Shown here: piece by piece, positions 1-64,000 of the stretch
How positions within the stretch are numbered: position 1 is the stretch's first letter
Layout: every line of letters starts with the position of its first letter
Position numbers and translations under genes: made by a program
From: Parvularcula lutaonensis
GTDB taxonomy: Bacteria; Pseudomonadota; Alphaproteobacteria; Caulobacterales; Parvularculaceae
Assembly (NCBI RefSeq): GCF_014651915.1
Contig: NZ_BMXU01000001.1
Coordinates: 806,001 to 870,000, forward strand
Direction of reading: 5' to 3'
Length of the DNA stretch: 64,000 nt
Notes under the pieces: model-generated
What the model was told of the DNA's origin: nothing
The model's database searches: none
Seen by the model: only the letters and a program-made list of their open reading frames with translations

Positions 1-2
1 AC

Positions 3-1361
3 TCGGGCAAGGCGACGAAAGAGCGGAACGTCGAGCAGACCGCGCTCAAGACGAACTCCGAGGCTGCCGTGGAAGTGGCGCGCCAGTGCCGCCTGCGCGA
101 CCTTGCGGGCCTCATCGTGGTCGATTTCATCGACATGGAGGAGAACCGCAACAACCGGGCCGTGGAGAAAAAGCTCAAGGACGCGATGAAGAATGATCGC
201 GCCCGCACGCAGATCGGCTCGATCAGCTCCTTCGGACTTCTCGAAATGTCCCGCCAGCGCCGTCGCTCCGGCATCGTGGACGGCACCACCCAGGCCTGTC
301 CGGTCTGCGAGGGAGCTGGCCACGTGCGCAGTCATGAGATGGCCGCACTCCGTATCCTGAGAGCTGCGGAAGGCGAGGCAGCCACCGGCAAGCACGGTCT
401 CATCACGGTGAAGACCTCGACCGACGTCGCGCTCTACATCCTGAACACGAAGCGTGCATGGCTCGACCGGATCGAAAAGGTCTATGGCGTCAAGGCCAAT
501 GTCCTCGCCGATAGCGGAAAGTTCGGTGACCAGTACGAGGTCGCCGCCTCGGGCAGCCCTTCCGAAGCCGTGTCGCTGAAAGACACGATCGGCGATGACG
601 GACCGCTCTCCGACTTCGAGGCGCCGGAGCTGCCGGGAGACAAGAGCGCGAAGGACAGTGACACCGCCTCTTCCTCCGATGACGAAGACAGCGACGACAA
701 GCCCAAGCGCCGCCGTCGCCGTCGCCGCCGCCGGAAAGGCGACGCCGAGGACCGTGCCGAGGACGGACAGGAGAACGCCAAGGCCGACGACGAAGACGGT
801 CAGTCTTCCGAGGACGCAACCGACGAGGCGGAAGCGAAGACCTCGGACGAAGTCGAAAGCGCAGACGAGGACGCTGATGGCGAGCCCAAGCGCCGCCGCC
901 GTCGCGGACGCCGCGGGGGCCGACGGAACCGCCGCAAGTCCGAAGCCGCCAATGAGAATGGCGAGAACGCTGGTGACAATGGTGACGCTGACGATCAGTC
1001 GGCAGACGGGTCTTCCGACGACCAAGCCGCAGCGAAAGCCGATGACGGGGCGGAACCGTCCGAGGAGCCCAAGACCGAAGCGCCTGTAGCCGAAGCGCCT
1101 GCCGAGGACGGAAAGGCTGCCGAAGCCGACGCGACCGCCGAACCGGCGAACGACGAAGGCCAGACTGAAAGCGCGGACGACGCGCCGTCTACCGAAGCCA
1201 CGGAACCTGCAGAAGTCGAAGCGACCGAAGCCGAGGACGAGCCTGAGCCTGAGCCCCAGCCCGAAGAGGCTCCGCGCCCCGCCGCGATCAGCCGTGAAGA
1301 CACCAGGTCCGATGGCCCGCGCAGGCAGGGCTGGTGGCAACGCGCCTTCAACAAGAACTGA
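3..1361 (+). CDS. rne: Ribonuclease E (3' part; 5' end outside window)
   Basis: This is the C-terminal part of RNase E, the endoribonuclease that starts mRNA decay and processes rRNA and tRNA on the inner face of the membrane. The frame is open from base 3, giving 452 residues without a start. The first ~90 residues are the end of the catalytic core: a segment with RDLAGLIVVDFIDM and GLLEMSRQR is diagnostic of the RNase E/G DNase I-like subdomain. The zinc-link follows as CPVC in the context ACPVCEGAGH. The rest is a long disordered tail rich in Glu, Asp, Ala and Lys, interrupted by two arginine tracts (about bases 700-740 and 885-945) that probably bind RNA. The tail ends in GWWQRAFNKN, possibly a short interaction motif. 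RNase G is unlikely because it lacks such a tail. Confidence 0.95.
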   Translation, partial: SGKATKERNVEQTALKTNSEAAVEVARQCRLRDLAGLIVVDFIDMEENRNNRAVEKKLKDAMKNDRARTQIGSISSFGLLEMSRQRRRSGIVDGTTQACPVCEGAGHVRSHEMAALRILRAAEGEAATGKHGLITVKTSTDVALYILNTKRAWLDRIEKVYGVKANVLADSGKFGDQYEVAASGSPSEAVSLKDTIGDDGPLSDFEAPELPGDKSAKDSDTASSSDDEDSDDKPKRRRRRRRRRKGDAEDRAEDGQENAKADDEDGQSSEDATDEAEAKTSDEVESADEDADGEPKRRRRRGRRGGRRNRRKSEAANENGENAGDNGDADDQSADGSSDDQAAAKADDGAEPSEEPKTEAPVAEAPAEDGKAAEADATAEPANDEGQTESADDAPSTEATEPAEVEATEAEDEPEPEPQPEEAPRPAAISREDTRSDGPRRQGWWQRAFNKN

Positions 1362-1368
1362 ACTGACT

Positions 1369-1392
1369 GCGGCAGCCCGCGTGGGCTGCCGC
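1369..1392 (+). terminator. Hairpin after rne, no U-tract
   Basis: A perfect 10-bp stem (GCGGCAGCCC at 1369-1378, GGGCTGCCGC at 1383-1392) closes a 4-nt loop and begins 7 nt after the rne stop. No T-run follows, so it is either a weak or Rho-assisted terminator or a stabilising 3' structure. The next gene starts 16 nt after the stem. Confidence 0.45.
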
Positions 1393-1408
1393 CCGCCGGC
1401 CGGGGGGC

Positions 1409-2698
1409 ATGGTGCCTGAGCTTTTCCTTGATCCGCGTTGGCAGAGCCTGATCGGTTTCGCCGTTTTCAGCGCCATTGCATGGGCGTTTTCCGAGCGGCA
1501 TCTTCGCCTGCCTCCGCTCCGGCGTTTCATCGCCGTGTTCGGCTTCCAGGTCGGTTTCGCCGCGATCTTCCTGCGCATCCCTGCTGCGCGGGAAAGCCTG
1601 ACCGGCCTCAATTCGGTCGTCGGCGCCCTCCGCGCAGCCGTCGAGTCGGGGACGAGCTTCGTCTTCGGCTATGCTGGCCGCTCCACCGGCCTGCCTTTCC
1701 CCGGAGCTGAGGACGGTGGCGGGTTGTTCTTCATCTTCGCCTTCCAGGCGCTGCCTCTTCTGGTGTTCGTGGGCGCGCTGGCAGCGGTGCTCTGGCACTG
1801 GGGGATCCTCAAGATCCTCGTCAGGGGGCTCGCCTTCACGCTGACCCGGCTCTTCGGCACCGGCGGCTCGGTCAGCCTCGCCGCCGCCGCGAACGTCTTG
1901 CTTGGCCAGACCGAGGCCCCGCTGCTGATCCGTCCGATGCTGGCGCGCCTCACCCGGTCCGAGCTACACGCTGTCATCACCTGCGGTTTCGCCACGGTGG
2001 CTGGCACGGTGATGGCCCTCTATGCGATCATCCTTGCGCCTGTGGGCGAAGCGGTGCTCGGCCATATCATCGTCGCCGCGATCATTTCGGTTCCAGCGGC
2101 GCTCCTCTATGCCGAGCTGATGGTCCCTCCGGCCGAGGGCGAGACCCCGACCCGCGTCGATGACGAGGATGATGGCGAGGGCTTCAACTACGCAGGGACC
2201 ATGGACGCCTTCACCACCGGCGCCACGGAGGGCGGCAAGCTCTGGGCCGGCATCGTCGTCATGCTGATCGCGTTCATCGCCCTCGCGGCGCTCGTGAACA
2301 ACGCCATCTCCGGCATCGAATTCCTCGGCGAACCACTGACCCTCGAGCGGATCCTCGGCTTTGTCTTCGCGCCCCTCGTGTGGCTCGCGGGCATCCCGTG
2401 GGATGAGGCAGGGGCTGCCGGCCAGCTCATGGGGATCAAGACGATCCTCAACGAGGTGATCGCCTATTCGACGCTTGCCGAGCTCCCCGCCGACACACTG
2501 GACGACCGGTCGACGCTCATCATGATCTATGCGCTGTGCGGCTTCGCGAACATTTCGAGCCTCGGGATCGTCATCGGTGGCCTGTCGGCGATCGAACCCT
2601 CGCGCCGTCCCGATATCCTGTCGCTGACACCCAAGGCGCTGATCTCGGGCACCCTCGCCACGCTGTCCTCGGGCGCTGCCATCGGCCTTGTGTATTGA
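1409..2698 (+). CDS. CNT-family concentrative nucleoside transporter (NupC-like)
   Basis: This 429-aa polytopic inner-membrane protein imports nucleosides by cation symport. The family signature is clear in the middle: GQTEAPLLIRP, then LTRSELHAVITCGFATVAGTVMA, the conserved substrate and sodium-binding hairpin region of CNT transporters. A second conserved block lies near the C-terminus (LCGFANISSLGIVIGGL). The number and spacing of hydrophobic segments and the length fit bacterial CNTs of roughly 400-430 residues. The ATG at 1409 sits just downstream of the rne hairpin and is preceded by a G-rich stretch. It runs in the same direction as rne and may be read through from it. Substrate preference (pyrimidine or purine nucleosides) cannot be judged from sequence. 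Confidence 0.92.
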   Translation: MVPELFLDPRWQSLIGFAVFSAIAWAFSERHLRLPPLRRFIAVFGFQVGFAAIFLRIPAARESLTGLNSVVGALRAAVESGTSFVFGYAGRSTGLPFPGAEDGGGLFFIFAFQALPLLVFVGALAAVLWHWGILKILVRGLAFTLTRLFGTGGSVSLAAAANVLLGQTEAPLLIRPMLARLTRSELHAVITCGFATVAGTVMALYAIILAPVGEAVLGHIIVAAIISVPAALLYAELMVPPAEGETPTRVDDEDDGEGFNYAGTMDAFTTGATEGGKLWAGIVVMLIAFIALAALVNNAISGIEFLGEPLTLERILGFVFAPLVWLAGIPWDEAGAAGQLMGIKTILNEVIAYSTLAELPADTLDDRSTLIMIYALCGFANISSLGIVIGGLSAIEPSRRPDILSLTPKALISGTLATLSSGAAIGLVY

Positions 2699-2772
2699 AT
2701 CGTAACCATGTCGCCAATTTCACGGTCGGAGCGGGACAAGCGCGGGCTCTTCGCGCTACCGTAAGGTTCGTC

Positions 2773-4152
2773 ATGCAGGGTGTGTGGATGTTTCGCTGGC
2801 GTTCTTTCGTCCTTCTTTTCGCAGGCTGGGCGTTCTTCTGCGCCCAGGCTTCGGCCCAGGTGCTGCTTCGTGATGCCGAGATTGAAGAGTGGCTCTACGA
2901 CATGTCGGAGCCGCTCTGGCAGGTCGCGGGCCTGCCGGACGGTTCGGTGGAGATCCTGCTGATCGGCGATCCGACGCCGAACGCCTTTGCCGGCGCGTCG
3001 AGCGGCCTGAAGATGGGTATCCATACCGGGCTCATCACCCTTGCCGACACACCCAACGAAGTCGAAGGCGTCATCGCCCACGAAACCGGCCACCTCGCCG
3101 GTGGCCACTCGGCCCGGACGGCGGAAGCAATGGCCAAGGCCAGCAAGCCGCGGCTTCTCGGTCTCATGGTCGGCGCAGCGCTGCTCGCTGCCGGGGCGCC
3201 TGCGGGTGCCGGCCTCACCGCCATGGGCCTCGGACAGGCCGCGGCGCTCGACACCTATCTCGGCTACAGCCGCGGCCAGGAGAGCGCGGCGGACCAGGCG
3301 GGCCTGACCTATCTCGACGAGGTGGGCAGCTCGGCCCGCGGTCTTCTCGACTTCTTCGACGTTCTCAAGAACCAGCAGCTCATCCGTGCGAACCAGCCGC
3401 AGCCCTATTTCCAGACCCACCCCCTCGCGGTCCAGCGGGTCGCCCGGCTGCGCAACCGCGCCGAAGCTTCGCCCTATTGGGACGAGCGCGACAGCCCCGA
3501 AGAGATCGCGAAGCTTCGCCTGATCCAGGCCAAGATCCACGGCTTCCTCAACGATCCGAACGTCACCTTGCGGATGTATCCGCTGACGGACCAGTCCGAC
3601 GCCGCGCGCTACGCCCGTGCCGTCGCCTATTACCGCTCGTCCGACCTGCCAGCGGCGATGCGCGAGATTGACCGTCTGCTCGCGGATTACCCGGACAACC
3701 CGTACTATTACGAACTCAAGGGCCAGATGCTGTTCGAGCACGGGAAGGCAGCAGACGCGATCGCGCCGCACCGGACTTCGGCCGAGCTCGCCCCCCAGCA
3801 CGCGCTCCTCAAGATCAACCTTGCCCGAGCGCTTGTCGCCACCGATCGCGACGAGAATGTCGCCGAGGCGATTGGTATCCTCGAAGAGGCCCTGCGTCTG
3901 GAGCGGGACAACGGCTTCGCCTGGGCGGTTCTCGCCCGTGCCCGCTCGCACCAGGGGGACGACACGCTCGCCCTCCTCGCCCAGGCCGAAGCCGAGTATC
4001 ACAGCAATGACCCGGTCGCGGCGCACCGCTTCGCAAGCCTAGCGAAGGACAAGCTGACGGTCGGCACGCCCGAGCACCAGCAAGCCCTCGACATCATCGT
4101 CGCCACGGCCGAAATCGCCCAGCAGGCACGCCGCCAGCCTCGCCGGCGCTAA
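2773..4152 (+). CDS. M48-family metalloprotease with TPR repeats (BepA/YfgC-like)
   Basis: This 459-aa periplasmic zinc protease probably acts in outer-membrane protein quality control, like E. coli BepA. It has a signal peptide (hydrophobic residues 11-22, likely cleavage after AQASA). The M48 zinc site HETGH is at residues 103-107, in EGVIAHETGHLAGGHSAR, with the third ligand in the GQESAADQAG segment. After the peptidase domain come TPR-like helical repeats (about residues 280-440: YYRSSDLPAAMREIDRLL, YYELKGQMLFEHGKAADAI and others). The open frame extends upstream into the transporter gene, but ATG 2773 has AAGG six bases before it and gives a proper signal peptide; ATG 2788 is also possible. 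DsbA-like and protease genes side by side suggest envelope maintenance. Confidence 0.9.
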   Translation: MQGVWMFRWRSFVLLFAGWAFFCAQASAQVLLRDAEIEEWLYDMSEPLWQVAGLPDGSVEILLIGDPTPNAFAGASSGLKMGIHTGLITLADTPNEVEGVIAHETGHLAGGHSARTAEAMAKASKPRLLGLMVGAALLAAGAPAGAGLTAMGLGQAAALDTYLGYSRGQESAADQAGLTYLDEVGSSARGLLDFFDVLKNQQLIRANQPQPYFQTHPLAVQRVARLRNRAEASPYWDERDSPEEIAKLRLIQAKIHGFLNDPNVTLRMYPLTDQSDAARYARAVAYYRSSDLPAAMREIDRLLADYPDNPYYYELKGQMLFEHGKAADAIAPHRTSAELAPQHALLKINLARALVATDRDENVAEAIGILEEALRLERDNGFAWAVLARARSHQGDDTLALLAQAEAEYHSNDPVAAHRFASLAKDKLTVGTPEHQQALDIIVATAEIAQQARRQPRRR

Positions 4153-4181
4153 GCCCATCCGAACCTGCCCAAAGGAATTCC

Positions 4182-4961
4182 ATGGCCCTTCGCTCCGCCC
4201 TGCTCTTCACCGCCGTTCTCCTGTCCGCATGCGGGGCATCGGCGCCTTCCGGCGCCGAAGCGCAGACCACGCAGATGAGCGACGAGGAGTTCGACCGCCG
4301 CCTGCGCGAATCGCTGATGCGCAACCCGGAAGTCATCCTCGAAGCGATCGAAGCGTATCGAGCGAGCCTCGAAGCCGAAGCGGCTCTCGCCACGCGCGAG
4401 TCGGTGGCGGGATACCTTTCCGAACTGGTCCGCGGCGAAGCTGGTCACGCCATAGGCGCGTCAGCGGACGAGGCCGATCTGGTCGTGGTGGAGTTCTTCG
4501 ACTATCACTGCGGCTTCTGCCGGAGCGCTCTTGGAGACGTCCTTGCCTTGGTCGAGGGCGACCCGGGGGTCCGCGTGGTGTTCCAGGAGCTGCCCATCCT
4601 GCGCGAGGAATCCCGCGATGCGGCCGAGATTGCGCTCGCCGCCGCGAAGCTCGACAGCGACGCGTACCGCAAGGTGCATCAGGCGCTGTTCCAAGCCAGT
4701 GGCGTCCTTGATGACAAAGCGATCGACAACGCCATCAAGCGGGCTGGTCTCCGCCCCTCTACGGTCAGGAAGATCGCCAAGGAGCAGGCAGATGCCATCG
4801 ACGCTACGGTCGACCGGTCAATGGAAATCGCTCAAGCCATCGGCGTTCAGGGAACGCCGTTCTTCATCGTCGCGAACCCCGACACCGGAACGTTCGACGT
4901 GCTCGAAGGCTTTCGGAGCGAGGAGTTCGCCGCCTTGGTCGAGAGCGTCCGCGGCCAGTAA
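4182..4961 (+). CDS. DsbA-family thioredoxin-fold lipoprotein
   Basis: This 259-aa protein is predicted to be an envelope thiol:disulfide oxidoreductase. The N-terminus is a lipoprotein signal peptide with lipobox LLSAC (lipidated Cys17). A helical dimerisation-like region follows (about 30-85: MSDEEFDRRLRESLMRNPEVILEAI), as in Com1/BdbD/ScsC-type DsbA proteins. The active site is CGFC (residues 110-113) in the context FFDYHCGFC, and the cis-proline loop is GTPFFIV near residue 220. AAAGGA lies just upstream of ATG 4182. It lies 29 nt after the M48 protease gene in the same direction, so the two are probably co-transcribed. Whether it oxidises or isomerises disulfides is not evident. Confidence 0.93.
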   Translation: MALRSALLFTAVLLSACGASAPSGAEAQTTQMSDEEFDRRLRESLMRNPEVILEAIEAYRASLEAEAALATRESVAGYLSELVRGEAGHAIGASADEADLVVVEFFDYHCGFCRSALGDVLALVEGDPGVRVVFQELPILREESRDAAEIALAAAKLDSDAYRKVHQALFQASGVLDDKAIDNAIKRAGLRPSTVRKIAKEQADAIDATVDRSMEIAQAIGVQGTPFFIVANPDTGTFDVLEGFRSEEFAALVESVRGQ

Positions 4962-5482
4962 GCACACCTCGAGCACTCCCGAATCAACAGGCCGCCGCAG
5001 GCCTGTCTTCGGACCGTCAGTGCGGTGCAGGTGCACTGTACCTGCAACCGGAGGATGGTTAACCGCGCCAATTGAGCATTTTATGCTAATTCATGAGGCG
5101 GGCGCGTGGCTCTGATGTTGTAAAAAAACATCATCGAGATAATTCGGGTCGCGAGCGTCGGTTTCCCTCGATCTGCCGCCGGTTAGCGAATTGACAGAAA
5201 TATAACGGGGTCCATAAGTTTTGCGGAACTGGGACTATTAGGGCGGTAGCGAACTCCATCTGGCACGTCATCGTGCGGGGCATCCATCACCGAAAGAATC
5301 GGGCCGCGGGCATGCGGAAGCCGGTTCTGTTCATCGGTCTGGCTGCCAGGGTGCAACCTCCGAAAAGCTCCCGGGATACAAAGAATTGGCCGTAATCTGC
5401 GGTCAAGAAATCGGTGGCCATGGGGGTGCAAGTCCCAAGGGTCTCCGGTCGACATTGGTGTCGATAGAAAGGGGTAAACTAC
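4962..5482 (+). promoter_or_regulatory. 521-bp intergenic/leader region with several hairpins
   Basis: No gene is supported here. It holds a 7-bp hairpin after the dsbA-like gene (4987-4993 with 5000-5006); a second (5026-5032 with 5040-5046); a 13-bp palindrome AGCAT-TTT-ATGCT (5075-5087); a 7-bp hairpin with A-rich loop (5113-5119 with 5127-5133); a sigma70-like promoter (5191-5220); and a 6-bp hairpin (5449-5454 with 5459-5464) ending four bases before the Shine-Dalgarno of the TonB receptor gene. The leader from the proposed promoter would be about 255 nt. I do not recognise a known riboswitch in it. Confidence 0.6.
5191..5220 (+). promoter_or_regulatory. Candidate sigma70-type promoter for the TonB receptor gene
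   Basis: A perfect -35 hexamer TTGACA (5191-5196) is followed after 17-18 bp by ATAAGT/TAAGTT (5214-5220), a mediocre -10. Transcription would begin near 5227 and give a leader of about 255 nt. The -35 match and location support it; the weak -10 makes it tentative. Confidence 0.45.
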
Positions 5483-8400
5483 GTGAAAACCACTAACATG
5501 AGCAGTGCAGAGCAACTGAAGGCTCTCCTCGCGCTCACCACTTCGGTGGCTGCGCTGGGCCTCGGTGCCGCTTACGCACAGGACGGCGACGATCCGGTTG
5601 AGATCGCTCCGGCCGTTGAGGATGTGGACTCGGGCGATACCATCGTCGTCACCGGTTCGCGTATCCGTCGTTCGGAAGTCGAGGCTTCTGCACCGATCTT
5701 CACCTTCGGCGAAGAAGAAATCCAAGACCGCGGCTTCACCAACGTTGCCGAAGTCCTGAACCAGTCGCCGCTCTTCGGCGGTTCGCTGACGCCGAACGGC
5801 GCCCAGAACGGCTTCACCGCCGGTCAGAACCAGGTCAACCTCTTCGACCTCGGCACCGCGCGTACGCTGACCCTGATCAACGGCCGCCGGATGGTTTCCT
5901 CCAGCGCCGCTTCGTTCTTCAACGATGCTGGCGGTCAGGTCGACCTCAATACCATCCCGGTCAGCCTTGTTGACCGTATCGAGACCGTTCCGCTGACCGG
6001 TGCCGCGACCTACGGTTCGGACGCCATCGCGGGTACCGTGAACGTCATCCTGAAAGACGACTTCGAAGGCTTCGAAGTTCGTGGTCAGTACGGCGACCAG
6101 TTCGACGCCAGCGCGCCGAGCTATCAGATCTCGACCCTCATGGGCACCAACTTCGCTGACGGCCGCGGCAACGTGACCTTCTCGGCGGAATACACCCGTG
6201 ACGAAGGCCTGTTCCTCTGCGAGCGCGAGTATCTCTGCGTCGACGACCCGAACTACGTCAACATCGGTAACCGTGCCCTCGACCTCGATGGCGACGGCCA
6301 GGCCGACAACCTTCTCAACGGCACGACCGACATCAACGGCGACGGCGTCAACAACGACGCAATCCGTCTGATCTACTTCAACCAGACGGTCCAGCTGTTC
6401 GGTCCGGGTGGTACGGCGTCGACCGCTGCGGTCATCCCGTCGTTCGGCATTGGTGCGTTCCCGGATGGCAACATCTACGAGTTCGACAACAATGGTGAAC
6501 TCCAGCCTTGCGAACCGGGCATCACGCCTCCGGGTTCGTCGGCCTTCTTCGCCCAAGGCGGCACCTGCGGCATCGACTTCTTCGACAGCGTTGCCCAGAT
6601 CCGTTCGCCTGTTGAGCGCTTCAACGCGTTCGCCGCGATGAACTACGACATCACCGACAACGTCAAGTTCCGCCAGGACTTCCTGTTCGCGAACACCTCG
6701 GGTGAAGAACTCGTCAACCAAGGCGGATTCCAGACCTGGGCCTTCGGTGGCACCTCGGCTGCCCTGACCATTCGGGACGACAACCCGTTCCTGAGCGCTC
6801 AGGCTCGTCAGGTCCTCGCCGACAACGGTGTGACGCAGTTCCTGCTGAACCGCTTCAACAACGACCTCGTTGGCCAAGGCGCGAACAGCAACGAGACCTT
6901 CGTCTGGCGTGTGTCGAACATCCTCGAAGGCCAGTTCGAGTATGGCGGTCGCAACTTCTACTGGGACGTCTCGGGTCAGTACGGCTCGTCGGACATCACC
7001 ACGAAGACGTTCGGCATCGTCGACGGTCGCTTCATCAACGCGATCGACGCTCGTGTCGTTGACGACAACCTGCTCCAGGGCATTGTTGACGCCGGTGCTG
7101 CTACCGACCTTGACGACGCTCTCGCAGTGCTCCGCGCATCGAACCCGACCGTGGGTCTGGTCGACCGTGGCGACATCATCTGTGGTGCGTTCGCTGACCT
7201 TGCTGCTGGCACGCTGACCGGCTTCAACAGCCGAGCATCGGGCGGCGGTGTCACCGACGAAGACCTTCCGTTCCTCGATGGCTGTCAGCCGCTGAACCTG
7301 TTCGGCGCCGGCAATGCATCGCCGGAGGCGCTGGCCTTCATCAACGGTGGCACGCAGCAATCGCAATCGTCGAACGAGCAGACCGTCTACGCCGCCAACT
7401 TCGGTGGTGAAGCGTTCGAAGTTCCGGCTGGTATCGTCAGCTTCAACATCGGTGTCGAAAGCCGCCGTGAAGTTGTCGAATACGGTCCGGGCATGGGTCA
7501 GATCGTTCCGATCACCCGTTCGACGACCGCACGTCCGATCTCGGGTAAAGCTGTCACGAAAGAGATCTACGGCGAGGTTCTCGTCCCGATCGTTTCGCCT
7601 GACATGAACATCCCGCTGGTCCAGAACCTCGAATTCACTGGCGCCTATCGCAGCCAGGGCTTCGAAGTGACGGGTCCGGACGGTCAGAAGTCGGACACGG
7701 ACAGCCAGGTTTACTCGGCTTCGCTCGCTTACGAGCCGACGGACTACCTGAAGTTCCGCGCGACCTACGCAACGTCCTTCCGGAACCCGCCGTTCAACGA
7801 CCTGTTCTACCCGTCGACGCAAGCGTTCATCTCGGGTGCTGCCCCGTGTGACAACCGCTTCATCGGTGAAGGTCCGAACCCGAGTGTCCGTGCTGCCAAC
7901 TGTGCGGCTGAGGGCATTCCGGCCGGCTTCGTGTCGAACATCTCGAACGCCACCATCTCGACCGGTCAGCAAGTCGGTAACCCGAACCTGCAGCCGGAAG
8001 AAACCAAGGCCTACACCATCGGTGCCGTGTTCACCCCGTCCTTCGTGCCGGGCCTGGAAATGGCGATCGACTACTACAACCTCGAAATCGAAGAGCAGAT
8101 CAGCTTCCTCGAATTCGACGATCTCGCAGCGGTCTGCTACGACTCGACGGACTTCCCGAACGAGCCGGCATGTTCGACCTTCACGCGGGATTCGAACTTC
8201 CAGGTGATCACGGCGTCGGAAACCCCGGCGAACGCGGCCCTCTCGTCGTTTGAATCGGTTACGGCGCGTATCTTCTATGCCCGTGATGTTGCCGACATCA
8301 TCCCGACGGACCGCGACTATGGTCGTCTGACCTGGAACTGGTTCATGCAGCACAACATCCAGAACGAAAGCCAGGCGACCCCGGCTTCCGAAATCCAGGA

Positions 8401-8779
8401 TGATGTTGGTGACTTCGGAGACCCGAAATGGATCGGCACGTTCGATACCGCTTGGGACTGGGAAAACTGGCGCGTCACGCACCGTCTGCGTTACCGCTAC
8501 GGCATGGACATCTCGACCATTGATGGCCGCTACTACGCGAAGGACTTCACCCTTCTCGACAATGGCGTCTACCAGGTCGAGATCGACAACAGCCTGGATC
8601 CGCGCTGGATCCAAGACGCTGGCGTCGCGTACACGTTCAACGACAAGTACACGATCCAAGCCAACATCCGTAACCTGACGGATCGCAAGCCGAACCGCCA
8701 AGAGTTTGCCGCCGGTGCCTTCGGCGTCGACGAGCAGCTTGGCCGTCGCTACACGATCCGCTTGGTTGGCCGCTTCTAA
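5483..8779 (+). CDS. TonB-dependent outer-membrane receptor
   Basis: This 1098-aa protein is a TonB-dependent transporter importing an unidentified large or scarce substrate across the outer membrane. A signal peptide ends around AYA-Q (residue 32). The TonB-box/plug start is DTIVVTGSRIRR (about 52-63); the plug includes VLNQSPLFGGS, LINGRRMVSS and YGSDAIAGTVNVILKDDF; the C-terminal ~850 residues form the beta-barrel and end in the aromatic RYTIRLVGRF typical of outer-membrane proteins. The start is GTG 5483, fixed by AAAGGGG (5468-5474) eight bases upstream; an ATG six codons in is less well placed. Extracellular loops contain several cysteines. It has its own long leader and terminator, so it is a monocistronic unit. 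No neighbouring enzymes indicate the ligand. Confidence 0.95.
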   Translation: MKTTNMSSAEQLKALLALTTSVAALGLGAAYAQDGDDPVEIAPAVEDVDSGDTIVVTGSRIRRSEVEASAPIFTFGEEEIQDRGFTNVAEVLNQSPLFGGSLTPNGAQNGFTAGQNQVNLFDLGTARTLTLINGRRMVSSSAASFFNDAGGQVDLNTIPVSLVDRIETVPLTGAATYGSDAIAGTVNVILKDDFEGFEVRGQYGDQFDASAPSYQISTLMGTNFADGRGNVTFSAEYTRDEGLFLCEREYLCVDDPNYVNIGNRALDLDGDGQADNLLNGTTDINGDGVNNDAIRLIYFNQTVQLFGPGGTASTAAVIPSFGIGAFPDGNIYEFDNNGELQPCEPGITPPGSSAFFAQGGTCGIDFFDSVAQIRSPVERFNAFAAMNYDITDNVKFRQDFLFANTSGEELVNQGGFQTWAFGGTSAALTIRDDNPFLSAQARQVLADNGVTQFLLNRFNNDLVGQGANSNETFVWRVSNILEGQFEYGGRNFYWDVSGQYGSSDITTKTFGIVDGRFINAIDARVVDDNLLQGIVDAGAATDLDDALAVLRASNPTVGLVDRGDIICGAFADLAAGTLTGFNSRASGGGVTDEDLPFLDGCQPLNLFGAGNASPEALAFINGGTQQSQSSNEQTVYAANFGGEAFEVPAGIVSFNIGVESRREVVEYGPGMGQIVPITRSTTARPISGKAVTKEIYGEVLVPIVSPDMNIPLVQNLEFTGAYRSQGFEVTGPDGQKSDTDSQVYSASLAYEPTDYLKFRATYATSFRNPPFNDLFYPSTQAFISGAAPCDNRFIGEGPNPSVRAANCAAEGIPAGFVSNISNATISTGQQVGNPNLQPEETKAYTIGAVFTPSFVPGLEMAIDYYNLEIEEQISFLEFDDLAAVCYDSTDFPNEPACSTFTRDSNFQVITASETPANAALSSFESVTARIFYARDVADIIPTDRDYGRLTWNWFMQHNIQNESQATPASEIQDDVGDFGDPKWIGTFDTAWDWENWRVTHRLRYRYGMDISTIDGRYYAKDFTLLDNGVYQVEIDNSLDPRWIQDAGVAYTFNDKYTIQANIRNLTDRKPNRQEFAAGAFGVDEQLGRRYTIRLVGRF

Positions 8780-8802
8780 GAGCGCGTCACACCGGAAACT
8801 TG

Positions 8803-8831
8803 GGGCGGGCCTTCGGGCCCGCCCTTTTTTT
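8803..8831 (+). terminator. Rho-independent terminator of the TonB receptor gene
   Basis: A 9-bp GC stem (GGGCGGGCC 8803-8811, GGCCCGCCC 8816-8824) closes a UUCG tetraloop and is followed by seven Ts (8825-8831). It is 23 nt past the stop codon. Confidence 0.95.
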
Positions 8832-8940
8832 CTGCGCCCTGTCAGAGCAGAAATTATCAGTCCGCGGCAGGTCAAGGCGTGCAGAAGCGCGGCGCGTGGC
8901 CGCGTGCGTCTTCAGGCGCCCGAAGAACTCTCCGTACTGG

Positions 8941-9744
8941 CTAGCTGATATACCCGCTCGTCGGAGAGCTGGCGGCGCCATAGGTCCTGACGGGCATACG
9001 GCCTGCAAGAAAGGCTTCCCGGCCAGCTTCAACCGCGAGCTTCATCGCTCGGGCCATGCGAACGGGATCCCGGGCCTCGGCGATGGCCGTGTTCATCAGC
9101 ACACCATCACACCCGAGCTCCATCGCGATGGCGGCGTCCGACGCTGTCCCGACACCGGCATCCACGAGGACAGGCACCCGCGCCTGCTCGGCAATCAGCC
9201 GGATGTTGAGCCTGTTCTGGATTCCGAGACCGGAGCCAATCGGTGCGCCGAGCGGCATGATCGCCGCGGCGCCGGCATCTTCGAGCCGACGCGCCATCAC
9301 AGGATCGTCGGAGCAATAGACCATCACGTCAAAACCGTCCGCGATGAGGAGCTCGAGCGCATGGAGCGTCTCGACCATATCCGGATAGAGCGTGTCGGGA
9401 TCCGAGAGAACCTCGAGCTTCACGAGGTTCCAGCCGCCCGCCTCCCGCGCGAGGCGAAGGGTGCGGACAGCATCTTCCCCCGTAAAACAACCTGCGGTGT
9501 TCGGCAGGAAGGTGAAGCGGTCCGGTCTGAGATAATCGACGAGCATCGGCTCGTTCGGGTTTGAAAGGTTCACGCGGCGAACGGCAACCGTGACGATCTC
9601 CGCGCCGGCCGCCTCAGCGGCGGCGGCATTCTCGGCGTAGTCCTTGTATTTGCCCGTGCCGACGATCAGGCGTGACCGGAAAGTCCTGTCGGCCACCGTG
9701 AAACTGTCAGCGGAGCGCCGTGCTTCCCAAGATCCATCAGCCAT
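8941..9744 (-). CDS. thiG: Thiazole synthase ThiG
   Basis: ThiG condenses 1-deoxyxylulose 5-phosphate, dehydroglycine and ThiS-thiocarboxylate sulfur into the thiazole phosphate of thiamine. The 267-aa protein shows the family blocks [10 protein letters not shown] near the start, [16 protein letters not shown], the Schiff-base lysine in NLVKLEVL (Lys109), [13 protein letters not shown] and [20 protein letters not shown]. The start at 9744 is chosen because GGAGG (9751-9755) lies six bases upstream and the thiS stop is one base before it; an upstream start at 9771 would overlap thiS. It is coupled to thiS. No thiC, thiE or thiO is in the window, so the pathway is split. Confidence 0.97.
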
Positions 9745-9745
9745 C

Positions 9746-9979
9746 TCAGCCTCCACCGACAAAGCGGACAATTTCGATCACATCGCCGTCCTGCAGCATC
9801 TGCGTGTCGAAGGACGAGCGCGCCACGATGGCCCTGTTCCGCTCGACGGCGACCTTGCCGCCCACGATTCCGAGATGAGCGAGAAGGTCTGCCACCGAGG
9901 TGCCAAGCGGCATTGCGCGGGTTTCACCATTCACGGTGACCGCGATAGGCAAATCTTTGTGGTCATTCGTTTTGCTCAT
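9746..9979 (-). CDS. thiS: Sulfur-carrier protein ThiS
   Basis: ThiS is the ubiquitin-like sulfur carrier whose C-terminal glycine is adenylated and thiocarboxylated to deliver sulfur to ThiG. The small protein (77 aa from ATG 9979; 79 aa if GTG 9985 is used) has the beta-grasp pattern [22 protein letters not shown]-like N-terminus, [13 protein letters not shown] in the middle and the diagnostic carboxy-terminus EIVRFVGGG. It precedes thiG with a one-base gap. Only 28 bp separate its start from that of divergent aroQ, so both promoters must be compact or lie within the opposite gene. Confidence 0.93.
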
Positions 9980-10007
9980 GCTCACGGAACGCAGCTAGAA
10001 GGCCCCG

Positions 10008-10481
10008 ATGAGCACTTCAAGTGACAGCAAGACGATCGCCGTGCTGAATGGGCCGAATCTCAACCTCCTGGGGACGAGACAGCCCGAAATCTATGGTCGG
10101 CAGACCCTCGCGGATATCGAGGCGATGTGCGTCAAGCACTCGAAATCAAAGGGTTTTGACCTTCGGTTCCAGCAGACCAACATCGAGGGCGAGCTTGTCA
10201 GTATGGTGCAGGAGGCCAGGACCTGTGCCGCAGTCCTGATCAATGCAGCGGGCTATACCCACACGTCCGTCGCCTTGCTCGACGCCCTTTTGACGGTCGA
10301 CGCACCCGTTATCGAAGTGCACCTCTCAAGTCCCCATAAACGCGAGGCGATTCGCCACCGCTCGGTGATTGCACCGGCATGCACCGGCGTCATTGCTGGC
10401 TTTGGGGCGCTCAGCTATCGACTTGCTCTTGACGCTGCCATCGCACTTGTCGATGGCTCCCTTGGAATTACTGAAGGATAA
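10008..10481 (+). CDS. aroQ: 3-dehydroquinate dehydratase, type II
   Basis: AroQ converts 3-dehydroquinate to 3-dehydroshikimate in the shikimate pathway. The 157-aa length fits the dodecameric type II enzyme. Hallmarks are the N-terminal VLNGPNLNLLGTRQPEIYG (active-site lid with catalytic Tyr), FRFQQTNIEGELV-like QTNIEGELV, INAAGYTHTSVAL and the catalytic-His segment EVHLSSPHKREAIRHRS. AGAAGG lies six bases before ATG 10008. It begins a tight plus-strand run with accB (5 nt later), accC and pgsA; the aroQ-accB-accC arrangement is a familiar proteobacterial operon. Confidence 0.97.
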   Translation: MSTSSDSKTIAVLNGPNLNLLGTRQPEIYGRQTLADIEAMCVKHSKSKGFDLRFQQTNIEGELVSMVQEARTCAAVLINAAGYTHTSVALLDALLTVDAPVIEVHLSSPHKREAIRHRSVIAPACTGVIAGFGALSYRLALDAAIALVDGSLGITEG

Positions 10482-10486
10482 GAAGA

Positions 10487-10960
10487 ATGGCGAAAGGCCT
10501 CGACGACGACCTCGCGATTGTTCGCGAGCTGGCGAATGTGCTGAACGAGACGGGTCTGACGGAAGTCGAAATGGAACGCGGTGGCCTGAAGCTGCGCGTT
10601 GCCCGTCAGTCTCAGAACACCTTCATCGAAGCGCCCCAGCCCATGCAGGCATCACCGGCACCGGCTGCAGCGGCCCCGGCCGCAGCCCCCGCTCCCGAGG
10701 CGCCGGCGGCCATCGCCTCGAAAGGGGAAGTGGTGCGTTCGCCGATGGTTGGCACGGCCTATCTCGCCCCCTCACCGGGCGCGGACAACTTCATCTCCGT
10801 CGGCGACATGGTGAAGGCCGGCCAGACGCTCCTGATCGTTGAAGCCATGAAGACGATGAACGAGATCAAGGCGCCGCGTGATGGCAAGGTGATCGAAATC
10901 CTGGCGCGCAACGCGGAGCCCGTGGAGTTTGACGAGCCGCTCGTGATCCTCGAGGCCTGA
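10487..10960 (+). CDS. accB: Biotin carboxyl carrier protein of acetyl-CoA carboxylase
   Basis: BCCP carries the biotin that shuttles CO2 between biotin carboxylase (AccC) and the carboxyltransferase in malonyl-CoA formation for fatty acids. The 157-aa protein has an N-terminal helical domain that binds AccC ([22 protein letters not shown]), an Ala/Pro linker (about 48-78), and a biotinyl domain with the thumb-containing [17 protein letters not shown] and the biotinylation site EAMKTMN, where Lys122 is modified. It starts 5 nt after aroQ with GGATAAGAAG as ribosome site and is followed 5 nt later by accC. Confidence 0.98.
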
Positions 10961-10965
10961 GCCCG

Positions 10966-12318
10966 ATGTTCAAGAAAGTCCTGATTGCCAACCGCGGTGA
11001 GATCGCCCTGCGCGTTCACCGCGCGTGCCGCGAACTCGGCATCAACACGGTCGCCGTCCACTCGACAGCCGATTCGAAGGCGATGCATGTGCGCATGGCC
11101 GATGAGAGTGTCTGCATCGGCCCACCGCCTGCGAAAGACAGCTATCTGAACATCGCTGCCATCCTGTCGGCGGCGGAGATCACAGGCGCGGACGCGATCC
11201 ATCCCGGCTACGGCTTCCTGTCGGAGAACGCCCGTTTCGCGGAGATCGTGAAGGCCCACGGCATCACCTTCATCGGTCCGTCTGCGGAGCATATTCGTAC
11301 CATGGGCGACAAGATCGCCGCCAAGAAGGCCGTCGGGGAGCTTGGCATCCCTCTCGTTCCGGGTTCGGACGGTGCGCTGTCGAGCATCGACGAAGCGCGC
11401 GAGGCGGCGAAGGCCATCGGCTATCCGGCGCTGATCAAGGCCGCGGCTGGTGGCGGCGGGCGCGGCATGAAGCTGGTCGAGGACGAAAGCCAGCTCGAAC
11501 AGCAGCTCCAGGCCGCGAGCCAGGAAGCGGAAGCTGCCTTCGGTGACGGCTCGGTCTACATTGAACGCTACCTCAAGACGCCGCGTCACATCGAGATCCA
11601 GATCGCCGCCGACAGCCACGGCAATGTCGTGCACCTTGGCGAGCGTGACTGCTCTCTCCAGCGCCGGAACCAGAAAGTCCTCGAAGAGGCGCCCTCGCCG
11701 GTTCTGACGCCCGAACAGCGGGCCGAGATCGGTGAGACCACCCGCAAGGCGATCGAGGGTCTCGGCTATCTCGGCGTTGGTACGGTGGAGTACCTCTATG
11801 AAAACGGCGAGTTCTTCTTCATCGAAATGAACACGCGCCTACAGGTTGAACATCCGGTTACGGAGCATGTGACCGGCATCGACCTCGTCCGTGAACAGAT
11901 CTCGATCGCCGCGGGCAATCCTTTGTCCTTCAAGCAGGAGGACGTCAAGATCCAAGGGCACGCGATCGAATGCCGGATCAACGCCGAAGATCCCAAGACT
12001 TTCGTTCCCTCACCGGGCAAGATCAAGGAGTTCCATGCTCCCGGCGGTCTCGGCGTGCGTTTCGATTCGGCGGTCTATGATGGCTACGACATCCCGCCAT
12101 TCTACGATTCCATGATCGGGAAGCTGATCGTCTTCGGGGACAATCGCGAACTGGTGCTCAACCGTCTCCGCCGCGCGCTTGAAGAAACCGTGCTCGCCGG
12201 GATCAAAACGACCATCCCGCTGTTCGAAGAACTGCTGGACGAGCCTGAGTTCCAGCGCGGTGACTACCACATTCACTGGCTGGGCGAATGGCTCGCCCGT
12301 CAGGAAGAGGAGACGTGA
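10966..12318 (+). CDS. accC: Biotin carboxylase subunit of acetyl-CoA carboxylase
   Basis: AccC uses ATP and bicarbonate to carboxylate the biotin on BCCP. The 450-aa length is typical. The ATP-grasp features are intact: N-terminal [23 protein letters not shown], glycine-rich lid [49 protein letters not shown], and the active-site [16 protein letters not shown]. It follows accB directly, and its TGA overlaps the ATG of pgsA by one base, implying translational coupling of fatty-acid and phospholipid synthesis genes. Confidence 0.98.
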
Positions 12319-12860
12319 TGACGCTTGCCAACAGGCTGACCCTCCTCCGCGCCGGCCTGGTGCTCCCTTACGCGGCGCTCGCGCTGTCCGGGGAACGCCT
12401 CGTTGCAGGCATCCTCTTCGCCATTGCAGCGGCCACCGACCTCCTCGACGGCTATGCAGCGCGGCGGATGAAGGAGGAGACAGCCCTTGGCAAGGTCCTC
12501 GACCCGATCGCGGACAAGATGTTGACCATCACGGCGCTGATCGTGCTGGTCGCCATGGGGACGCTGTCCGGCTGGATGCTGGCGGCGGTGATCATCATCG
12601 CCATGCGCGAGCTTTGGGTCTCTGGCCTGCGTGAAGGCCTGATCGCAGGCGGCGGCGAGCTTCCTGTCTCGAACCTCGCCAAGGCAAAGACGGCAACGCA
12701 GCTACTTTCGCTCTTCATTCTGACGCTGGGCGACTCGGTGATCGGCTACGGCCTGTTCTGGGCCTCTGCGCTCCTCACCCTAGTCACGGGCTATCAATAC
12801 ACTGCCGTCACCTTCCGGGTCCTCAATCTCGGTGCCGAGGAGCAGTCCAATAATCCGTAA
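12318..12860 (+). CDS. pgsA: CDP-diacylglycerol-glycerol-3-phosphate 3-phosphatidyltransferase
   Basis: PgsA makes phosphatidylglycerol phosphate from CDP-diacylglycerol and glycerol 3-phosphate in the inner membrane. The 180-aa protein begins [21 protein letters not shown] and carries the CDP-alcohol phosphotransferase motif as DG-YAARR-(8)-G-KVL-D-PIA-D (about residues 44-66), with four further hydrophobic segments. The start is the ATG overlapping the accC stop (TGATG); an in-frame start 30 bases upstream would lie inside accC. Its last 38 bases overlap the convergent nitroreductase gene. A close relative of the family (PgsA versus cardiolipin-type synthase) cannot be fully excluded, but size and N-terminus favour PgsA. 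Confidence 0.92.
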   Translation: MTLANRLTLLRAGLVLPYAALALSGERLVAGILFAIAAATDLLDGYAARRMKEETALGKVLDPIADKMLTITALIVLVAMGTLSGWMLAAVIIIAMRELWVSGLREGLIAGGGELPVSNLAKAKTATQLLSLFILTLGDSVIGYGLFWASALLTLVTGYQYTAVTFRVLNLGAEEQSNNP

Positions 12861-13485
12861 GGGCTGACGCCTCGATCCGCGGGCGCTCCTTCGGCGCTTC
12901 GGTCGCTGTCCCGATATAGAGGAAGCCCACCACGCGTTCGTGGTCGGCAAGGCCAAGTGCGCTGCGGACATGATCGTCATAGGCGTACCACTCCGTCAGC
13001 CACTGGGCGCCATATCCGGCAGCCCCGGCAGCGATAAGGAGATTCTGCGCTACGGCTCCGGCAGTCAGGATCTGCTCCCATTCAGGTGTCTTGTGGGCGA
13101 TATCGACCTTGCTGATAACCGCGACCACCAGAGGCGCGCGTTCGAAGCGGCTCCGCTCGATCTCCAACGCCTCGTCCGTGGCTTCTCCTTTCTGCTGCTG
13201 GAATGCCTGGACCAGAACGTCCCCGAACGCCCTGCGCGCCTCGCCCTCAAACACGAGGAACCTGAAAGGGTGCACGCGGCGGTGGTCCGGCACGCGAGCA
13301 GCCATGGCGAGGAGCGCGTCACGCTCTTCCGGCGACGGCCCCGGCTCCCCGAGCTGCGCGGCTGTCAGGGAGCGGCGCAGCGCAAGGTAGCGAAGGGTCT
13401 CTTCCTTCAGCTCCGGCTTCGGAAGCTCGTCACCGAGCTGGGGTTGTGCGGGCAGGTGTTTCGGCCAATCGGACATGGCGGCCAT
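12823..13485 (-). CDS. Nitroreductase-family protein
   Basis: This predicted FMN-dependent NAD(P)H oxidoreductase of the nitroreductase/RutE-YdjA type has about 220 aa. Supporting blocks are LRYLALRRSLTAAQLGEPGPS and RVPDHRRVHPFRFLV (the RRS and PD-RR-HPFRF segments bind flavin phosphate), ILTAGAVAQNLLIAAGAAGYGAQWLT and ERVVGFLYIGT. The start is uncertain: ATG 13485 and 13476 both lack a clear Shine-Dalgarno, and TTG 13503 sits too close to an AGGAG. It lies 23 bases downstream of the FtsA-like gene on the same strand, in the place where ftsZ normally follows ftsA. Its 3' end overlaps pgsA by 38 bp in a convergent arrangement. Confidence 0.85.
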   Translation of the reverse strand: MAAMSDWPKHLPAQPQLGDELPKPELKEETLRYLALRRSLTAAQLGEPGPSPEERDALLAMAARVPDHRRVHPFRFLVFEGEARRAFGDVLVQAFQQQKGEATDEALEIERSRFERAPLVVAVISKVDIAHKTPEWEQILTAGAVAQNLLIAAGAAGYGAQWLTEWYAYDDHVRSALGLADHERVVGFLYIGTATEAPKERPRIEASALTDYWTAPRHRD

Positions 13486-13508
13486 GTAGGGCGAAGCGGG
13501 CAAAGCTC

Positions 13509-14558
13509 CTAGAAGTTCCGCCGGAGCCAGGCGAGAACACCGCTCTTCTCTCTGGGTTTTGACAGGTGGAGCGCTGTCGCTGCCGTCCGGGGGATCGCGC
13601 CCGCGGCCAGCATCGACGCGCCCTTGGCAAAGGCGAGGATTGCAGGATCGGTCTTTTCGAGGGCGAGACCGGGACCCTGAACCGCTATTCCTTGTGCATG
13701 GAACGCCTCTTCCACCGGCGGCGCGATAGGCAATCCGAGCAGGATCACCCGCGATGCATCGATCCCTGCCGCCTTGGCGATTGTCGCTGTCCTTTGCGCG
13801 AGCTCCTCGAGGCGTGCGACAGCGACGAGGGAGGCTTCCTCCCGGCCCTGCTGCACCCGGCCGAGCACCATTTGGCGCGCAAGCTTCGCGGCCTCGTCAT
13901 CGGGGATCCCGAAGGTCACGGCGAGATCGGCTTCGATATGTCCCGCCCCGACCCGGAAGACCGAGGAACGCGAGGGTGCCTCGTCCCGGAAGGCGATGAT
14001 CTTGGTATGCCAGCGATCGACGAGGATAACCGGCAGGCTTACCTCATTCGCAAGCCTGAGGCTCGCGGCGGCGGCCTCCTCGAGCGGCAGGACGCCGGCG
14101 AGCGTCATCCCCGCTTCCTTCGTCACCCGTTCGAGCTGCGCAAGGAGGGAGAGCGGACTCAGGAACGCCGTGACCTCGACCTCAAGCGACTGCGCAGCCT
14201 TGCCGACCGCAGACCCCTTGGCCTCCTCGCCATCGAGCAGGATGCGCGACGGCTCGGCCGAGACGACGGCCCGGCCCTCCGCACCAGCCCTGCCAAGGGC
14301 TGCCTCGAGGGCGTCGGATATGTCGTTCTGGGTGACTTGCCGTCCGACGGTCGATTGCACGCGCAGGGTCTGGCAACTGGTCGCGCTCAGCGGCAGGCAG
14401 GCGACGACTGGCCCCTCCGCATCGAAATCCCTCAGGATCTCGCCAGCGGACGCCTTCAACGTCCCCTTCCGACCGAACAGGCTCGGCGCGGTGGGCCATG
14501 CGCCACCGCCGCCGTCATAGGCGGTGAGTGCGTCGCTCAGGAACAGCGTGCCGGTCAC
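13509..14558 (-). CDS. ftsA: Divergent FtsA-like protein lacking actin-ATPase motifs
   Basis: By position (after ftsQ) and pattern this is the FtsA slot. FtsA is an actin-fold protein that tethers FtsZ to the membrane. The 349-aa protein, started at GTG 14558, is 60-90 residues short of usual FtsA. The 1C region is recognisable (CLPLSATSCQTL, VTQNDISDAL, 55-85), as are domain 2 segments (FLSPLSLLAQLERVTKEAGMTLAGVLPLEEAAAASL, FRVGAGHIEADLAVTFGI) and a C-terminal membrane-targeting helix, GVLAWLRRNF. The ATP-binding motifs are gone: no N-terminal DIG phosphate-1 loop, LVDRWHTK (179-186) where DIGGGT belongs, and LLGLPIAP where TGGA belongs. The frame also runs upstream inside ftsQ, but that part looks like shadow sequence. 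It is probably a pseudo-ATPase; assignment rests on synteny plus partial motifs. Confidence 0.72.
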   Translation of the reverse strand: MTGTLFLSDALTAYDGGGGAWPTAPSLFGRKGTLKASAGEILRDFDAEGPVVACLPLSATSCQTLRVQSTVGRQVTQNDISDALEAALGRAGAEGRAVVSAEPSRILLDGEEAKGSAVGKAAQSLEVEVTAFLSPLSLLAQLERVTKEAGMTLAGVLPLEEAAAASLRLANEVSLPVILVDRWHTKIIAFRDEAPSRSSVFRVGAGHIEADLAVTFGIPDDEAAKLARQMVLGRVQQGREEASLVAVARLEELAQRTATIAKAAGIDASRVILLGLPIAPPVEEAFHAQGIAVQGPGLALEKTDPAILAFAKGASMLAAGAIPRTAATALHLSKPREKSGVLAWLRRNF

Positions 14559-14568
14559 GGGGATCGCG

Positions 14569-15465
14569 TCACTTCTCCTTGGGCTTGTAGTAAGCCCATT
14601 CGGGATCGCGAAGGTCGATGTAGTCAAGGGTCGCTGCCAGTGAGCCTGTCCCTGCCTCGAGGCTGTCGAGCCGGGCAAGTGCGGCTGCAACATTGTCCTC
14701 GGGCAACTTGGCCACGAAGCCATTGCGGAAGCGGATGTCGAAGCGGCGTCCGCCGACGACCTGGATGCCGGCGGTTCGGGCGAAGAGCACCGGATGCCTG
14801 CGCAGCATCGCCATGAAAGCGGTCGCCTCGCCGGGGTTGTCGGTCCCCGAGATCGTCAGGAGCTCCGTATGCTGGGTCACATCTGCAGGACGGATGATGG
14901 CGCCGCTCTCGTCGATCACGAAGAACTCTCCGTCAGCATTCTGATAGAGCGCTTTCGGAGAACGTTCGATCACTGATATATGGATCGTGTTCGGAAGAAG
15001 CTTCGTCACTGCTGCGTGCTTGACCGGACCGAGAGCCTCGATCGCATCGCGCAGCTCGGAGGCGCTGAGCAGAGGCAGCGGACGGCCGATAATGCTTCCG
15101 GCCTTGTCATCGCGGAGGGCTGTCATGACCTCGCGGGTGGTGAGGCTCTCGCCGCCCTTGATGGTCACCTGCATCACGTTGAGGCCAAGCCCGCGGGCCG
15201 CCTGCTCGGGCATCGCGGCGATCTTTGCAGGAATGGTCCGCATCTGGCCGGAAAACACCGTATAGAGAAAAGCGAGAAGCGCCGCTGCGATCAACGCGAG
15301 AAACGCGCCCTGGAGCGCGGCCGTCGCCATCACGGCGCCGCCCTGATCGAGCCTGGCGCCGATCTGCTCCATCGTCCCCATCTGCCGCCGCGTGACGCGA
15401 CGGCGCGGGGCCGCTTTCTTCTTCGCAGGAGCCTTGCGGCTTTTCTTTGCAGCTACCTTCGGCAC
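14569..15465 (-). CDS. ftsQ: Cell division protein FtsQ
   Basis: FtsQ is the bitopic divisome scaffold that recruits FtsB/FtsL and later proteins. It has a basic cytoplasmic tail (KKSRKAPAKKKAAPRRR), one membrane span (AALQGAFLALIAAALLAFLYTVF), a periplasmic POTRA domain (LNVMQVTIKGGESLTTREVMTAL, ALGPVKHAAVTKLLPNTIHISVIERSPKALY) and the FtsQ beta domain ending YIDLRDPEWAYYKPK. I place the start at GTG 15465, giving a 13-bp overlap with ddl; GTG 15486 and 15492 are alternatives, none with a strong Shine-Dalgarno. Unlike the downstream FtsA-like protein, all expected domains are present. Confidence 0.92.
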   Translation of the reverse strand: MPKVAAKKSRKAPAKKKAAPRRRVTRRQMGTMEQIGARLDQGGAVMATAALQGAFLALIAAALLAFLYTVFSGQMRTIPAKIAAMPEQAARGLGLNVMQVTIKGGESLTTREVMTALRDDKAGSIIGRPLPLLSASELRDAIEALGPVKHAAVTKLLPNTIHISVIERSPKALYQNADGEFFVIDESGAIIRPADVTQHTELLTISGTDNPGEATAFMAMLRRHPVLFARTAGIQVVGGRRFDIRFRNGFVAKLPEDNVAAALARLDSLEAGTGSLAATLDYIDLRDPEWAYYKPKEK

Positions 15466-16376
15466 GAGGCGTCTTCGACCATCCACTGGCACAGCTCTGC
15501 GAAGCTGATCCCGCGGTGCGCGGCCTGCTCCGACGCGAGCGAAGTTGGTGTCATCCCAGGTTGTGTATTCACTTCCAGGATAAACAGGCCGTTAACCCCA
15601 AGCTCCGGGTTCCAGCGGAAATCCACCCGGGAAAGACCGCGGCAGCCAAGGACCTGCCCCGCGCGCTGGGCCATGATGAGGGCCTCGGTGGTGATCTCGC
15701 CAGGGATCTCGGCCGGAATGACGTGGGGCGCGGCGTTCGAGGAGTACTTCGCCTCGTAGTCGTAGAACTCGGCCTTGATCTCGGTTACGGCGAGGGGCTC
15801 GTCGCCTTTGAGTGCCACAGTCAGCTCATGGCCGGGAATATAGGTCTCGATGATGGCACGGCCGTGATAGACCTCATCCATGAGAAGATCTGGCCGCGGC
15901 GCGGGTTCGCTCTCCTCACGGACAATCACCACACCGAAGGTCGAGCCCTCGGCCACCGGCTTCAGGACATAGGGCACAGGCATGGGGTGCTTCCCGACCA
16001 ACTCATCCGTGCGCACCACCCGGCCTTGAGGCACGCGCAGGCCAGCGGCGTCGAGGATCTCCTTGGTCTTGTCCTTGTCCATGCACAGCGCTGAGGTCAG
16101 GCAGCCGGAATGGGTGTAGGGAATGCCCATCATTTCCAGCATACCCTGCACCGTGCCGTCCTCGCCGAAGGGACCATGCAGCGCGTTGAAAACGACGTCA
16201 GGCCCCTGCCCGCCGAAGCTGTTCCTGATCTGACGATCCACCTCGCGGGTCACGTCGACGGCTTCGACCTCGTAACCAGCCGTTTTCAGCGCTTCATACG
16301 CCGTCTTGCCTGAGACGAGGCTGACCCCTTTCTCCGAAGAGAAGCCACCCATCAGCACAAGGACTTTCTTGGTCAT
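15453..16376 (-). CDS. ddl: D-alanine-D-alanine ligase
   Basis: Ddl joins two D-alanines for the peptidoglycan pentapeptide. The 307-aa ATP-grasp enzyme begins MTKKVLVLMGGFSSEKGVSLVSGKT (glycine-rich substrate loop with catalytic Glu and Ser). It has NALHGPFGEDGTVQGMLEMMGIPYTHSG, the ATP-grasp PYVLKPVAEGSTFGV, and the metal site VDFRWN with ILEVNTQPGMTPTSL. The ATG at 16376 overlaps the murB stop as ATGA. It is a canonical member of the minus-strand dcw operon. Confidence 0.97.
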   Translation of the reverse strand: MTKKVLVLMGGFSSEKGVSLVSGKTAYEALKTAGYEVEAVDVTREVDRQIRNSFGGQGPDVVFNALHGPFGEDGTVQGMLEMMGIPYTHSGCLTSALCMDKDKTKEILDAAGLRVPQGRVVRTDELVGKHPMPVPYVLKPVAEGSTFGVVIVREESEPAPRPDLLMDEVYHGRAIIETYIPGHELTVALKGDEPLAVTEIKAEFYDYEAKYSSNAAPHVIPAEIPGEITTEALIMAQRAGQVLGCRGLSRVDFRWNPELGVNGLFILEVNTQPGMTPTSLASEQAAHRGISFAELCQWMVEDASCRR

Positions 16377-17257
16377 GCGGGCCTCCCGAGGCGCTTGATT
16401 TCCCATTCGAGCTCATAGCCGAGCTGAGCACGGACATCTGACCTGATGCTTTCGCCCAGGGATTCGAGGTCTGCAGCGGTCGCTTTTCCGCGATTGATCA
16501 TAAAGTTGGCGTGAAGCTCCGACATCATCGCATCGCCGACGACGCGGCCGCGCCCGCCAACGGCGTCCACTGACTGCCATGCCGAGCGGCCGCCCGACAC
16601 GCCAGGGTCAGGGTTCTTGAAGGTCGAGCCGCCCGTTTTCTCACGGATCGGCTGGGTCGCTTCGCGCTTGGCCATGATCTCGTCGATCTTGGCCAGTTCT
16701 TCCTCGGCGATACCCTTCCGGGCTTCGTAGGTCGCCTCGATGAGGACGAGATCGTCGGGCACGTCTGAATGGCGGTAGCGGAAGTTCATGTCCTCCGCCG
16801 TCAGCGTCACGATGCGGCCCTTTCGGTCGATGGCGCGCCCGCTGACGAAATGATCTTTCGTCTCGCCGCCATAGGCGCCGGCGTTCATCTTCATCGCGCC
16901 ACCGATGGTACCCGGTATGCCGACATAGAAAGTGAGGCCCGCAAGCCCTGCCTTCGCCGCTTCCTTCGCGACCTTGGCATCGAGTGCTGCAGCACCGGCC
17001 GTGACCTTCGATCCGTCCACGGAAACCTTGCCGAAGCCCGGGCCGAGGCGGATGACCGTGCCTTCGATCCCGCCATCCCTGACGATGAGGTTCGAACCCA
17101 CGCCAACAATTGTCAGAGGCTCCTTATCAGGTAGCTCGCGCAGGATCCCTGCGAGGTCTTCTTCCGAATTGGGAAGATACAGCCTGTCCGCGGGCCCACC
17201 GACACGAAGCCATGTGTAAGGCGCCAGCGGCGCGTTCTTCATCAGGCGCACGGTCAT
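16373..17257 (-). CDS. murB: UDP-N-acetylenolpyruvoylglucosamine reductase
   Basis: MurB reduces UDP-GlcNAc-enolpyruvate to UDP-MurNAc using FAD and NADPH. The 294-aa length is that of the shorter type II-like enzymes. Visible signatures are TWLRVGGPADRLYLP, LTIVGVGSNLIVRDGGI (FAD binding), the glycine-rich GIPGTIGGAMKMNAGAYGGE, FRYRHSDVP, and the active-site GGSTFKNPDPG. The ATG overlaps the stop of the upstream 60-aa membrane-protein gene (ATGA), and its own stop overlaps ddl. Confidence 0.97.
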   Translation of the reverse strand: MTVRLMKNAPLAPYTWLRVGGPADRLYLPNSEEDLAGILRELPDKEPLTIVGVGSNLIVRDGGIEGTVIRLGPGFGKVSVDGSKVTAGAAALDAKVAKEAAKAGLAGLTFYVGIPGTIGGAMKMNAGAYGGETKDHFVSGRAIDRKGRIVTLTAEDMNFRYRHSDVPDDLVLIEATYEARKGIAEEELAKIDEIMAKREATQPIREKTGGSTFKNPDPGVSGGRSAWQSVDAVGGRGRVVGDAMMSELHANFMINRGKATAADLESLGESIRSDVRAQLGYELEWEIKRLGRPA

Positions 17258-17436
17258 TTTCCGCGACCCTCACGGAGTTTTTGCAGCAACCGGAACGCAT
17301 AAAGTGTCAGCGTAAGCATCAGCCCAAGGACGATCCACTGCACCGCGCCTTCAAGGAGCGGCGTGACGAGCGCGAGGACGGCGTTGATGGCGACGAGCCC
17401 GGCGACGAGAAGGGCCGTGCGCTGCGTGTGGTTCAT
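17254..17436 (-). CDS. 60-aa two-span membrane protein between murC and murB
   Basis: I do not recognise this small protein. It begins [20 protein letters not shown], has two hydrophobic segments (about 8-27 and 33-52) and a basic amphipathic tail (RLLQKLREGRGK), so it is probably a double-spanning inner-membrane protein with both ends in the cytoplasm. It looks real: its ATG overlaps the murC stop as TGATG and its TGA overlaps the murB ATG as ATGA, exactly the coupling used elsewhere in this operon. Its codon composition matches the neighbours. A role in membrane tethering or regulation of precursor synthesis or division is only inferred from position. Confidence 0.8.
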   Translation of the reverse strand: MNHTQRTALLVAGLVAINAVLALVTPLLEGAVQWIVLGLMLTLTLYAFRLLQKLREGRGK

Positions 17437-18854
17437 CAAAGGCTCTCCAGCGCTTTCGGCAGGGCATGGGCGTGCCTGGTGATGTCACCGGCGCCCAGGC
17501 AGATGACGAGATCGCCCTCTTTCGCCTCGCCGGCTATCGCTTGGGGCATGTCCTTGATGTCCGTCAGTACACGAACGTCGCGGTGGCCTGCCTGGGTCAT
17601 GCCATTGGCAAGGCTATCGGCGGACGCGCCGTCGATGGGTGCCTCACCCGCGGCATAGACCGGCGCGATGAAGACTGTGTCCGCCTCGTTGGCGCAGGTA
17701 GTAAAGCTGTCGAAGAGATTGGAAAGACGCGAATAACGGTGCGGCTGGATCACGGCGATCACCCGCCCCCCGGTAACGCCGCGCGCGGCTTTCAGCGTCG
17801 CGTTGATCTCCACCGGGTGGTGGCCATAGTCGTCGATGATCCGCACACCCCTCCATGTGCCCGTCTCGGTGAAGCGACGCTTCACGCCGCCAAACCTCGC
17901 GAAACCGTCGATGATCTTCTCGTCCGAACAGCCAAGCTCTCGCGCGACGATGGCGGCGGCGATCGCGTTCTGGAGGTTATGCTCGCCGGGCATGGGCAGG
18001 CGGATGCCTTCCAGCCTGTGACGGGTCTGCGCCCGCTCACGGAAATGGATGTCGAAGACTTGCACACCGTCCTCGACACGGATGTTCTCGGCACGGACAT
18101 CGGCCTGCGGATTCAGGCCATAGGTCACGATACGGCGGTCGGTGATCCGCCCGACAAGGGCCTGCACCTCCGGGTGATCGAGGCAGACAACGCCGAAGCC
18201 ATAGAAGGGCGTGTTCTCGATGAACTGGTCAAACGCCGCGCGCAGGTTGTCGAAACTGCCCCAGTGGTCGAGGTGCTCTGGATCCATGTTCGTGATGACA
18301 CTGACGGTCGTCGGCAGGCGGACGAAGGTGCCGTCGCTCTCATCGGCCTCGACGACCATCCAGTCGCCATCGCCGGAGCGTGAGTTCGCGCCATAGGCGT
18401 TGATGACCCCGCCATTGATGACGGTCGGGTCGAGCGAGCCTGCATCCATCAGGGCCGCGATCATCGACGTAGTCGTCGTCTTGCCGTGGGTGCCCGCGAC
18501 GCAGACATTCCATTTGAGACGCATCAGCTCGGCCAGCATGTCGGCACGGCGGACGACGGGGATGTGCTGTGCCCTCGCTTCGGCGACTTCGGGGTTCGAC
18601 TGGCGGATCGCGGTGGAGATGACGACGGCCGCGGCGCCTTCGACATGGGCCGCGTCGTGGCCGATCTTCACCTCAATCCCCTTCTCCCGCAGGCGCTCGA
18701 TGATGTCGCTCTCGGCGATGTCCGAGCCCGAGACCTCATAGCCGAGATTGTGCATGATCCGGGCGATGCCCGACATGCCGATACCGCCGATGCCGACGAA
18801 ATGGATGCGGCCAACGGGGAACGGCAGGCGGATGGAGATATCGCGGTCAGTCAA
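17436..18854 (-). CDS. murC: UDP-N-acetylmuramate-L-alanine ligase
   Basis: MurC adds L-Ala to UDP-MurNAc. The 472-aa protein has the N-terminal [21 protein letters not shown], the ATP loop [13 protein letters not shown], the catalytic EADESDGTF, the DHLDRH-type motif as [36 protein letters not shown], and a C-terminal domain with [11 protein letters not shown] and [12 protein letters not shown]. The start is taken as TTG 18854 because GAGG lies six bases upstream and the protein then begins a few residues before the Rossmann strand; a TTG at 18902 would overlap murG by 26 bases. It is fully canonical, in contrast to the murD-slot protein. Confidence 0.96.
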
Positions 18855-18876
18855 AACAAGCCTCGTCGTCTGCAGC

Positions 18877-19971
18877 TCAGGCCGGGAGCCTGCCGGCGAC
18901 AAGCTCCTCGGTCAGGTCGGCAAGCGCGCCAGCCGCGCCTTCCGCCATTCGGCCTTTTGCCGCCTCAGCCATCCGCGTCAAACGAGCGCTGTCTGACAAG
19001 AGGGTAAGAAGCGCCTTTTGTGCCGTCTCCGGCGTGAGATCATCTTCGAGGATCAGCCCGGCTGCCTCGACATCGGTCAACACCTGCGCGTTGATCCGCT
19101 GGTGGTCGTCCATGGCGATCTTGAGCGGGACCAGCAGCGAAGGCCTGCCGATCACCGAAAGTTCTGACACCGAAGACGCGCCGGAACGGGCGATGACCAG
19201 GTGGCTGTCGGCGATGCGCTGGGGCAGGTCATTGAAGAAGCTGGCAGTTTCCGCCTCGATCCCGGCCTTGCGGTAGGTCTCGAAGACCTCGGCCCTGCCC
19301 TCGTCGCTGACCTGATGGGTCACCTTGAGGCGGAGGCGCAGGTCCTCGGGCAGGGCTGCGAGCGCAGGCGCGAAGACCTTCGCGAAGAGCGAGGCGCCTT
19401 GGCTTCCGCCAAAGATGAGGAGGTTGAGCGGCCCGGTCCCCGGCGGGCTGAAGGGGGTGTTCGCCACATCAAGCACCGCCCGCCGGACCGGGTTCCCCGT
19501 CTCCTTCAGCCGAGCCGTGCGCTTCGGCACCCTGTCCAGCACGGGGAAGCCGTGGGCGACGAAACCCGCTTTCCCCGCTGCGAGCCTGTTCGCGCGTCCG
19601 AGGACGGCGTTCTGTTCGTGGATCCCCGTCGCGATGCCTGCCCGCTGGGCCGCAAGCATGGAGGGCGCCGAGGGGTAGCCGCCAAAGCCAATCACCGCGT
19701 CAGCGCCGAACGCTTTCAGCGCCTTCGAAGCGGTGGAGATGCCCCCCAGCAGGGCGAGCACCGCCGATGCCTTGGCGAAGATGCCCCGCGCCGAGGGGCT
19801 GGCTGCCTTGAGGAGCACTTTCCGCTCGCAGGGAAAGCTGTCCGTATAGCGGTCTCCGCGGGCGTCGGTCAGGAGCATGACCTCCCAGCCCCGAGCCTGC
19901 GCCTCTTCCGCGAGGGATTGGGCGGGGAACATGTGCCCACCCGTGCCGCCTGCTGCGAGGGCGATCCTCAC
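18877..19971 (-). CDS. murG: UDP-GlcNAc:lipid I N-acetylglucosaminyltransferase
   Basis: MurG converts lipid I to lipid II at the inner leaflet. The 364-aa protein starts at GTG 19971, which overlaps the ftsW stop (GTGA). It shows the GT28 loops [15 protein letters not shown] and [12 protein letters not shown], the membrane-facing [28 protein letters not shown], and the UDP-GlcNAc site [23 protein letters not shown] followed by [11 protein letters not shown]. Longer upstream starts lie inside ftsW and are rejected. Confidence 0.97.
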
Positions 19972-21095
19972 GTCCGCTTCCTTCGCGTGAAGACGAGGAG
20001 CAGGCCGAGGGTGAAGCCGGTGGCCATCATCGACGTCCCGCCATAGCTGATGAGTGGCAGGGTCATACCCTTCGCTGGCAGCAAGCCGACATTGACGCCG
20101 ATGTTGATCATTGCCTGCAGGCATAGCGAGGCGGTCAGGCCGGCGATCGCGGTGCGGCGGAAGACATCCTCCGTCGACAGCGCTGCCGTCAGGCCGCGGA
20201 TCGCTATGATCGCGAAAAGAGCGAGGATGAAGAGCCCGATGAGGAGCCCGAACTCCTCCACCGCGACGGCGAAGACGAAATCCGTATGCGCATCGGGCAG
20301 CGACGCCTTGACGCCGGGCGCCTCATGCAGGTCATGGCCGAACACCCCGCCGGAGCTGATCGCTTCGGAGGCCTTCTGGGTCTGGTAGGCATCGCCTGAG
20401 CTCGGGTCGAGGAAGCGGTCGATCCTGGCCCTGACGTGCCCCCGGGTCAGGTAGCCGAGGCCCAGCGCCCCCGCGGTTGCAGCGCCGAGGCCCACAAGCC
20501 AGCTCGTGCTCCACCCCGCCACGAAGAACATGACGATCCAGATGCCCGTGAGGAGGAGCCACTGGCCGTAATCAGGCTGGAGAAGAAGGAGCGCCGAGGA
20601 CAGGCCGTAGAGCGTCAGGCAAGCGACCGCGCCGGGGAAATTGTCGTCAGGCTTCGCCGAGAGGAACCACGCTGCGGCACAGATGAAGCCCGGTTTGAGG
20701 AATTCCGACGGCTGGAAGCTGAACCCGCCGAGATAGAGCCAGCGCTTGGCACCCTTGATCTCGGGACCGGCGATCAGGATCAGAATGATCGTCAGAAGCG
20801 CACAGGCAGCGGCGATGATACCGAGACGCCGAGCCTGCAGCGGGCTCAGGAACGCGGTCCCCGACGCAATGATGAGGGTCGCACCAAGAAAGATGACGTG
20901 CCGCTCCGTGAAGTGGAACGGCTCGGTGATGCCGATCCTCGCTGCGGCCACTGGGCCGGCGGCGAAGCTCAGGACGAGTCCTGTAAGCGCAAGCAGAGCG
21001 AAGGCGTAGACCAGCGCCATGTCGAAGCCGGCGAGCTGGCCCGCCCTGACACGGGCCGCGCTCGCCTCGAGCCGGGTGAGAACCGCTTCAACCAT
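19968..21095 (-). CDS. ftsW: Septal peptidoglycan glycosyltransferase FtsW
   Basis: FtsW is the SEDS-family polymerase that makes septal glycan strands with its partner PBP FtsI. The 375-aa protein has about ten hydrophobic spans. SEDS motifs are present: GGFSFQPSEFLKP, LLLQPDYGQWLL, the long periplasmic loop with DPSSGDAYQTQKASEAISSGGVFG, and LPDAHTDFVFAVAVEEFG containing the catalytic-site Asp, then GMTLPLISYGGTSMM near the end. RodA is less likely because of the dcw position. The ATG overlaps the end of the murD-slot gene by 8 bases. Confidence 0.96.
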   Translation of the reverse strand: MVEAVLTRLEASAARVRAGQLAGFDMALVYAFALLALTGLVLSFAAGPVAAARIGITEPFHFTERHVIFLGATLIIASGTAFLSPLQARRLGIIAAACALLTIILILIAGPEIKGAKRWLYLGGFSFQPSEFLKPGFICAAAWFLSAKPDDNFPGAVACLTLYGLSSALLLLQPDYGQWLLLTGIWIVMFFVAGWSTSWLVGLGAATAGALGLGYLTRGHVRARIDRFLDPSSGDAYQTQKASEAISSGGVFGHDLHEAPGVKASLPDAHTDFVFAVAVEEFGLLIGLFILALFAIIAIRGLTAALSTEDVFRRTAIAGLTASLCLQAMINIGVNVGLLPAKGMTLPLISYGGTSMMATGFTLGLLLVFTRRKRT

Positions 21096-22404
21096 GCTTG
21101 CGTCCGTGATCGCTCAGATAGCTGAGCGCCTTGAGCCGGAAAAGCTCGCCCTGCCGGTCGAAGCCATCCGCCCCCGGAGAGAAGAGGATCACCGGTGTCG
21201 CCCCCGGCTGGCGGCGGATGAGATCGGCAGCAGCCCGCAGCGCGGCCGAGGTCGCGTCCTCCGCGTCCTTGAACGTCACGACATTATCCACGGGCGGGCC
21301 GAAGCCATCGGGCGCGGTGACATAGAACGCACCGCGCATGGCCGCGCGGGTCTTCTTCGAGACATCGCCCATCCGGTGGCCCACCCAGAAGACCTCGGGG
21401 CAGGCGTCGATGGCCGCCTTCGTCGATGCCGCACAGCGGGCGAAGCGGTCATCGACAAAGACCACGCGGCCTTCGGTACCGATGCAGTCAAAGCGGCCCT
21501 GAAGCCCGCGATAGGCAGCAAGTCCCTCGGCAATCTGGTCGTCCGTGACCCCGAAATGTCCCGCGACGGCGCAGGCAGCGGCGGCGTCCTGGGCGAAATG
21601 GTCACCCAGCAGCACCGCACTTTCGGCATAGCTGGCGATCCGCCGGGTCCGGCCGTTGCGCACGGAATAGACGACCCGGTCGATGGCGAAGTAGCCGTCG
21701 GAGAGGGTCGAGCCGCCAGAGATCGGGATGATCTCCCGTGCCGAGGAAGCGCTTTGCCTGCGCAGGGCCATGAGAAGCGCCTGCGCACCGCTGTCATCGG
21801 CGCCCAGCACGCCGAGGCGCGCGGCCGTCAGGAGACGGACACAGCTTTCCTTCGTCTTCGGCGAGACAGGGCCACCCTGCTCTTCGGTGAGGTTGAGGAC
21901 GACGCCGACGCCTGCGGCGAAATCCTCCATATAGCGCACCGCCGAGGGACGGACGCGGATGATGAGGTTCTCCGCCCGCTTCGCCATGGCATTGAGAAAA
22001 CCGCTCTCCGCACTCACCTGGGCACAGTCCTGTCCGCCCTGGGCGAGGATGCGCGCAAGGAGCGCAGCGGTCGTGGACTTGCCCGCAGATCCGGTAATCA
22101 GCACGCGCCGGGCATCGGGGACCGGCAGGTGCTGGGCGACCGCGCCGAGAAAGGCGAGGTCCGTGAAAACAGGCAGGTTCTTGCCCACTGCCTCGCGCTG
22201 CAGTGCTGCACTAACGGGGTGCTCGAGGCCAAGGCCATGGACGAACGCCGTCGCCCCTGCTGGCAGCTCCTGTGCGGGGCTATCCGTGTTCAGGACATCG
22301 AGTTCGAAACCGCGCATCTTCAGCGCGGCCAGGGCGCTCTCCTCGAGTGCCGGGCCAAGATAGGCAATGGGACCGCTGTCGGGGAGCTTGGCGGTCTCTG
22401 TCAT
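21088..22404 (-). CDS. murD: MurD-like protein with degenerate Mur-ligase active site
   Basis: This 438-aa protein occupies the murD slot between mraY and ftsW and has the three-domain Mur-ligase layout. The P-loop is ITGSAGKSTT (104-112) and the C-terminus keeps ILFSPGADGFDRQGELF in place of the MurD LSPACASFDQF block. Residues MurD needs appear lost: IRVRPSAVRYME (149-160) replaces the acidic LELSSFQLE metal motif; LNLTEEQGGPV (170-180) replaces LN-DHLDRH; no lysine aligns with the carbamoylated Lys before GADD; LLGDHFAQD replaces LPG-HN-N; VDDRFARC (317-324) replaces NDSKATN. The frame is intact and coupled on both sides. It is probably an inactive or repurposed paralogue; a much diverged active enzyme is the alternative. 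Symbol given by position only. Confidence 0.75.
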   Translation of the reverse strand: MTETAKLPDSGPIAYLGPALEESALAALKMRGFELDVLNTDSPAQELPAGATAFVHGLGLEHPVSAALQREAVGKNLPVFTDLAFLGAVAQHLPVPDARRVLITGSAGKSTTAALLARILAQGGQDCAQVSAESGFLNAMAKRAENLIIRVRPSAVRYMEDFAAGVGVVLNLTEEQGGPVSPKTKESCVRLLTAARLGVLGADDSGAQALLMALRRQSASSAREIIPISGGSTLSDGYFAIDRVVYSVRNGRTRRIASYAESAVLLGDHFAQDAAAACAVAGHFGVTDDQIAEGLAAYRGLQGRFDCIGTEGRVVFVDDRFARCAASTKAAIDACPEVFWVGHRMGDVSKKTRAAMRGAFYVTAPDGFGPPVDNVVTFKDAEDATSAALRAAADLIRRQPGATPVILFSPGADGFDRQGELFRLKALSYLSDHGRKHG

Positions 22405-22407
22405 CCG

Positions 22408-23511
22408 CTACCTCAGTTTCAACGTGCTCAGCCCAATCAGGGCCAGGATGAAGGCGACGATCCAGAACCGGATCACGATGGTCGGCTCTTTCCAGCCGAG
22501 CTGTTCGAAGTGGTGATGCACCGGAGCCATCTTGAAGACGCGCTTGCCGGTCAGCTTGAAGCTGGCGATCTGGATCATCACCGACAGCGCCTCCACGACA
22601 AACAGGCCACCGATAATGGCAAGCACGATTTCATGCTTGATGGCCACCGCAATCGCGCCAAGCGTTCCGCCAAGGGCGAGCGAGCCGGTGTCGCCCATGA
22701 AGATCATGGCGGGCGGCGCATTGAACCAGAGGAAGCCGAGCCCCGCGCCGATCACGGCGGCGCAGATGATGGCCAGCTCTCCCGCCCCCGGAACGTAGGT
22801 GATGCCGAGATACTCCGCATAGTCCGCGCGACCGGTCAGATAGCTGATGATGCCGAAACTACCCGCGGCGATCATCACCGGCACGATGGCCAGGCCATCA
22901 AGACCATCCGTGAGGTTGACCGCATTGGACGAGCCCACGATCACCACGGCCGCGAAGGGGAAGATCAGGAGGCCAAGCGGCAGGATTGCGCCCCAGAACG
23001 GAATGGCGAGGCCCGTCGCAATGTCGACATCGGCGCCCGCGCTGCTCTTCAACACGGCGACCGATGCCGCGCCCGCAACGAAGGCGATGGCAAACTGGAA
23101 CAGGAGCTTCATGGAGCCCACCACACCGTCGGCGCTCTGCTTACGAACCTTCAGAAAGTCGTCATAGAAACCGAGCAGCCCGAAGCCGAGGGTCACGCCC
23201 ATGACGATCCACACATAGGCATTGTCGAGCCGCGCCCAGAGCAGGGTCGAAATCACCAGCGCGACGAGGATGAGGAGCCCGCCCATCGTCGGCGTGCCGG
23301 CTTTCTCGACGATATGGCTTTGCGGTCCGTCCTTGCGGATCGGCTGGCCCTTGCCCTGCTTCACCCGCATCCAGTTGATGAGACCCGGACCGAAGATGAA
23401 CGCGATCAGCAGCGCGGTCATGATGGCGCCGCCCACCCGGAAGGTGATGTATCGGAACAGGTTGAAGATCTGATATTCGTCCGCCAACGGAACGAGCAAA
23501 TGGTAGAGCAT
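22408..23511 (-). CDS. mraY: Phospho-N-acetylmuramoyl-pentapeptide transferase
   Basis: MraY transfers phospho-MurNAc-pentapeptide to undecaprenyl phosphate, making lipid I. The 367-aa polytopic protein carries [23 protein letters not shown] with the paired catalytic aspartates, [15 protein letters not shown] with further active-site acidic residues, [14 protein letters not shown], and the HHH motif [11 protein letters not shown] near the C-terminus. All family motifs are intact. Its ATG overlaps the murF stop as TAATG, and the murD-like gene starts 3 bases after its own stop. Confidence 0.98.
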
Positions 23512-24893
23512 TACCGCCTATGACCCGCCTTCAGGAGTTCCCCCACGAGGGCGCCGACCCTAGAGGCGTTCGATCCCTTGAAAAGTACTGTATCGCCTTC
23601 ATTGAGATTAACTAACAAAGGCTGAACGAGATCAGTGGCTTTCTCCTCATGCACGCCGCGCTTTTCCTTCGGCAGGGCGTTGCGCAGGTGCTCCATCATG
23701 GCGCCGGCGGTGTGCACGATATCAGCGGCATCGGAAGCGGGGGCGGCCAGATCCGCATGGAAACCGGCGGAGCCTTCGCCGAGCTCTTTCATCTCACCCA
23801 GCACGGCCACTTTCCGGCCCGGCATGGCCTTGAGCACCGATAGCGCAGCCCGCATCGAAGCAGGATTGGCGTTGTAGCTCTCGTCGAGAACGGTGATTGT
23901 CTTGCCGTCGATTTCAAGCTGATAGCGCTCGCCCCTTCCCGCTCCCATGCGGAAGGCCGCGAGGGCGTCAGCGGCATCCTGGGCATCGACCCCGGTGCGC
24001 GCGGCGGCGAGGAGCGCCGCCAGGGCGTTGGATGCCATGTGGATGCCTGATGCGGCCATCAGGAAGCTGATGCGTTTGCCGAGGATCTCGGCCTCGATAT
24101 GCAGGCCCTCTTCGCCCTCCTCGGCCCGGAACAGCTTCGCCGCCTTGCCCGTCGTGCCGAAGGAGAGGAGATCGCCCACGCCTGCTTCGCGGCAGCGCTT
24201 GGCCAGCCGCTCGTAGTAGGGGCTGTCGGCAGGCAGGATCATCGCGCCGCCCGGACGCACACCCTCGGCAATCTCCGCCTTGGCATCGGCAATCGCCTCC
24301 ATGGAGCCGAGGAACTCGATATGTGCTTCCGCGATCGTCGTGATAAGCGCGAGATGCGGCTTCACGAGAGTGGTCAGGCCACGGATCTCGCCCGCATGGT
24401 TCATCCCCATTTCGAAGACGCCTGCCTTCGCGCTTGGCGGCAGCTCGGCCAGCGTCAGCGGGACTCCGATGTGGTTGTTGAAGCTTTTCTCTGCCGCGTG
24501 GACCTTCCCAAGGGGCGCCAGGGCGTAGCGGAGCATCTCCTTCGTCGTGGTCTTGCCCGCGGAGCCGGTGACGCCGACCAGCGGCGCGAAGCTGCGGTCC
24601 CGGGCGGCTTGCGCGAGCGCTTCGACTGCGCGGAGGGTGTCCGGAACGACGAGCTGCGGTCCCGCCCCCTTGACCTCTCGGGAGACAAGCGCTGCGGCCG
24701 CGCCTTTCTCGAAGGCCTGCGCCACGAAATCATGCCCGTCCCGTTCGGCCGTGAGGGCGACGAAAAGATTGCCGGGCTCGAGGCTGCGCGTGTCGATGGA
24801 AAGGCCGCTCGCAGCCCACCCATCGCCGTTCTTCAATGTGCCCTTGGTCGCGGCAGCGGCCTGGTAGGCGAGCCAGAGGTATTGCGCTGTCAT
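23511..24893 (-). CDS. murF: UDP-MurNAc-tripeptide-D-Ala-D-Ala ligase
   Basis: MurF adds the D-Ala-D-Ala dipeptide. The 460-aa protein has [17 protein letters not shown], the P-loop [25 protein letters not shown], the histidine and carbamoyl-lysine region [20 protein letters not shown], and the C-terminal [16 protein letters not shown]. Each Mur-ligase motif missing from the MurD-slot protein is present here in its MurF form. Its start overlaps the murE stop (ATGA). Confidence 0.97.
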
Positions 24894-26338
24894 GCGGCTA
24901 CGCCCGGCTGCCTTGCGGCTTCCTGCGCCACCTCGATGTCGTTGAAGGGATAGGTCACCTCCCCGATGGTCTGGCCGCGCTCATGGCCCTTGCCGGCGAT
25001 GACCAGCGTATCGCCCGGCTTGAGGCGCCTGGCGGCGGCGTGGATGGCTTCGCGGCGGTCGCCGATGACGAGCGCGCCGGGGGCGCCGGCAGCAACCTGC
25101 TCGCGGATCAACTTCGGGTCTTCTGTGCGCGGATTGTCGTCGGTCACGACGACATGTTGCGCGCCCTTCGCGGCAGCGGCACCCATCTGGGGCCGCTTGG
25201 CGGCGTCGCGGTCACCGCCTGCGCCGAGCACGATATGAATGTCGCCAGCCGTGTGCGGACGGATCGCTTGGAGCACGGTTTCGACCGCCGCTGGCGTGTG
25301 CGCGTAATCGACATAGATGCCGGCCTCGCCGCCGCGCATCTTGCGCACGGCTGCAAGCTCCATCCGTCCGGGCGCCGCGGAAATCTGCTCCAGCTTCGGC
25401 AGCACGAGCGCCGCGGGGTGCCCGCTCTCGATCACCAAGCCAGCCGCCACCAGCGCGTTGTCGGCCTGGAAACTGCCGACCAGGGGCAGGTGCAGGTCGT
25501 AGCCCTTGCCTTCAGCCGTGATCTCGACGCGAAGGCCGGTGGCCGTCGCTCGGACGCTTTCGAGCCTCAGAAGCTCGCCTTTCCGGCCCACGGTGACGGC
25601 GCGCCGACCGGCCTTCTCGGCGTCATCGGCAGCCCGGTCCGCAAACGGACCGTCCGTATTGATCACGACGGGGCAGCCGCGTGGCAGGAGCTGGGTGAAC
25701 AGCCGGCGCTTGGCGGCGTAGTAATCCTCGAAGGTCTCGTGATAGTCGAAATGATCGCGCGTCAGGTTCGTGAAGGCCGCAAGGCCGATATTGACGCCAT
25801 CCGCGCGGTACTGCGCGAGACCGTGGCTCGACACCTCCATGGCAAGGTGGGTCGTGCCGACCGTGGTCATGTTATGGAGGACCTGATGGATTTCCACCGG
25901 GTCCGGCGTCGTGTGCTTCAGCCGGTAGTCGAAGCCCGGCGCGATGGCACCCAGGGTTCCAAGGCTCCCCGCCCTGTGCCCGAGAAGGCTCCAGAGCTGG
26001 CTCGCAAAACGGGCGACGGAGGTCTTTCCGTTGGTTCCGGTGATCCCCGCGATGACCCGCGGCTGGCCCGGATGGAACACCATGGCGAGCTGCGCCAGTG
26101 TCAGGCGCGGCGCTTCGCTCTCCACCACGGGCACGGGGGCCTCGGTACCGGGCTTTGCCAGCACGGCGACCGCGCCATTCTCGATGGCCTGCGGGATGAA
26201 CGCGCGGCCGTCGACCTTGGTGCCGGGCAGCGCGGCGAACAGCCAGCCCGGCTTGACGGCCCGGCTGTCAGCGGTGATGCCCTTGATGTCGACCTCTGGC
26301 AGCCTGCGCGCCAGTGCCGTCATGTCCTGAAGCTTCAT
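24890..26338 (-). CDS. murE: UDP-MurNAc-dipeptide-meso-diaminopimelate ligase
   Basis: MurE adds the third residue of the stem peptide. The motif DDNPRTEDP marks the meso-diaminopimelate-specific enzyme rather than the lysine type. The 482-aa protein has ITADSRAVKPGWLFAAL, ITGTNGKTSVARF, HTTPDPVEIH, MEVSSHGLAQYRADGV, NLTRDHFDYHETFEDYYAAKRRLF (histidine and carbamoyl-lysine region) and IYVDYAHTPAAVETVL. It is fully canonical. The ATG overlaps the ftsI stop. Confidence 0.98.
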   Translation of the reverse strand: MKLQDMTALARRLPEVDIKGITADSRAVKPGWLFAALPGTKVDGRAFIPQAIENGAVAVLAKPGTEAPVPVVESEAPRLTLAQLAMVFHPGQPRVIAGITGTNGKTSVARFASQLWSLLGHRAGSLGTLGAIAPGFDYRLKHTTPDPVEIHQVLHNMTTVGTTHLAMEVSSHGLAQYRADGVNIGLAAFTNLTRDHFDYHETFEDYYAAKRRLFTQLLPRGCPVVINTDGPFADRAADDAEKAGRRAVTVGRKGELLRLESVRATATGLRVEITAEGKGYDLHLPLVGSFQADNALVAAGLVIESGHPAALVLPKLEQISAAPGRMELAAVRKMRGGEAGIYVDYAHTPAAVETVLQAIRPHTAGDIHIVLGAGGDRDAAKRPQMGAAAAKGAQHVVVTDDNPRTEDPKLIREQVAAGAPGALVIGDRREAIHAAARRLKPGDTLVIAGKGHERGQTIGEVTYPFNDIEVAQEAARQPGVAA

Positions 26339-28077
26339 CGTGCCTCGCCTTCGGAAGCGCTCCCGCCTCCCTGAGGCGTCGGCTCCTGTCCTGCACCTTC
26401 CAATACAGTCAGAAACCCGTCCGCGGCTACATCGTCACGCGCAGGAAAGATTCCCAGAACCGGTGCGAGGCGTTCAACAGTCCGTTTGAAAGCAGGCGCA
26501 GCGGTCCAGCCGGCCGTCGCGAAGCCATAGGTCTCCGGCGTGCCCTGCGGCTCATCGAGCGAGACCAGCAGGACATATTGCGGGTCGTAGCCGGGGAACG
26601 CGCCGATGAAGCTGGAGACCAGCGGGCCATTGTCATCATAGCCGCCAACCCCCGGTTTGTCCGCCGTGGCGGTCTTGCCGATCACGTAAAAACCCGGCGC
26701 TTCGGCCTTCCCGCCCGTGCCCTTGGTGACAGAAGTGCGGAGGGCCTTGCGCATCGCAAGGCTGACCTCAGGCGAAAGAAGCCGCTCACCATCCACTGGG
26801 TCGCTTGCGAGAAAACGCGGCGTGACTCGCCTGCCACCATTGACCAGCGCGGCAAAGGCTGCCGTCAGCTGCAGCGGCGAGACCGCGATCCCGTGGCCAT
26901 AGGAGACCGTCGCAAGCTCGGCCGGCCCCCACTGCTGGGGCAGGAGCGGGCTGCGGCTCTCTGGCAGTGTCGTCGACATCCGCTCGCGCAGGCCGAACCT
27001 GTCGAGCGCGTCGGTAAAGCCGTCCTTTCCCATGAGAAGGGCGAGCTGCGCCGTGCCGATATTCGAGCTGTAGGCGAGGATTTCCTCGACCGTCAGGACA
27101 TTGCCCTTCTCGGAATAGTCCTCGATGGCCCAGTCCCCGACCTGGAGCGGCGAAGTCACGTCAACGGGGGTGTCGAGATCGACGAGGCCCTGCTCCATCG
27201 CCAATGCGATCGTCACCGCCTTGAAGGCCGAACCCATCTCGTAAGTGTCGGAAACCGTGCGGTTCCGGCGCGCAGCGGCGGGGCTGGCACCGGGCACGTT
27301 GGGGTCGAAGTCAGGCAGGCTGACCATCGCGACCACCGAGCCGTCGCGCGCGTCCATCAGGACGCCCCATGCCGCCTTGGCGCCGAACTGCTCCTGCGCG
27401 CGGGCGAGCTCGCCCAACAGGATTGCCTGCGCGGCGATGTGCAGCGTGGTCTTCTGAAGGCCGGTCAGCTCCTGCGAGGATACGGCCGCCTCGAGCCCTG
27501 TCACGCCGCCACGGCCGGGGATCTGGTAGCCGACCACGTGGCTGAAGAGCCGTCCCTGCGGATAGGCACGGATGTCCTCCTCCGGGAAGGTCACCCCCGG
27601 CAGGCCCAGCGCCAGCACCTGCTCGCGCTGTTTCTCCGAGATCACACGGTCAATGACGACGCGCTGCTTGGCTTCGAGCTTGAGGCTCAGCTTGATCGGA
27701 TCGACATGCGGGAAGATCCTGGCAATGCCCGCAGCCGCCTCGGCGGGGTCCCAGACCTCCTTGCCGTCGATCGCAAGGCCGAAGCCCTTCACCGTCAGCG
27801 CCAGCGCACGCCCCTCGCGGTCGAGGAGACGCGCGGGGCCCTGGTCCGCGGCAACGATTTCCGGCTTGTAAACCGGCGGCGGAGTGTCGAGGGCGAGCTG
27901 CGTGGTGCGCAGGCCGAGAATGGCGAACGCGGCCGCGAGGCCGGCGCCGCACATGATCAGTCGGCGGCGAATGCTTTCGCGCTGCTTCGCAGGGTCGATC
28001 TTCGGGCCACCTCGACGCGCGGCCAACTCATCGAAAACGACATCAACTTCGAAGCGCCCGGGGGACAGGGTGCTCAC
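26335..28077 (-). CDS. ftsI: Septal transpeptidase FtsI (PBP3)
   Basis: FtsI is the monofunctional class B penicillin-binding protein that crosslinks septal peptidoglycan. The 580-aa protein has a short cytoplasmic tail, one membrane span (about 41-58), a dimerisation/pedestal region starting LLDREGRALA, and a transpeptidase domain. The serine motif is S283-A-F-K286 in YEMGSAFKAVT, and the SxN motif is SSN at 337-339. The third motif is K468-T-A rather than the usual KTG, in VIGKTATADKP. The start is GTG 28077, which overlaps the ftsL stop (GTGA). The protein ends with a Gly/Ser/Glu-rich tail. Confidence 0.96.
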   Translation of the reverse strand: MSTLSPGRFEVDVVFDELAARRGGPKIDPAKQRESIRRRLIMCGAGLAAAFAILGLRTTQLALDTPPPVYKPEIVAADQGPARLLDREGRALALTVKGFGLAIDGKEVWDPAEAAAGIARIFPHVDPIKLSLKLEAKQRVVIDRVISEKQREQVLALGLPGVTFPEEDIRAYPQGRLFSHVVGYQIPGRGGVTGLEAAVSSQELTGLQKTTLHIAAQAILLGELARAQEQFGAKAAWGVLMDARDGSVVAMVSLPDFDPNVPGASPAAARRNRTVSDTYEMGSAFKAVTIALAMEQGLVDLDTPVDVTSPLQVGDWAIEDYSEKGNVLTVEEILAYSSNIGTAQLALLMGKDGFTDALDRFGLRERMSTTLPESRSPLLPQQWGPAELATVSYGHGIAVSPLQLTAAFAALVNGGRRVTPRFLASDPVDGERLLSPEVSLAMRKALRTSVTKGTGGKAEAPGFYVIGKTATADKPGVGGYDDNGPLVSSFIGAFPGYDPQYVLLVSLDEPQGTPETYGFATAGWTAAPAFKRTVERLAPVLGIFPARDDVAADGFLTVLEGAGQEPTPQGGGSASEGEAR

Positions 28078-28385
28078 GGACGGTTCTCCATCCTCGCAGC
28101 GGGATCGATGACATCAAGCAACACGTCTCCATCTGCCAGCTGGCGCCCGCTGCCCGGCGCCAAAGGAAGACGACCCTGACTAAGTTCATTGAGTCGCGGT
28201 GCGGATTCCAGAACTTCCACCTCGAACTGGAGCCGGTCGATCTCCGCCTGGAGCTGCGCCTCCTGCCGCTCGAGCTTGGCGATAGCGCGAGCCTCCATGC
28301 GGACCTGGTGCTCTGCAGAGAGGCGGAAGATGGCCGAACCGGTGAGGATCGCGGCAAGGGCTGCAAAAGACAGAAGACGGATCAT
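28074..28385 (-). CDS. ftsL: Cell division protein FtsL
   Basis: FtsL is a small bitopic divisome protein that works with FtsB and FtsQ to activate FtsWI. The 103-aa protein has an N-terminal membrane span ([20 protein letters not shown]), then a periplasmic coiled coil with heptad pattern ([31 protein letters not shown]) and a short polar tail. The start at 28385 is fixed by the ATGA overlap with rsmH. Sequence conservation of FtsL is low; identification rests on topology, coiled coil and position between rsmH and ftsI. Confidence 0.9.
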
Positions 28386-29389
28386 CGATGCTGGCTCCAG
28401 CGTTCTTGGAGGTCGGAAAAGACGAGTGACGGCGCCCCGAGGGACTGAAGACGGTCTCGGGCCCAAAGAGTCGGATCGGCATCGGTGCGGATGGCGGCGC
28501 GCAGCTTGGCGGAGCGGGCCCGCGGGTTCTCGGCAGCCTCGGCCTCGCTGGCGGCGAGGGCTTTTTTATTCTCGAGGATGAAGCTCGGCGCCGCGCGGCG
28601 AACCTCCGGCAGGTGGCGCGAACCCGTGCCTTCGTTCCCCGAAGCGATGGCCAGGAACTTCTTCACGATACGGTCTTCGAGGGAGTGGAAGGTCACGACG
28701 ACCAGCCGCCCCCCCGGTTTCAGCGAGCGTTCCGCCGCCATCAGGGCACGGACCAGCTGGCCAAGTTCGTCATTAACGAAAATCCGTATCGCCTGGAACA
28801 TGCGCGTCGCCGGATGGATCTTGTCCTTCGGGCGCTGCGGACCCGCGAGGGCTGCAAGCTGACCGGTCGTGGTGATCGGCGCCTTCTCCCGCGCACGGAC
28901 GATCGCCGCGGCGAGCTGCCCTGCCCGGCGCTCCTCGCCATATTGCCAAAGGATCGTCTTGAGATCGTTCTGGTCGAGTTCGGCGATCACCTTCTCGGCC
29001 GACACGCCGTCACCCATCCGCATGTCGAGCGGGCCGTCGCGCATGAAGGAAAATCCGCGCTCTGACTGGTCGAGTTGCATCGACGAGACACCGAGGTCGA
29101 ACACCGCGCCGTCGAGGCCGTCAGGCGCATGGATCGCCGCTTCCTCCGACAGGGTGTCGAAGGACCGGTGGATCAGGACAAGCCTGTCATGGCCCGCAAA
29201 GCGCTCGCGCCCCGCCTCGATCGCGGTGAGATCGCGGTCGAAAGCCAGCACTCTGGCGCCGCTATCGAGGATCGCAGAGGTGTAGCCGCCTGCACCGAAC
29301 GTGCCGTCCGCAATGACCTGGCCCTTGCCGGGCTTCAGCGCCGCGAGGACCTCCGGCAGCATGACGGGGACGTGGGGAGCCTCGCTCAT
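28382..29389 (-). CDS. rsmH: 16S rRNA m4C1402 N4-methyltransferase RsmH (MraW)
   Basis: RsmH methylates the N4 of C1402 in 16S rRNA using S-adenosylmethionine. The 335-aa protein begins [36 protein letters not shown] (SAM-binding GTFGAGG) and carries [86 protein letters not shown]. It is second in the dcw operon, with ATGA overlaps to mraZ and ftsL. Confidence 0.98.
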
Positions 29390-29904
29390 GGCTTCCTCCC
29401 CGCTTGCACAGAAGGGAGCATCCGCGCCCGGAGCGTGTCGCGATTGCGGTCCGCGGCCTCCCGCGCCCTCGCACGGCGATCGTCGAGATAGGCCTTCGTC
29501 GCAAGAATGAAGTGCCAGCCACGCCCCGCAAAGGCGATTGGCCCTTCGAGCTTGGCGAATTCCCGGAAGTCCTTCGGCAGCGACGTCCGCCCGGTGTCAT
29601 CGATCGGCAGGGGTTGGACCCCGCCGGTGATCTCGTCCTCGAGGGCCCAGCGGTCCTCGTCATAAACGTCCTGCCCGGCCACCGCCTCCAGCAGGTCGTC
29701 CATCAGGCTCGCGGGACCGCACTGGATGACCGGCTCCGTCAGCGACTGGAAAACATGGATCTGCGGTGCGCCGAGGATCTGACGAAAATCTGCGGGCACG
29801 ACGATGCGGCCCTTGGAGTCGAGCTTGCCATCAAAGCGCCCCGAAAAGCGGGCAGCACGGCGCGTCCCCTGACGCTCAACGACCTGTCCCTCGCCAGCGC
29901 TCAT
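29386..29904 (-). CDS. mraZ: Transcriptional regulator MraZ
   Basis: MraZ is an AbrB-fold DNA-binding protein that binds repeats upstream of its own operon and represses or modulates dcw transcription. The 172-aa protein has the two tandem SpoVT/AbrB-like domains: first [25 protein letters not shown], second [32 protein letters not shown]. The C-terminal tail ([13 protein letters not shown]) is basic and helical. It is the first gene of the cluster, and its operator is present at 29998-30031. Confidence 0.96.
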
Positions 29905-29997
29905 GCAGCCATTGTCCTCTTCGCGTGCGTTCTGCCCTCAGAGCCCCGGTCCCTGTCCGGTCTACGGAGCTTTCCGGGCCAATTCTTCGGCCCTCAA

Positions 29998-30031
29998 TGG
30001 TTTCAGATGGGCTAACATGGGCTGAGTTGGG
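29998..30031 (-). promoter_or_regulatory. MraZ operator: four TGG[GT] repeats at 10-bp spacing
   Basis: On the plus strand TGGT (29998-30001), TGGG (30008-30011), TGGG (30018-30021) and TGGG (30028-30031) recur at exactly 10-bp intervals, about 94-127 bp upstream of the mraZ start. TGGG repeats one helical turn apart are the known binding pattern of MraZ. Three are perfect and the gene-proximal one is imperfect. The repeats read opposite to mraZ transcription. Confidence 0.85.
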
Positions 30032-30039
30032 AAACAACG

Positions 30040-30056
30040 GCACATCGCAGATGTGC
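30040..30056. repeat. 17-bp inverted repeat beside the MraZ operator
   Basis: GCACATC (30040-30046) and GATGTGC (30050-30056) form a perfect dyad around GCA. It lies 8 bp beyond the last MraZ repeat, between the operator and rnpB, and could be a second operator or part of the dcw promoter region. No regulator is known from sequence. Confidence 0.5.
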
Positions 30057-30135
30057 AAAACTCGTTAATGAGCCATGAATGCTCGCTCAGCCATCTGAAA
30101 TAGCTGAGAGAATACAGCTCGGACATTGTGGAAAG

Positions 30136-30521
30136 AGGCGTCAGGCGGCCGGTAAGCCGGGTTCTGTCGGGGGCCTCACGGCCCGCTGGACGACCATTCA
30201 TCTCGGGCGTCCTCTTGCGAGGGCGCTCCTGCAACCAACCCGGACGGCTCAGCCTGGCGGCGGACCTGTGTTGCCACGCGCCGTCCCTATTCGGTCTTGC
30301 TCCGGGTGGGGCTTGCCTATGCCCGCGCCATTGCTGGCCCGGCGGTGCGCTTTTACCGCACCTTTTCACCCTTACCCCCCGCCAAGGGGGGCGGTTGTTC
30401 TCTGTGGCGCTTTCCCGCAGCTCGCGCTGGCCGGGCGTTACCCGGCACCCTGCCGCCATGGAGCCCGGACTTTCCTCGAGGCTCGCGCCCCGCGGTCGCC
30501 TGGCCACCTGACACCCCGGGA
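30136..30521 (-). ncRNA. rnpB: RNase P RNA, bacterial class A
   Basis: This is the catalytic RNA of RNase P, which matures tRNA 5' ends. Read on the minus strand it contains the universal GAGGAAAGTCCGGGCTCC near the 5' end (30477 to 30460), GTAAGGGTGAAAAGGTGCGGTAA, the CR-V AGATGAATGGTCGTC (30203 to 30189) and the 3' ACAGAACCCGGCTTA (30167 to 30153). P1 pairs 30515-30504 with 30148-30137 over 12 bp including two G-U pairs, which sets the ends to within a few bases. Its 3' end lies about 100 bp upstream of the MraZ operator and on the same strand, so read-through into the dcw operon is possible. Open frames over this stretch are not genes. Confidence 0.96.
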
Positions 30522-30528
30522 TGTGGGC

Positions 30529-30534
30529 ATTTTA
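30529..30534 (-). promoter_or_regulatory. Candidate -10 element of rnpB
   Basis: TAAAAT on the minus strand (30534 to 30529) is placed 12 bases before the start of the P1 helix, as a -10 box should be. No good -35 is visible 17 bp upstream, so this is tentative. Confidence 0.35.
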
Positions 30535-30580
30535 CGCCGACGTGTCCATAGGTAGGAGCGCGGCAGGAACGCGAGGAACC

Positions 30581-31600
30581 ATGGCACTGAGGATCGGCAT
30601 TGTCGGAACCGGCAAGATTGCAAGGCAGCACGCGGCAGCGATGGGCATGACCGATGCTGTCGAGATCGTCGCCGTGGCCAGCCGTTCGAAGGCGACCGCC
30701 GAAGCCTTCGCGGCTGATTTCGGCCGTGCCGAGGCCGTGGAAGGCACCCATGCCCTCCTCGCCCTTCCTTCGGTGGAGGCGGTCTACATCGCAACGCCCA
30801 CCTCCGCGAAGGAAGGGATCGCCCTCGCCGCCATTGAAGCAGGCAAGCACGTCCTCGTGGAGAAGCCGCTCGCCAGCGACTCATCGGCGCAGAAGCTTGC
30901 CGAGGCAGCGAAGGCCATGGGCGTTGCCGTGATGGATGCCACCCACTTCACTCACAACCCGCGCACCCACACCATCCGCAAGCGGAAGGCGAAGGACATC
31001 GGCACGCCACAGAGCCTGTTCTCGGTCTTCCACGCCCATGTCGGCGGGCCGGAGAACATCCGCTTTGACACCGAGCTCGAACCGCAGGGCGCGCTTGGCG
31101 ACCTTGGCTGGTATTGCTGCCGCGCCGTCATCGAGCTTCTCGAACCGCGAGGCGCTCTCGCCAGCGCCGAGGCCCGCGGCACGTGGGAGGGCGACGCGCT
31201 GACCGCCGTCACCGCCCTCCTCGATTTCGAGGACGGCACCCGCGCCTCTTTCGATTGCGGGTTCCGGGCAGGCGCATTCAGCCAGGACCTGATCCTCGTC
31301 GGCAGTGAAGGCATCCTGTCCATGGACGATTTCGTCCATGATTTCGAGCGCGGCCACCTCCTTGCACCGCACCCGGACATTCCCTCGGGCTACACTCTCC
31401 GTAAGGGGAGGATGGCGCGGCATGACCGCCTTTATATCGAGACACCTGCGCCGAAGAGCCATGTGATCCTGCTTCTCGAAGAGTTCGCGCGCCTCGCCGC
31501 CGATCCACGGGGCGAGGCGACGCTGGCGGCGGGCGCGCGTATGGGGGATACGCAAGCGCTGGTCGATGCCGCCTGGCGGGCAGCCATCGCTGCCCGGTGA
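30581..31600 (+). CDS. Gfo/Idh/MocA-family NAD(P)-dependent oxidoreductase
   Basis: This 339-aa protein is a two-domain dehydrogenase of the glucose-fructose oxidoreductase/inositol dehydrogenase/dihydrodiol dehydrogenase superfamily. The N-terminal Rossmann domain begins RIGIVGTGKIARQHAAAM. The family motif EKP is in HVLVEKPLASDS and the fold signature GALGDLGWYC is near residue 175. The second domain is the usual open beta sheet. ATG 30581 is preceded by GAGGA; a longer frame reaches into the rnpB promoter and is rejected. The gene is alone, divergent from rnpB, so the sugar or diol substrate cannot be named. Confidence 0.9.
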   Translation: MALRIGIVGTGKIARQHAAAMGMTDAVEIVAVASRSKATAEAFAADFGRAEAVEGTHALLALPSVEAVYIATPTSAKEGIALAAIEAGKHVLVEKPLASDSSAQKLAEAAKAMGVAVMDATHFTHNPRTHTIRKRKAKDIGTPQSLFSVFHAHVGGPENIRFDTELEPQGALGDLGWYCCRAVIELLEPRGALASAEARGTWEGDALTAVTALLDFEDGTRASFDCGFRAGAFSQDLILVGSEGILSMDDFVHDFERGHLLAPHPDIPSGYTLRKGRMARHDRLYIETPAPKSHVILLLEEFARLAADPRGEATLAAGARMGDTQALVDAAWRAAIAAR

Positions 31601-31789
31601 GGAGACGCTAATCTGCCCTTAGAGCCTCCTCGGTCTGCGCCGCGCCAGGGCAGCGACGAGGATGCAGCGTGACCTGGCCATCGTTCTGCCTCCCTGGTTC
31701 TCGGCACGCTGCTTCTCGACCTGGCTTGGGGGAACTGCCAATGACACCCGCAGCCAGCCGTGAGCGAAAAGCGCTACGTCACAGCCTTT

Positions 31790-32398
31790 TCAGGGCCTTG
31801 GTTTGGGTAAGGACAATTTGAAGAGAATGGCCGCGCCGCGGAGGAGGAACGCCGCCCCGCCCCCTGCCGCGAAGGCCAAGGCTTCGGTCGCCGGGGACAT
31901 GGCCATCAAGGCATAGACCAATGCGCCAAAAAGCGCTGCGGTTGCGTAGATGTCTTCCTTGAAGATCAGTGGCTCGCGGTTGGCGACAACGTCGCGCAGA
32001 AGCCCCCCGAAAGTCGCCGTGATCGTCCCCATGACCAGTACTATGACGATCCCATAGCCGAGCTCCGCCGCCTTGGCCGCGCCCGTGACCGCGAAAAGCG
32101 CCAGCCCAAGGGCATCGGCCCAGCGCAGCGGCTTCCAGGCATCGACGGCGTTCGCGGCAAAGAAGGCCACCAAGCCACCGGCCGCAGCAAACGCAAGCAC
32201 CACGGTGTCCTCCAGCCAGAACACAGGCTGGTCCAGCAGCAAGTCCCGCAGCGTCCCTCCCCCCACAGCAGGCAGGAAGGAAAGCATGATGACCCCGAAA
32301 AGATCCATGCGCAGCCGGACAGCAGCGACGCCACCTGACAGCGCGAAGACGAACGTCCCCGCGCGGTCCGCGATCAGGAGCAGGAGTTCGGGGGTCAA
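31790..32398 (-). CDS. Trimeric intracellular cation channel (TRIC)-family protein
   Basis: This 202-aa inner-membrane protein belongs to the TRIC/YicG (former UPF0126) family of small cation channels. It consists of two homologous three-helix repeats plus a last helix. The repeat signatures are visible as FVFALSGGVAAVRLRMDLFGV...GGGTLRDLLLDQ and LFAVTGAAKAAE...TITATFGGLLRDVV. The start is TTG 32398, three bases after the stop of the isomerase gene, without a clear Shine-Dalgarno, so translation probably depends on coupling. It is the last gene of a five-gene minus-strand run starting with ilvE. Ion selectivity is not evident. Confidence 0.9.
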   Translation of the reverse strand: MTPELLLLIADRAGTFVFALSGGVAAVRLRMDLFGVIMLSFLPAVGGGTLRDLLLDQPVFWLEDTVVLAFAAAGGLVAFFAANAVDAWKPLRWADALGLALFAVTGAAKAAELGYGIVIVLVMGTITATFGGLLRDVVANREPLIFKEDIYATAALFGALVYALMAMSPATEALAFAAGGGAAFLLRGAAILFKLSLPKPRP

Positions 32399-32401
32399 GG
32401 A

Positions 32402-33010
32402 TCAGGCGTTCTTCTGGCGAAGGATCTCGAGTTCGACATCGCCCAGCCGGTCCTTGCCGAAAAACAGCTCGTCTCCGACGAAGAAGCTCGGCAGGCCGAA
32501 CACCCCGCGCGTCACAGCGGCATTGGTCATCTCCGCGAGCTTCGCCTTCACCTCGGGCGACTGCGCCTTTTGAAGGATCGCCGAGCCGCGCAGGCCTTCC
32601 TTGTCGAGGCGGTCGGTGAAGACGTCGACATTGTCCATCTGCAGGTTCTCTTCCCACATGCCGCGGAAACAGGCCCGGTCATAGGCTTCGCCCTGCCCGG
32701 TTTCATGGGCGGCGACGGCACCGCGCATCATCAGCAGCGAGTTCTGCGGGAAGTTGTGGTTCATCTGGAAGTCGGTGATCTTGTGCTTCTTCATGAAGCG
32801 CCGCATTTCCAGCATCTCGTATTCCATGCGTCCCTTCACCGGGCCGAAGCGGTAAAACGGTGACTGGTTGCCGGTCTCCTTGAAGATTCCTCCCAGCAGG
32901 ACCGGGGTGCGCCTGAAGACGACATCCGTCCGCGCCTCGATCTCCGGCAGGACCCGCCAGGCGAGATAGGCGTTCGGGCTTCCGTAATCATAGAGAAACT
33001 CAGGGGTCAT
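32402..33010 (-). CDS. 2-hydroxychromene-2-carboxylate isomerase-like (kappa GST/DsbA fold)
   Basis: This 202-aa thioredoxin-fold protein is of the DsbA/HCCA isomerase family. The N-terminal EFLYDYGSPNAYLAWRVLP has the serine that replaces the DsbA cysteine and holds glutathione in HCCA isomerase. The C-terminal GVFGLPSFFVGDELFFGKDRLGDVE is the typical cis-proline and substrate region. It probably performs a glutathione-dependent isomerisation in aromatic degradation or an unknown detoxification step. ATG 33010 overlaps the SDR stop as TGATG; the frame six codons upstream is inside the SDR gene. No other naphthalene-pathway genes are nearby, so the substrate is open. Confidence 0.88.
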   Translation of the reverse strand: MTPEFLYDYGSPNAYLAWRVLPEIEARTDVVFRRTPVLLGGIFKETGNQSPFYRFGPVKGRMEYEMLEMRRFMKKHKITDFQMNHNFPQNSLLMMRGAVAAHETGQGEAYDRACFRGMWEENLQMDNVDVFTDRLDKEGLRGSAILQKAQSPEVKAKLAEMTNAAVTRGVFGLPSFFVGDELFFGKDRLGDVELEILRQKNA

Positions 33011-33741
33011 CACCAATTCTCCTTCCACGGACGAAGGTCGAGCTCATGCGTCCAGGAATCACGCGGCTGCTTGTGCAGCATGACATAGTTCCGTGCGATA
33101 TGGTCGGGGTTCAGCAGCCGGTCATCAGCGCGGCGCTCGTCGGCATCGGGCACGTTCTCGCGGATGAACCTAGAATCGATCATGCCATCGACGATGACAT
33201 GCGCGACATGGATGCCCTCGGGGCCCAGCTCCCGCGCCATGGACTGCGCGAGCGCCCGGAGCGCGTGCTTGGCTCCCGCGAATGCCGAGTAGCCTTTCCC
33301 TCCGCGCACGGAGGCCGTGGCACCGGTGAAGATGATCGTCCCGCGCCCCCGCTCCATCTGGCGCTTGGCGACTTCACGGCCCATAAGGAACCCGGCGAAG
33401 GCCGCCATTTCCCACACCTTGCGATAAACCCGCGATGTCGTGGCGGTGATCGGGAAATTGACGTTCGCACCGATATTGAAGACCGCAACCTCTATCGGCC
33501 CGACCTCGCGCTCGATCCTGCCGATGAGAGCGATGACCTCGTCTTCGTCCCGCGCATCCGCAGGCATGGCGAGGGCGTCATGGCCCTCGTCGCGGATCGA
33601 CTTCGCCAGTTTCTCAAGATCATCCTTATGCCGAGGACGACGCACGAGACAGCTCGTCAGCCCTTCTCTTGCGAAGGCGCGCCCGACCGCAGCGCCGGTG
33701 TCGTCACCGGCGCCGATCACCAGGCAGGCTCTGCGGCTCAT
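33010..33741 (-). CDS. Atypical short-chain dehydrogenase/reductase
   Basis: This 243-aa Rossmann-fold protein is of the SDR superfamily. The nucleotide-binding N-terminus is CLVIGAGDDTGAAVGRAFAREG, an altered glycine motif, and the central strand has VFNIGANVNFPI where NNAG is usual. The active-site helix reads GYSAFAGAKHALRALAQSMARELG: four residues before the lysine there is Phe, so the canonical Tyr of YxxxK is absent. Catalysis by the usual mechanism is doubtful. It is coupled to DUF2834 upstream (ATGA) and to the isomerase downstream (TGATG). Confidence 0.88.
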   Translation of the reverse strand: MSRRACLVIGAGDDTGAAVGRAFAREGLTSCLVRRPRHKDDLEKLAKSIRDEGHDALAMPADARDEDEVIALIGRIEREVGPIEVAVFNIGANVNFPITATTSRVYRKVWEMAAFAGFLMGREVAKRQMERGRGTIIFTGATASVRGGKGYSAFAGAKHALRALAQSMARELGPEGIHVAHVIVDGMIDSRFIRENVPDADERRADDRLLNPDHIARNYVMLHKQPRDSWTHELDLRPWKENW

Positions 33742-34073
33742 GTGCCGCCGCCTTTCTCAAGCTGTGCCATTCTCAGGAGGAGGTATCCAGCGAACGCGGT
33801 TGCAACGCCGGGAACGAAGGCGACAGGAATGAAGACCCAGCCATGCCTGATCCCCAGGCTCGATCGTTCATAGAGGATCCAGACGATCAGGATCAGACCA
33901 CAGATTATCGTATCGAGCGAGTAGCCCGCAGCGAACGGGTTCACGAATCCTGCCGCGAACGCGCCGACAATATCGCCGCTTTCGAGCGCTGGCGGCAGGA
34001 CATAGATGAGGAAAAAGAGCGTGAAAGCCGCGCCGAGCGCCGCAATGAGCCCTCTGAACGCGGCCATGTTCAT
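33738..34073 (-). CDS. DUF2834 membrane protein
   Basis: This 111-aa protein has three predicted membrane spans (about 8-27, 50-70, 80-100) and the DUF2834 pattern: a FVNPFAAGYSLDTIICGLILIVWILYE core followed by GIRHGWVFIPVAFVPGVATAFAGYLLLR. Function is unknown. The ATG overlaps the ilvE stop (TGATG) and its own stop overlaps the SDR start (ATGA), so it is firmly within this operon. Confidence 0.85.
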   Translation of the reverse strand: MNMAAFRGLIAALGAAFTLFFLIYVLPPALESGDIVGAFAAGFVNPFAAGYSLDTIICGLILIVWILYERSSLGIRHGWVFIPVAFVPGVATAFAGYLLLRMAQLEKGGGT

Positions 34074-34999
34074 CAGCCTTCGACCGGGTCGAGCCAGCCG
34101 TACTTGTCTTCGGTCTCGCCGTTGAAGAGGCCGAAGAAGGCATTCTGCAGGGCCTTGGTGACCGGCTTGTTTCCTTGTTCACCGATCGCGATCCCATCGA
34201 GGGTCTTGATCGGCGTGATCTCTGCCGCCGTGCCGGTGAAGAACAGCTCGTCCGCACCGTAGAGCGCCTCGCGGGCGATGTCCTGCTCGACCAGCTCGTA
34301 GCCCATGTCCCTCGCCATGGTGATGACCGAATCGCGGGTGATGCCGACAAGGATCGAGGCCGCCGTCGGCGGCGTGATGATCTTGCCGTCCTTGACCATG
34401 AAGAGGTTCTCGCCCGCACCTTCGGAGACCATGCCCGAATGGCTGAGACCGATGCCTTCGACGCAGCCCCGTGCTTTGGCTTCGGTGGTGATGAGGCGGC
34501 TGGAGAGGTAGTTGCCGGCCATCTTCACGCCCGCCGGGATCGTTCCGGGTGCGGAGCGGCGCCAGGAGGTGACGGCAACATCGATACCGTTCTCGATCGC
34601 TTCGGCGCCGAGATAGCGGCCGAAGGCAAAGGCGATGACATCCAGCTCGTTCGGACAGCCGGTGGCTGACGGCGACATCTCGCCATAGCCGAGATAGGCG
34701 TTCACGCGGAGGTAAGCCGAGCTGAGCCCGTTCTCCCGCACGGTGGCGCGGCAGGCTTCCATGATCTCTTCCTTCGAGAACTCGACGCCGATGCCATAGA
34801 TCTTGGCGGAGTAGACGAGACGTTCGGCATGGGCATCGTTGCGGAAGATGCAGGTGCCCTTGTGGGTCTCATAGGCACGAATGCCCTCGAAGGCGCAGGT
34901 GCCATAGAGAAGGCCATGGGTCATCACGTGGGTGGTGGCCTCCGCCCAGGGGACCATCTTGCCGTTCCGCCAGATGTATTTCGACTCTTTGATGGGCAT
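34073..34999 (-). CDS. ilvE: Branched-chain amino acid aminotransferase
   Basis: IlvE interconverts Leu, Ile and Val with their 2-oxo acids using PLP and glutamate. The 308-aa class IV fold protein has FEGIRAYETHKG, the PLP lysine in GVKMAGNYLSS, the signature SEGAGENLFMVKDGKI, GITRDSVI and FFTGTAAEITPI. ATG 34999 has a strong GGAGG (35006-35010) six bases upstream; a longer open frame across mazG is antisense shadow. It is the first gene of the operon ilvE-DUF2834-SDR-isomerase-TRIC. Confidence 0.97.
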   Translation of the reverse strand: MPIKESKYIWRNGKMVPWAEATTHVMTHGLLYGTCAFEGIRAYETHKGTCIFRNDAHAERLVYSAKIYGIGVEFSKEEIMEACRATVRENGLSSAYLRVNAYLGYGEMSPSATGCPNELDVIAFAFGRYLGAEAIENGIDVAVTSWRRSAPGTIPAGVKMAGNYLSSRLITTEAKARGCVEGIGLSHSGMVSEGAGENLFMVKDGKIITPPTAASILVGITRDSVITMARDMGYELVEQDIAREALYGADELFFTGTAAEITPIKTLDGIAIGEQGNKPVTKALQNAFFGLFNGETEDKYGWLDPVEG

Positions 35000-35260
35000 C
35001 GGAGACCTCCAGAAATTCGTCTGCCAGCCCTCTAGAGGAGGGGGACGGGCGCTGCCAAGCAGCTTCGCGGCGAAGCTCAGCCAGCGGACTTCTGCACTGC
35101 ACACCACGAAGCGATATCCTGCGTGACAGGCGAGGACCGGAGCGCCAATCATCCCGCCGGGCGGGCTGGAAGCAACCGCATCCCGCCGCCCAAGCCCATT
35201 TGGCCGTCGCCGCGAAAAACTGTACGGCGACGGCTCCGCATCGCTGGAGAGCCCTCTTCC

Positions 35261-36061
35261 ATGGCCAAGACCCCGCCCCAAGACGTTCGCTCGATCGATG
35301 GATTGAAGGAGTTGATGGCGAAACTGCGCGATCCCGATGGCGGCTGTCCCTGGGATGTGGAGCAGGACCACAAGTCGATCGCGCGCTACTGCATCGAAGA
35401 GGCTTATGAGGTCGTCGACGCCATCGAGAACGGCACCGATGCCGACCTTGTCAACGAGCTGGGCGATCTCCTCCTGCAGGTCGTCTTCCACGCCCAGATG
35501 GCCAAGGAACGCGGGGCCTTCACCTTCGAGGACGTGGTCGAGGGCATTGTCACCAAAATGGTGAGCAGGCACCCGCACGTCTTCGAAGAACCCGACGGAC
35601 GCGATGCCGAGGGCCAGACCGTGCTGTGGGAGGAGATGAAGGCCAAGGAGCGCGCGGAGAAGGGCAAGGACGAAAGCCTTCTCTCCGATGTCCCCGTCGG
35701 CCTTCCTGCCCTCACCCGTGCCGAGAAGCTCACCAAGCGCGCAGCGCGGGTCGGTTTCGAATGGGAGAAGCCCGAGCACATCCTCGACAAGCTCGAAGAG
35801 GAGCTGGGCGAACTGCGCGAGGCCATGGCCTCAGGCGACATGGTGCACACGGAGGAGGAGCTGGGCGACCTCGCCTTCTGCGTCGCCAATATCGGACGCC
35901 GGCTGGGCATCGACACAGAGACGGCCCTGCGCAGGACCAATGAGAAATTCGAAAAGCGTTTCCGCCATATCGAAGCCAGGGTTGCAGGGTCCGGGCGCGA
36001 GTTCGGCGATCACAGCCTCGAAGAGCTCGAGGAATACTGGACCGAGGCCAAAGCCAAGTGA
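35261..36061 (+). CDS. mazG: Nucleoside triphosphate pyrophosphohydrolase MazG
   Basis: MazG hydrolyses (d)NTPs to monophosphates and PPi, cleaning aberrant nucleotides and tempering stringent responses. The 266-aa protein has two tandem MazG domains: first LRDPDGGCPWDVEQDHKSIARYCIEEAYEVVDAIENGTDADLVNELGDLLLQVVFHAQMA with the acidic EExxE...ExxD metal residues, second KLEEELGELREAMASGDMVHTEEELGDLAFCVANIGRRLG. ATG 35261 has GGAGAG about ten bases upstream. Its stop overlaps the GTG of the nitrilase gene. The 261 bp between ilvE and mazG show no further gene. Confidence 0.96.
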   Translation: MAKTPPQDVRSIDGLKELMAKLRDPDGGCPWDVEQDHKSIARYCIEEAYEVVDAIENGTDADLVNELGDLLLQVVFHAQMAKERGAFTFEDVVEGIVTKMVSRHPHVFEEPDGRDAEGQTVLWEEMKAKERAEKGKDESLLSDVPVGLPALTRAEKLTKRAARVGFEWEKPEHILDKLEEELGELREAMASGDMVHTEEELGDLAFCVANIGRRLGIDTETALRRTNEKFEKRFRHIEARVAGSGREFGDHSLEELEEYWTEAKAK

Positions 36062-37053
36062 CCAAGCTCGAGATCATCCGCCCTGAAACGTCACTCTCCC
36101 CGAAAGCAGGCGATGGCCTGACTGTCGCTCTCGGCCAGATCGCGCCGGTCTGGCTCGATCGCAAGGCGACGACCGCGAAGGTCGCCGCCACCGTCGAACA
36201 CGCTGCGGACAACGGCACGGAGATGGTCTGCTTCGGCGAGGGTCTCCTTCCCGGCTACCCCTTCTGGGTCGAGCGGACCGACGGGGCGGTCTTCGAGAGC
36301 GACGACCAGAAAGCTTGGTACGCGCATTATCTCGACCAGGGTGTGGTCATCGAACGCGGTGATCTTGCCGAGATCCAGAAGCTCGCGAGAGACCGCAGGA
36401 TCGCGGTCTATCTCGGCATGATGGAACGGGCACCCGACCGTGGCGGGCACACGCTCTACGCCACCCTCGCCTATATCGACCAGACCGGCGAGATACGCTC
36501 CGCCCACAGAAAACTGCAGCCGACCTATGAGGAGCGGCTCGTCTGGGGACAGGGCGATGGCAACGGGCTGCGCGTCCATCGTCTCGGCCCGTTCACTGCG
36601 GGCGGGCTCAATTGCTGGGAGAACTGGCTGCCCCTCGCGCGTGCTGCGCTTTACGGCCAAGGCGAGGATCTCCACGTCGCGGTCTGGCCCGGTGGACCTC
36701 AGAACACGGAGAGCCTGACCCCGGTCATCGCCCGCGAGGGGCGCAGCTTCGCGCTGTCAGTATCGGGCTTCATGGATCCCAAGACCATTGCTCTCGACCT
36801 TCCGGGGGCGGACGAGATGAAGCAGTCCGACCTGCTCTTTGCCCGTGGCGGGAGCTGCATTGCCGGGCCTGACGGCAAGTGGCTGATCCCGCCGATCAAT
36901 GACAGGGAGGCCCTTCTCATCGCCACGCTCGATCATGGCGCAGTGCGGCGAGAGCGGCATAACTTCGATAGTGTGGGTCACTACTCCCGGCCCGACGTGC
37001 TGCAACTGCACGTCAACCGGGAGCGTCAGTCTACGGTCCGTCTCAAGGACTAG
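36058..37053 (+). CDS. Nitrilase-branch carbon-nitrogen hydrolase
   Basis: This 331-aa enzyme of the nitrilase superfamily hydrolyses nitriles or related C-N bonds to acids and ammonia. The triad is visible: Glu61 in FGEGLLPGYP, Lys152 in HRKLQPTYEERLVWGQGDG, Cys186 in GGLNCWENWLP. The GxNCWEN context and the WGxGDG segment place it with true nitrilases and cyanide-type hydrolases rather than amidases. The start is GTG 36058, overlapping the mazG stop by four bases. It ends 3 bp from the convergent clpP-like gene. Natural substrate unknown. Confidence 0.92.
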   Translation: MTKLEIIRPETSLSPKAGDGLTVALGQIAPVWLDRKATTAKVAATVEHAADNGTEMVCFGEGLLPGYPFWVERTDGAVFESDDQKAWYAHYLDQGVVIERGDLAEIQKLARDRRIAVYLGMMERAPDRGGHTLYATLAYIDQTGEIRSAHRKLQPTYEERLVWGQGDGNGLRVHRLGPFTAGGLNCWENWLPLARAALYGQGEDLHVAVWPGGPQNTESLTPVIAREGRSFALSVSGFMDPKTIALDLPGADEMKQSDLLFARGGSCIAGPDGKWLIPPINDREALLIATLDHGAVRRERHNFDSVGHYSRPDVLQLHVNRERQSTVRLKD

Positions 37054-37056
37054 GAC

Positions 37057-37662
37057 CTAGCCCGGCAGCTCGGTGGCGCTGTGCACCACCTTATTGACCA
37101 AGCCGTAGTCGATGGCCTCTTCCGGGGACATCCAGTGGTCGCGGTCGGTGTCTTGCTCGATCTTCTCGAAGGACTGGCCCGTGGCCTCGGCGAAGAGCCT
37201 GTTGAGACGATCGCGCATACGGATGATCTCGCGCGCCTGGATCTCGATATCCGAAGCCGGACCGCCTGCGCCGCCGGAGGGCTGGTGGAGGAGGAATCGG
37301 GTGTTCTGCGTGCAGAACCGGCGCTCCTTAGGCACGGAGATGTAAATCAACGCGCCAGCCGAAGCGACCCAGCCCATACCGAGCATGCTCACCTTCGGTT
37401 TGATGAACTTGATCGTGTCATGGATCATGTCGCCCGATTCGACGTGTCCGCCCGGCGAGGAAACAATGACCGTGATCGGATCATCCGAAGCGTGGGCGAG
37501 CGCGAGGAGGCGCTGGCAGACGTCCCGCGCAAGATCCATGGTGATCTGACCGACGATCAGGACCTGGCGCGAGGCGAAGAGGTTCTTGTCGATGACAGGC
37601 GTCGGACGGTCCGGCGAGACCTTGTCGTCGTCATTGTCGTCGAGGCGGCGTTCGTCAGCCAT
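37057..37662 (-). CDS. ClpP-family serine protease (ClpP2-like paralogue)
   Basis: This 201-aa protein resembles the proteolytic subunit of the Clp protease. The triad aligns as Ser101 in [11 protein letters not shown], His126 in FLLHQPSGG and Asp175 in [18 protein letters not shown]. It differs from housekeeping ClpP in the serine region (ClpP has AASMGA) and in a charged N-terminus ([10 protein letters not shown]). No clpX, clpA or tig lies nearby, so it is likely an additional ClpP. GGGAGAG precedes ATG 37662. Whether it assembles with ClpX or with a second ClpP is unknown. Confidence 0.88.
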
Positions 37663-37721
37663 GGTGTTCTCTCCCTTGGTTGGCCGCGAAGATAGGCTTC
37701 TTCGCAGCCCGTAGCAAACTG

Positions 37722-38537
37722 TCAGGTGGCCGCCATGAGGCGATCCGCATACCCCTGCCAAGCCTCCGCGCTGGCAGTCCCGAGCATCGGGCGGTCGCCC
37801 CGGCCGACAGGCGTGTAGGGCTCCCCGCCTGGCAGGAAGCCGAAACGGCCGCCCGCCTCCTCGACGAGGAGTTGCCCCGGCGCGTGGTCCCACGGCGTCA
37901 TCTTGTACTGGACGACATAGTCGATCAGGCCACGCGCGAGGTCGCCATAGGCGTAGGCGGAGCAATGCCCCGCACGAGCGCCCGCACTCTCCTCCACGGC
38001 TTGGGCGAAAGCCGAGCGGTAGGGCTCATCGACATAAACCGGACTGAAATCGCCACGGGCCTCCGCCCACGGTTTCGCCGGATGCAGGCCGAGGCGCTCG
38101 CCCCCGAAAGTGGCGCCTGCGCCCTTCTCCGCGACCATGCAGCGGCCGTCCACGGGAAAGAGGATCCAGCTCTTCACCACTTCACGGTTGCGGATGAAGG
38201 CGCACATCACCCCGAAACGCTCCGATCCCTGAACGAAGTTCCACGTGCCGTCGACAGGATCCACCAGCCAGAGATCGCCTTCCGAGTGTAGCGCATCGAT
38301 CGAGATTTTCCCTTGGCTGACGGCTTCCTCGCCCACGACGGTCGAGCCGGGAGCCAGCTTCTTGAACGCAGGCGTCAGCAGCTCTTCCGCCTCCCGGTCC
38401 GCGATCGTCACGAGGTCGCCGGGTCCGTTCTTCTCCTCGATGTCGCCATCGGAAAGCGAGCGGAAGCGCGGCAGGATCACCCGGTCCGCCACATCGCGGA
38501 GCAGCGCTTCCACCTCGTCGAGTTTCGGATCAGACAT
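37722..38537 (-). CDS. Inositol-monophosphatase-family phosphatase
   Basis: This 271-aa metal-dependent phosphatase of the IMPase/CysQ/histidinol-phosphatase superfamily contains the metal-binding motifs VVGEEAV (Glu), [12 protein letters not shown] (Asp-Pro-x-Asp-Gly-Thr) and [16 protein letters not shown]. Substrate candidates include myo-inositol 1-phosphate, histidinol phosphate and 3'-phosphoadenosine phosphate; sequence alone does not decide. It overlaps the upstream DUF3253 gene by 8 bases, so the pair is co-transcribed. Confidence 0.9.
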
Positions 38538-38781
38538 TTCCCGGGCCTTTCAAGCGGTAGCGGATCACGCCTTTCACGGTCTCGGCATCGACGGGCTTGC
38601 CCTTCTTCGTGACCTCGATCCGGCCCTCGGCGGCGAGCTCGCGCCCGGCTTGCCGGACCGGCTTCATCAGGGGCCGCCACGCGCCCTCCCCCGCCGCGCG
38701 CCGTGCAGCCTCGGAAGGGCAGATCGTCTTGCCCGGCTCGCGCTCCTCAAGGAGCGAAAGGATCGCGTCTTTCAAATCCAT
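38530..38781 (-). CDS. DUF3253 protein
   Basis: This 83-aa soluble protein of unknown function matches DUF3253 by its pattern CPSEAARRAAGEGAWRPLMKPVRQAGRELAAEGRIEVTKKGKPVDAETVKG-IRYRL, a small winged-helix-like fold. It starts at ATG 38781 and overlaps the phosphatase start by 8 bases. The divergent haloalkane dehalogenase starts 128 bp away. Confidence 0.85.
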   Translation of the reverse strand: MDLKDAILSLLEEREPGKTICPSEAARRAAGEGAWRPLMKPVRQAGRELAAEGRIEVTKKGKPVDAETVKGVIRYRLKGPGNV

Positions 38782-38909
38782 GGTGCGGAGCTAGCCCTTC
38801 TTCGGCCAAGCGCAAGTGTCATGATCCCTCGCCACGGGGTACAGGATAACTAAGGTGACGCCTGACCGAAGGCCCGCGAAGATGGGCGCAACGATATAAG
38901 GGAGAGACC

Positions 38910-39851
38910 ATGGCCTACGATGCCCTGCGCACGCCTGATGAACGCTTCGAGAACCTGCCAGGCTTTCCGTACGCGCCGCATTATCTCAAGAACATGCCTG
39001 GCTATGAGGGCCTGCGCATGGCCTATATCGACGAGGGCCCTAAGGACGCGCCGGTCTTTCTCTGTCTTCATGGCGAGCCGAGCTGGTCTTATCTCTACCG
39101 GAAGATGATCCCAGTCTTCCTCGACGCCGGGGCGCGGGTGGTGGCCCCGGACCTTTTCGGTTTCGGCCGGTCCGACAAGCTCAAGACGCAAGAAGAGTAT
39201 TCCTATTCCTTCCACCGCAGATCGCTCCTCGAGCTGATCAAGCAGCTCGACCTCACCGACATCACGCTCGTCTGCCAGGACTGGGGCGGCGTCCTCGGCC
39301 TGACCCTGCCGATGGAGGAACCTGAGCGCTGTAAGCGGCTCCTCGTCATGAACACGGCTCTGCCGATGGAGCCCGAAAGCAGCATCGTCGCCGCCGATCT
39401 CGAGCGTCCCGCCGATGAACGCCAGACGGGCTTTGGCCGCTGGCAAGCGATCTCTCAGCGGACGGATGACATGCCCGTAGGCCATATTCTCAACATGGGC
39501 TCGGGCCAGATGCTGACCGAGGGTGAAATCGCCGCCTATGACGCGCCTTTCCCGGACAAAAGCTACAAAGCCGCCGCGATCGTCTTCCCCCTTCTCGTCC
39601 CCTTTTCCGAGAAGCAGGACGGCTACGCGGTCGGTCGCAAGGCGCTCGCATTCTGGAACGGATGGCAGGGCGAGAGCTTCATGGCCATCGGCGCCGCCGA
39701 TCCCGTCCTGGGCGAGAAACCGATGCGCCGCCTGCAAGCAGAGATCAAAGGCTGCCCCGAGCCGATGGTCATCAAAGAGGCCGGCCACTTCGTCCAGGAG
39801 TGGGGCGAAGAGATCGCGCGCGCGGCCCTTCGATCCTTCGGCGGTGTCTAA
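38910..39851 (+). CDS. Haloalkane dehalogenase, subfamily I
   Basis: This 313-aa alpha/beta hydrolase is predicted to replace halide by hydroxyl in haloalkanes. The oxyanion loop is [16 protein letters not shown] (54-57 HGEP). The nucleophile Asp124 and halide-binding Trp125 are in [11 protein letters not shown], the same numbers as in Xanthobacter DhlA. A cap-domain Trp ([10 protein letters not shown]) is placed to be the second halide ligand. Catalytic acid is in [11 protein letters not shown] and the base in [20 protein letters not shown] is immediately before ATG 38910. A fluoroacetate dehalogenase or epoxide hydrolase is less likely because both halide Trp candidates are present. This is the type HAMAP names dhmA. 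Confidence 0.88.
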
Positions 39852-39919
39852 CCTCCCCTAACCTTTGCCTCTTACGCCGCAGCAAGCTAGCTGAGGCGCA
39901 GATCAACGAGGATAACTCC

Positions 39920-42073
39920 ATGACCGAGACCATCTCCGTCGCAGGACTTGAGGTCGAGAAACCACTCTACGACTTCATCGCAGGCGCAGCGCAGGGCGCA
40001 GGCATGTCCGTCGAGGACTTCTGGCGCGCCGTGGCGAAGATCGCCGAAAAGCATACAGGCACGAATGAGGCACTGCTCCAGAAGCGGGAGGACCTCCAGT
40101 CGAAGATCGACGCCTGGTACATCGAGAACGGACCGCAGGGCCCGGCTGAGCAGGAGAAATTCTTGCGCGAGATCGGCTACATCGTCGACGAAGGCCCCGA
40201 CTTCGCGATCGAGACCACCGGCGTCGACCCCGAAATCGCCGAAATCAACGGCCCGCAGCTCGTCGTCCCCGTCAAGAACGCCCGCTACGCCCTCAACGCC
40301 GCGAATGCCCGATGGGGCTCGCTCTACGACGCTCTCTATGGCACCGACGTCATCCCCGAGGAAGGCGGCGCGGAAAAGGGCAAGGGATATAACCCGAAGC
40401 GCGGCGCCAAGGTCATCGAATTCGCGAAGAACTTCCTCGACGAGCATTTTCCGCTCACGGAGGGCAGGCATGCTGACGTGACCCGGTACACCGTGCAGGG
40501 TGGCCATCTCGTCGCCGACCTGCCCGGCGGCAAAGCCGCCTTTCTCGAAGAACCGAGCAAGTTCCGTGGCTACCAGGGCAGCGACAGCGATCCGGCCACC
40601 ATCCTTCTCCGTAATAACGGCCTTCACGCCGAGCTGCGCATCGATCGCAGCCATCCGGTCGGCAAGGATGACCCCTCTGGTCTCGCCGACATCCACCTCG
40701 AAAGCGCGATCACCACGATCATGGACTGCGAGGACTCCGTCGCCGCGGTGGACGGAGAGGACAAGGCCGAGGTCTACGCCAATTATCTCGGCCTGCTGAA
40801 AGGTGACCTGACCACCAGCTTCGAAAAGGGTGGCCAGACGGTGTCGCGCGGCCTCAATGAAGACCGGGTCTACAAGGCGTCGGACGGCTCCGAACTGGTC
40901 CTCAAGGGCCGGGTCCTGATGCTGATCCGGAATGTCGGGCACCTGATGCGCACCCCTGCCGTGCGCCTGCCGAATGGCGACGAGATGTTCGAAGGCATGC
41001 TCGATGCCTGTGTCACCGCGCTTCTCGCCAAGTACGATGTCGGCGAAAGGAAGAACTCCGTGCACGGCTCGACTTACATCGTGAAGCCGAAGATGCACGG
41101 GCCAGAAGAGGTGGCCTTCGCCATCGCTCTCTTCGAAGACGCGGAGAAAGCGATGGGCCTCCCTGCGAAGACCCTCAAGATCGGTATCATGGATGAGGAA
41201 CGCCGCACCACGGTGAACCTCAAGGAGTGCATCCGCCAGGCCAAGGACCGCGTGATCTTCATCAACACCGGCTTCCTCGACCGCACCGGGGACGAGATCC
41301 ACACCTCGATGAAAGCCGGGCCTTTCATGCGCAAGGCGGAGATCAAGACCGCCCCGTTCATGATCGCCTATGAGGCGTGGAACGTCGACATCGGCCTCGC
41401 ATGCGGCTTCCAGGGCCGGGCCCAGATCGGCAAGGGCATGTGGGCGATGCCGGACCTGATGGCCGACATGCTCGAACAGAAGATCGGCCACCCGAAAGCA
41501 GGCGCGGACTGTGCCTGGGTCCCCTCGCCCACCGGCGCGACGCTGCACGCGCTGCACTACCACGCCGTCGATGTCGATGCCGTGCAGGAAGAGCTGCGTG
41601 ACCGTCCGCGGGCGAAGCTTTCGGACATCCTCACCGTGCCGCTGGGCGATCCCAAGAGCTGGTCGGACCGGCAGGTGCAGGAAGAACTGCAGAACAACTG
41701 CCAGGGCATCCTCGGCTATGTCGTCCGCTGGGTCGATCATGGCGTCGGCTGTTCCAAGGTGCCCGACTATCACGATGTCGGCCTGATGGAGGACCGCGCC
41801 ACCTGCCGGATCAGCTCGCAGCACGTCGCGAACTGGCTCGAACATGGCATCGTCACCGAGGACCAGGTCCGCGAGACCCTGAAGCGCATGGCGATCAAGG
41901 TGGATGGCCAGAACGCAGGTGATCCGACCTACAGGAACATGGCCCCTGACTATGACGGCTCCCTGGCCTTCCGGGCCGCCAGCGAACTGATCTTCGAAGG
42001 CGCGAAGCAGCCTTCCGGTTATACCGAGCCGATCCTCCACAGGACGAGGCTCGAGCTCAAAAGAGCTCGCTGA
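39920..42073 (+). CDS. glcB: Malate synthase G
   Basis: GlcB condenses glyoxylate with acetyl-CoA to malate in the glyoxylate cycle and glycolate use. The 717-aa length marks isoform G. Motifs are [98 protein letters not shown] and a C-terminal catalytic-Asp region with [16 protein letters not shown] 39920 has GAGGA about nine bases upstream; longer frames extend into the dehalogenase gene and are rejected. No isocitrate lyase is in the window. A terminator follows at once. Confidence 0.98.
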
Positions 42074-42077
42074 TCTG

Positions 42078-42113
42078 GAAGGCGCGCCGGGTGGCCCCGC
42101 GCGCCTTCTTTTT
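42078..42113 (+). terminator. Rho-independent terminator of glcB
   Basis: A 10-bp stem (GAAGGCGCGC 42078-42087, GCGCGCCTTC 42099-42108) with an 11-nt loop is followed by five Ts (42109-42113). It begins four bases past the glcB stop. Confidence 0.92.
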
Positions 42114-42171
42114 GCCCCGAAGGGCTGTTTAGAGATCGTCGCGTGCAGCAGCTCTGACGGTGTGGTAAGCT

Positions 42172-42414
42172 ATGCTCATGTCCATGGGTGAAACGACCGC
42201 TATCAAAGAAGCTTTCAAGGGCCATCCTGAAAGCGTCGGCGAGACCTATGTGGGTCACGCGAAGCAGGCGAACAAAATCGGCTGGCTGATGATCGGGACG
42301 GGCATTTGCTGCCTCGTGCACGCGGTGTTCCCGTTCCTCTTCACGCGCACGGCGAGCCAGCGAATTCGATACCTGAACATGGTCGCGCGGAAGCGGAAGC
42401 CTCAGCGGGCTTAG
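42172..42414 (+). CDS. DUF6356 small membrane protein
   Basis: This protein of 76-80 aa has one long hydrophobic segment (WLMIGTGICCLVHAVFPFLF) preceded by AFKGHPESVGETYVGHAKQA and followed by TRTASQRIRYLN. This matches the DUF6356 pattern (HP-SVGETY-H, IH-LFPFLF-TGS-IR-L). Function unknown. Three in-frame ATGs (42172, 42178, 42184) are possible starts, none with a strong ribosome site. Confidence 0.8.
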   Translation: MLMSMGETTAIKEAFKGHPESVGETYVGHAKQANKIGWLMIGTGICCLVHAVFPFLFTRTASQRIRYLNMVARKRKPQRA

Positions 42415-42457
42415 GCCGCTCCAAGCAGAAGATCGCTTCTCGCGCGAGATTGCACGC

Positions 42458-42760
42458 CTACTGGACGGTCTCACGATATATCGTGAGAGGCAGCATGTCT
42501 TGGTCTTTGCGAGGATCAATTCCGCATTCGTAGGTGCTTCGTTGCATGTATGGGTCACCAGACGAAGCTGCTTGCGCGCTAGCCCAATCGCGGCAGGCTT
42601 CAACGGTTCCGATGTCGAGGGCTCTTACCAATTGGGTAAGGTCGTTCGCATCCGGATAATAGAATGCATCAACGCGTTTCTCATAGGCTCCGCCGCACCC
42701 AGAGATCGATACCGACAGAAAAATCGTCAGTATAAATCTCAAAGCTAATCTCAGCGACAT
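42458..42760 (-). CDS. Small putative lipoprotein, AT-richer than neighbours
   Basis: I do not recognise this 100-aa protein. It has a lipoprotein signal peptide (MSLRLALRFILTIFLSVSISGC, lipobox ISGC) and two further cysteines (EACRDW, TYECG) that may form a disulfide. The base composition is visibly less GC-rich than the surrounding genes, with codons such as ATA and TTA that are rare here, which suggests recent acquisition or an orphan origin. A 20-bp perfect palindrome lies in its 3' end. It sits between convergent DUF6356 and the pdhC end. Confidence 0.7.
   Translation of the reverse strand: MSLRLALRFILTIFLSVSISGCGGAYEKRVDAFYYPDANDLTQLVRALDIGTVEACRDWASAQAASSGDPYMQRSTYECGIDPRKDQDMLPLTIYRETVQ
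42469..42488. repeat. 20-bp perfect palindrome
   Basis: TCTCACGATA followed directly by TATCGTGAGA is a perfect 20-bp dyad, within the last codons of the small lipoprotein gene. It could be an operator-like site or a hairpin; no T-run follows on either strand, so it is not a standard terminator. Confidence 0.6.
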
Positions 42761-42781
42761 CTTCCCTTGCGCTTACCAAGC

Positions 42782-44110
42782 TTAGAGCAGCATCGCCGCG
42801 GGGTCTTCGCAGAAGAGCTTGAACTTCTGCAGGAACTCCGCGCCCGTTGCACCATCGACAACGCGGTGATCGCAGGTCAGGGTCACGGTCATCATCGTAC
42901 GGATGACGATCTGGCCGTCCCGGACGACCGCCCTCTCCTCCGCTGCACCGACCGACATGATCGCGCCGTGGGGCTGGTTCACGATCGAGGCGAAGCTCTT
43001 GATGCCGAACATCCCGAGATTCGAGACCGAGAAGGTGCCGCCCTGGTATTCTTCCGGCTTGAGCTTCTTCTCGCGGGCGCGCTTGGCCATATCCTTCACC
43101 TCGGCCGAGATCTGCAGGAGGCCCTTGGTTTCGGCCTTCCAGACGATCGGGGTGATGAGCCCCCCTTCAATGGCCACGGCAACGCCGATATCGGCGTGCT
43201 TGTGGAGAAGGATCGCCTCGTCCGTGTAGGTCGCATTGGCCTGCGGCACGGCCTTCAGCGCCATGGCCGAAGCCTTCAGGATGAAGTCGTTGACCGAAAG
43301 CTTGTAAAAGCCTTCCTCGCCCTTGGGCGGCGATGCAGCATTGATCCGTGCACGGGCATTGAGGAGGTTGGTAAGCTCCACATCGATGTTGAGAGGGAAG
43401 TGCGGGACTTCCTGGTTGAAGCTCTGGTGCAGGCGCTTGGCGATGGTCTTTCGCATGCCATCGTTTTTGACCGCCACATAGCTGTCCGCCGGATAGAGAC
43501 GCTCGTCAATGCCAGCGGCGGGCATTGCAGCCGGAGCCGAGGCCGCGGGCGCGCCAACGCCTTCCTTCAGTGCGTTCTCGATGTCGCGCTTGACGATACG
43601 CCCGTGCGGGCCTGTGCCCTTGATGGCCGCAAGGTCGATGCCTTCCTGTTTGGCCAGGCGCTTGGCCAGCGGCGAAGCCTTGATCCGCCCGTCGCCCGAG
43701 GGCGCGGACTGCCCGCCTACCGGCCCTGGTGCCGGCGTGCCGGCGGAGGCTGCGGCCATCGGTTCGGTCGCGCCCTGCGCGGCCTTGCTTTCCGCGGTCG
43801 GCTGGGGCTCGGGCTGGGCCTGCGCACCGCCGCCGAGGGAGGACAGGTCGATGTCGTCGGCACTCTCGCCATCCTCGAGGATCACGGCGATGGGCTCGTT
43901 GACCTTAACGTTCTCTGTGCCCTCCGGGACAAGGATCTTGCCCAGGGTGCCCTCGTCGATCGCCTCGACTTCCATGGTCGCCTTGTCGGTCTCGATCTCG
44001 GCGATCACGTCGCCCGAAGAAACCGTATCGCCTTCTTTCTTGAGCCACTTTGCAAGGGTGCCCTCCTCCATCGTCGGGGACAGGGCGGGCATGAGAACTG
44101 GGATGGGCAT
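42782..44110 (-). CDS. pdhC: Pyruvate dehydrogenase E2, dihydrolipoamide acetyltransferase
   Basis: This is the E2 core of the pyruvate dehydrogenase complex, moving the acetyl group from lipoate to CoA. In 442 aa it has one N-terminal lipoyl domain (lipoyl Lys43 in [11 protein letters not shown]), an Ala/Pro linker, a peripheral-subunit-binding domain (IKASPLAKRLAKQEGIDLAAIKGTGPHGRIVKRDI) and the acyltransferase domain with VNDFILKASAMAL and the catalytic DHR in TCDHRVVDGATGAEFL. The lipoyl domain is nearly identical to that of pdhB. Four genes separate it from pdhB. Confidence 0.97.
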   Translation of the reverse strand: MPIPVLMPALSPTMEEGTLAKWLKKEGDTVSSGDVIAEIETDKATMEVEAIDEGTLGKILVPEGTENVKVNEPIAVILEDGESADDIDLSSLGGGAQAQPEPQPTAESKAAQGATEPMAAASAGTPAPGPVGGQSAPSGDGRIKASPLAKRLAKQEGIDLAAIKGTGPHGRIVKRDIENALKEGVGAPAASAPAAMPAAGIDERLYPADSYVAVKNDGMRKTIAKRLHQSFNQEVPHFPLNIDVELTNLLNARARINAASPPKGEEGFYKLSVNDFILKASAMALKAVPQANATYTDEAILLHKHADIGVAVAIEGGLITPIVWKAETKGLLQISAEVKDMAKRAREKKLKPEEYQGGTFSVSNLGMFGIKSFASIVNQPHGAIMSVGAAEERAVVRDGQIVIRTMMTVTLTCDHRVVDGATGAEFLQKFKLFCEDPAAMLL

Positions 44111-44113
44111 CGA

Positions 44114-44596
44114 CTAACTCCGAGGTGCTCGCGGCGGCGGACCATAACGATTGTCGCCGCGCTGGCTAGGGATGAGATACAGCCAAAAGAGATGGATCGG
44201 GAGGAAAATGAGAATGGTCGAAAAACCACCAAGGCCATTGGCCGTCAGGTCATCGTCGGTGGTGACCGGATCCTGGCCGTCAAAGAGCTTTGCCCAGCCC
44301 CCTTCAGCAGCGGCGTACTCGCCGAGGAGGAAGACGAAACCAATCAGATAGGCGAAGAGGAAGACGAGGTTCCACTTGCCCGTGCGGCCCTGGTCGTGAA
44401 GCCGCTTCCACGGCGTCGCGATGAACAGCGGCCAGGCAATCACGGCCCAGGCGAGCGCCGTGAAAACCGCGCTGTTGCTAAGATCGATGAGAATCATCAC
44501 CCCAAACAGCGGCAGCAGCATGCCGAGCGCCAGCTGGCGCCGGTCGATGCGGCCCTTGGGGCTGAACCAGAATTCCAACAGGTCTTTGGGGCTCAC
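44114..44596 (-). CDS. DUF805 membrane protein (copy 3)
   Basis: This 160-aa inner-membrane protein is of family DUF805 (YhaH-like), unknown function. It has the hallmarks LEFWFSPKGRIDRRQL at the N-terminus, four hydrophobic segments, WKRLHDQGRTGKW between spans 2 and 3, and a C-terminal PSQRGDNRYGPPPR. The start is GTG 44596, overlapping the stop of the preceding DUF805 gene (GTGA). It ends three bases before pdhC, so it is in the pdh transcription unit. Confidence 0.88.
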   Translation of the reverse strand: MSPKDLLEFWFSPKGRIDRRQLALGMLLPLFGVMILIDLSNSAVFTALAWAVIAWPLFIATPWKRLHDQGRTGKWNLVFLFAYLIGFVFLLGEYAAAEGGWAKLFDGQDPVTTDDDLTANGLGGFSTILIFLPIHLFWLYLIPSQRGDNRYGPPPRAPRS

Positions 44597-45081
44597 GAGT
44601 CCTTCTCGCCTCGGGGGTCGGGTCCGAAGCGATTGGCACCTTCCTGGCCAGGCCAAAAGGCCAGGACAAGGAACTGGATCGCGCCGATGGTCGCGCCGAT
44701 CTGGGCGAACTCCGCACTGACGGGCGGAACCTGCGAATCATTGCCCCTGACGACGCTCAGCCAGTCTCCTGCCCGGATGACTGCCTCCCCAGGACCGGAG
44801 ACAGGGCCGATGGTCGAAAGCAGGAAGACGACAACCACGACGACAAGATGGATCCAGCCCGGCGCGCCGAGGTCGTGGAGCCTCGACATAGGTGCCGCGA
44901 AATTCGCCGACCAGAGGAGGAGCGCCGCAATGCCACCGATGGCGAGGTCGCCGACCATGCCGAGATCCAGGATACGGATTGCGAGAATTGCGATAACAGC
45001 CCCGATATTCGGCAGGATCAGATCATAGATGAACCAGCGCCGCTTCAGCCGACCGCGCGGATCGATGACCATGCCTTTCAT
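44593..45081 (-). CDS. DUF805 membrane protein (copy 2)
   Basis: This 162-aa DUF805 family member begins MKGMVIDPRGRLKRRWFIYDLILPN, shows four hydrophobic segments, MSRLHDLGAPGW in the middle loop and a terminal WPGQEGANRFGPDPR. The loop between spans 3 and 4 (about 95-125) is polar. It overlaps copy 3 downstream by four bases. Divergent from the other two copies, so not a recent tandem duplication. Confidence 0.85.
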   Translation of the reverse strand: MKGMVIDPRGRLKRRWFIYDLILPNIGAVIAILAIRILDLGMVGDLAIGGIAALLLWSANFAAPMSRLHDLGAPGWIHLVVVVVVFLLSTIGPVSGPGEAVIRAGDWLSVVRGNDSQVPPVSAEFAQIGATIGAIQFLVLAFWPGQEGANRFGPDPRGEKDS

Positions 45082-45110
45082 GCCGGAACTCCCCTAGCCC
45101 TCTGGCTGGA

Positions 45111-45677
45111 TCATTCCTCCAAAGAGGGCGCGCTTTCAAGCCATCCCGGCGCATAGGTTCCAGGGGGCAGGCACGCTTTCGGGCTGTCGAAATTGGGCGC
45201 AATGACGATTCGCAAGGCTACAGAGCGCTTGGCCCTGGAGTAGCCGCCGTCGACGACCTTCCAGCAGGTGCCTGCGCGGTCGAGCGGTTCCTTCGTGGCA
45301 GCGTCGAAGGCGCGGTACTGGAGCGCGGAATGCTGCCTGCCGACAGCGTAGATCACGTCGCGCTCATTGGAGAAGCCGAGGAAGAAGGACGGCTCCGGCA
45401 GGCGACGCATCTTCGTCTCGCGTTCAACCGGGAAAGCGGGGGGTTCAAAGACGCCGAAATCGTCGGGGCGGCTCGACCGGTAGGGATTGCTGGCAGCGAC
45501 CTCCTCCGCATCGAGAGGCCCGTGCCTGGAGCAGTCGCTGTGCCCGTAATGGGGGTCGAGCATCACCCGCACTTCTTGGGGCGGAGGCGCTTCGGTGGTG
45601 AACTGGCCGGTCAGGCGGACTTCCCCGCCTGACGCGCAGGCGGCGGTCAGGAACAATAAGCCAAACCACCGCTGCAT
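45111..45677 (-). CDS. Putative lipoprotein of unknown function
   Basis: I do not recognise this 188-aa protein. The N-terminus MQRWFGLLFLTAACASGG is a lipoprotein signal (lipobox TAAC). The mature part is rich in Pro and charged residues (MLDPHYGHSDCSRHGPLD, GTCWKVVDGGYSRAKRSVALRIV) with a few cysteines, and no membrane segments. It lies between two DUF805 genes within the pdh cluster. Confidence 0.75.
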   Translation of the reverse strand: MQRWFGLLFLTAACASGGEVRLTGQFTTEAPPPQEVRVMLDPHYGHSDCSRHGPLDAEEVAASNPYRSSRPDDFGVFEPPAFPVERETKMRRLPEPSFFLGFSNERDVIYAVGRQHSALQYRAFDAATKEPLDRAGTCWKVVDGGYSRAKRSVALRIVIAPNFDSPKACLPPGTYAPGWLESAPSLEE

Positions 45678-45695
45678 ATGGTCATCTCCCTGCCG

Positions 45696-46220
45696 TCAGT
45701 CGGCGAAACCCCGACCTCCTACCAACGGATCATTGCCATATTGGTTCGGTCCTGACTGTCCCGGGAAGAACAGCAGGTAGATGACGAAGCCGAAGTAGAT
45801 GATCGAAGCCATCGCGCCCATCACCATCGCGGCGGGCGACTTCATGACAAGCTCGAACATGAACATGCCGACCTCGTCTTCGGGCATGCTCTCCATCTGC
45901 GCGGCAAAACCCTCGAACCCGCCATCGGCCTGGCCCGCGCCCATGACCACAGCAGCGACGATCAGGACCAGAGCGACGATCATCGCGCCCAGATAGAGCC
46001 AGCCGGACTTGCCCAGATCATGCATCCGCTTGAACGGGACGGCGATGACCGACGGCCAGAGGTAGAAGAGGGCGATGAGGCCGAAGACGACGCCCATACC
46101 GGGAACGCCGCCCAGAAGCCTGGGCGCGAGTTCTGTGAGCGCCAGGTAGGGAAGCAGGAACCCGATCCAGTAGCCCTTCCGGCTGATCCGCCCGCTGGGA
46201 TTGAAAAGAAAATCAAACAC
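45696..46220 (-). CDS. DUF805 membrane protein (copy 1)
   Basis: This 174-aa DUF805 protein begins FDFLFNPSGRISRKGYW, the standard family N-terminus, followed by four hydrophobic segments, FKRMHDLGKSGWLYLG and the terminal FPGQSGPNQYGNDP. The start is GTG 46220 because GGAGGAGG lies seven bases upstream; GTG 46244 would add eight residues that include this ribosome site. A Met-rich acidic loop (MESMPEDEVGMFMFELVM) separates spans 3 and 4. It follows pdhB by 90 bp. Confidence 0.88.
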   Translation of the reverse strand: MFDFLFNPSGRISRKGYWIGFLLPYLALTELAPRLLGGVPGMGVVFGLIALFYLWPSVIAVPFKRMHDLGKSGWLYLGAMIVALVLIVAAVVMGAGQADGGFEGFAAQMESMPEDEVGMFMFELVMKSPAAMVMGAMASIIYFGFVIYLLFFPGQSGPNQYGNDPLVGGRGFAD

Positions 46221-46310
46221 GCCCTGTCCTCCTCCACGGCTCACATGGACGGACAGTTAGGAACGCTTCGAAGACTTAGCAAACCCTTGGGGCAATCCTT
46301 TGGGCCGGGA

Positions 46311-47732
46311 TCAGCGGTAGAGGACCTTCTTCACCGCAGCGACCACGCGCTCCGCGTCCGGCAGGCTGAGCTTCTCGAGGTTGGCGGCATAGGGCAGCGG
46401 GACGTCTTCCTGCGTGACCCGCGCCGGCGGGGCATCGAGATAGTCAAAAGCTGCCTCAGTGACCGACCAGCCGACTTCGGCACCGATGCCCATCGGAGCC
46501 CAGGCCTCCTCCACCGTGACGAGACGGTTGGTTTTCTTGACGCTTTCGATGATCGTTGCGCGGTCCATCGGGCGGATCGTGCGCAGGTCGATGACTTCCG
46601 GGTCGATGCCCTCCGCTTCGAGCTGAGCAGCTGCTTCGAGGGCGCGCTTCATCCCCTGGGCATAGGAGACGATGGTCACGTCCTTGCCCTGACGAACGAC
46701 TTTCGCCTTGCCGATGGGAAGAACGTAGTCGTCGTAATCAGGAACCTCGCCCTTGTCGCCATAAAGCATCTCGTGTTCGAGGAAGACGACCGGATTCGGG
46801 TTGCGGATCGCGGCCTTGAGAAGCCCCTTCGCATCGGCTGCCGAGTACGGAGCGATGACGAGAAGGCCCGGCACGTGTCCGTACCACGGGGCGTAGTCCT
46901 GCGAGTGCTGGGCGGCCACGCGGCTGGCCGCGGCGTTGGGGCCGCGGAAGACGATGGGGCAGCCCATCTGGCCGCCTGACATGTAGCGCGTCTTGGCGGC
47001 CGAGTTGATGATGTGGTCGATCGCCTGCATGGCGAAGTTGAACGTCATGAACTCGACGATCGGCTTGAGGCCAGCAAAGGCCGCACCAACGCCGAGGCCG
47101 GCAAAGCCATATTCGGTGATCGGCGTGTCGACGACCCGGCGCGCGCCAAATTCCTGAAGCAGGCCGCGCGTGACCTTGTAGGCTCCCTGGTACTCGGCAA
47201 CCTCCTCACCCATGATGAAAACAGTCTCGTCGCGGCGCATTTCCTCGGCCATCGCATCGCGCAGGGCGTCGCGAACGGTGGTCTCGACCATCTGGGTGCC
47301 CTCGGGCAGCTCGGGATCGGACCCGACAGAGAACCCCGGTCCAGCACGTTCGATATTCTCGGGCTGCGGCTCGGTTTCGTTGGCAGCCTCCTGCGGCGCA
47401 GCCTGCGCGGCGGCAGGCGCACCGAGATTGCCGAGGTCGATGTCGTCAGCGCTCTCGCCATCCTCCAGCAGGACAGCGATCGGCGCGTTGACCTTCACGT
47501 TCTCCGTGCCCTCCGGCACGAGGATTTTGCCAAGGACTCCTTCGTCCACGGCTTCGACTTCCATCGTCGCCTTGTCAGTTTCGATCTCGGCCAAGATGTC
47601 GCCGGAGGAGACGGTGTCGCCCTCCTTCTTGAGCCATTTGGCGAGGGTGCCCTCTTCCATGGTGGGCGACAGGGCAGGCATCAGAACGGGAATCGTCACG
47701 GGGCGTACGCTCTCAGGTTCGTTGTTCGACAT
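46311..47732 (-). CDS. pdhB: Pyruvate dehydrogenase E1 beta with N-terminal lipoyl domain
   Basis: This is the beta subunit of the thiamine-diphosphate-dependent E1 that decarboxylates pyruvate. The 473-aa protein starts with a lipoyl domain (lipoyl Lys54 in [11 protein letters not shown]), an Ala/Glu/Pro linker (about 105-135), then the transketolase-like domain with REALRDA-like [54 protein letters not shown] and the C-terminal transketolase domain with [15 protein letters not shown]. Lipoylated E1 beta is characteristic of alphaproteobacteria. The partner pdhA is not adjacent: the upstream gene is a sulfotransferase. Confidence 0.97.
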
Positions 47733-47783
47733 GAGCGGCTATCACAATTTCGGCCGCTCACAAGCCGTCAGATTGCGGTTTGG

Positions 47784-48569
47784 TCAGTTGGACAGCCCGG
47801 AGAGCCCATCGGCAATCTCAAAATCCCGCGCGTAGTAGCGTTCAACGAAGGCCTCGACCTCCGGCCCGCCGGGGACGGGTTGGGCCTCGTCACCGTTTTT
47901 CTTGGTGAGGAGCGGCTTCGCGACGTTGAGGATCGCCTTGTAGGGGGCTTCGGGCAATGCCTCGCGCAGGGCCTTGTTGGTACTTCGAGCTGCCTTGATG
48001 AGGCCGGGGAAGCGATGTTCCACGGTTTCATTGGCCCTCGCCGGCTCGCCCACACGCTTGCCGATATGGGCGCTCAGGGCGTCGAACATGCGATCGACGG
48101 CGTGCATCGGGAAAAGCTCGTCGGTGATGCGCTCCCCGTCGAGCTCGACCCACCGGTGTTGGGGCAGGAAGTGGATGAAGGCGGCAGGCGGCATCTCCTC
48201 GCCCTTGGAAAGCTCCTGCACCACAGCCTGCGCTTCGCTAGCGACGAGTTCGCTTTCGGCGTGCGCGAATTCCACCCCCCTCACCTCGCGCAAGCGTTGA
48301 GCCAGGGCCGAGCGGAAGCGCTCCTTGGGATCACGGATGATCGCGAAGCTGCGATAGGTGCGCACTCTCTCGAAGGTTTCGGGGAAGTGCTGGCGCAGGA
48401 CAGACAGCGGGACATGGGTGCCGTAGATCCGCCCGAGAACCGCGTGGTCCATCATGCCGGTGAAGCGGCCGTCGGTGGTGTCAAAACCCTCGAGCTGCCG
48501 ACGGACGGCGGTGCCTGCGCATTTGGGAATGTGCAGGAAGACGAAGCGATGATCGTCGGAAAGGATCAT
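47784..48569 (-). CDS. Sulfotransferase family 2 protein
   Basis: This 261-aa protein is predicted to transfer sulfate from PAPS to a glycan or other hydroxyl. The 5'-phosphosulfate loop is FVFLHIPKCAGTAVRRQL near the N-terminus, and the 3'-phosphate-binding segment is FAIIRDPKERFRSALAQ. The remainder is the typical helical bundle. Acceptor unknown; surface polysaccharide is plausible. It lies 51 bp upstream of pdhB on the same strand. Confidence 0.87.
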   Translation of the reverse strand: MILSDDHRFVFLHIPKCAGTAVRRQLEGFDTTDGRFTGMMDHAVLGRIYGTHVPLSVLRQHFPETFERVRTYRSFAIIRDPKERFRSALAQRLREVRGVEFAHAESELVASEAQAVVQELSKGEEMPPAAFIHFLPQHRWVELDGERITDELFPMHAVDRMFDALSAHIGKRVGEPARANETVEHRFPGLIKAARSTNKALREALPEAPYKAILNVAKPLLTKKNGDEAQPVPGGPEVEAFVERYYARDFEIADGLSGLSN

Positions 48570-48630
48570 GGAAAAGACGCTACGCGACGTTGGAAGAAAG
48601 GTTCGGTCGCACGACTGTTGGAAGCGGAAG

Positions 48631-49446
48631 TCAAGACATGATCGTCCGCTCGATCATCCGGTCCACCATCTTGGCAGGCAGGATCGCGCGCATCAGCAGG
48701 AACCGCTTGGCGCTGGCCGGGCAGGCATAGCGCGTCCGCGGATTGGGGTCGGTGAGAGCCTTCTCGACCTCCCGCGCCACGACGACCGGGTCGGGGGCAA
48801 CCTTGTGGCCCTTTTCGAGATGCCAACGGGCATAGCGGTCATGCCACGCGCCGTAGGCCTCCATGCGGTGGCGCTTGAGGCTCTCCTGCTCCTGCTCCCC
48901 GAAGCCCGTGTTGACGAAGCCCGACCGGATGAGGCTGACCTTGATGCCGAAGGGTCGCAGCTCCCGGCGCAGGGCGTCGTTAAGCCCTTCGAGGGCGTGT
49001 TTCGATGCTCCGTAGACGCCCTGGAACGGCGGCACGAGCCTTCCCGTGACCGAGCCGATATTGACGATGCGGCCCTCGCCGCGCTGGCGCATCTGGGGCA
49101 AGACAGCGCGGCACATGTTGGCCACGCCGAAGACGTTGGTTTCGAACTGGCGGCGCCACTCCTCCAGTGGCACGCCCTCGATCGGGCCCATCACCGCGAC
49201 GCCGGCATTGTTCACGAGGCCGTCGACAGGGCTGATCTCCGGGATTGCCTGTTCGATGCTCTCGGGATCGGTGACGTCGAAGGTCGTGATGGAGATCGCG
49301 CCCGGCCGCTCGGCCTGCAGCTTCTCCAGCGGCTCGCGGCGGCGGCCTGCGGCGATGATGTGGAAGCCCTCGTCCGCGAGGTAGAGCGCGCAGGCCCTGC
49401 CGATGCCGCTGCCTGCCCCGGTGATCAGAATGCGTCCTCGGGTCAT
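48631..49446 (-). CDS. Classical SDR-family oxidoreductase
   Basis: This 271-aa NAD(P)-dependent dehydrogenase has the glycine motif LITGAGSGIGRACALYLA, NNAGVAVMGPIE, the catalytic Ser in NIGSVTGRL and YxxxK in YGASKHALEGLNDALRRELRPFGIKV. The 17-beta-HSD/retinol-dehydrogenase-like C-terminus (helical ~60 residues) suggests a steroid or fatty substrate. ATG 49446 is preceded by AAAGGAG seven bases upstream; an earlier in-frame start overlaps that site. Confidence 0.92.
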   Translation of the reverse strand: MTRGRILITGAGSGIGRACALYLADEGFHIIAAGRRREPLEKLQAERPGAISITTFDVTDPESIEQAIPEISPVDGLVNNAGVAVMGPIEGVPLEEWRRQFETNVFGVANMCRAVLPQMRQRGEGRIVNIGSVTGRLVPPFQGVYGASKHALEGLNDALRRELRPFGIKVSLIRSGFVNTGFGEQEQESLKRHRMEAYGAWHDRYARWHLEKGHKVAPDPVVVAREVEKALTDPNPRTRYACPASAKRFLLMRAILPAKMVDRMIERTIMS

Positions 49447-49476
49447 GGCAGGCTCCTTTGCGTTCACTCGGGCCAG

Positions 49477-49516
49477 AAAAAAAGCGCCTGATGCGGGGCG
49501 GATGTCAAATCCGCCC
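49477..49516 (-). terminator. Possible terminator between GMC operon and SDR gene
   Basis: On the minus strand an 8-bp stem (49516-49509 with 49503-49496, loop 49508-49504) begins a few bases past the GMC gene stop and is followed by seven Ts (49483-49477). The 12-base gap between stem and T-run is longer than usual, so efficiency is doubtful. Confidence 0.4.
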
Positions 49517-49521
49517 TGTTG

Positions 49522-51012
49522 TCACAGCCGGCCGGCCTTCGCGTTGAGATGCTCGCCAAGGCGCACGGCGAGGCTGACGAGGGTCAGCGTCGGATTGACG
49601 CCGCCGCCGGTCGGGAAGACCGATGCCCCTGCCATGTAGAGATTCGGGATGCCGTGGACGCGACAGTCCTTGTCCACCACGCCGTCCTTCGCATCGTCGG
49701 ACATGCGCGTCGTGCCCATGTGGTGGCAATGCGCGCCAACGCCGATGGTCCGGTCGAGAAGCCCTTCGCGGACACGGAGCCGCGCGATGTCCTTTCCCGC
49801 AAGGAGCTTGCCAAGCTCGAAGGCGTGGCTCTCGATCGTCTTCCAGTCCTGGTCTGTGACCTCGTACTGGAGGAGGAGCTTCGGCTTGCCGAACTGGTCG
49901 CGGTCGTCGGGATCGACGAGGATCCGGCTTTCCCTGTTTGGGACCTGTTCCGTCAGCGTCCCGATGAAGTATTCATCCTTGCACGTCAGCGAGCTGTCAT
50001 TCTCCTGCACCCTGGCGCGAAGGGGCTTCACGCCGCAGATGATGGCGCGGCGGGCTTCGCGATAAGGCGCGAGGCGTCCGTAATAGCGCTGCTGCGCCGC
50101 GGAGATCATGGTGATGATGCCATTGCCGATGTCAGCATCCTGCATCTTCGCGACGGTCGGCATCAGCGGCGGCGTGCGGCCATCCTCTTCGACGAACTCG
50201 GACCAGAAGCGCTCGTCGGTCGTCAGCACCTTGCCGAAATCGACGTTGAAATGCTCCATGAAGGTCCGGCCGACCATGTCGTTCTGGTTACCGAGACCTT
50301 CCGTGCGCTGTGTGTTCGCATTGAGGAGGAAGCGGGCGTTCTCCATCGCACCAAAGGCGATGACGAACTCCGCAGCCTCGACGATTTCTTCGCGTCCGTC
50401 ATAGCCGGTGATGACAACAGCGCTGATGCGCTCGCCGTTCTCATCGAGGCGCAGGTCGGTGACGTTGGCGTTGTAGAGGCAGTCGATATTCCCGGAGGCT
50501 TCGAGCTCTGCCTTGTACTTCACGCCGAAGCGGGTCGGCGGGCTCATCGCATAGGCGCCGATGCGGAAAGGGCCTTCCGCCCACGGAGTGGCGGGCTCGA
50601 GCGTCAACTCCGCGTCAGGGATGTCAAGGATCGACTTCGCCTCGTCGAGGTGGCGGTAGGTCTCGTCGTAGCTGATCGGCCAGCCGGGGAGATCGAAGAT
50701 GTCGCGCTGCTCGAAATCAACGCGGTCGAAGATCGCGCAGCGGCCTGCCCAGTGACCGGACGTGCCGCCGAATTGGCGCAGGCGGCAGGTCTCGATATGG
50801 CCGTAGGGGACCGTGCCGACATTGCGGCCTTCATAGACCGCGCGGCTCTCGGGCGTCGGGCCGAGGCCACCACCTTCGAGGAGAAGGACCCGGCCACCCG
50901 CCGCCGCGACCTTCAGCGCAACGGTCATGCCTGCCGGTCCTGTCCCGGCGACGCAGAGATCGTAAGGACCGCTCAGCGAGCCGGGTTCAACGGTGCCAAA
51001 GTCGCGCAGCAT
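49522..51012 (-). CDS. GMC-family FAD-dependent dehydrogenase
   Basis: This 496-aa glucose-methanol-choline oxidoreductase probably oxidises an alcohol or sugar and passes electrons to the adjacent cytochrome c. The ADP-binding fold is DLCVAGTGPAGMTVALKVAAAGGRVLLLEGG; other family blocks are RQFGGTSGHWAGRC, GAMENARFLL and the C-terminal HCHHMGTTRMS (active-site His) with NLYMAGASVFPTGGGVNPTLT. TAGGAGAG precedes ATG 51012 and starts at the stop of the small subunit gene. No own signal peptide is seen, so export would rely on the partner with its twin-arginine motif. Confidence 0.93.
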   Translation of the reverse strand: MLRDFGTVEPGSLSGPYDLCVAGTGPAGMTVALKVAAAGGRVLLLEGGGLGPTPESRAVYEGRNVGTVPYGHIETCRLRQFGGTSGHWAGRCAIFDRVDFEQRDIFDLPGWPISYDETYRHLDEAKSILDIPDAELTLEPATPWAEGPFRIGAYAMSPPTRFGVKYKAELEASGNIDCLYNANVTDLRLDENGERISAVVITGYDGREEIVEAAEFVIAFGAMENARFLLNANTQRTEGLGNQNDMVGRTFMEHFNVDFGKVLTTDERFWSEFVEEDGRTPPLMPTVAKMQDADIGNGIITMISAAQQRYYGRLAPYREARRAIICGVKPLRARVQENDSSLTCKDEYFIGTLTEQVPNRESRILVDPDDRDQFGKPKLLLQYEVTDQDWKTIESHAFELGKLLAGKDIARLRVREGLLDRTIGVGAHCHHMGTTRMSDDAKDGVVDKDCRVHGIPNLYMAGASVFPTGGGVNPTLTLVSLAVRLGEHLNAKAGRL

Positions 51013-51021
51013 CGCTCTCTC

Positions 51022-51300
51022 CTATTCGCCGGCCCGCTCGAGATCGTCAGCGGTCAGCACCCAGCCGTCCACGAGGAAAAAGCCGTCGCCCAAGTCCCGG
51101 ATATCGGCGCGGGGCGTATCCTTCGCGGCACGGATGAACGGCGAGCTTTCGCCGCTTGCCGCCGAAAGGCCAATGGCGCCGATGGTGATGATAGCTGTCC
51201 CGCCAAGCAGGACCTTGCGCCGGGTCGGCATGTCACTGACGGAGGCTGCGACGGCTTTCGTCTGGTCACCGAAGGTCTTGAGGAGGCTCTGGTCCGCCAT
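51022..51300 (-). CDS. Small twin-arginine-motif subunit of GMC dehydrogenase
   Basis: This 92-aa protein has an internal RRKVLLGGTAIITIGAIGLSAA segment, a twin-arginine-like signal followed by one hydrophobic stretch, and a C-terminal RDLGDGFFLVDGWVLTADDLE. I have no family name for it. Its place between the GMC flavoprotein and cytochrome c genes, with 9- and 3-base gaps, suggests that it is the small subunit that carries the flavoprotein across the Tat pathway (hitchhiker export) and anchors it. Confidence 0.75.
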   Translation of the reverse strand: MADQSLLKTFGDQTKAVAASVSDMPTRRKVLLGGTAIITIGAIGLSAASGESSPFIRAAKDTPRADIRDLGDGFFLVDGWVLTADDLERAGE

Positions 51301-51303
51301 GGG

Positions 51304-51696
51304 CTAGTCCTGCAACGACTGGAGATAGGCGATGATGCTGGCGCGTTCCTCGGCGTCACTGACGCCTTCGTAGACCATCGACGTCCCGCGCACGACGCCC
51401 TGCGGATTCGCGAGGTAAGCGTCGAGGGAGGCTGCACGCCATACGATGCCCGAGCTGGCCATGGCCGGTGAGTAGGCAAAGCCCTCCGCCGTGCCCGCTT
51501 GCCGTCCGTAGACGCCGTAAAGATTGGGCCCGAGGGAATGGGCCTCGCCCTTGCCGACCGTGTGGCAGGTCGCACACGGAGCGAAAGCCTTCTCGCCGGC
51601 GGCAATCGCTTCGGCGGACGGCGCATCCTCGCCGCAGGCGGTGAGCGCGAGGGCGGCAAGCGCCGCTCCCGCAGTTTGCATCGGATAAGAACGCAT
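51304..51696 (-). CDS. Class I cytochrome c lipoprotein
   Basis: This 130-aa mono-haem cytochrome has a lipoprotein signal with lipobox LTAC (Cys21), the haem site C41-ATC-H45, GPNLYGVYGRQAGTAEGFAYSPAM and a distal Met candidate in RGTSMVYEG. The pattern resembles the small c550/c2-type cytochromes. It is the first gene of the cytochrome-small subunit-GMC operon and is the likely electron acceptor of the dehydrogenase. Confidence 0.92.
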   Translation of the reverse strand: MRSYPMQTAGAALAALALTACGEDAPSAEAIAAGEKAFAPCATCHTVGKGEAHSLGPNLYGVYGRQAGTAEGFAYSPAMASSGIVWRAASLDAYLANPQGVVRGTSMVYEGVSDAEERASIIAYLQSLQD

Positions 51697-51789
51697 GATG
51701 TCTGTCGCCTCCGCTCACGCCCGTTCTTGGGCACGCCCCTGTTCCGGGTCAACAAGAGAGCAAAGACGTGAGCGTATCGTGAAAGCCGG

Positions 51790-52584
51790 TCAGATCTTCA
51801 TTGCCTGGGAGGCATCGCCCAGGGTCGTGCCGCCTTCGACTTCGAGGATCGTGCCCGTGACGTAGTCAGCGCCCGGCGAGGAAAGCCACAGCGCCGCATC
51901 GGCGATGTCGTCGCGATCGCCAAAGCGCTTGAGAGCGAGGGCCTCACGGTACTTCTCTCGCATTTCCTCGCTCGGCGCTAGGCGCGCCATGCCTTCGGTG
52001 CCCTCGATCGGACCGGGACTGATGGCATTCACGCGGACACCTTCGATCCCCCATTCCAAGGCACAGCATTTGACCAGCATGTTCACGCCGGCCTTGGCCG
52101 CGCAGACATGGGCCTGGAACAGCCAGGGCTGGGTCGCCTGGGGCGCGGTGATGGCGATGAAGCTCGCACCGGGGCGCCTCGCCTTGTGGATGGCGGAGCG
52201 GAAGACGTTGAAAGTCCCGAGAAGATCGATATCGACCACGGACTTGAAGGCATTGGCCGACATCTGCGCCGCGCCGGCCGGGAAATTCCCCGCCTGCCCT
52301 GCCAGCACCATATCGATATCGCCGAACTTCTCGGCGCACTGGTTCACGGCGGCTTCGACATCGGGGTAGCTCCGGGCATCCACCGAAGCACCGTCGGCAG
52401 CCTCGGCGCCGGCCTCCTTCAGCATGGCCACCGTCGCCTCGACCTTCTCGATCGACCGCGAGACGACGAACACTTTCGCGCCTGCTTCAGCAAAGCGCCG
52501 CGCGATCTGCTCGTTGATGCCGGAGGTAGCGCCGGACATGAAGCAGGTCTTGCCCTTCATGTCGTAGGTGGGGGCTTGGGTCAT
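51790..52584 (-). CDS. SDR of the 2,4-dienoyl-CoA reductase/FabG type
   Basis: This 264-aa NAD(P)-dependent reductase has an N-terminal [23 protein letters not shown], in which the third glycine of TGxxxGIG is replaced (Asn-Glu), and the central [11 protein letters not shown]. The active-site helix is [39 protein letters not shown]. Absence of the catalytic Tyr before AAKAG and the GPI-TEG motif are usual in the 2,4-dienoyl-CoA reductase group, which suggests fatty-acid beta-oxidation. GGGAGAGACC precedes ATG 52584. It is divergent from the M13 protease gene. Confidence 0.87.
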   Translation of the reverse strand: [264 protein letters not shown]

Positions 52585-52727
52585 GGGGTCTCTCCCTCAT
52601 CGGTTCTGTTGTCGGGGGGACTTAGGCGCCGTTCTCGGTTCGCCCGCAAGACTGCCATGCTGTTGCCTTTCGTCCCGGCTTGGTCGAGAAACCACACCGT
52701 TTTTCGATAACGAGAGAGACCACAAGC

Positions 52728-54833
52728 ATGAAGAACTTCCCTCTCCTCGCCTCGACGGCCCTCGCCGGCGTCCTGGCTCTGGGCCTTGCAGCATGCGACG
52801 GCGTGCAATGGGGTGAAGGCGACCAGCCAGAGTCCGAAACGAGCCAAGCCGTAGAGATCGCTTCGGAAACTGAAAGCGTCGGACCGGAGCTGGGCACCTT
52901 CGGTATCGAGACCGCCGACATGAAGCCTTCGGTCGATCCGGGCGACGACTTCTACGCCTATGTGAACGGCACCTGGCTCGATACTTTCGAGATTCCGGCG
53001 GAGCGCTCCAGCTACAACAGCTTCACGCGCCTGTTCGAGCGCTCCGAAGAGCGCGTCCGCAAGATCATCGAGGACGCCGCGGCAGCAGATGCGCCCATGG
53101 GCTCCACCGAACAGAAGATCGGCGACTACTTCGCCGCCTTTATGGACACTGACGCCATCGAGGAAGCGGGCCTTGCGCCCATCCAGGACGAGCTCGACCG
53201 CTACATGGCCGCCGAGACCCATGACGATATCGTCGCGCTGATGCTCGACCCGTCGGTCGCCGCGCGCAGCATCGTTGGCATCGGCGTCTCGATCGACGCC
53301 AAACAGCCTGACAAATACTCGGTCTATATCGGACAGTCGGGCCTCGGCCTGCCGGACCGCGACTATTACCTGTCCGAGCGCTTCGCGGACAAGGCTGTCG
53401 CCTATCAGGACTTCCTCGGCGACCTCCTGCGCTTCGCCGGTGTCGAGCAGGCCACTGAAAAAGCCGCAGAGGTCTATGCGTTCGAAAAAGCCCTCGCGGA
53501 GGCCCACTGGAGCCGCGCCGAGCGCCGTGACCGGGACAAGACCTATAACCGCTACACCCTCGCCGAACTCGAAGAGATGGCGCCGGGGCTCCCGTGGGCT
53601 TCCTCGATGGAAACCCTGGGTGCGGATGGTGAAGAGTACTACATCGTCTCCACCCCGAGCGCTGTCGAAGAAACGGCAAAGATCTTCCGCGACACGCCTG
53701 TCGAGACGCTGAAGAACTACCTTATCGCCGGTGCGATCCGCAGCTACTCCTCGGTCCTGCCGAAAGAGATCGACGACCGCGTCTTCGCCTTCACGGGCAC
53801 CGAACTGCGCGGCGTGCCGGAGCAGCGCCCGCGCTGGAAGCGCGGCGTTTCCGCCGTGAACGGAGCGATGGGCGAAGCCGTCGGCAAGGTCTATGTCGAG
53901 CGCTACTTCCCCGAAGACAGCAAGCGCCAGATGGACGAGCTGGTGAAGAACCTCCGCGAAGGCTTTGCCGAACGTCTCGAGAACCTCGAATGGATGGGCG
54001 ACGAAACACGCAAGGAAGCGCTCGCCAAGCTTGACGCCTTCACGCCGAAGATCGGCTATCCGGAAGAGTGGACGGATTACTCCGCCCTCGAAGTCTCGGC
54101 CGACAACCCTGTCGAGAACATGCGTCAGGCCCGCATCTTCGGCTTCAACGAAAACTGGTCCCAGCTCGGCCAGCCGATCGACAAGAAAGAGTGGTTCATG
54201 ACCCCGCAGACGGTCAATGCCTACTACTCTTCTACCCGCAACGAGATCGTCTTCCCGGCAGCGATCCTGCAGGCTCCGTTCTTTGATCCGGAGGCTGACC
54301 TTGCCGTCAATTATGGCGCCATCGGCGCGGTGATCGGCCACGAGATCGGCCACGGCTTCGATGACCAGGGACGGAAGTCCGACGGCACGGGCGCGCTCCG
54401 AGACTGGTGGACCGAAGAGGACGCCGCACGGTTCCAGGAGAAGGCTGACGCTCTTGGAGCTCAGTACGCGACCTATGAGCCGGTGGAAGGTTTCTTCATC
54501 AACCCCGAGCTGACCATGGGCGAGAATATCGGCGACCTTGGCGGCCTGTCGATGGCCTATCACGCCTACAAGCGCGCGACGGCTGGCCAGGACGTGCCGG
54601 TCATCGACGGCTTCACCGGCGACCAACGGTTCTTCATGGCGTGGGCACAGGTCTGGAAGGGCCTCTACCGCGAAGAAGCCCTGAAGCAGCAGGTCGCGAC
54701 GGACAGCCACTCGAACGGCAAGTTTCGGGTCAACGGCGTCGTCCGCAACATGGACCCGTGGTACGAGGCCTTCGACGTCTCCGAAGACGACGAGCTGTAC
54801 CTGCCAGAAGACGAGCGCGTGTCGATCTGGTAA
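52728..54833 (+). CDS. M13-family (neprilysin-like) metallopeptidase lipoprotein
   Basis: This 701-aa zinc endopeptidase cuts short peptides in the envelope. It begins with a lipoprotein signal (MKNFPLLASTALAGVLALGLAAC, Cys23), then the M13 N-terminal domain starting PSVDPGDDFYAYVNGTWL. The catalytic domain has NAYYSSTRNEIVFPAAIL, the zinc site VIGHEIGHGFDDQG and the third-ligand motif GENIGDLGGL. ATG 52728 follows GAGAGACC; an upstream in-frame start would destroy the signal peptide. A terminator follows at 54878. Confidence 0.96.
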   Translation: MKNFPLLASTALAGVLALGLAACDGVQWGEGDQPESETSQAVEIASETESVGPELGTFGIETADMKPSVDPGDDFYAYVNGTWLDTFEIPAERSSYNSFTRLFERSEERVRKIIEDAAAADAPMGSTEQKIGDYFAAFMDTDAIEEAGLAPIQDELDRYMAAETHDDIVALMLDPSVAARSIVGIGVSIDAKQPDKYSVYIGQSGLGLPDRDYYLSERFADKAVAYQDFLGDLLRFAGVEQATEKAAEVYAFEKALAEAHWSRAERRDRDKTYNRYTLAELEEMAPGLPWASSMETLGADGEEYYIVSTPSAVEETAKIFRDTPVETLKNYLIAGAIRSYSSVLPKEIDDRVFAFTGTELRGVPEQRPRWKRGVSAVNGAMGEAVGKVYVERYFPEDSKRQMDELVKNLREGFAERLENLEWMGDETRKEALAKLDAFTPKIGYPEEWTDYSALEVSADNPVENMRQARIFGFNENWSQLGQPIDKKEWFMTPQTVNAYYSSTRNEIVFPAAILQAPFFDPEADLAVNYGAIGAVIGHEIGHGFDDQGRKSDGTGALRDWWTEEDAARFQEKADALGAQYATYEPVEGFFINPELTMGENIGDLGGLSMAYHAYKRATAGQDVPVIDGFTGDQRFFMAWAQVWKGLYREEALKQQVATDSHSNGKFRVNGVVRNMDPWYEAFDVSEDDELYLPEDERVSIW

Positions 54834-54877
54834 GCGCCTGCGGTCCGTCATGGACGGGCCGCGCAGGAATTGTGAAG

Positions 54878-54908
54878 CTCCCGGGCAATTTCTGCCCGGG
54901 AGTTTTTT
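54878..54908 (+). terminator. Terminator of the M13 gene, ending at the next start codon
   Basis: A perfect 10-bp stem (CTCCCGGGCA 54878-54887, TGCCCGGGAG 54893-54902), loop ATTTC, is followed by six Ts (54903-54908). The next base begins the ATG of the hydrolase gene, and GGGAG in the 3' arm is placed as its Shine-Dalgarno. Confidence 0.93.
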
Positions 54909-55697
54909 ATGCGCCTGCTCATTGTATTGATCGCGATTTCCTTTGGTTCTTGCAGCGCTATTCCGCCTCGCGACGGGGCCACGTCGGCACAGGCCGTTCC
55001 GATGAGCCAGGCCTACCTGACGGCCGAGACGAGCGACGGGGTGACCGTCTACGGACATATCTGGGAAGGACGCCGAGCGGATCGCCGGCCGACGATCCTG
55101 TTGTTCCATCAGGGGGGCTCCAACGGACGCGGCGAGTACGGAGAGATCGCCGGCTGGCTTGCCGGGGAAGGCTTCACGGCCATAGCTTGGGATACGCGCA
55201 GCGGCGGAGACCTCTACGGCTCCTCGAACCGAACGGCGGAGAACCTGCCGGACGGCGTTGCGGCAGGGTTCTGCGATACCCTGCCGGACCTCATCGCTGC
55301 AATCGACGAGGCCGAGAGCAACGGCTTCGGGGAGCACGGCTTCATCCTTTGGGGCAGTTCCTACACCGGGGCGCTGGTCTTTCATGCGGCGGCGGATCGG
55401 CCTGAAGTGACCCGCGGCGTGATCGCCTTCTCGCCTGCCTCAGGCGGGCCGATGCGCTCCTGCCTCGCCATGGAGCGCGCACCGGAAGTGAAAGCCCCAA
55501 TGCTGGTGATCCAGCCACCTTCGGAAATCGTCCGCCCCACCGCCGCTGAGCAGCGCAGGCAGCTCGAAGCCCTGGGCGCGAGTTATGTCATCCCTGAAGA
55601 TGGCGTGCACGGATCGTCCACCCTCTCCGACGAGCGAACAGGCAAGGATATGACCGGCACACGGAAGCTTGTCTTGGGATGGCTGAAAGGGCTTTGA
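54909..55697 (+). CDS. Alpha/beta hydrolase lipoprotein (dienelactone-hydrolase-like)
   Basis: This 262-aa esterase-like protein has a short lipoprotein signal (MRLLIVLIAISFGSCS; lipobox FGSC). The alpha/beta-hydrolase features are the oxyanion HQGGSNGRGEYG, the nucleophile elbow LWGSSYTGALVFHAA and a C-terminal His in EDGVHGSSTLSDERTG. Substrate unknown. The start ATG 54909 is required for the signal peptide and directly abuts the U-run of a terminator, with GGGAG of the terminator stem as ribosome site. Confidence 0.85.
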   Translation: MRLLIVLIAISFGSCSAIPPRDGATSAQAVPMSQAYLTAETSDGVTVYGHIWEGRRADRRPTILLFHQGGSNGRGEYGEIAGWLAGEGFTAIAWDTRSGGDLYGSSNRTAENLPDGVAAGFCDTLPDLIAAIDEAESNGFGEHGFILWGSSYTGALVFHAAADRPEVTRGVIAFSPASGGPMRSCLAMERAPEVKAPMLVIQPPSEIVRPTAAEQRRQLEALGASYVIPEDGVHGSSTLSDERTGKDMTGTRKLVLGWLKGL

Positions 55698-55721
55698 GGG
55701 CACCTTGCGCTCAATCCCGGA

Positions 55722-56852
55722 TCAGCGAAGCCGCTCCGCGATCCGTGCCATGCTTTCGATCGTGTTGCGGGCGAGCTCCTTGCAGCGACGGGGCGACCAG
55801 CCTTCGCCGGGGATGGCGTTGGTCCGCGCATCCTTGAACGGCATCTCAAGGGTCATCGACAGGCAGTCGAAGCGCTCGGCCACGGCGTTGCAGGCGATTT
55901 TCATGTTGGCCTTGCCCGCGGGGTCGATCGGGTAGCCTTCCTTGTCCTGAAAGTCAGGGGTCGCCTGAATGAGCTGGTTCTTGAAGGTCGAGAGCAGCTC
56001 CGACAGCCGCGGCGACCAGCTCGGGATGCCTTCGGAGCCGGCGATGAAATTGTTCGCGATGGCTTCGTCGCCATGGGCGTCGAGGAAGAGGTCGCAGCCC
56101 ACCTCGTCCATTTTGTTCAGGACACAGAGGACCTCGGGACTTGTCTCTGCGCTCGGACTCTCCCATGCGCGGTTGAGATCAGTCCCTGCCGCATTGGTAC
56201 GGAGGTGGCCGCGGGCGACACCGTCGGGGTTCATCATCGGCACGACATAGACCGTGGCATGACGCAGGAGCTGTTGGGCCATGTTGTGGTCTTCGTCCAC
56301 GAGGGTCTCGCAGAAGCCCTCCGCGAAGAAACTCCCCATTGATTCGCCGGGATGCTGGCGCGCGATGACCCAGATCTTCCTCTTGGCCTCGGCAGGCTCG
56401 CCAAAGCGCAAGGCATCCACCGGGCGACCGTCGAGGGAATAGCCGAGGGGCATCCATTCCACGCCCTTCTTCTTGGCCATCCTCGCGGTGAAGCGCATGG
56501 CCTCATAGGCCGTGTAGGGTGCGAAATAAGCGTAGTAGCAGACCGGACCCTTCGCTTCGTGTTCGACGATCAGCTTGCCGTTCTCGTAGCGGGTCGGGAC
56601 GCGGAACCAGTCCTCGAGATCGTAGGAGGCGCAGGCGTGGTAGTCCTGCCACCCGCCTTCGTAGCTCGCCTTGGCCGCGTTCTCGAAGGTCATCACACGC
56701 AGGCCCTCGGGGCTTTCGAGGCGGAAATAGAACCACTGGAAGAAGTCAGCCTTGCCATCGCTTTTGATTTCCAGCCGAATATCTCCCGGTTCATCGGCGC
56801 GCAGCACGCGAATGTTGCCGCTCTCAAAGGCGGAGGTGATCGTGATCGACAT
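55722..56852 (-). CDS. M14-family zinc carboxypeptidase, cytosolic-carboxypeptidase (AGBL/Nna1) type
   Basis: This 376-aa protein has no signal peptide and the two-domain layout of cytosolic carboxypeptidases: an N-terminal beta-sandwich (SDGKADFFQWFYFRLE) and a peptidase domain. Zinc ligands are His167 and Glu170 in ARQHPGESMG and a later His in FLDAHGDEA; PMMNPDGVARGHLRTNAAGTDLNRAW is the substrate region and TLEMPFK holds the catalytic Glu. It probably trims C-terminal residues in the cytoplasm. The start ATG 56852 is within 63 bp of divergent aat. Confidence 0.93.
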   Translation of the reverse strand: MSITITSAFESGNIRVLRADEPGDIRLEIKSDGKADFFQWFYFRLESPEGLRVMTFENAAKASYEGGWQDYHACASYDLEDWFRVPTRYENGKLIVEHEAKGPVCYYAYFAPYTAYEAMRFTARMAKKKGVEWMPLGYSLDGRPVDALRFGEPAEAKRKIWVIARQHPGESMGSFFAEGFCETLVDEDHNMAQQLLRHATVYVVPMMNPDGVARGHLRTNAAGTDLNRAWESPSAETSPEVLCVLNKMDEVGCDLFLDAHGDEAIANNFIAGSEGIPSWSPRLSELLSTFKNQLIQATPDFQDKEGYPIDPAGKANMKIACNAVAERFDCLSMTLEMPFKDARTNAIPGEGWSPRRCKELARNTIESMARIAERLR

Positions 56853-56915
56853 GACGCTCTTCCCAAGGCTGCCTGCGCTCCTGCGTTTAACGACTCTCGC
56901 GGGGCGGGCAATCCT

Positions 56916-57563
56916 GTGAAGCTTTCGCCCGAAGTGTTGATGCAAGCTTATCGTCTGGGCTTTTTTCCGATGGCGGAGGCCCGCGACAGCGACGAGTTGA
57001 TGTGGCTGAAGCCCAAGTTCCGCGGGATCTTCCCGCTGGACGGCTTCCATGTGCCGCGGTCGCTGAGGAAAGTCGTGCGGCAGGACCGCTTCACCGTGAA
57101 GGTGGACACGGCCTTCGAAGAGGTGATGCGCTATTGCGGCAGCGAGGAGGCGGGCCGCGAGGAAACCTGGATCAACGAGGAGATCCTCGAGGTCTATTCC
57201 GCGCTGCACCGCGAGGGCGTGGCCCATTCGGTCGAGAGCTGGCGTGGCGACAGGCTCGTCGGGGGCCTCTACGGCGTCGCGATCCAGGGCGCCTTCTTTG
57301 GCGAGAGCATGTTCAGCCTCGAAACCGATGCGTCAAAGGTCGCCCTCTGCCATCTCGTGGCACGGTTGAAGCAGACGGGATTCACCCTGCTCGATACGCA
57401 GTTCCTGACGCCGCACCTTGCGCGCCTGGGCGGGATCGAGGTGCCGTCGGAGGAATATAGCGCGCTGCTGGCAGCCGCCATGAAGGCCGAAGGGCGGTTC
57501 ACCGCCCTGCCAGATCAGATTTCGGGATCTTCCATTTTGCAGGCGATCACCCAGACATCATAG
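56916..57563 (+). CDS. aat: Leucyl/phenylalanyl-tRNA-protein transferase
   Basis: Aat transfers Leu or Phe from tRNA to proteins with N-terminal Lys or Arg, making N-degrons for ClpS/ClpAP. The 215-aa protein begins (GTG 56916) KLSPEVLMQAYRLGFFPMAEARDSDELMWLKPKFRGIFPLD and carries ETWINEEILEVYSALHREGVAHSVE-W, LVGGLYGVAIQGAFFGESMFS and LLDTQFLTPHLARLGG. Its last 49 bases overlap the convergent DUF2155 gene. Confidence 0.97.
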   Translation: MKLSPEVLMQAYRLGFFPMAEARDSDELMWLKPKFRGIFPLDGFHVPRSLRKVVRQDRFTVKVDTAFEEVMRYCGSEEAGREETWINEEILEVYSALHREGVAHSVESWRGDRLVGGLYGVAIQGAFFGESMFSLETDASKVALCHLVARLKQTGFTLLDTQFLTPHLARLGGIEVPSEEYSALLAAAMKAEGRFTALPDQISGSSILQAITQTS

Positions 57564-58165
57564 GTCGGGTGTTCCATCGCGTTGAGCGATGGCGAGGAGG
57601 CGAACATCCATCCCTTGAAGACAGGCTCACCGAAGAGCTCGGTGTCGATCTGCGCCTGGATGCTGGGCGGGACTTGCGCATCGCTGTCCTCGATGAGAGC
57701 GGCGATGGGATCGGCTTGACCGTCCGGCGTGCCAGCTCCGTTGGCGACGTCAGAGGTGTCGCGGGCGCGCTTGCCCGCTGCGTCCGTGTCACCGGAGTAG
57801 ACTTCGAGAAACACTGTCGTCTCCGGGAATTCCTCCGGCGGACGGGTCGAACAGGTCCGCGGCAGCAGGGTCAGCGAGCCGAACGCCTGCGGGAGGCCGA
57901 TCGGGACCTCGAGATCGACGAAGCTGGCGGTCACTTTGTCGAGCGCGCGCAGGGTCACGGAGACCGGGATGCGCGAATCATCGCTGTCGGTCCCAAAAAC
58001 ACTGTCGAGGAATCCAGCACCGGATTTCGAGCGCGACAGGCGGTCGAGTTCGGTTTCCTGCCCCTCGACAGGTGCAGGTGGCTCCACCGTCCAGCCGAGC
58101 AGATACTCAGGCTCCTGGGCCTGAAGCTGCGCTGCGAGGGCGAGGATTGAGATCAACATGAACAA
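57515..58165 (-). CDS. DUF2155 exported protein
   Basis: This 216-aa protein is conserved in alphaproteobacteria next to aat and NDUFA12, function unknown. It has a signal peptide (MFMLISILALAAQLQAQ), a low-complexity acidic region (about 125-165) and the DUF2155 core in two parts: LRALDKVTASFVDLEVPIGLPQAFGSLTLLPRTCSTRPPEEFPET-VFLEVY, and the end FKGWMFASSPSLNAMEHPTYDVWVIAC. It starts downstream of the NDUFA12 gene on the same strand. Confidence 0.9.
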   Translation of the reverse strand: MFMLISILALAAQLQAQEPEYLLGWTVEPPAPVEGQETELDRLSRSKSGAGFLDSVFGTDSDDSRIPVSVTLRALDKVTASFVDLEVPIGLPQAFGSLTLLPRTCSTRPPEEFPETTVFLEVYSGDTDAAGKRARDTSDVANGAGTPDGQADPIAALIEDSDAQVPPSIQAQIDTELFGEPVFKGWMFASSPSLNAMEHPTYDVWVIACKMEDPEI

Positions 58166-58198
58166 GCGACTCCGATGCGCGGAGAACCCCTTAGCACA

Positions 58199-58612
58199 TC
58201 AAAGCGCGTCAGGTGACCACGCTTCATAGTCTTTCTGTTCAGGTTGCGGGCGGCTCGCCACCGAGATTGAGCCGTGCGGGCGATAGGCGAGCGGCGTGCC
58301 GGTCATGTTTGGCAGGTGCGGCTTCTCGAATTTCTTGACCTCCGGCGGGTTCACCGTCGGCGGCTCGTCCCAGATGTGGTGCAGCCAGCCGTGCCATTCG
58401 GGCGGGACCCGGCTGCCCTCGGCATGGCCGTGATAGACGACCCAGCGGCGCTTGCCGCCTTCGGGGAAGCTCCCCTCGCCACCCTCTTCGAAATAGCGGT
58501 TGCCCTCGAAGTCTTCGCCAACGAGACGGGCCTTGGCCTTCCACAGGGTGAAGCCGGTGCCGATCGTCGACTGGTGCCACCAGGTGAAGATGCGTTTCAG
58601 AAGGCCGATCAT
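58199..58612 (-). CDS. NADH:ubiquinone oxidoreductase subunit NDUFA12
   Basis: This 137-aa homologue of the mitochondrial complex I accessory subunit NDUFA12/B17.2 is found in alphaproteobacteria. It has KARLVGEDFEGNRYFEE, RRWVVYHGHAEGSRVPPEWHGWLHHIWDEPP and a C-terminal PHLPNMTGTPLAYRP-GS, all family marks. It binds the peripheral arm of complex I and probably helps its assembly or stability. The start at 58612 gives the usual N-terminus MIGLLKRIFTWW. The nuo operon itself is not in the window. Confidence 0.95.
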   Translation of the reverse strand: MIGLLKRIFTWWHQSTIGTGFTLWKAKARLVGEDFEGNRYFEEGGEGSFPEGGKRRWVVYHGHAEGSRVPPEWHGWLHHIWDEPPTVNPPEVKKFEKPHLPNMTGTPLAYRPHGSISVASRPQPEQKDYEAWSPDAL

Positions 58613-58752
58613 TGATAACTCCGCGGGCGATGGCAGCAGCCTATGCAAAAGACCGCGGCGTCTGTCCAGTGAATGCGGGAAAAGGCTGGCCGGGAAAGCC
58701 TGCACGAGGGTTTCCGTTGAGCGGCGGACGGGCGTCTCCTATCGTCACGATC

Positions 58753-59865
58753 ATGTTCCGTCGCTTAGCGTCTGCCACCCTTCTCCTCGCCGCCTGCGCC
58801 ACGCCAAGGGCCGACATGCCCGCCCTCGACAGTCGCGCCGTCAATGAGCAACGCCTCGCCGTGCAGCGCGGGGCGGTGGCCGATGCGCTGGCGCGAGAGG
58901 ACCGCGTGCTGCGCCTTGCCTGGCCGATCCTGACCGCGAACGCGGAGCTCTGCACGAAGACGGCCCCTGCGCTCGGCATGAGGCTCGGTGATGCGAAGAC
59001 GATCGGAGTGCTGGCGGAGGGGCTTCGCAAGGAACAGGTCGAAGCGCTCGGCTATGACGAGACGGTGCGCGTGCTGAGCATCGCGCCGGGGGGACCTGCC
59101 GCGAACGCCGGACTGCGCCCCGGAGACGTGGTGACGGCGGTCGGCGCCGAGAATGTCGAAGGCCTGCGTGAAACGGGCGAAGCCCTCGACAAGGTGCTCG
59201 GCAAGCAGGACCCCGCGCCCGTCACCCTCTCCATCGCGCGCGGAGCCGAGATGTTCGAAGCCACGCTCGAACCGGTGGAAGCCTGCGACGTGCGTGTCGT
59301 CTCCAGCCCGAAGAACGCCATCAACGCCAAAGCGAGCTTCAAGACCATGACGGTCTATGCAGGGCTCCTGCGCGCGGTGGAGGATGACAATGCCCTGTCC
59401 TTCATCATCGCCCATGAGCTGGCCCACGTCGCGGGCAGGCATCCGCGCAAGGTGATCCGCAATGCGGGCGTGACCGGAACCGTGCTTTGGGCGCCGCCCC
59501 TGGTCATCGCAGGGCAGGTTCTCGACATCGTCGCGCGGCCTGTGGCCAAGGGCCTCGGGGCCGAGGCTGCGCCATTCACGACCCTGACCACCCGCGCCGC
59601 CGCAGGCGCAGTGCGGTCAGCCGATTTCGAGCGGGAGGCTGACTATGTCGGCCTCTACATGCTCGCCCGCGCTGGCGGTGCGCCCGAAGGGGTCGGCGAC
59701 GTCTTCCAGCTCTTCGCCAATGTCAGCCCGCTGAGCTCCTGGATCCTCGTCAGCCATCCGACCGTGCCCGAGCGCCAGCTCAGGCTCGATCTCGCGGCGG
59801 CGGAAATCTCGAGGAAGCGCAAGGCGGGTGCGCCGCTGCTGCCAGAAGGTTGGACGACGGACTAA
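58753..59865 (+). CDS. M48-family metalloprotease lipoprotein with PDZ domain
   Basis: This 370-aa envelope zinc protease has a lipoprotein signal with lipobox LAAC (Cys15), a PDZ-like insert (about 103-170: VRVLSIAPGGPAANAGLRPGDVVTAVGAENVEGLRE) and an M48 catalytic part with HELAH (221-225) in FIIAHELAHVAGRH and the third ligand in SADFEREADYVGLYML. It ends SHPTVPERQLRLD. It is distinct from the TPR-type M48 protein at 2.8 kb. ATG 58753 is chosen because it starts the signal peptide; the upstream frame overlaps the divergent NDUFA12 start. Its stop overlaps the convergent I78 gene. Confidence 0.92.
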   Translation: MFRRLASATLLLAACATPRADMPALDSRAVNEQRLAVQRGAVADALAREDRVLRLAWPILTANAELCTKTAPALGMRLGDAKTIGVLAEGLRKEQVEALGYDETVRVLSIAPGGPAANAGLRPGDVVTAVGAENVEGLRETGEALDKVLGKQDPAPVTLSIARGAEMFEATLEPVEACDVRVVSSPKNAINAKASFKTMTVYAGLLRAVEDDNALSFIIAHELAHVAGRHPRKVIRNAGVTGTVLWAPPLVIAGQVLDIVARPVAKGLGAEAAPFTTLTTRAAAGAVRSADFEREADYVGLYMLARAGGAPEGVGDVFQLFANVSPLSSWILVSHPTVPERQLRLDLAAAEISRKRKAGAPLLPEGWTTD

Positions 59866-60218
59866 CCGCAGACGATCTTGGTGATCGTACCGTCCTCGTC
59901 GACATGGATGTTCATCCGGTCGGCGATGTATTCCATCGTCACCATCATCCCCGGCTCGATGATCCTGACCTTGAGGTCGGCAGGGTAGATGACCGCCGCG
60001 AGGTTCTTGCCGACGAAGCCCTGATAGTCCTTCGCAGGACACGACATCTCGCCAGTAGGGCCGATCAGGTCCTCGCCCGCTTCGCGCGGACGATCGATCT
60101 GTGCGCCCTCGTCGAGCAGCGGTGTGTCATCGTCCAGCAGGATGGGCTGGTCGTCTTTCGAACATGACGCACAGGCGGCGGCGAGGATCAGCGGGAGAAT
60201 GAGAAGGGATCTGGCCAT
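59862..60218 (-). CDS. I78-family peptidase inhibitor lipoprotein
   Basis: This 118-aa protein has a lipoprotein signal (lipobox AAAC, Cys16) and a C-terminal I78 serine-protease-inhibitor domain: FVGKNLAAVIYPADLKVRIIEPGMMVTMEYIADRMNIHVDEDGTITKIVCG. The terminal CG and the MNI-VDE pattern are diagnostic. It probably protects the envelope against proteases. ATG 60218 is preceded by GGAG about six bases upstream. Confidence 0.9.
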   Translation of the reverse strand: MARSLLILPLILAAACASCSKDDQPILLDDDTPLLDEGAQIDRPREAGEDLIGPTGEMSCPAKDYQGFVGKNLAAVIYPADLKVRIIEPGMMVTMEYIADRMNIHVDEDGTITKIVCG

Positions 60219-60281
60219 CGGAGGCTCCGGAACGCTAGCACGGGGGCAACCTAGCAGAACCTGAGCGTGAGGAACGCCCCA

Positions 60282-61064
60282 ATGATCTCTCCCAACGAAC
60301 TTTTCAGTGTCTCCGGCAAGACCGCCGTCATCACCGGCGGCACCCGCGGCATCGGCTTCGACATGGCGATGGCCCTCGTCTCCAACGGCGCGACGGTTTT
60401 CGTATCCTCGCGCAAAGAGAATGCCGTCGCCTCCGCTGTGGAGGAACTGGCAAAGCACGGCACGGCTTATGGCTTCGCCGCCGATCTCGGCACCGTCGAA
60501 GGGGCGAAACTGCTCGCGGATTTCGTCAGCTCCAAGACGGACAAGGTCGACATCCTCGTCAACAATGCCGGCGCGACCTGGGGCGCAACCCTCGAGGAGT
60601 TTCCCGAGGAGGGTTGGGACAAGGTGATGAACGTGAACCTCAAGGGCCCGTTCTTCCTGACCCAGAAGATGCTTCCCCTTCTCAAGGAAGCCGCTTCGAA
60701 GGAACAGCCCGCCAAGATCATCAATGTCGCCTCGGTCGAAGGCATGCGCGCGGGTCAGATGGAGACCTATTCCTACGGCGCGTCCAAGTCCGCGCTCATT
60801 CACCTTACGGAGCACCTGGCGTTGCAACTTGCCGGCCGGAATATCACCGTCAACGCCATCGCGCCCGGACCCTTCGCCACGAAGATGATGGCGGGCACGA
60901 TCCAGATGGCAGGCGAGGACACGATCGCGGGCATGGTCCCGCTCAAGCGCCTCGGCCAGTCCGAGGACCTCTACGCCATGGTGCTCTATCTCGGCTCGCC
61001 GGCGTCGAACTACGTGACGGGCCAGACGATCGCGCTGGGCGGCGGGCTCGGCACCGTTGCCTGA
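60282..61064 (+). CDS. Classical SDR-family oxidoreductase (FabG/gluconate dehydrogenase-like)
   Basis: This 260-aa NAD(P)-dependent reductase has TAVITGGTRGIGFDMAMAL, NNAGATWGATLEEFP, the catalytic Ser in NVASVEGMRAG, YxxxK in YSYGASKSALIHLTEHLALQLAGRNITVNAIAPGPFATKMM and the C-terminal YVTGQTIALGGG. GAGG is nine bases before ATG 60282; a GTG 15 bases upstream is the alternative. Substrate unknown. Confidence 0.92.
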   Translation: MISPNELFSVSGKTAVITGGTRGIGFDMAMALVSNGATVFVSSRKENAVASAVEELAKHGTAYGFAADLGTVEGAKLLADFVSSKTDKVDILVNNAGATWGATLEEFPEEGWDKVMNVNLKGPFFLTQKMLPLLKEAASKEQPAKIINVASVEGMRAGQMETYSYGASKSALIHLTEHLALQLAGRNITVNAIAPGPFATKMMAGTIQMAGEDTIAGMVPLKRLGQSEDLYAMVLYLGSPASNYVTGQTIALGGGLGTVA

Positions 61065-61116
61065 TAGCTTAACCCTATGATGTGATAAGGTTGCGTTTTC
61101 GACTCAAATTGTAGAT

Positions 61117-61146
61117 ATCCCCCATCAGACTAATCCGATGGGGGAT
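61117..61146 (+). promoter_or_regulatory. Leader hairpin enclosing the ribosome binding site
   Basis: ATCCCCCATC (61117-61126) and GATGGGGGAT (61137-61146) form a perfect 10-bp stem with a 10-nt loop. The G-run at 61140-61144 is the only Shine-Dalgarno candidate for ATG 61150, so the stem would hide it. No T-run follows; it is not a terminator. Confidence 0.65.
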
Positions 61147-61149
61147 TTC

Positions 61150-61740
61150 ATGCGTCATTTCCTGCTCGCGGCAGCAACCGCAGCCACCATGGCGATCGGC
61201 AGTGCCAACGCTGCCATCGTCAGCTTCACCGAGGGCGCCCGCCCGCTCGAGCCCGGCTCCACCAAGCTCGGCGATGCCAGTGCATCTCCGAACGGCACCG
61301 ATCTCGATGCCGGTCTCGGCGGCTCTGTCGATCGCGGTGACATCATCAATCTCTTCGGCCGCATCGTCGGATCCGAAGACGTGTTCAACTTCACCGCTGG
61401 CAACAGCTTCGACTTCAACCTGATCCCGGCACCGAGCGGCAATTCCGCTGGCGTGACCCCGGAGCGCGGCCCGTCCCCGCACCAGATCTTCTTCAAGTTC
61501 ACGAACACGGACACCAACATCGTCACGACCTTCGTCGCCAATGCGAGCACGCCGGTCGGCACGCTCGGCACGCTGATCGCTGGCAACTACATTCTCGAGC
61601 TCGACATGGATCCGGACAACCGGCGCCGCGTCGCGCTCTACGATATCCAGGTCGCAGGCGTTCCGGTTCCCGGCGCCCTCCCGCTCTTCGTTGCGGGTCT
61701 CGCAGGCTTCGGCGCCATGCGTCGCCGCAAAAAGGCATAA
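61150..61740 (+). CDS. PEP-CTERM-type exported protein (exosortase substrate)
   Basis: This 196-aa secreted protein has a signal peptide (MRHFLLAAATAATMAIGSANA), a beta-rich middle with repeated Thr/Asn/Gly segments, and a C-terminal sorting tail: VPVPGALPLFVAGLAGFGAM followed by RRRKKA. This is the short motif-membrane helix-basic layout recognised by exosortase in alphaproteobacterial VPxPG variants. It is probably a surface or extracellular-matrix protein. ATG 61150 follows GGGGGA; ATG 61138 would place the start inside the stem. Confidence 0.85.
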   Translation: MRHFLLAAATAATMAIGSANAAIVSFTEGARPLEPGSTKLGDASASPNGTDLDAGLGGSVDRGDIINLFGRIVGSEDVFNFTAGNSFDFNLIPAPSGNSAGVTPERGPSPHQIFFKFTNTDTNIVTTFVANASTPVGTLGTLIAGNYILELDMDPDNRRRVALYDIQVAGVPVPGALPLFVAGLAGFGAMRRRKKA

Positions 61741-61797
61741 CGACAGGCGCGCAAAACAGCCTGCACGTTACGCTTCGCGACATTTGCGCACTCGCAT

Positions 61798-61833
61798 GTC
61801 CCGGTGGATCGGTTAGATCCTCCGGGACTTTTT
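61798..61833 (+). terminator. Terminator between PEP-CTERM gene and second TonB receptor
   Basis: A stem GTCCCGG-t-GGATC (61798-61810) pairs with GATCC-t-CCGGGAC (61816-61828) with one T-T mismatch and a GGTTA loop, followed by five Ts (61829-61833). Confidence 0.92.
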
Positions 61834-61851
61834 GTGCGGGGAACTGACTGA

Positions 61852-64000
61852 ATGATCGCCGAGCGCAGCCTAGCCGCCTTCTTTTTCTGTATCGGAACGT
61901 CTCCCCTCGCACTCTCCACGGCCATCGCGCAGGAGCGGGCGACCCAGGACGATACCGAGGTGACTGCCGAAGCAGAAGCTGCTGGCGATAGGGATATCAT
62001 TGTCGTCGATGGCGTCCGGCGCCGGGGCATCACCCTTTCCAACGTCGAGCCCGAACTGACCCTGACCGAGGCCGACATCGAGGCCTATGGAGTCTCTTCC
62101 ATCGCGGAGCTGCTCGAACAGCTTGCGCCGGAGACTTCTTCCGGCCGCTCTCGTCGGGGCAGTGGCGGCAGGCCCGTGGTGCTTCTCAACGGGCGGCGGA
62201 TCTCAGGCTTTCGCGAGATCGGTCGCTATCCACCCGAAGCCCTCGCACGGGTCGAGATCCTGCCCGAAGAGGCCGCCCTCGCCTACGGCTTCAACGCCGA
62301 CCAGCGGGTCATCAATTTCATCCTCAAGCCCAACGTCATCGTCCGCGCGGCGGAAGGCCAGGTTCAGACCCGGCAGGCCGGCGGCAACGCCACGACCCAG
62401 GCGAGCCTGCAGCGCCTCTCCGTGGACGGATCGAAACGCTTCTCCATCGACCTCAGCTACGAGACGCAGTCGGAGCTCCTCGAAAGCGAGCGCGATTTCA
62501 TCTCCGAGCAGCCCGCCCTTCCCTTTGCATACCCCGGCAATCTCGGTGCCGACAATTTCGGCGACCCCATCGGCGCACAGCTCGGCGGCGATCCTGCTTT
62601 CACGGTGGCGGCACTGCAGGACAACAGCTTCAACCTTCCTCTCGTCGGCAGCCGGAACCCCGAAGACGACCAGTCCCAGCGGACACTCCAGCCGGAACGC
62701 GAGCAACTCGTCCTCGGCTTCAGCCGTGCTTCCGGCTTCGCCTGGGACAGCGTGCTGACGCTCACCGGTGAACTCGAGCGGAGCGAGGCGACCCAGAAAC
62801 TGGGGCTCGGCGACATCGCACTCGATCTTCCGGGGACGAACCCGTTCGTCCCCTTCGGCGACGGGCTGACGCTCTACACGCAGGTCCCTTCGGACGGGCC
62901 CCTCTTGCAGGAAAACGACACGGATGTTCTTTCTGGCGGGATCGCCGTGGTCAGCAAGCCGAGCAGGACCAACTGGACCTTCACCGCAAACTATGAAGTC
63001 TCGGACAATGAGACGGTCACGGATCTCTCGCTCGACACCGCGCAGCTTCAGGCAGCAGTTGATGGCGGCGCCGATCCCTTTGCGGCGCTCGGCACGGCGG
63101 TCTTCACCCGCGAGCAGCGGATCACCGAAAGTGAGACCCGTACCGGCGAGGCCGAATTCGTCGTCAATGCAAAGACCTTCGCCCTTCCCGCCGGCGACCT
63201 TCAGGTCTCCGCGCAGGCCGGCCTCTTCAGCCGCGAACTCGATACGCGGGTGGTCGACAGCGCCGGAGAAACCGAATCCGCTCTCAGCCGCGAGACGGTG
63301 CGTGGGCAGTTGAGCGTCGATGTCCCGCTCGTCGATGCCGTAGACGGATGGGTCGGGCGCCTTGCGGTCAACGGGAACATCAACGCACGCGACCTGTCAG
63401 ACTTCGGCACACTGACGAGCTGGGGCGGCGGCTTCAACTGGCGCCCTTCGGAGAGATTCCGGTTGCTCGCTTCCTACACCCGCGAGGAAGGCGCCCCCGG
63501 CATCGCCCAGCTTGGCGACCCGGTTCTCGTGACACCCAATGTCCGGGTCTTCGATTTCACCACCGGCGAGACCCTGCTGGTTGATGCGATCACTGGCGGC
63601 AACCCGGCGCTCGTCGCGGACAGCCGCGACGTCTCGAAGGTTGGCGTGCAGATCAAACCGTGGGAGGAGCGCGAGGTCACGCTCAATATCGACTACACGC
63701 AGTCCTTCCTCGAGGACGAAGCCCGCGCATTCCCCGCCCTGACGGCCGAGATCGAAACCGCCTTCCCCGACCGGTTCACGCGGGATGCGAGCGGGACGCT
63801 GATCGCCATCGACCAGCGTCCGGTCAATTTCGAGGAGGGCAACAACCGCCAGCTCAGGACGGCGCTGAACTGGTCAAAACGGCTTGGCGGTCGCGGCGGG
63901 CGTCCGGGCGGCGGCAGGCCGCAAGGCGCAGGCGGCCCTCCTGGCGGAAGACCCCAGGCGGCATCACGGCCGGAAGGCGCCGAGGGGCAGAGCCAGCAAA
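61852..64000 (+). CDS. TonB-dependent receptor, 5' part (runs off window)
   Basis: The frame is open from ATG 61852 to the window end (716 codons and counting). It has a signal peptide (MIAERSLAAFFFCIGTSPLALSTAIA), a plug domain (DIIVVDGVRRRGI, VSSIAELLEQLAPETSSG, VVLLNGRRISGFREI, RVEILPEEAALAYGF, VINFILKPN) and the start of a beta-barrel. The plug resembles the group with a short, degenerate TonB box. Starting near base 63883 there is a low-complexity Gly/Arg/Pro/Gln stretch that continues to the end of the window. It lies 18 bp after the terminator of the PEP-CTERM gene; ligand unknown. Confidence 0.9.
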   Translation, partial: MIAERSLAAFFFCIGTSPLALSTAIAQERATQDDTEVTAEAEAAGDRDIIVVDGVRRRGITLSNVEPELTLTEADIEAYGVSSIAELLEQLAPETSSGRSRRGSGGRPVVLLNGRRISGFREIGRYPPEALARVEILPEEAALAYGFNADQRVINFILKPNVIVRAAEGQVQTRQAGGNATTQASLQRLSVDGSKRFSIDLSYETQSELLESERDFISEQPALPFAYPGNLGADNFGDPIGAQLGGDPAFTVAALQDNSFNLPLVGSRNPEDDQSQRTLQPEREQLVLGFSRASGFAWDSVLTLTGELERSEATQKLGLGDIALDLPGTNPFVPFGDGLTLYTQVPSDGPLLQENDTDVLSGGIAVVSKPSRTNWTFTANYEVSDNETVTDLSLDTAQLQAAVDGGADPFAALGTAVFTREQRITESETRTGEAEFVVNAKTFALPAGDLQVSAQAGLFSRELDTRVVDSAGETESALSRETVRGQLSVDVPLVDAVDGWVGRLAVNGNINARDLSDFGTLTSWGGGFNWRPSERFRLLASYTREEGAPGIAQLGDPVLVTPNVRVFDFTTGETLLVDAITGGNPALVADSRDVSKVGVQIKPWEEREVTLNIDYTQSFLEDEARAFPALTAEIETAFPDRFTRDASGTLIAIDQRPVNFEEGNNRQLRTALNWSKRLGGRGGRPGGGRPQGAGGPPGGRPQAASRPEGAEGQSQQ

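Follow-up and report, generated by a model that had tools for sequence, protein, structure and literature searches.

A candidate MurD pseudoenzyme in the dcw operon of Parvularcula lutaonensis and a MurD2-MurL-type pair elsewhere in the genome

Introduction

In Xanthomonas oryzae the MurD2-MurL pathway is encoded by XOO_1320/XOO_1319 (PMC8788868). According to the available text of that paper, a Glu-to-Asp change at position 182 of MurD2 altered its stereospecificity, Glu at 182 together with Arg at 348 was linked to L-Glu specificity, and Parvularcula was named among the carriers of the pair; a retained dcw MurD goes unmentioned there. Homologues of Mur ligases are also described in other roles. 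MurT, a subunit of the lipid II amidotransferase, has the Mur-ligase fold without the active-site histidine, as stated in the part of PMC6085368 available, and is active together with GatD. PAP11, a plant MurE homologue, is a peripheral component of the plastid RNA polymerase complex in the excerpt of PMC12681378 available; it differs from the present case in being a MurE, in a plant plastid, with RNA polymerase and with no dcw operon. No paper on a retained or inactive MurD was found among the titles and abstract openings listed for open-licence PMC papers.

The window described here is the whole 64-kb stretch of Parvularcula lutaonensis DNA that was analysed. The protein in its murD slot resembles canonical dcw MurD in its mraY/ftsW locus, its predicted three-domain fold, its P-loop, Arg302 and Asp317. 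Unlike canonical MurD, it scores under the TIGR01087 cut-off and has lost the UDP, D-Glu, conserved-lysine and His183 sites. As in X. oryzae, the genome has homologues of the MurD2-MurL pair, situated outside the window.

Results

The slot gene and its operon neighbors are listed below in window coordinates.

21088..22404, minus strand: candidate MurD pseudoenzyme in the dcw murD slot, 438 aa
22408..23511, minus strand: mraY, upstream neighbor, 3-nt gap to the slot gene
19968..21095, minus strand: ftsW, downstream neighbor, 8-nt overlap with the slot gene (21088-21095)
23511..24893, minus strand: murF, same operon
24890..26338, minus strand: murE, same operon
17436..18902, minus strand: murC, same operon

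The slot ORF starts with ATG and contains no internal stops. murC, murE and murF were named by eye, and by eye all three products retain their catalytic motifs, as the sequence-only reading of the window had stated. The coupled overlaps described in that reading hold on the ftsW side (8 nt) but not on the mraY side, where there is a 3-nt gap. The best NCBIfam match of the slot protein was MurD TIGR01087, at a weak 72.2 bits against an equivalog cut-off of 211.95. Pfam Mur domains matched only under their gathering scores and the NCBIfam MurT models only at E 0.19 and 0.27. The protein is predicted to have the three-domain Mur ligase fold. An antisense frame of 834 aa (window 21019-23523, plus strand) runs uninterrupted through the slot gene and mraY and is probably a high-GC by-product. 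Sequencing or assembly error was rejected as the cause of the decayed MurD since independent genomes show the same state.

The slot protein was aligned to E. coli MurD from NC_000913, which served as the motif reference.

22072..22092, minus strand: P-loop GSAGKST, residues 105-111, retained
21934..21957, minus strand: RVRPSAVR (150-157) replacing ELSSFQLE; Glu157, Ser159 and Gln162 lost
21865..21897, minus strand: LNLTEEQGGPV (170-180) replacing LNxxxDHxxRH; His183 lost
21850..21852, minus strand: K185, in the column of carbamoylated Lys198, not conserved
21490..21507, minus strand: GLQGRF (300-305), Arg302 equivalent (R304) retained
21448..21453, minus strand: DD (318-319), Asp317 equivalent (D319) retained

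The alignment bore out the earlier claim that the MurD catalytic motifs have been replaced. LNLTEEQGGPV lay opposite LNVTEDHMDRY of E. coli MurD, LLGDHFAQDAAAA opposite LSGQHNYTNALAA, DDRFARC opposite NDSKATN and FSPGADGFDRQG opposite LSPACASLDQF. We take Glu157, Ser159, Gln162, His183 and Lys198 to be functional sites of MurD and Thr321, Lys348 and Ser415 to be its D-Glu residues. Glu157, His183, Thr321, Lys348 and Ser415 were all lost and Lys198 is matched by K185, which aligns but is not conserved. Loss of catalytic residues in a protein whose fold is predicted to be kept is the pattern of a pseudoenzyme.

Some details of the sequence-only reading required correction. It had reported that no lysine aligns with the carbamoylated lysine, but K185 occupies that column. 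The column is variable: two of the four closest rows carry Arg, the six other Parvularcula rows carry Leu or Val, and among 17 decayed Parvularculaceae rows Lys is seen in 2. It had also left only the P-loop and a C-terminal block standing. GSAGKST does remain, but so do the equivalents of Arg302 and Asp317. The loss of HNxxN and Lys319 was real but carries little weight, because MurD2 rows mostly lack both.

The same residues were read in 17 decayed Parvularculaceae rows. The P-loop equivalents of G111, G114 and K115 were present in 17/17, and Gly in place of His301 and Asp in place of Asn316 were equally uniform (17/17 each). The ATP-site residue T117 was lost in two of the four rows of the window's four-species group and in all other decayed rows, and N268 and N271 were mostly lost. 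Glu157 was retained in 13/13 rows outside the four-species group and lost within it. Among the UDP-sugar residues D35 was kept in 15 rows, while S71 (0), P72 (0), N138 (1) and Q162 (2) were among the most completely lost, which argues against the UDP-precursor sensor proposed from the sequence alone. Among 80 MurD-like loci listed, a biased sample retrieved by two short patterns, 77 retained Glu157, His183 and Lys198 together and the only three without the set were from Parvularcula or Parvularculaceae. The motif loss is therefore not due to chance.

The window genome (2.95 Mb, 99.98% complete) was searched for a second MurD, as the sequence-only reading had suggested. A single MurD over the cut-off was found (G000:C1:428743-429972, 215.8 bits), and it carries the P-loop, Glu157, His183 and Lys198. 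It is directly adjoined by a MurL homologue matching over residues 24-446 of 453 at 282.7 bits, under the curated cut-off of 700 of a model named for Xanthomonadales. The genome thus has a MurL homologue beside a MurD-type ligase with its catalytic residues. Arg was present at MurD2 position 348 in 18/18 readable rows, including the window genome. Position 182 was Glu in 15/19 rows and Asp in 4/19; the window genome has Asp, as in MurD. The expected ligase elsewhere in the genome was therefore found, but it looks like the L-Glu ligase MurD2 beside the epimerase MurL and not the true D-Glu ligase that had been predicted. Glutamate racemase (MurI) had no match at E<=1 in the window genome. TIGR00067 glutamate racemase was over its cut-off in 0/62 family genomes, with weak matches in nine. 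This was so even in family genomes with canonical MurD and without MurL. A comparison of MurL with solved structures had no match at E<=0.01.

MurL was found in 20 of the 62 Parvularculaceae genomes searched. Slot ORFs were read in 54, of which 36 were canonical, each with Glu157, His183 and Lys198 (36/36), and 18 were decayed. The locus neighbors were mraY in 51/54 and ftsW in 53/54. Two further genomes, G015 and G013, have lost the slot gene. mraY is joined to ftsW in G015. In G013 about 5.7 kb of unrelated DNA occupies the murD slot (L085 1109-6883), with ORFs labelled by eye as ATPase-like, TetR-like and hydrolase-like. Six genomes (G014, G016, G035, G036, G040, G042) are without a slot state owing to a contig end, no slot match or a locus that was not fetched.

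Decay of the slot gene was associated with MurL. The 20 MurL-bearing family genomes comprised 16 decayed, two lost, one canonical (G032) and one without slot state (G014). The 42 genomes without detected MurL comprised 35 canonical, two decayed and five without slot state. The two decayed ones were G056 (89% complete) and G058 (92% complete, 6% contaminated). A contig search with aligned slot proteins as query found, among the records listed, L157 (uncultured Parvularcula), L180 (a Parvularculaceae MAG) and L181 (Parvularcula maris BGMRC 0090); with the window slot protein alone as query it returned no relative.

Across the order MurL was present in 35 of 398 genomes, made up of the 20 Parvularculaceae and 15 genomes of a second family, f5. 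In 10 of the 14 genomes of genus g23 of this family an ORF of 425-450 aa lies between mraY and ftsW, and these are decayed MurD genes (L279, L280, L281, L283, L285, L286, L288, L289, L290, L292). Five of the g23 slot ORFs were scanned and TIGR01087 was best at 21-30 bits; the g23 proteins score under the search threshold. The P-loop, ELSS, DHxxRH, carbamate-lysine, NDSKATN and SPACAS motifs were found in 0/10 of them. G236, G284 and G306 have lost the slot gene, with 40-53 nt from mraY to ftsW, and in G365 the slot is cut by a contig edge. G248, from another genus of f5, has a canonical slot MurD alongside MurL. The 35 MurL-bearing genomes of the order thus comprise 26 decayed, five lost, two canonical and two without slot state. 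As the gene is lost in 5/33 of those with a readable slot, it is dispensable in some species.

Outside the order 35 MurL-bearing genomes were considered, five of them read at the dcw locus and the other 30 judged at most by match positions in a shortened list, with contig breaks. The slot gene was absent from the dcw locus in all five (G1120, G1045, G469, G848, G1123). At E<=1e-12, among the matches listed, an over-cut-off MurD lay close to MurC only in G482, where the MurL match was partial, and in G869. A canonical-looking dcw MurD together with a MurL-linked second ligase was seen in G032 and G248, where the slot was read, and in G869 by position only. These are possibly a first stage of takeover or, in G032, contamination.

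A quick tree of the slot proteins was made without G061 (contig end) and 11 canonical rows; for G055 and G041 only the C-terminal 460-480 residues of the slot ORF entered the alignment and the tree. Sixteen decayed Parvularculaceae proteins, all except G018 and the cut G061, formed one clade within the family's MurD (SH-aLRT 100). Acquisition of the slot gene from outside was rejected, as it nests within that MurD. The stem leading to the window's four-species group measures 3.1 changes per column. G018 falls outside the decayed clade, with Lys for Glu157, Met for Lys198 and a mostly kept C-terminal motif; it resembles a distinct and earlier stage of decay. In a rooted MraY+FtsW species tree, from which 11 canonical rows were left out, the MurL-bearing genera of the family were arranged as a grade surrounding those with canonical MurD, which speaks against a single loss. 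A constraint placing g1, g3, g5 and g9 together was not rejected (p-AU 0.391), nor was one that added G018 (p-AU 0.105). On the species tree a single origin in the Parvularculaceae is neither demonstrated nor rejected. Since a canonical slot MurD occurs in f5 and the parts that were kept differ between the decayed sets, the decays in Parvularculaceae and f5 are most simply independent, giving at least two origins.

The 18 decayed genes give 153 pairs, and the figures here come from the best 18 of the 153, those with the lowest synonymous difference. Two of these had dS <0.7: G010/G011 with dN/dS 0.063 (upper limit 0.093) and G059/G060 with 0.075 (upper limit 0.106). Two active MurD pairs gave 0.061 and 0.059 for comparison. 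Values below 1 among murD-slot relatives, a check proposed in the sequence-only reading, thus indicate purifying selection in these two sister genera. G055/G051 gave 0.34 at dS 0.90. In the window group, at dS 1.1 and near saturation, G000/G054 gave 0.29 and G000/G053 0.41, with ftsW lower at 0.16 and 0.19. Active MurD pairs at dS 0.69-0.87 span 0.06 to 0.45, so the window-group values cannot separate relaxed from normal constraint.

In the second family the four closest of 45 pairs gave dN/dS 0.233, 0.450, 0.279 and 0.283, with upper limits of 0.309, 0.571, 0.362 and 0.366, again indicating purifying selection (0.23-0.45). The ten pairs with dS <0.75 ranged from 0.23 to 0.54. In the same four closest pairs ftsW gave 0.10-0.17 and mraY 0.04-0.11, making the slot gene about two to five times higher. 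Constraint in the second family is real but weaker. When drift with the gene's GC bias was simulated, 16 of 500 copies of the window gene kept an open frame at d=1.1, so at this GC an open frame says little by itself; for the AT-richer G059 gene 0/500 frames were open at d=0.55. The earlier conclusion against simple decay is supported.

The protein in the ftsA slot, downstream of ftsQ (window 13509-14723, minus strand), was a degenerate FtsA. It matched SHS2_FTSA at 26.1 bits and FtsA PF14450 at 20.5, under cut-off. Relatives were present in 7/8 Parvularcula loci read, with no match in G050, and included the following.

L094, 16585-17628: degenerate-FtsA relative
L276, 5633-6682: degenerate-FtsA relative
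L267, L268, L270, L271: degenerate-FtsA relatives

By eye these proteins lack actin-type nucleotide motifs and most have a WLRxxF-like C-terminal end. FtsA of normal length and motifs was seen by eye in G010, G012, G015, G019, G045 and G008.

Discussion

The explanation considered probable is that a MurD2-MurL pair displaced the ligase role and that the dcw MurD was kept as a non-ligating part of a Mur/division assembly. The slot protein would be a vertical descendant of the dcw-operon MurD. The unlinked pair would take over the ligase job, with L-Glu ligated and then epimerized to D-Glu, and the MurD2-MurL homologues in the genome probably account for the displacement. No longer needed for catalysis, the dcw MurD would have lost its UDP-MurNAc-Ala, D-Glu, conserved-lysine and His183 sites while keeping a predicted fold. 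It was probably retained in a membrane-proximal assembly with MraY, MurG, MurE/F and FtsW. In the Parvularculaceae the ATP-site core is kept and nucleotide binding may still move the domains. The second family would have undergone the same event independently, with the ATP motifs gone too, so nucleotide binding is not the common thread. We infer that the slot protein lacks ligase activity and plays a structural or regulatory part in that assembly and, in the Parvularculaceae only, that it binds nucleotide. The pseudo-ligase proposed in the sequence-only reading is supported as regards MurD activity, as is a ligase elsewhere, and a putative scaffold role, also raised there, fits. Several results weigh against this explanation: the slot gene is lost from five MurL-bearing genomes of the order and absent from the five read outside it; dN/dS in the second family exceeds that of ftsW and mraY, as weak constraint would predict; the window-group pairs are near saturation and lie above ftsW; T117, N268 and N271 are mostly lost, with Glu157 also gone in the window's group; and MurL scores fall under their cut-off while MurD2 of the window genome has Asp at 182.

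Other explanations account for part of these observations. The slot protein may be an active ATP-dependent ligase or ATPase on another substrate, its UDP and D-Glu sites having changed with the acceptor. The P-loop, Arg302 and Asp317 retained in the Parvularculaceae, Glu157 outside the window's group and the uniform clade-specific replacements at His301 and Asn316 are in its favor, and MurT works with a loop lacking the conserved histidine in the available text of PMC6085368. This is nonetheless unlikely, given a carbamate-lysine column with Lys in only 2/17 rows and the additional loss of Glu157 in the window group. The P-loop and other ATP motifs are also absent in 10/10 decayed second-family proteins, so ATP chemistry is not what that family keeps. 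A regulatory partnership, in which a dead paralogue controls the live MurD2 or MurL, is still less likely. Co-occurrence of the slot protein with MurL in the genomes read, except in the G056 and G058 assemblies, would suit it, but the slot gene is encoded with mraY and ftsW, apart from murL-murD2, and G013, G015, G236, G284 and G306 have MurL and a MurD-type ligase without any slot protein.

Under slow passive decay the gene would be disappearing, its frame still open because high GC makes stops infrequent and because the operon requires a spacer or coupling to ftsW. The similarly open antisense frame, the 16/500 simulated copies still open, the loss of the gene in five species and the second-family dN/dS of only 0.23-0.54 over ten pairs are what it would predict. 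It is improbable against the dN/dS of 0.06-0.08 in two Parvularculaceae genera, upper limits below 0.58 in the four closest second-family pairs and the 0/500 open frames simulated for G059. Furthermore, 28 decayed slot genes are open in two families, and clean mraY-ftsW junctions without the gene exist. That the protein is still a D-Glu ligase, with catalytic residues supplied from other positions, is scarcely credible. K185 lies in the carbamate-lysine column, but the clade as a whole has lost the substrate, Mg and D-Glu residues and the MurD2-MurL pair is present in the genome, and this reading was rejected.

Displacement by MurD2-MurL with retention of the dcw MurD would make the locus a natural experiment in separation of function for an essential cell-wall enzyme. 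Should MurD2-MurL do the chemistry, the remaining selection on the dcw MurD concerns a non-ligase function. Tentatively, Mur ligases may perform a structural task that can be separated from catalysis, and the Parvularcula operon may carry two pseudo-ATPases, the dead MurD and an FtsA that lacks nucleotide motifs but retains its SHS2 region and C-terminal helix, which would jointly form the centre of a rewired Mur-divisome assembly. Related genomes display a series of stages, from active MurD with or without MurL through early decay (G018) to a selected pseudoenzyme, strong decay with the P-loop gone (second family), and finally deletion or replacement. With such a series one can directly test whether Mur ligases are also structural components of a cytoplasmic Mur complex.
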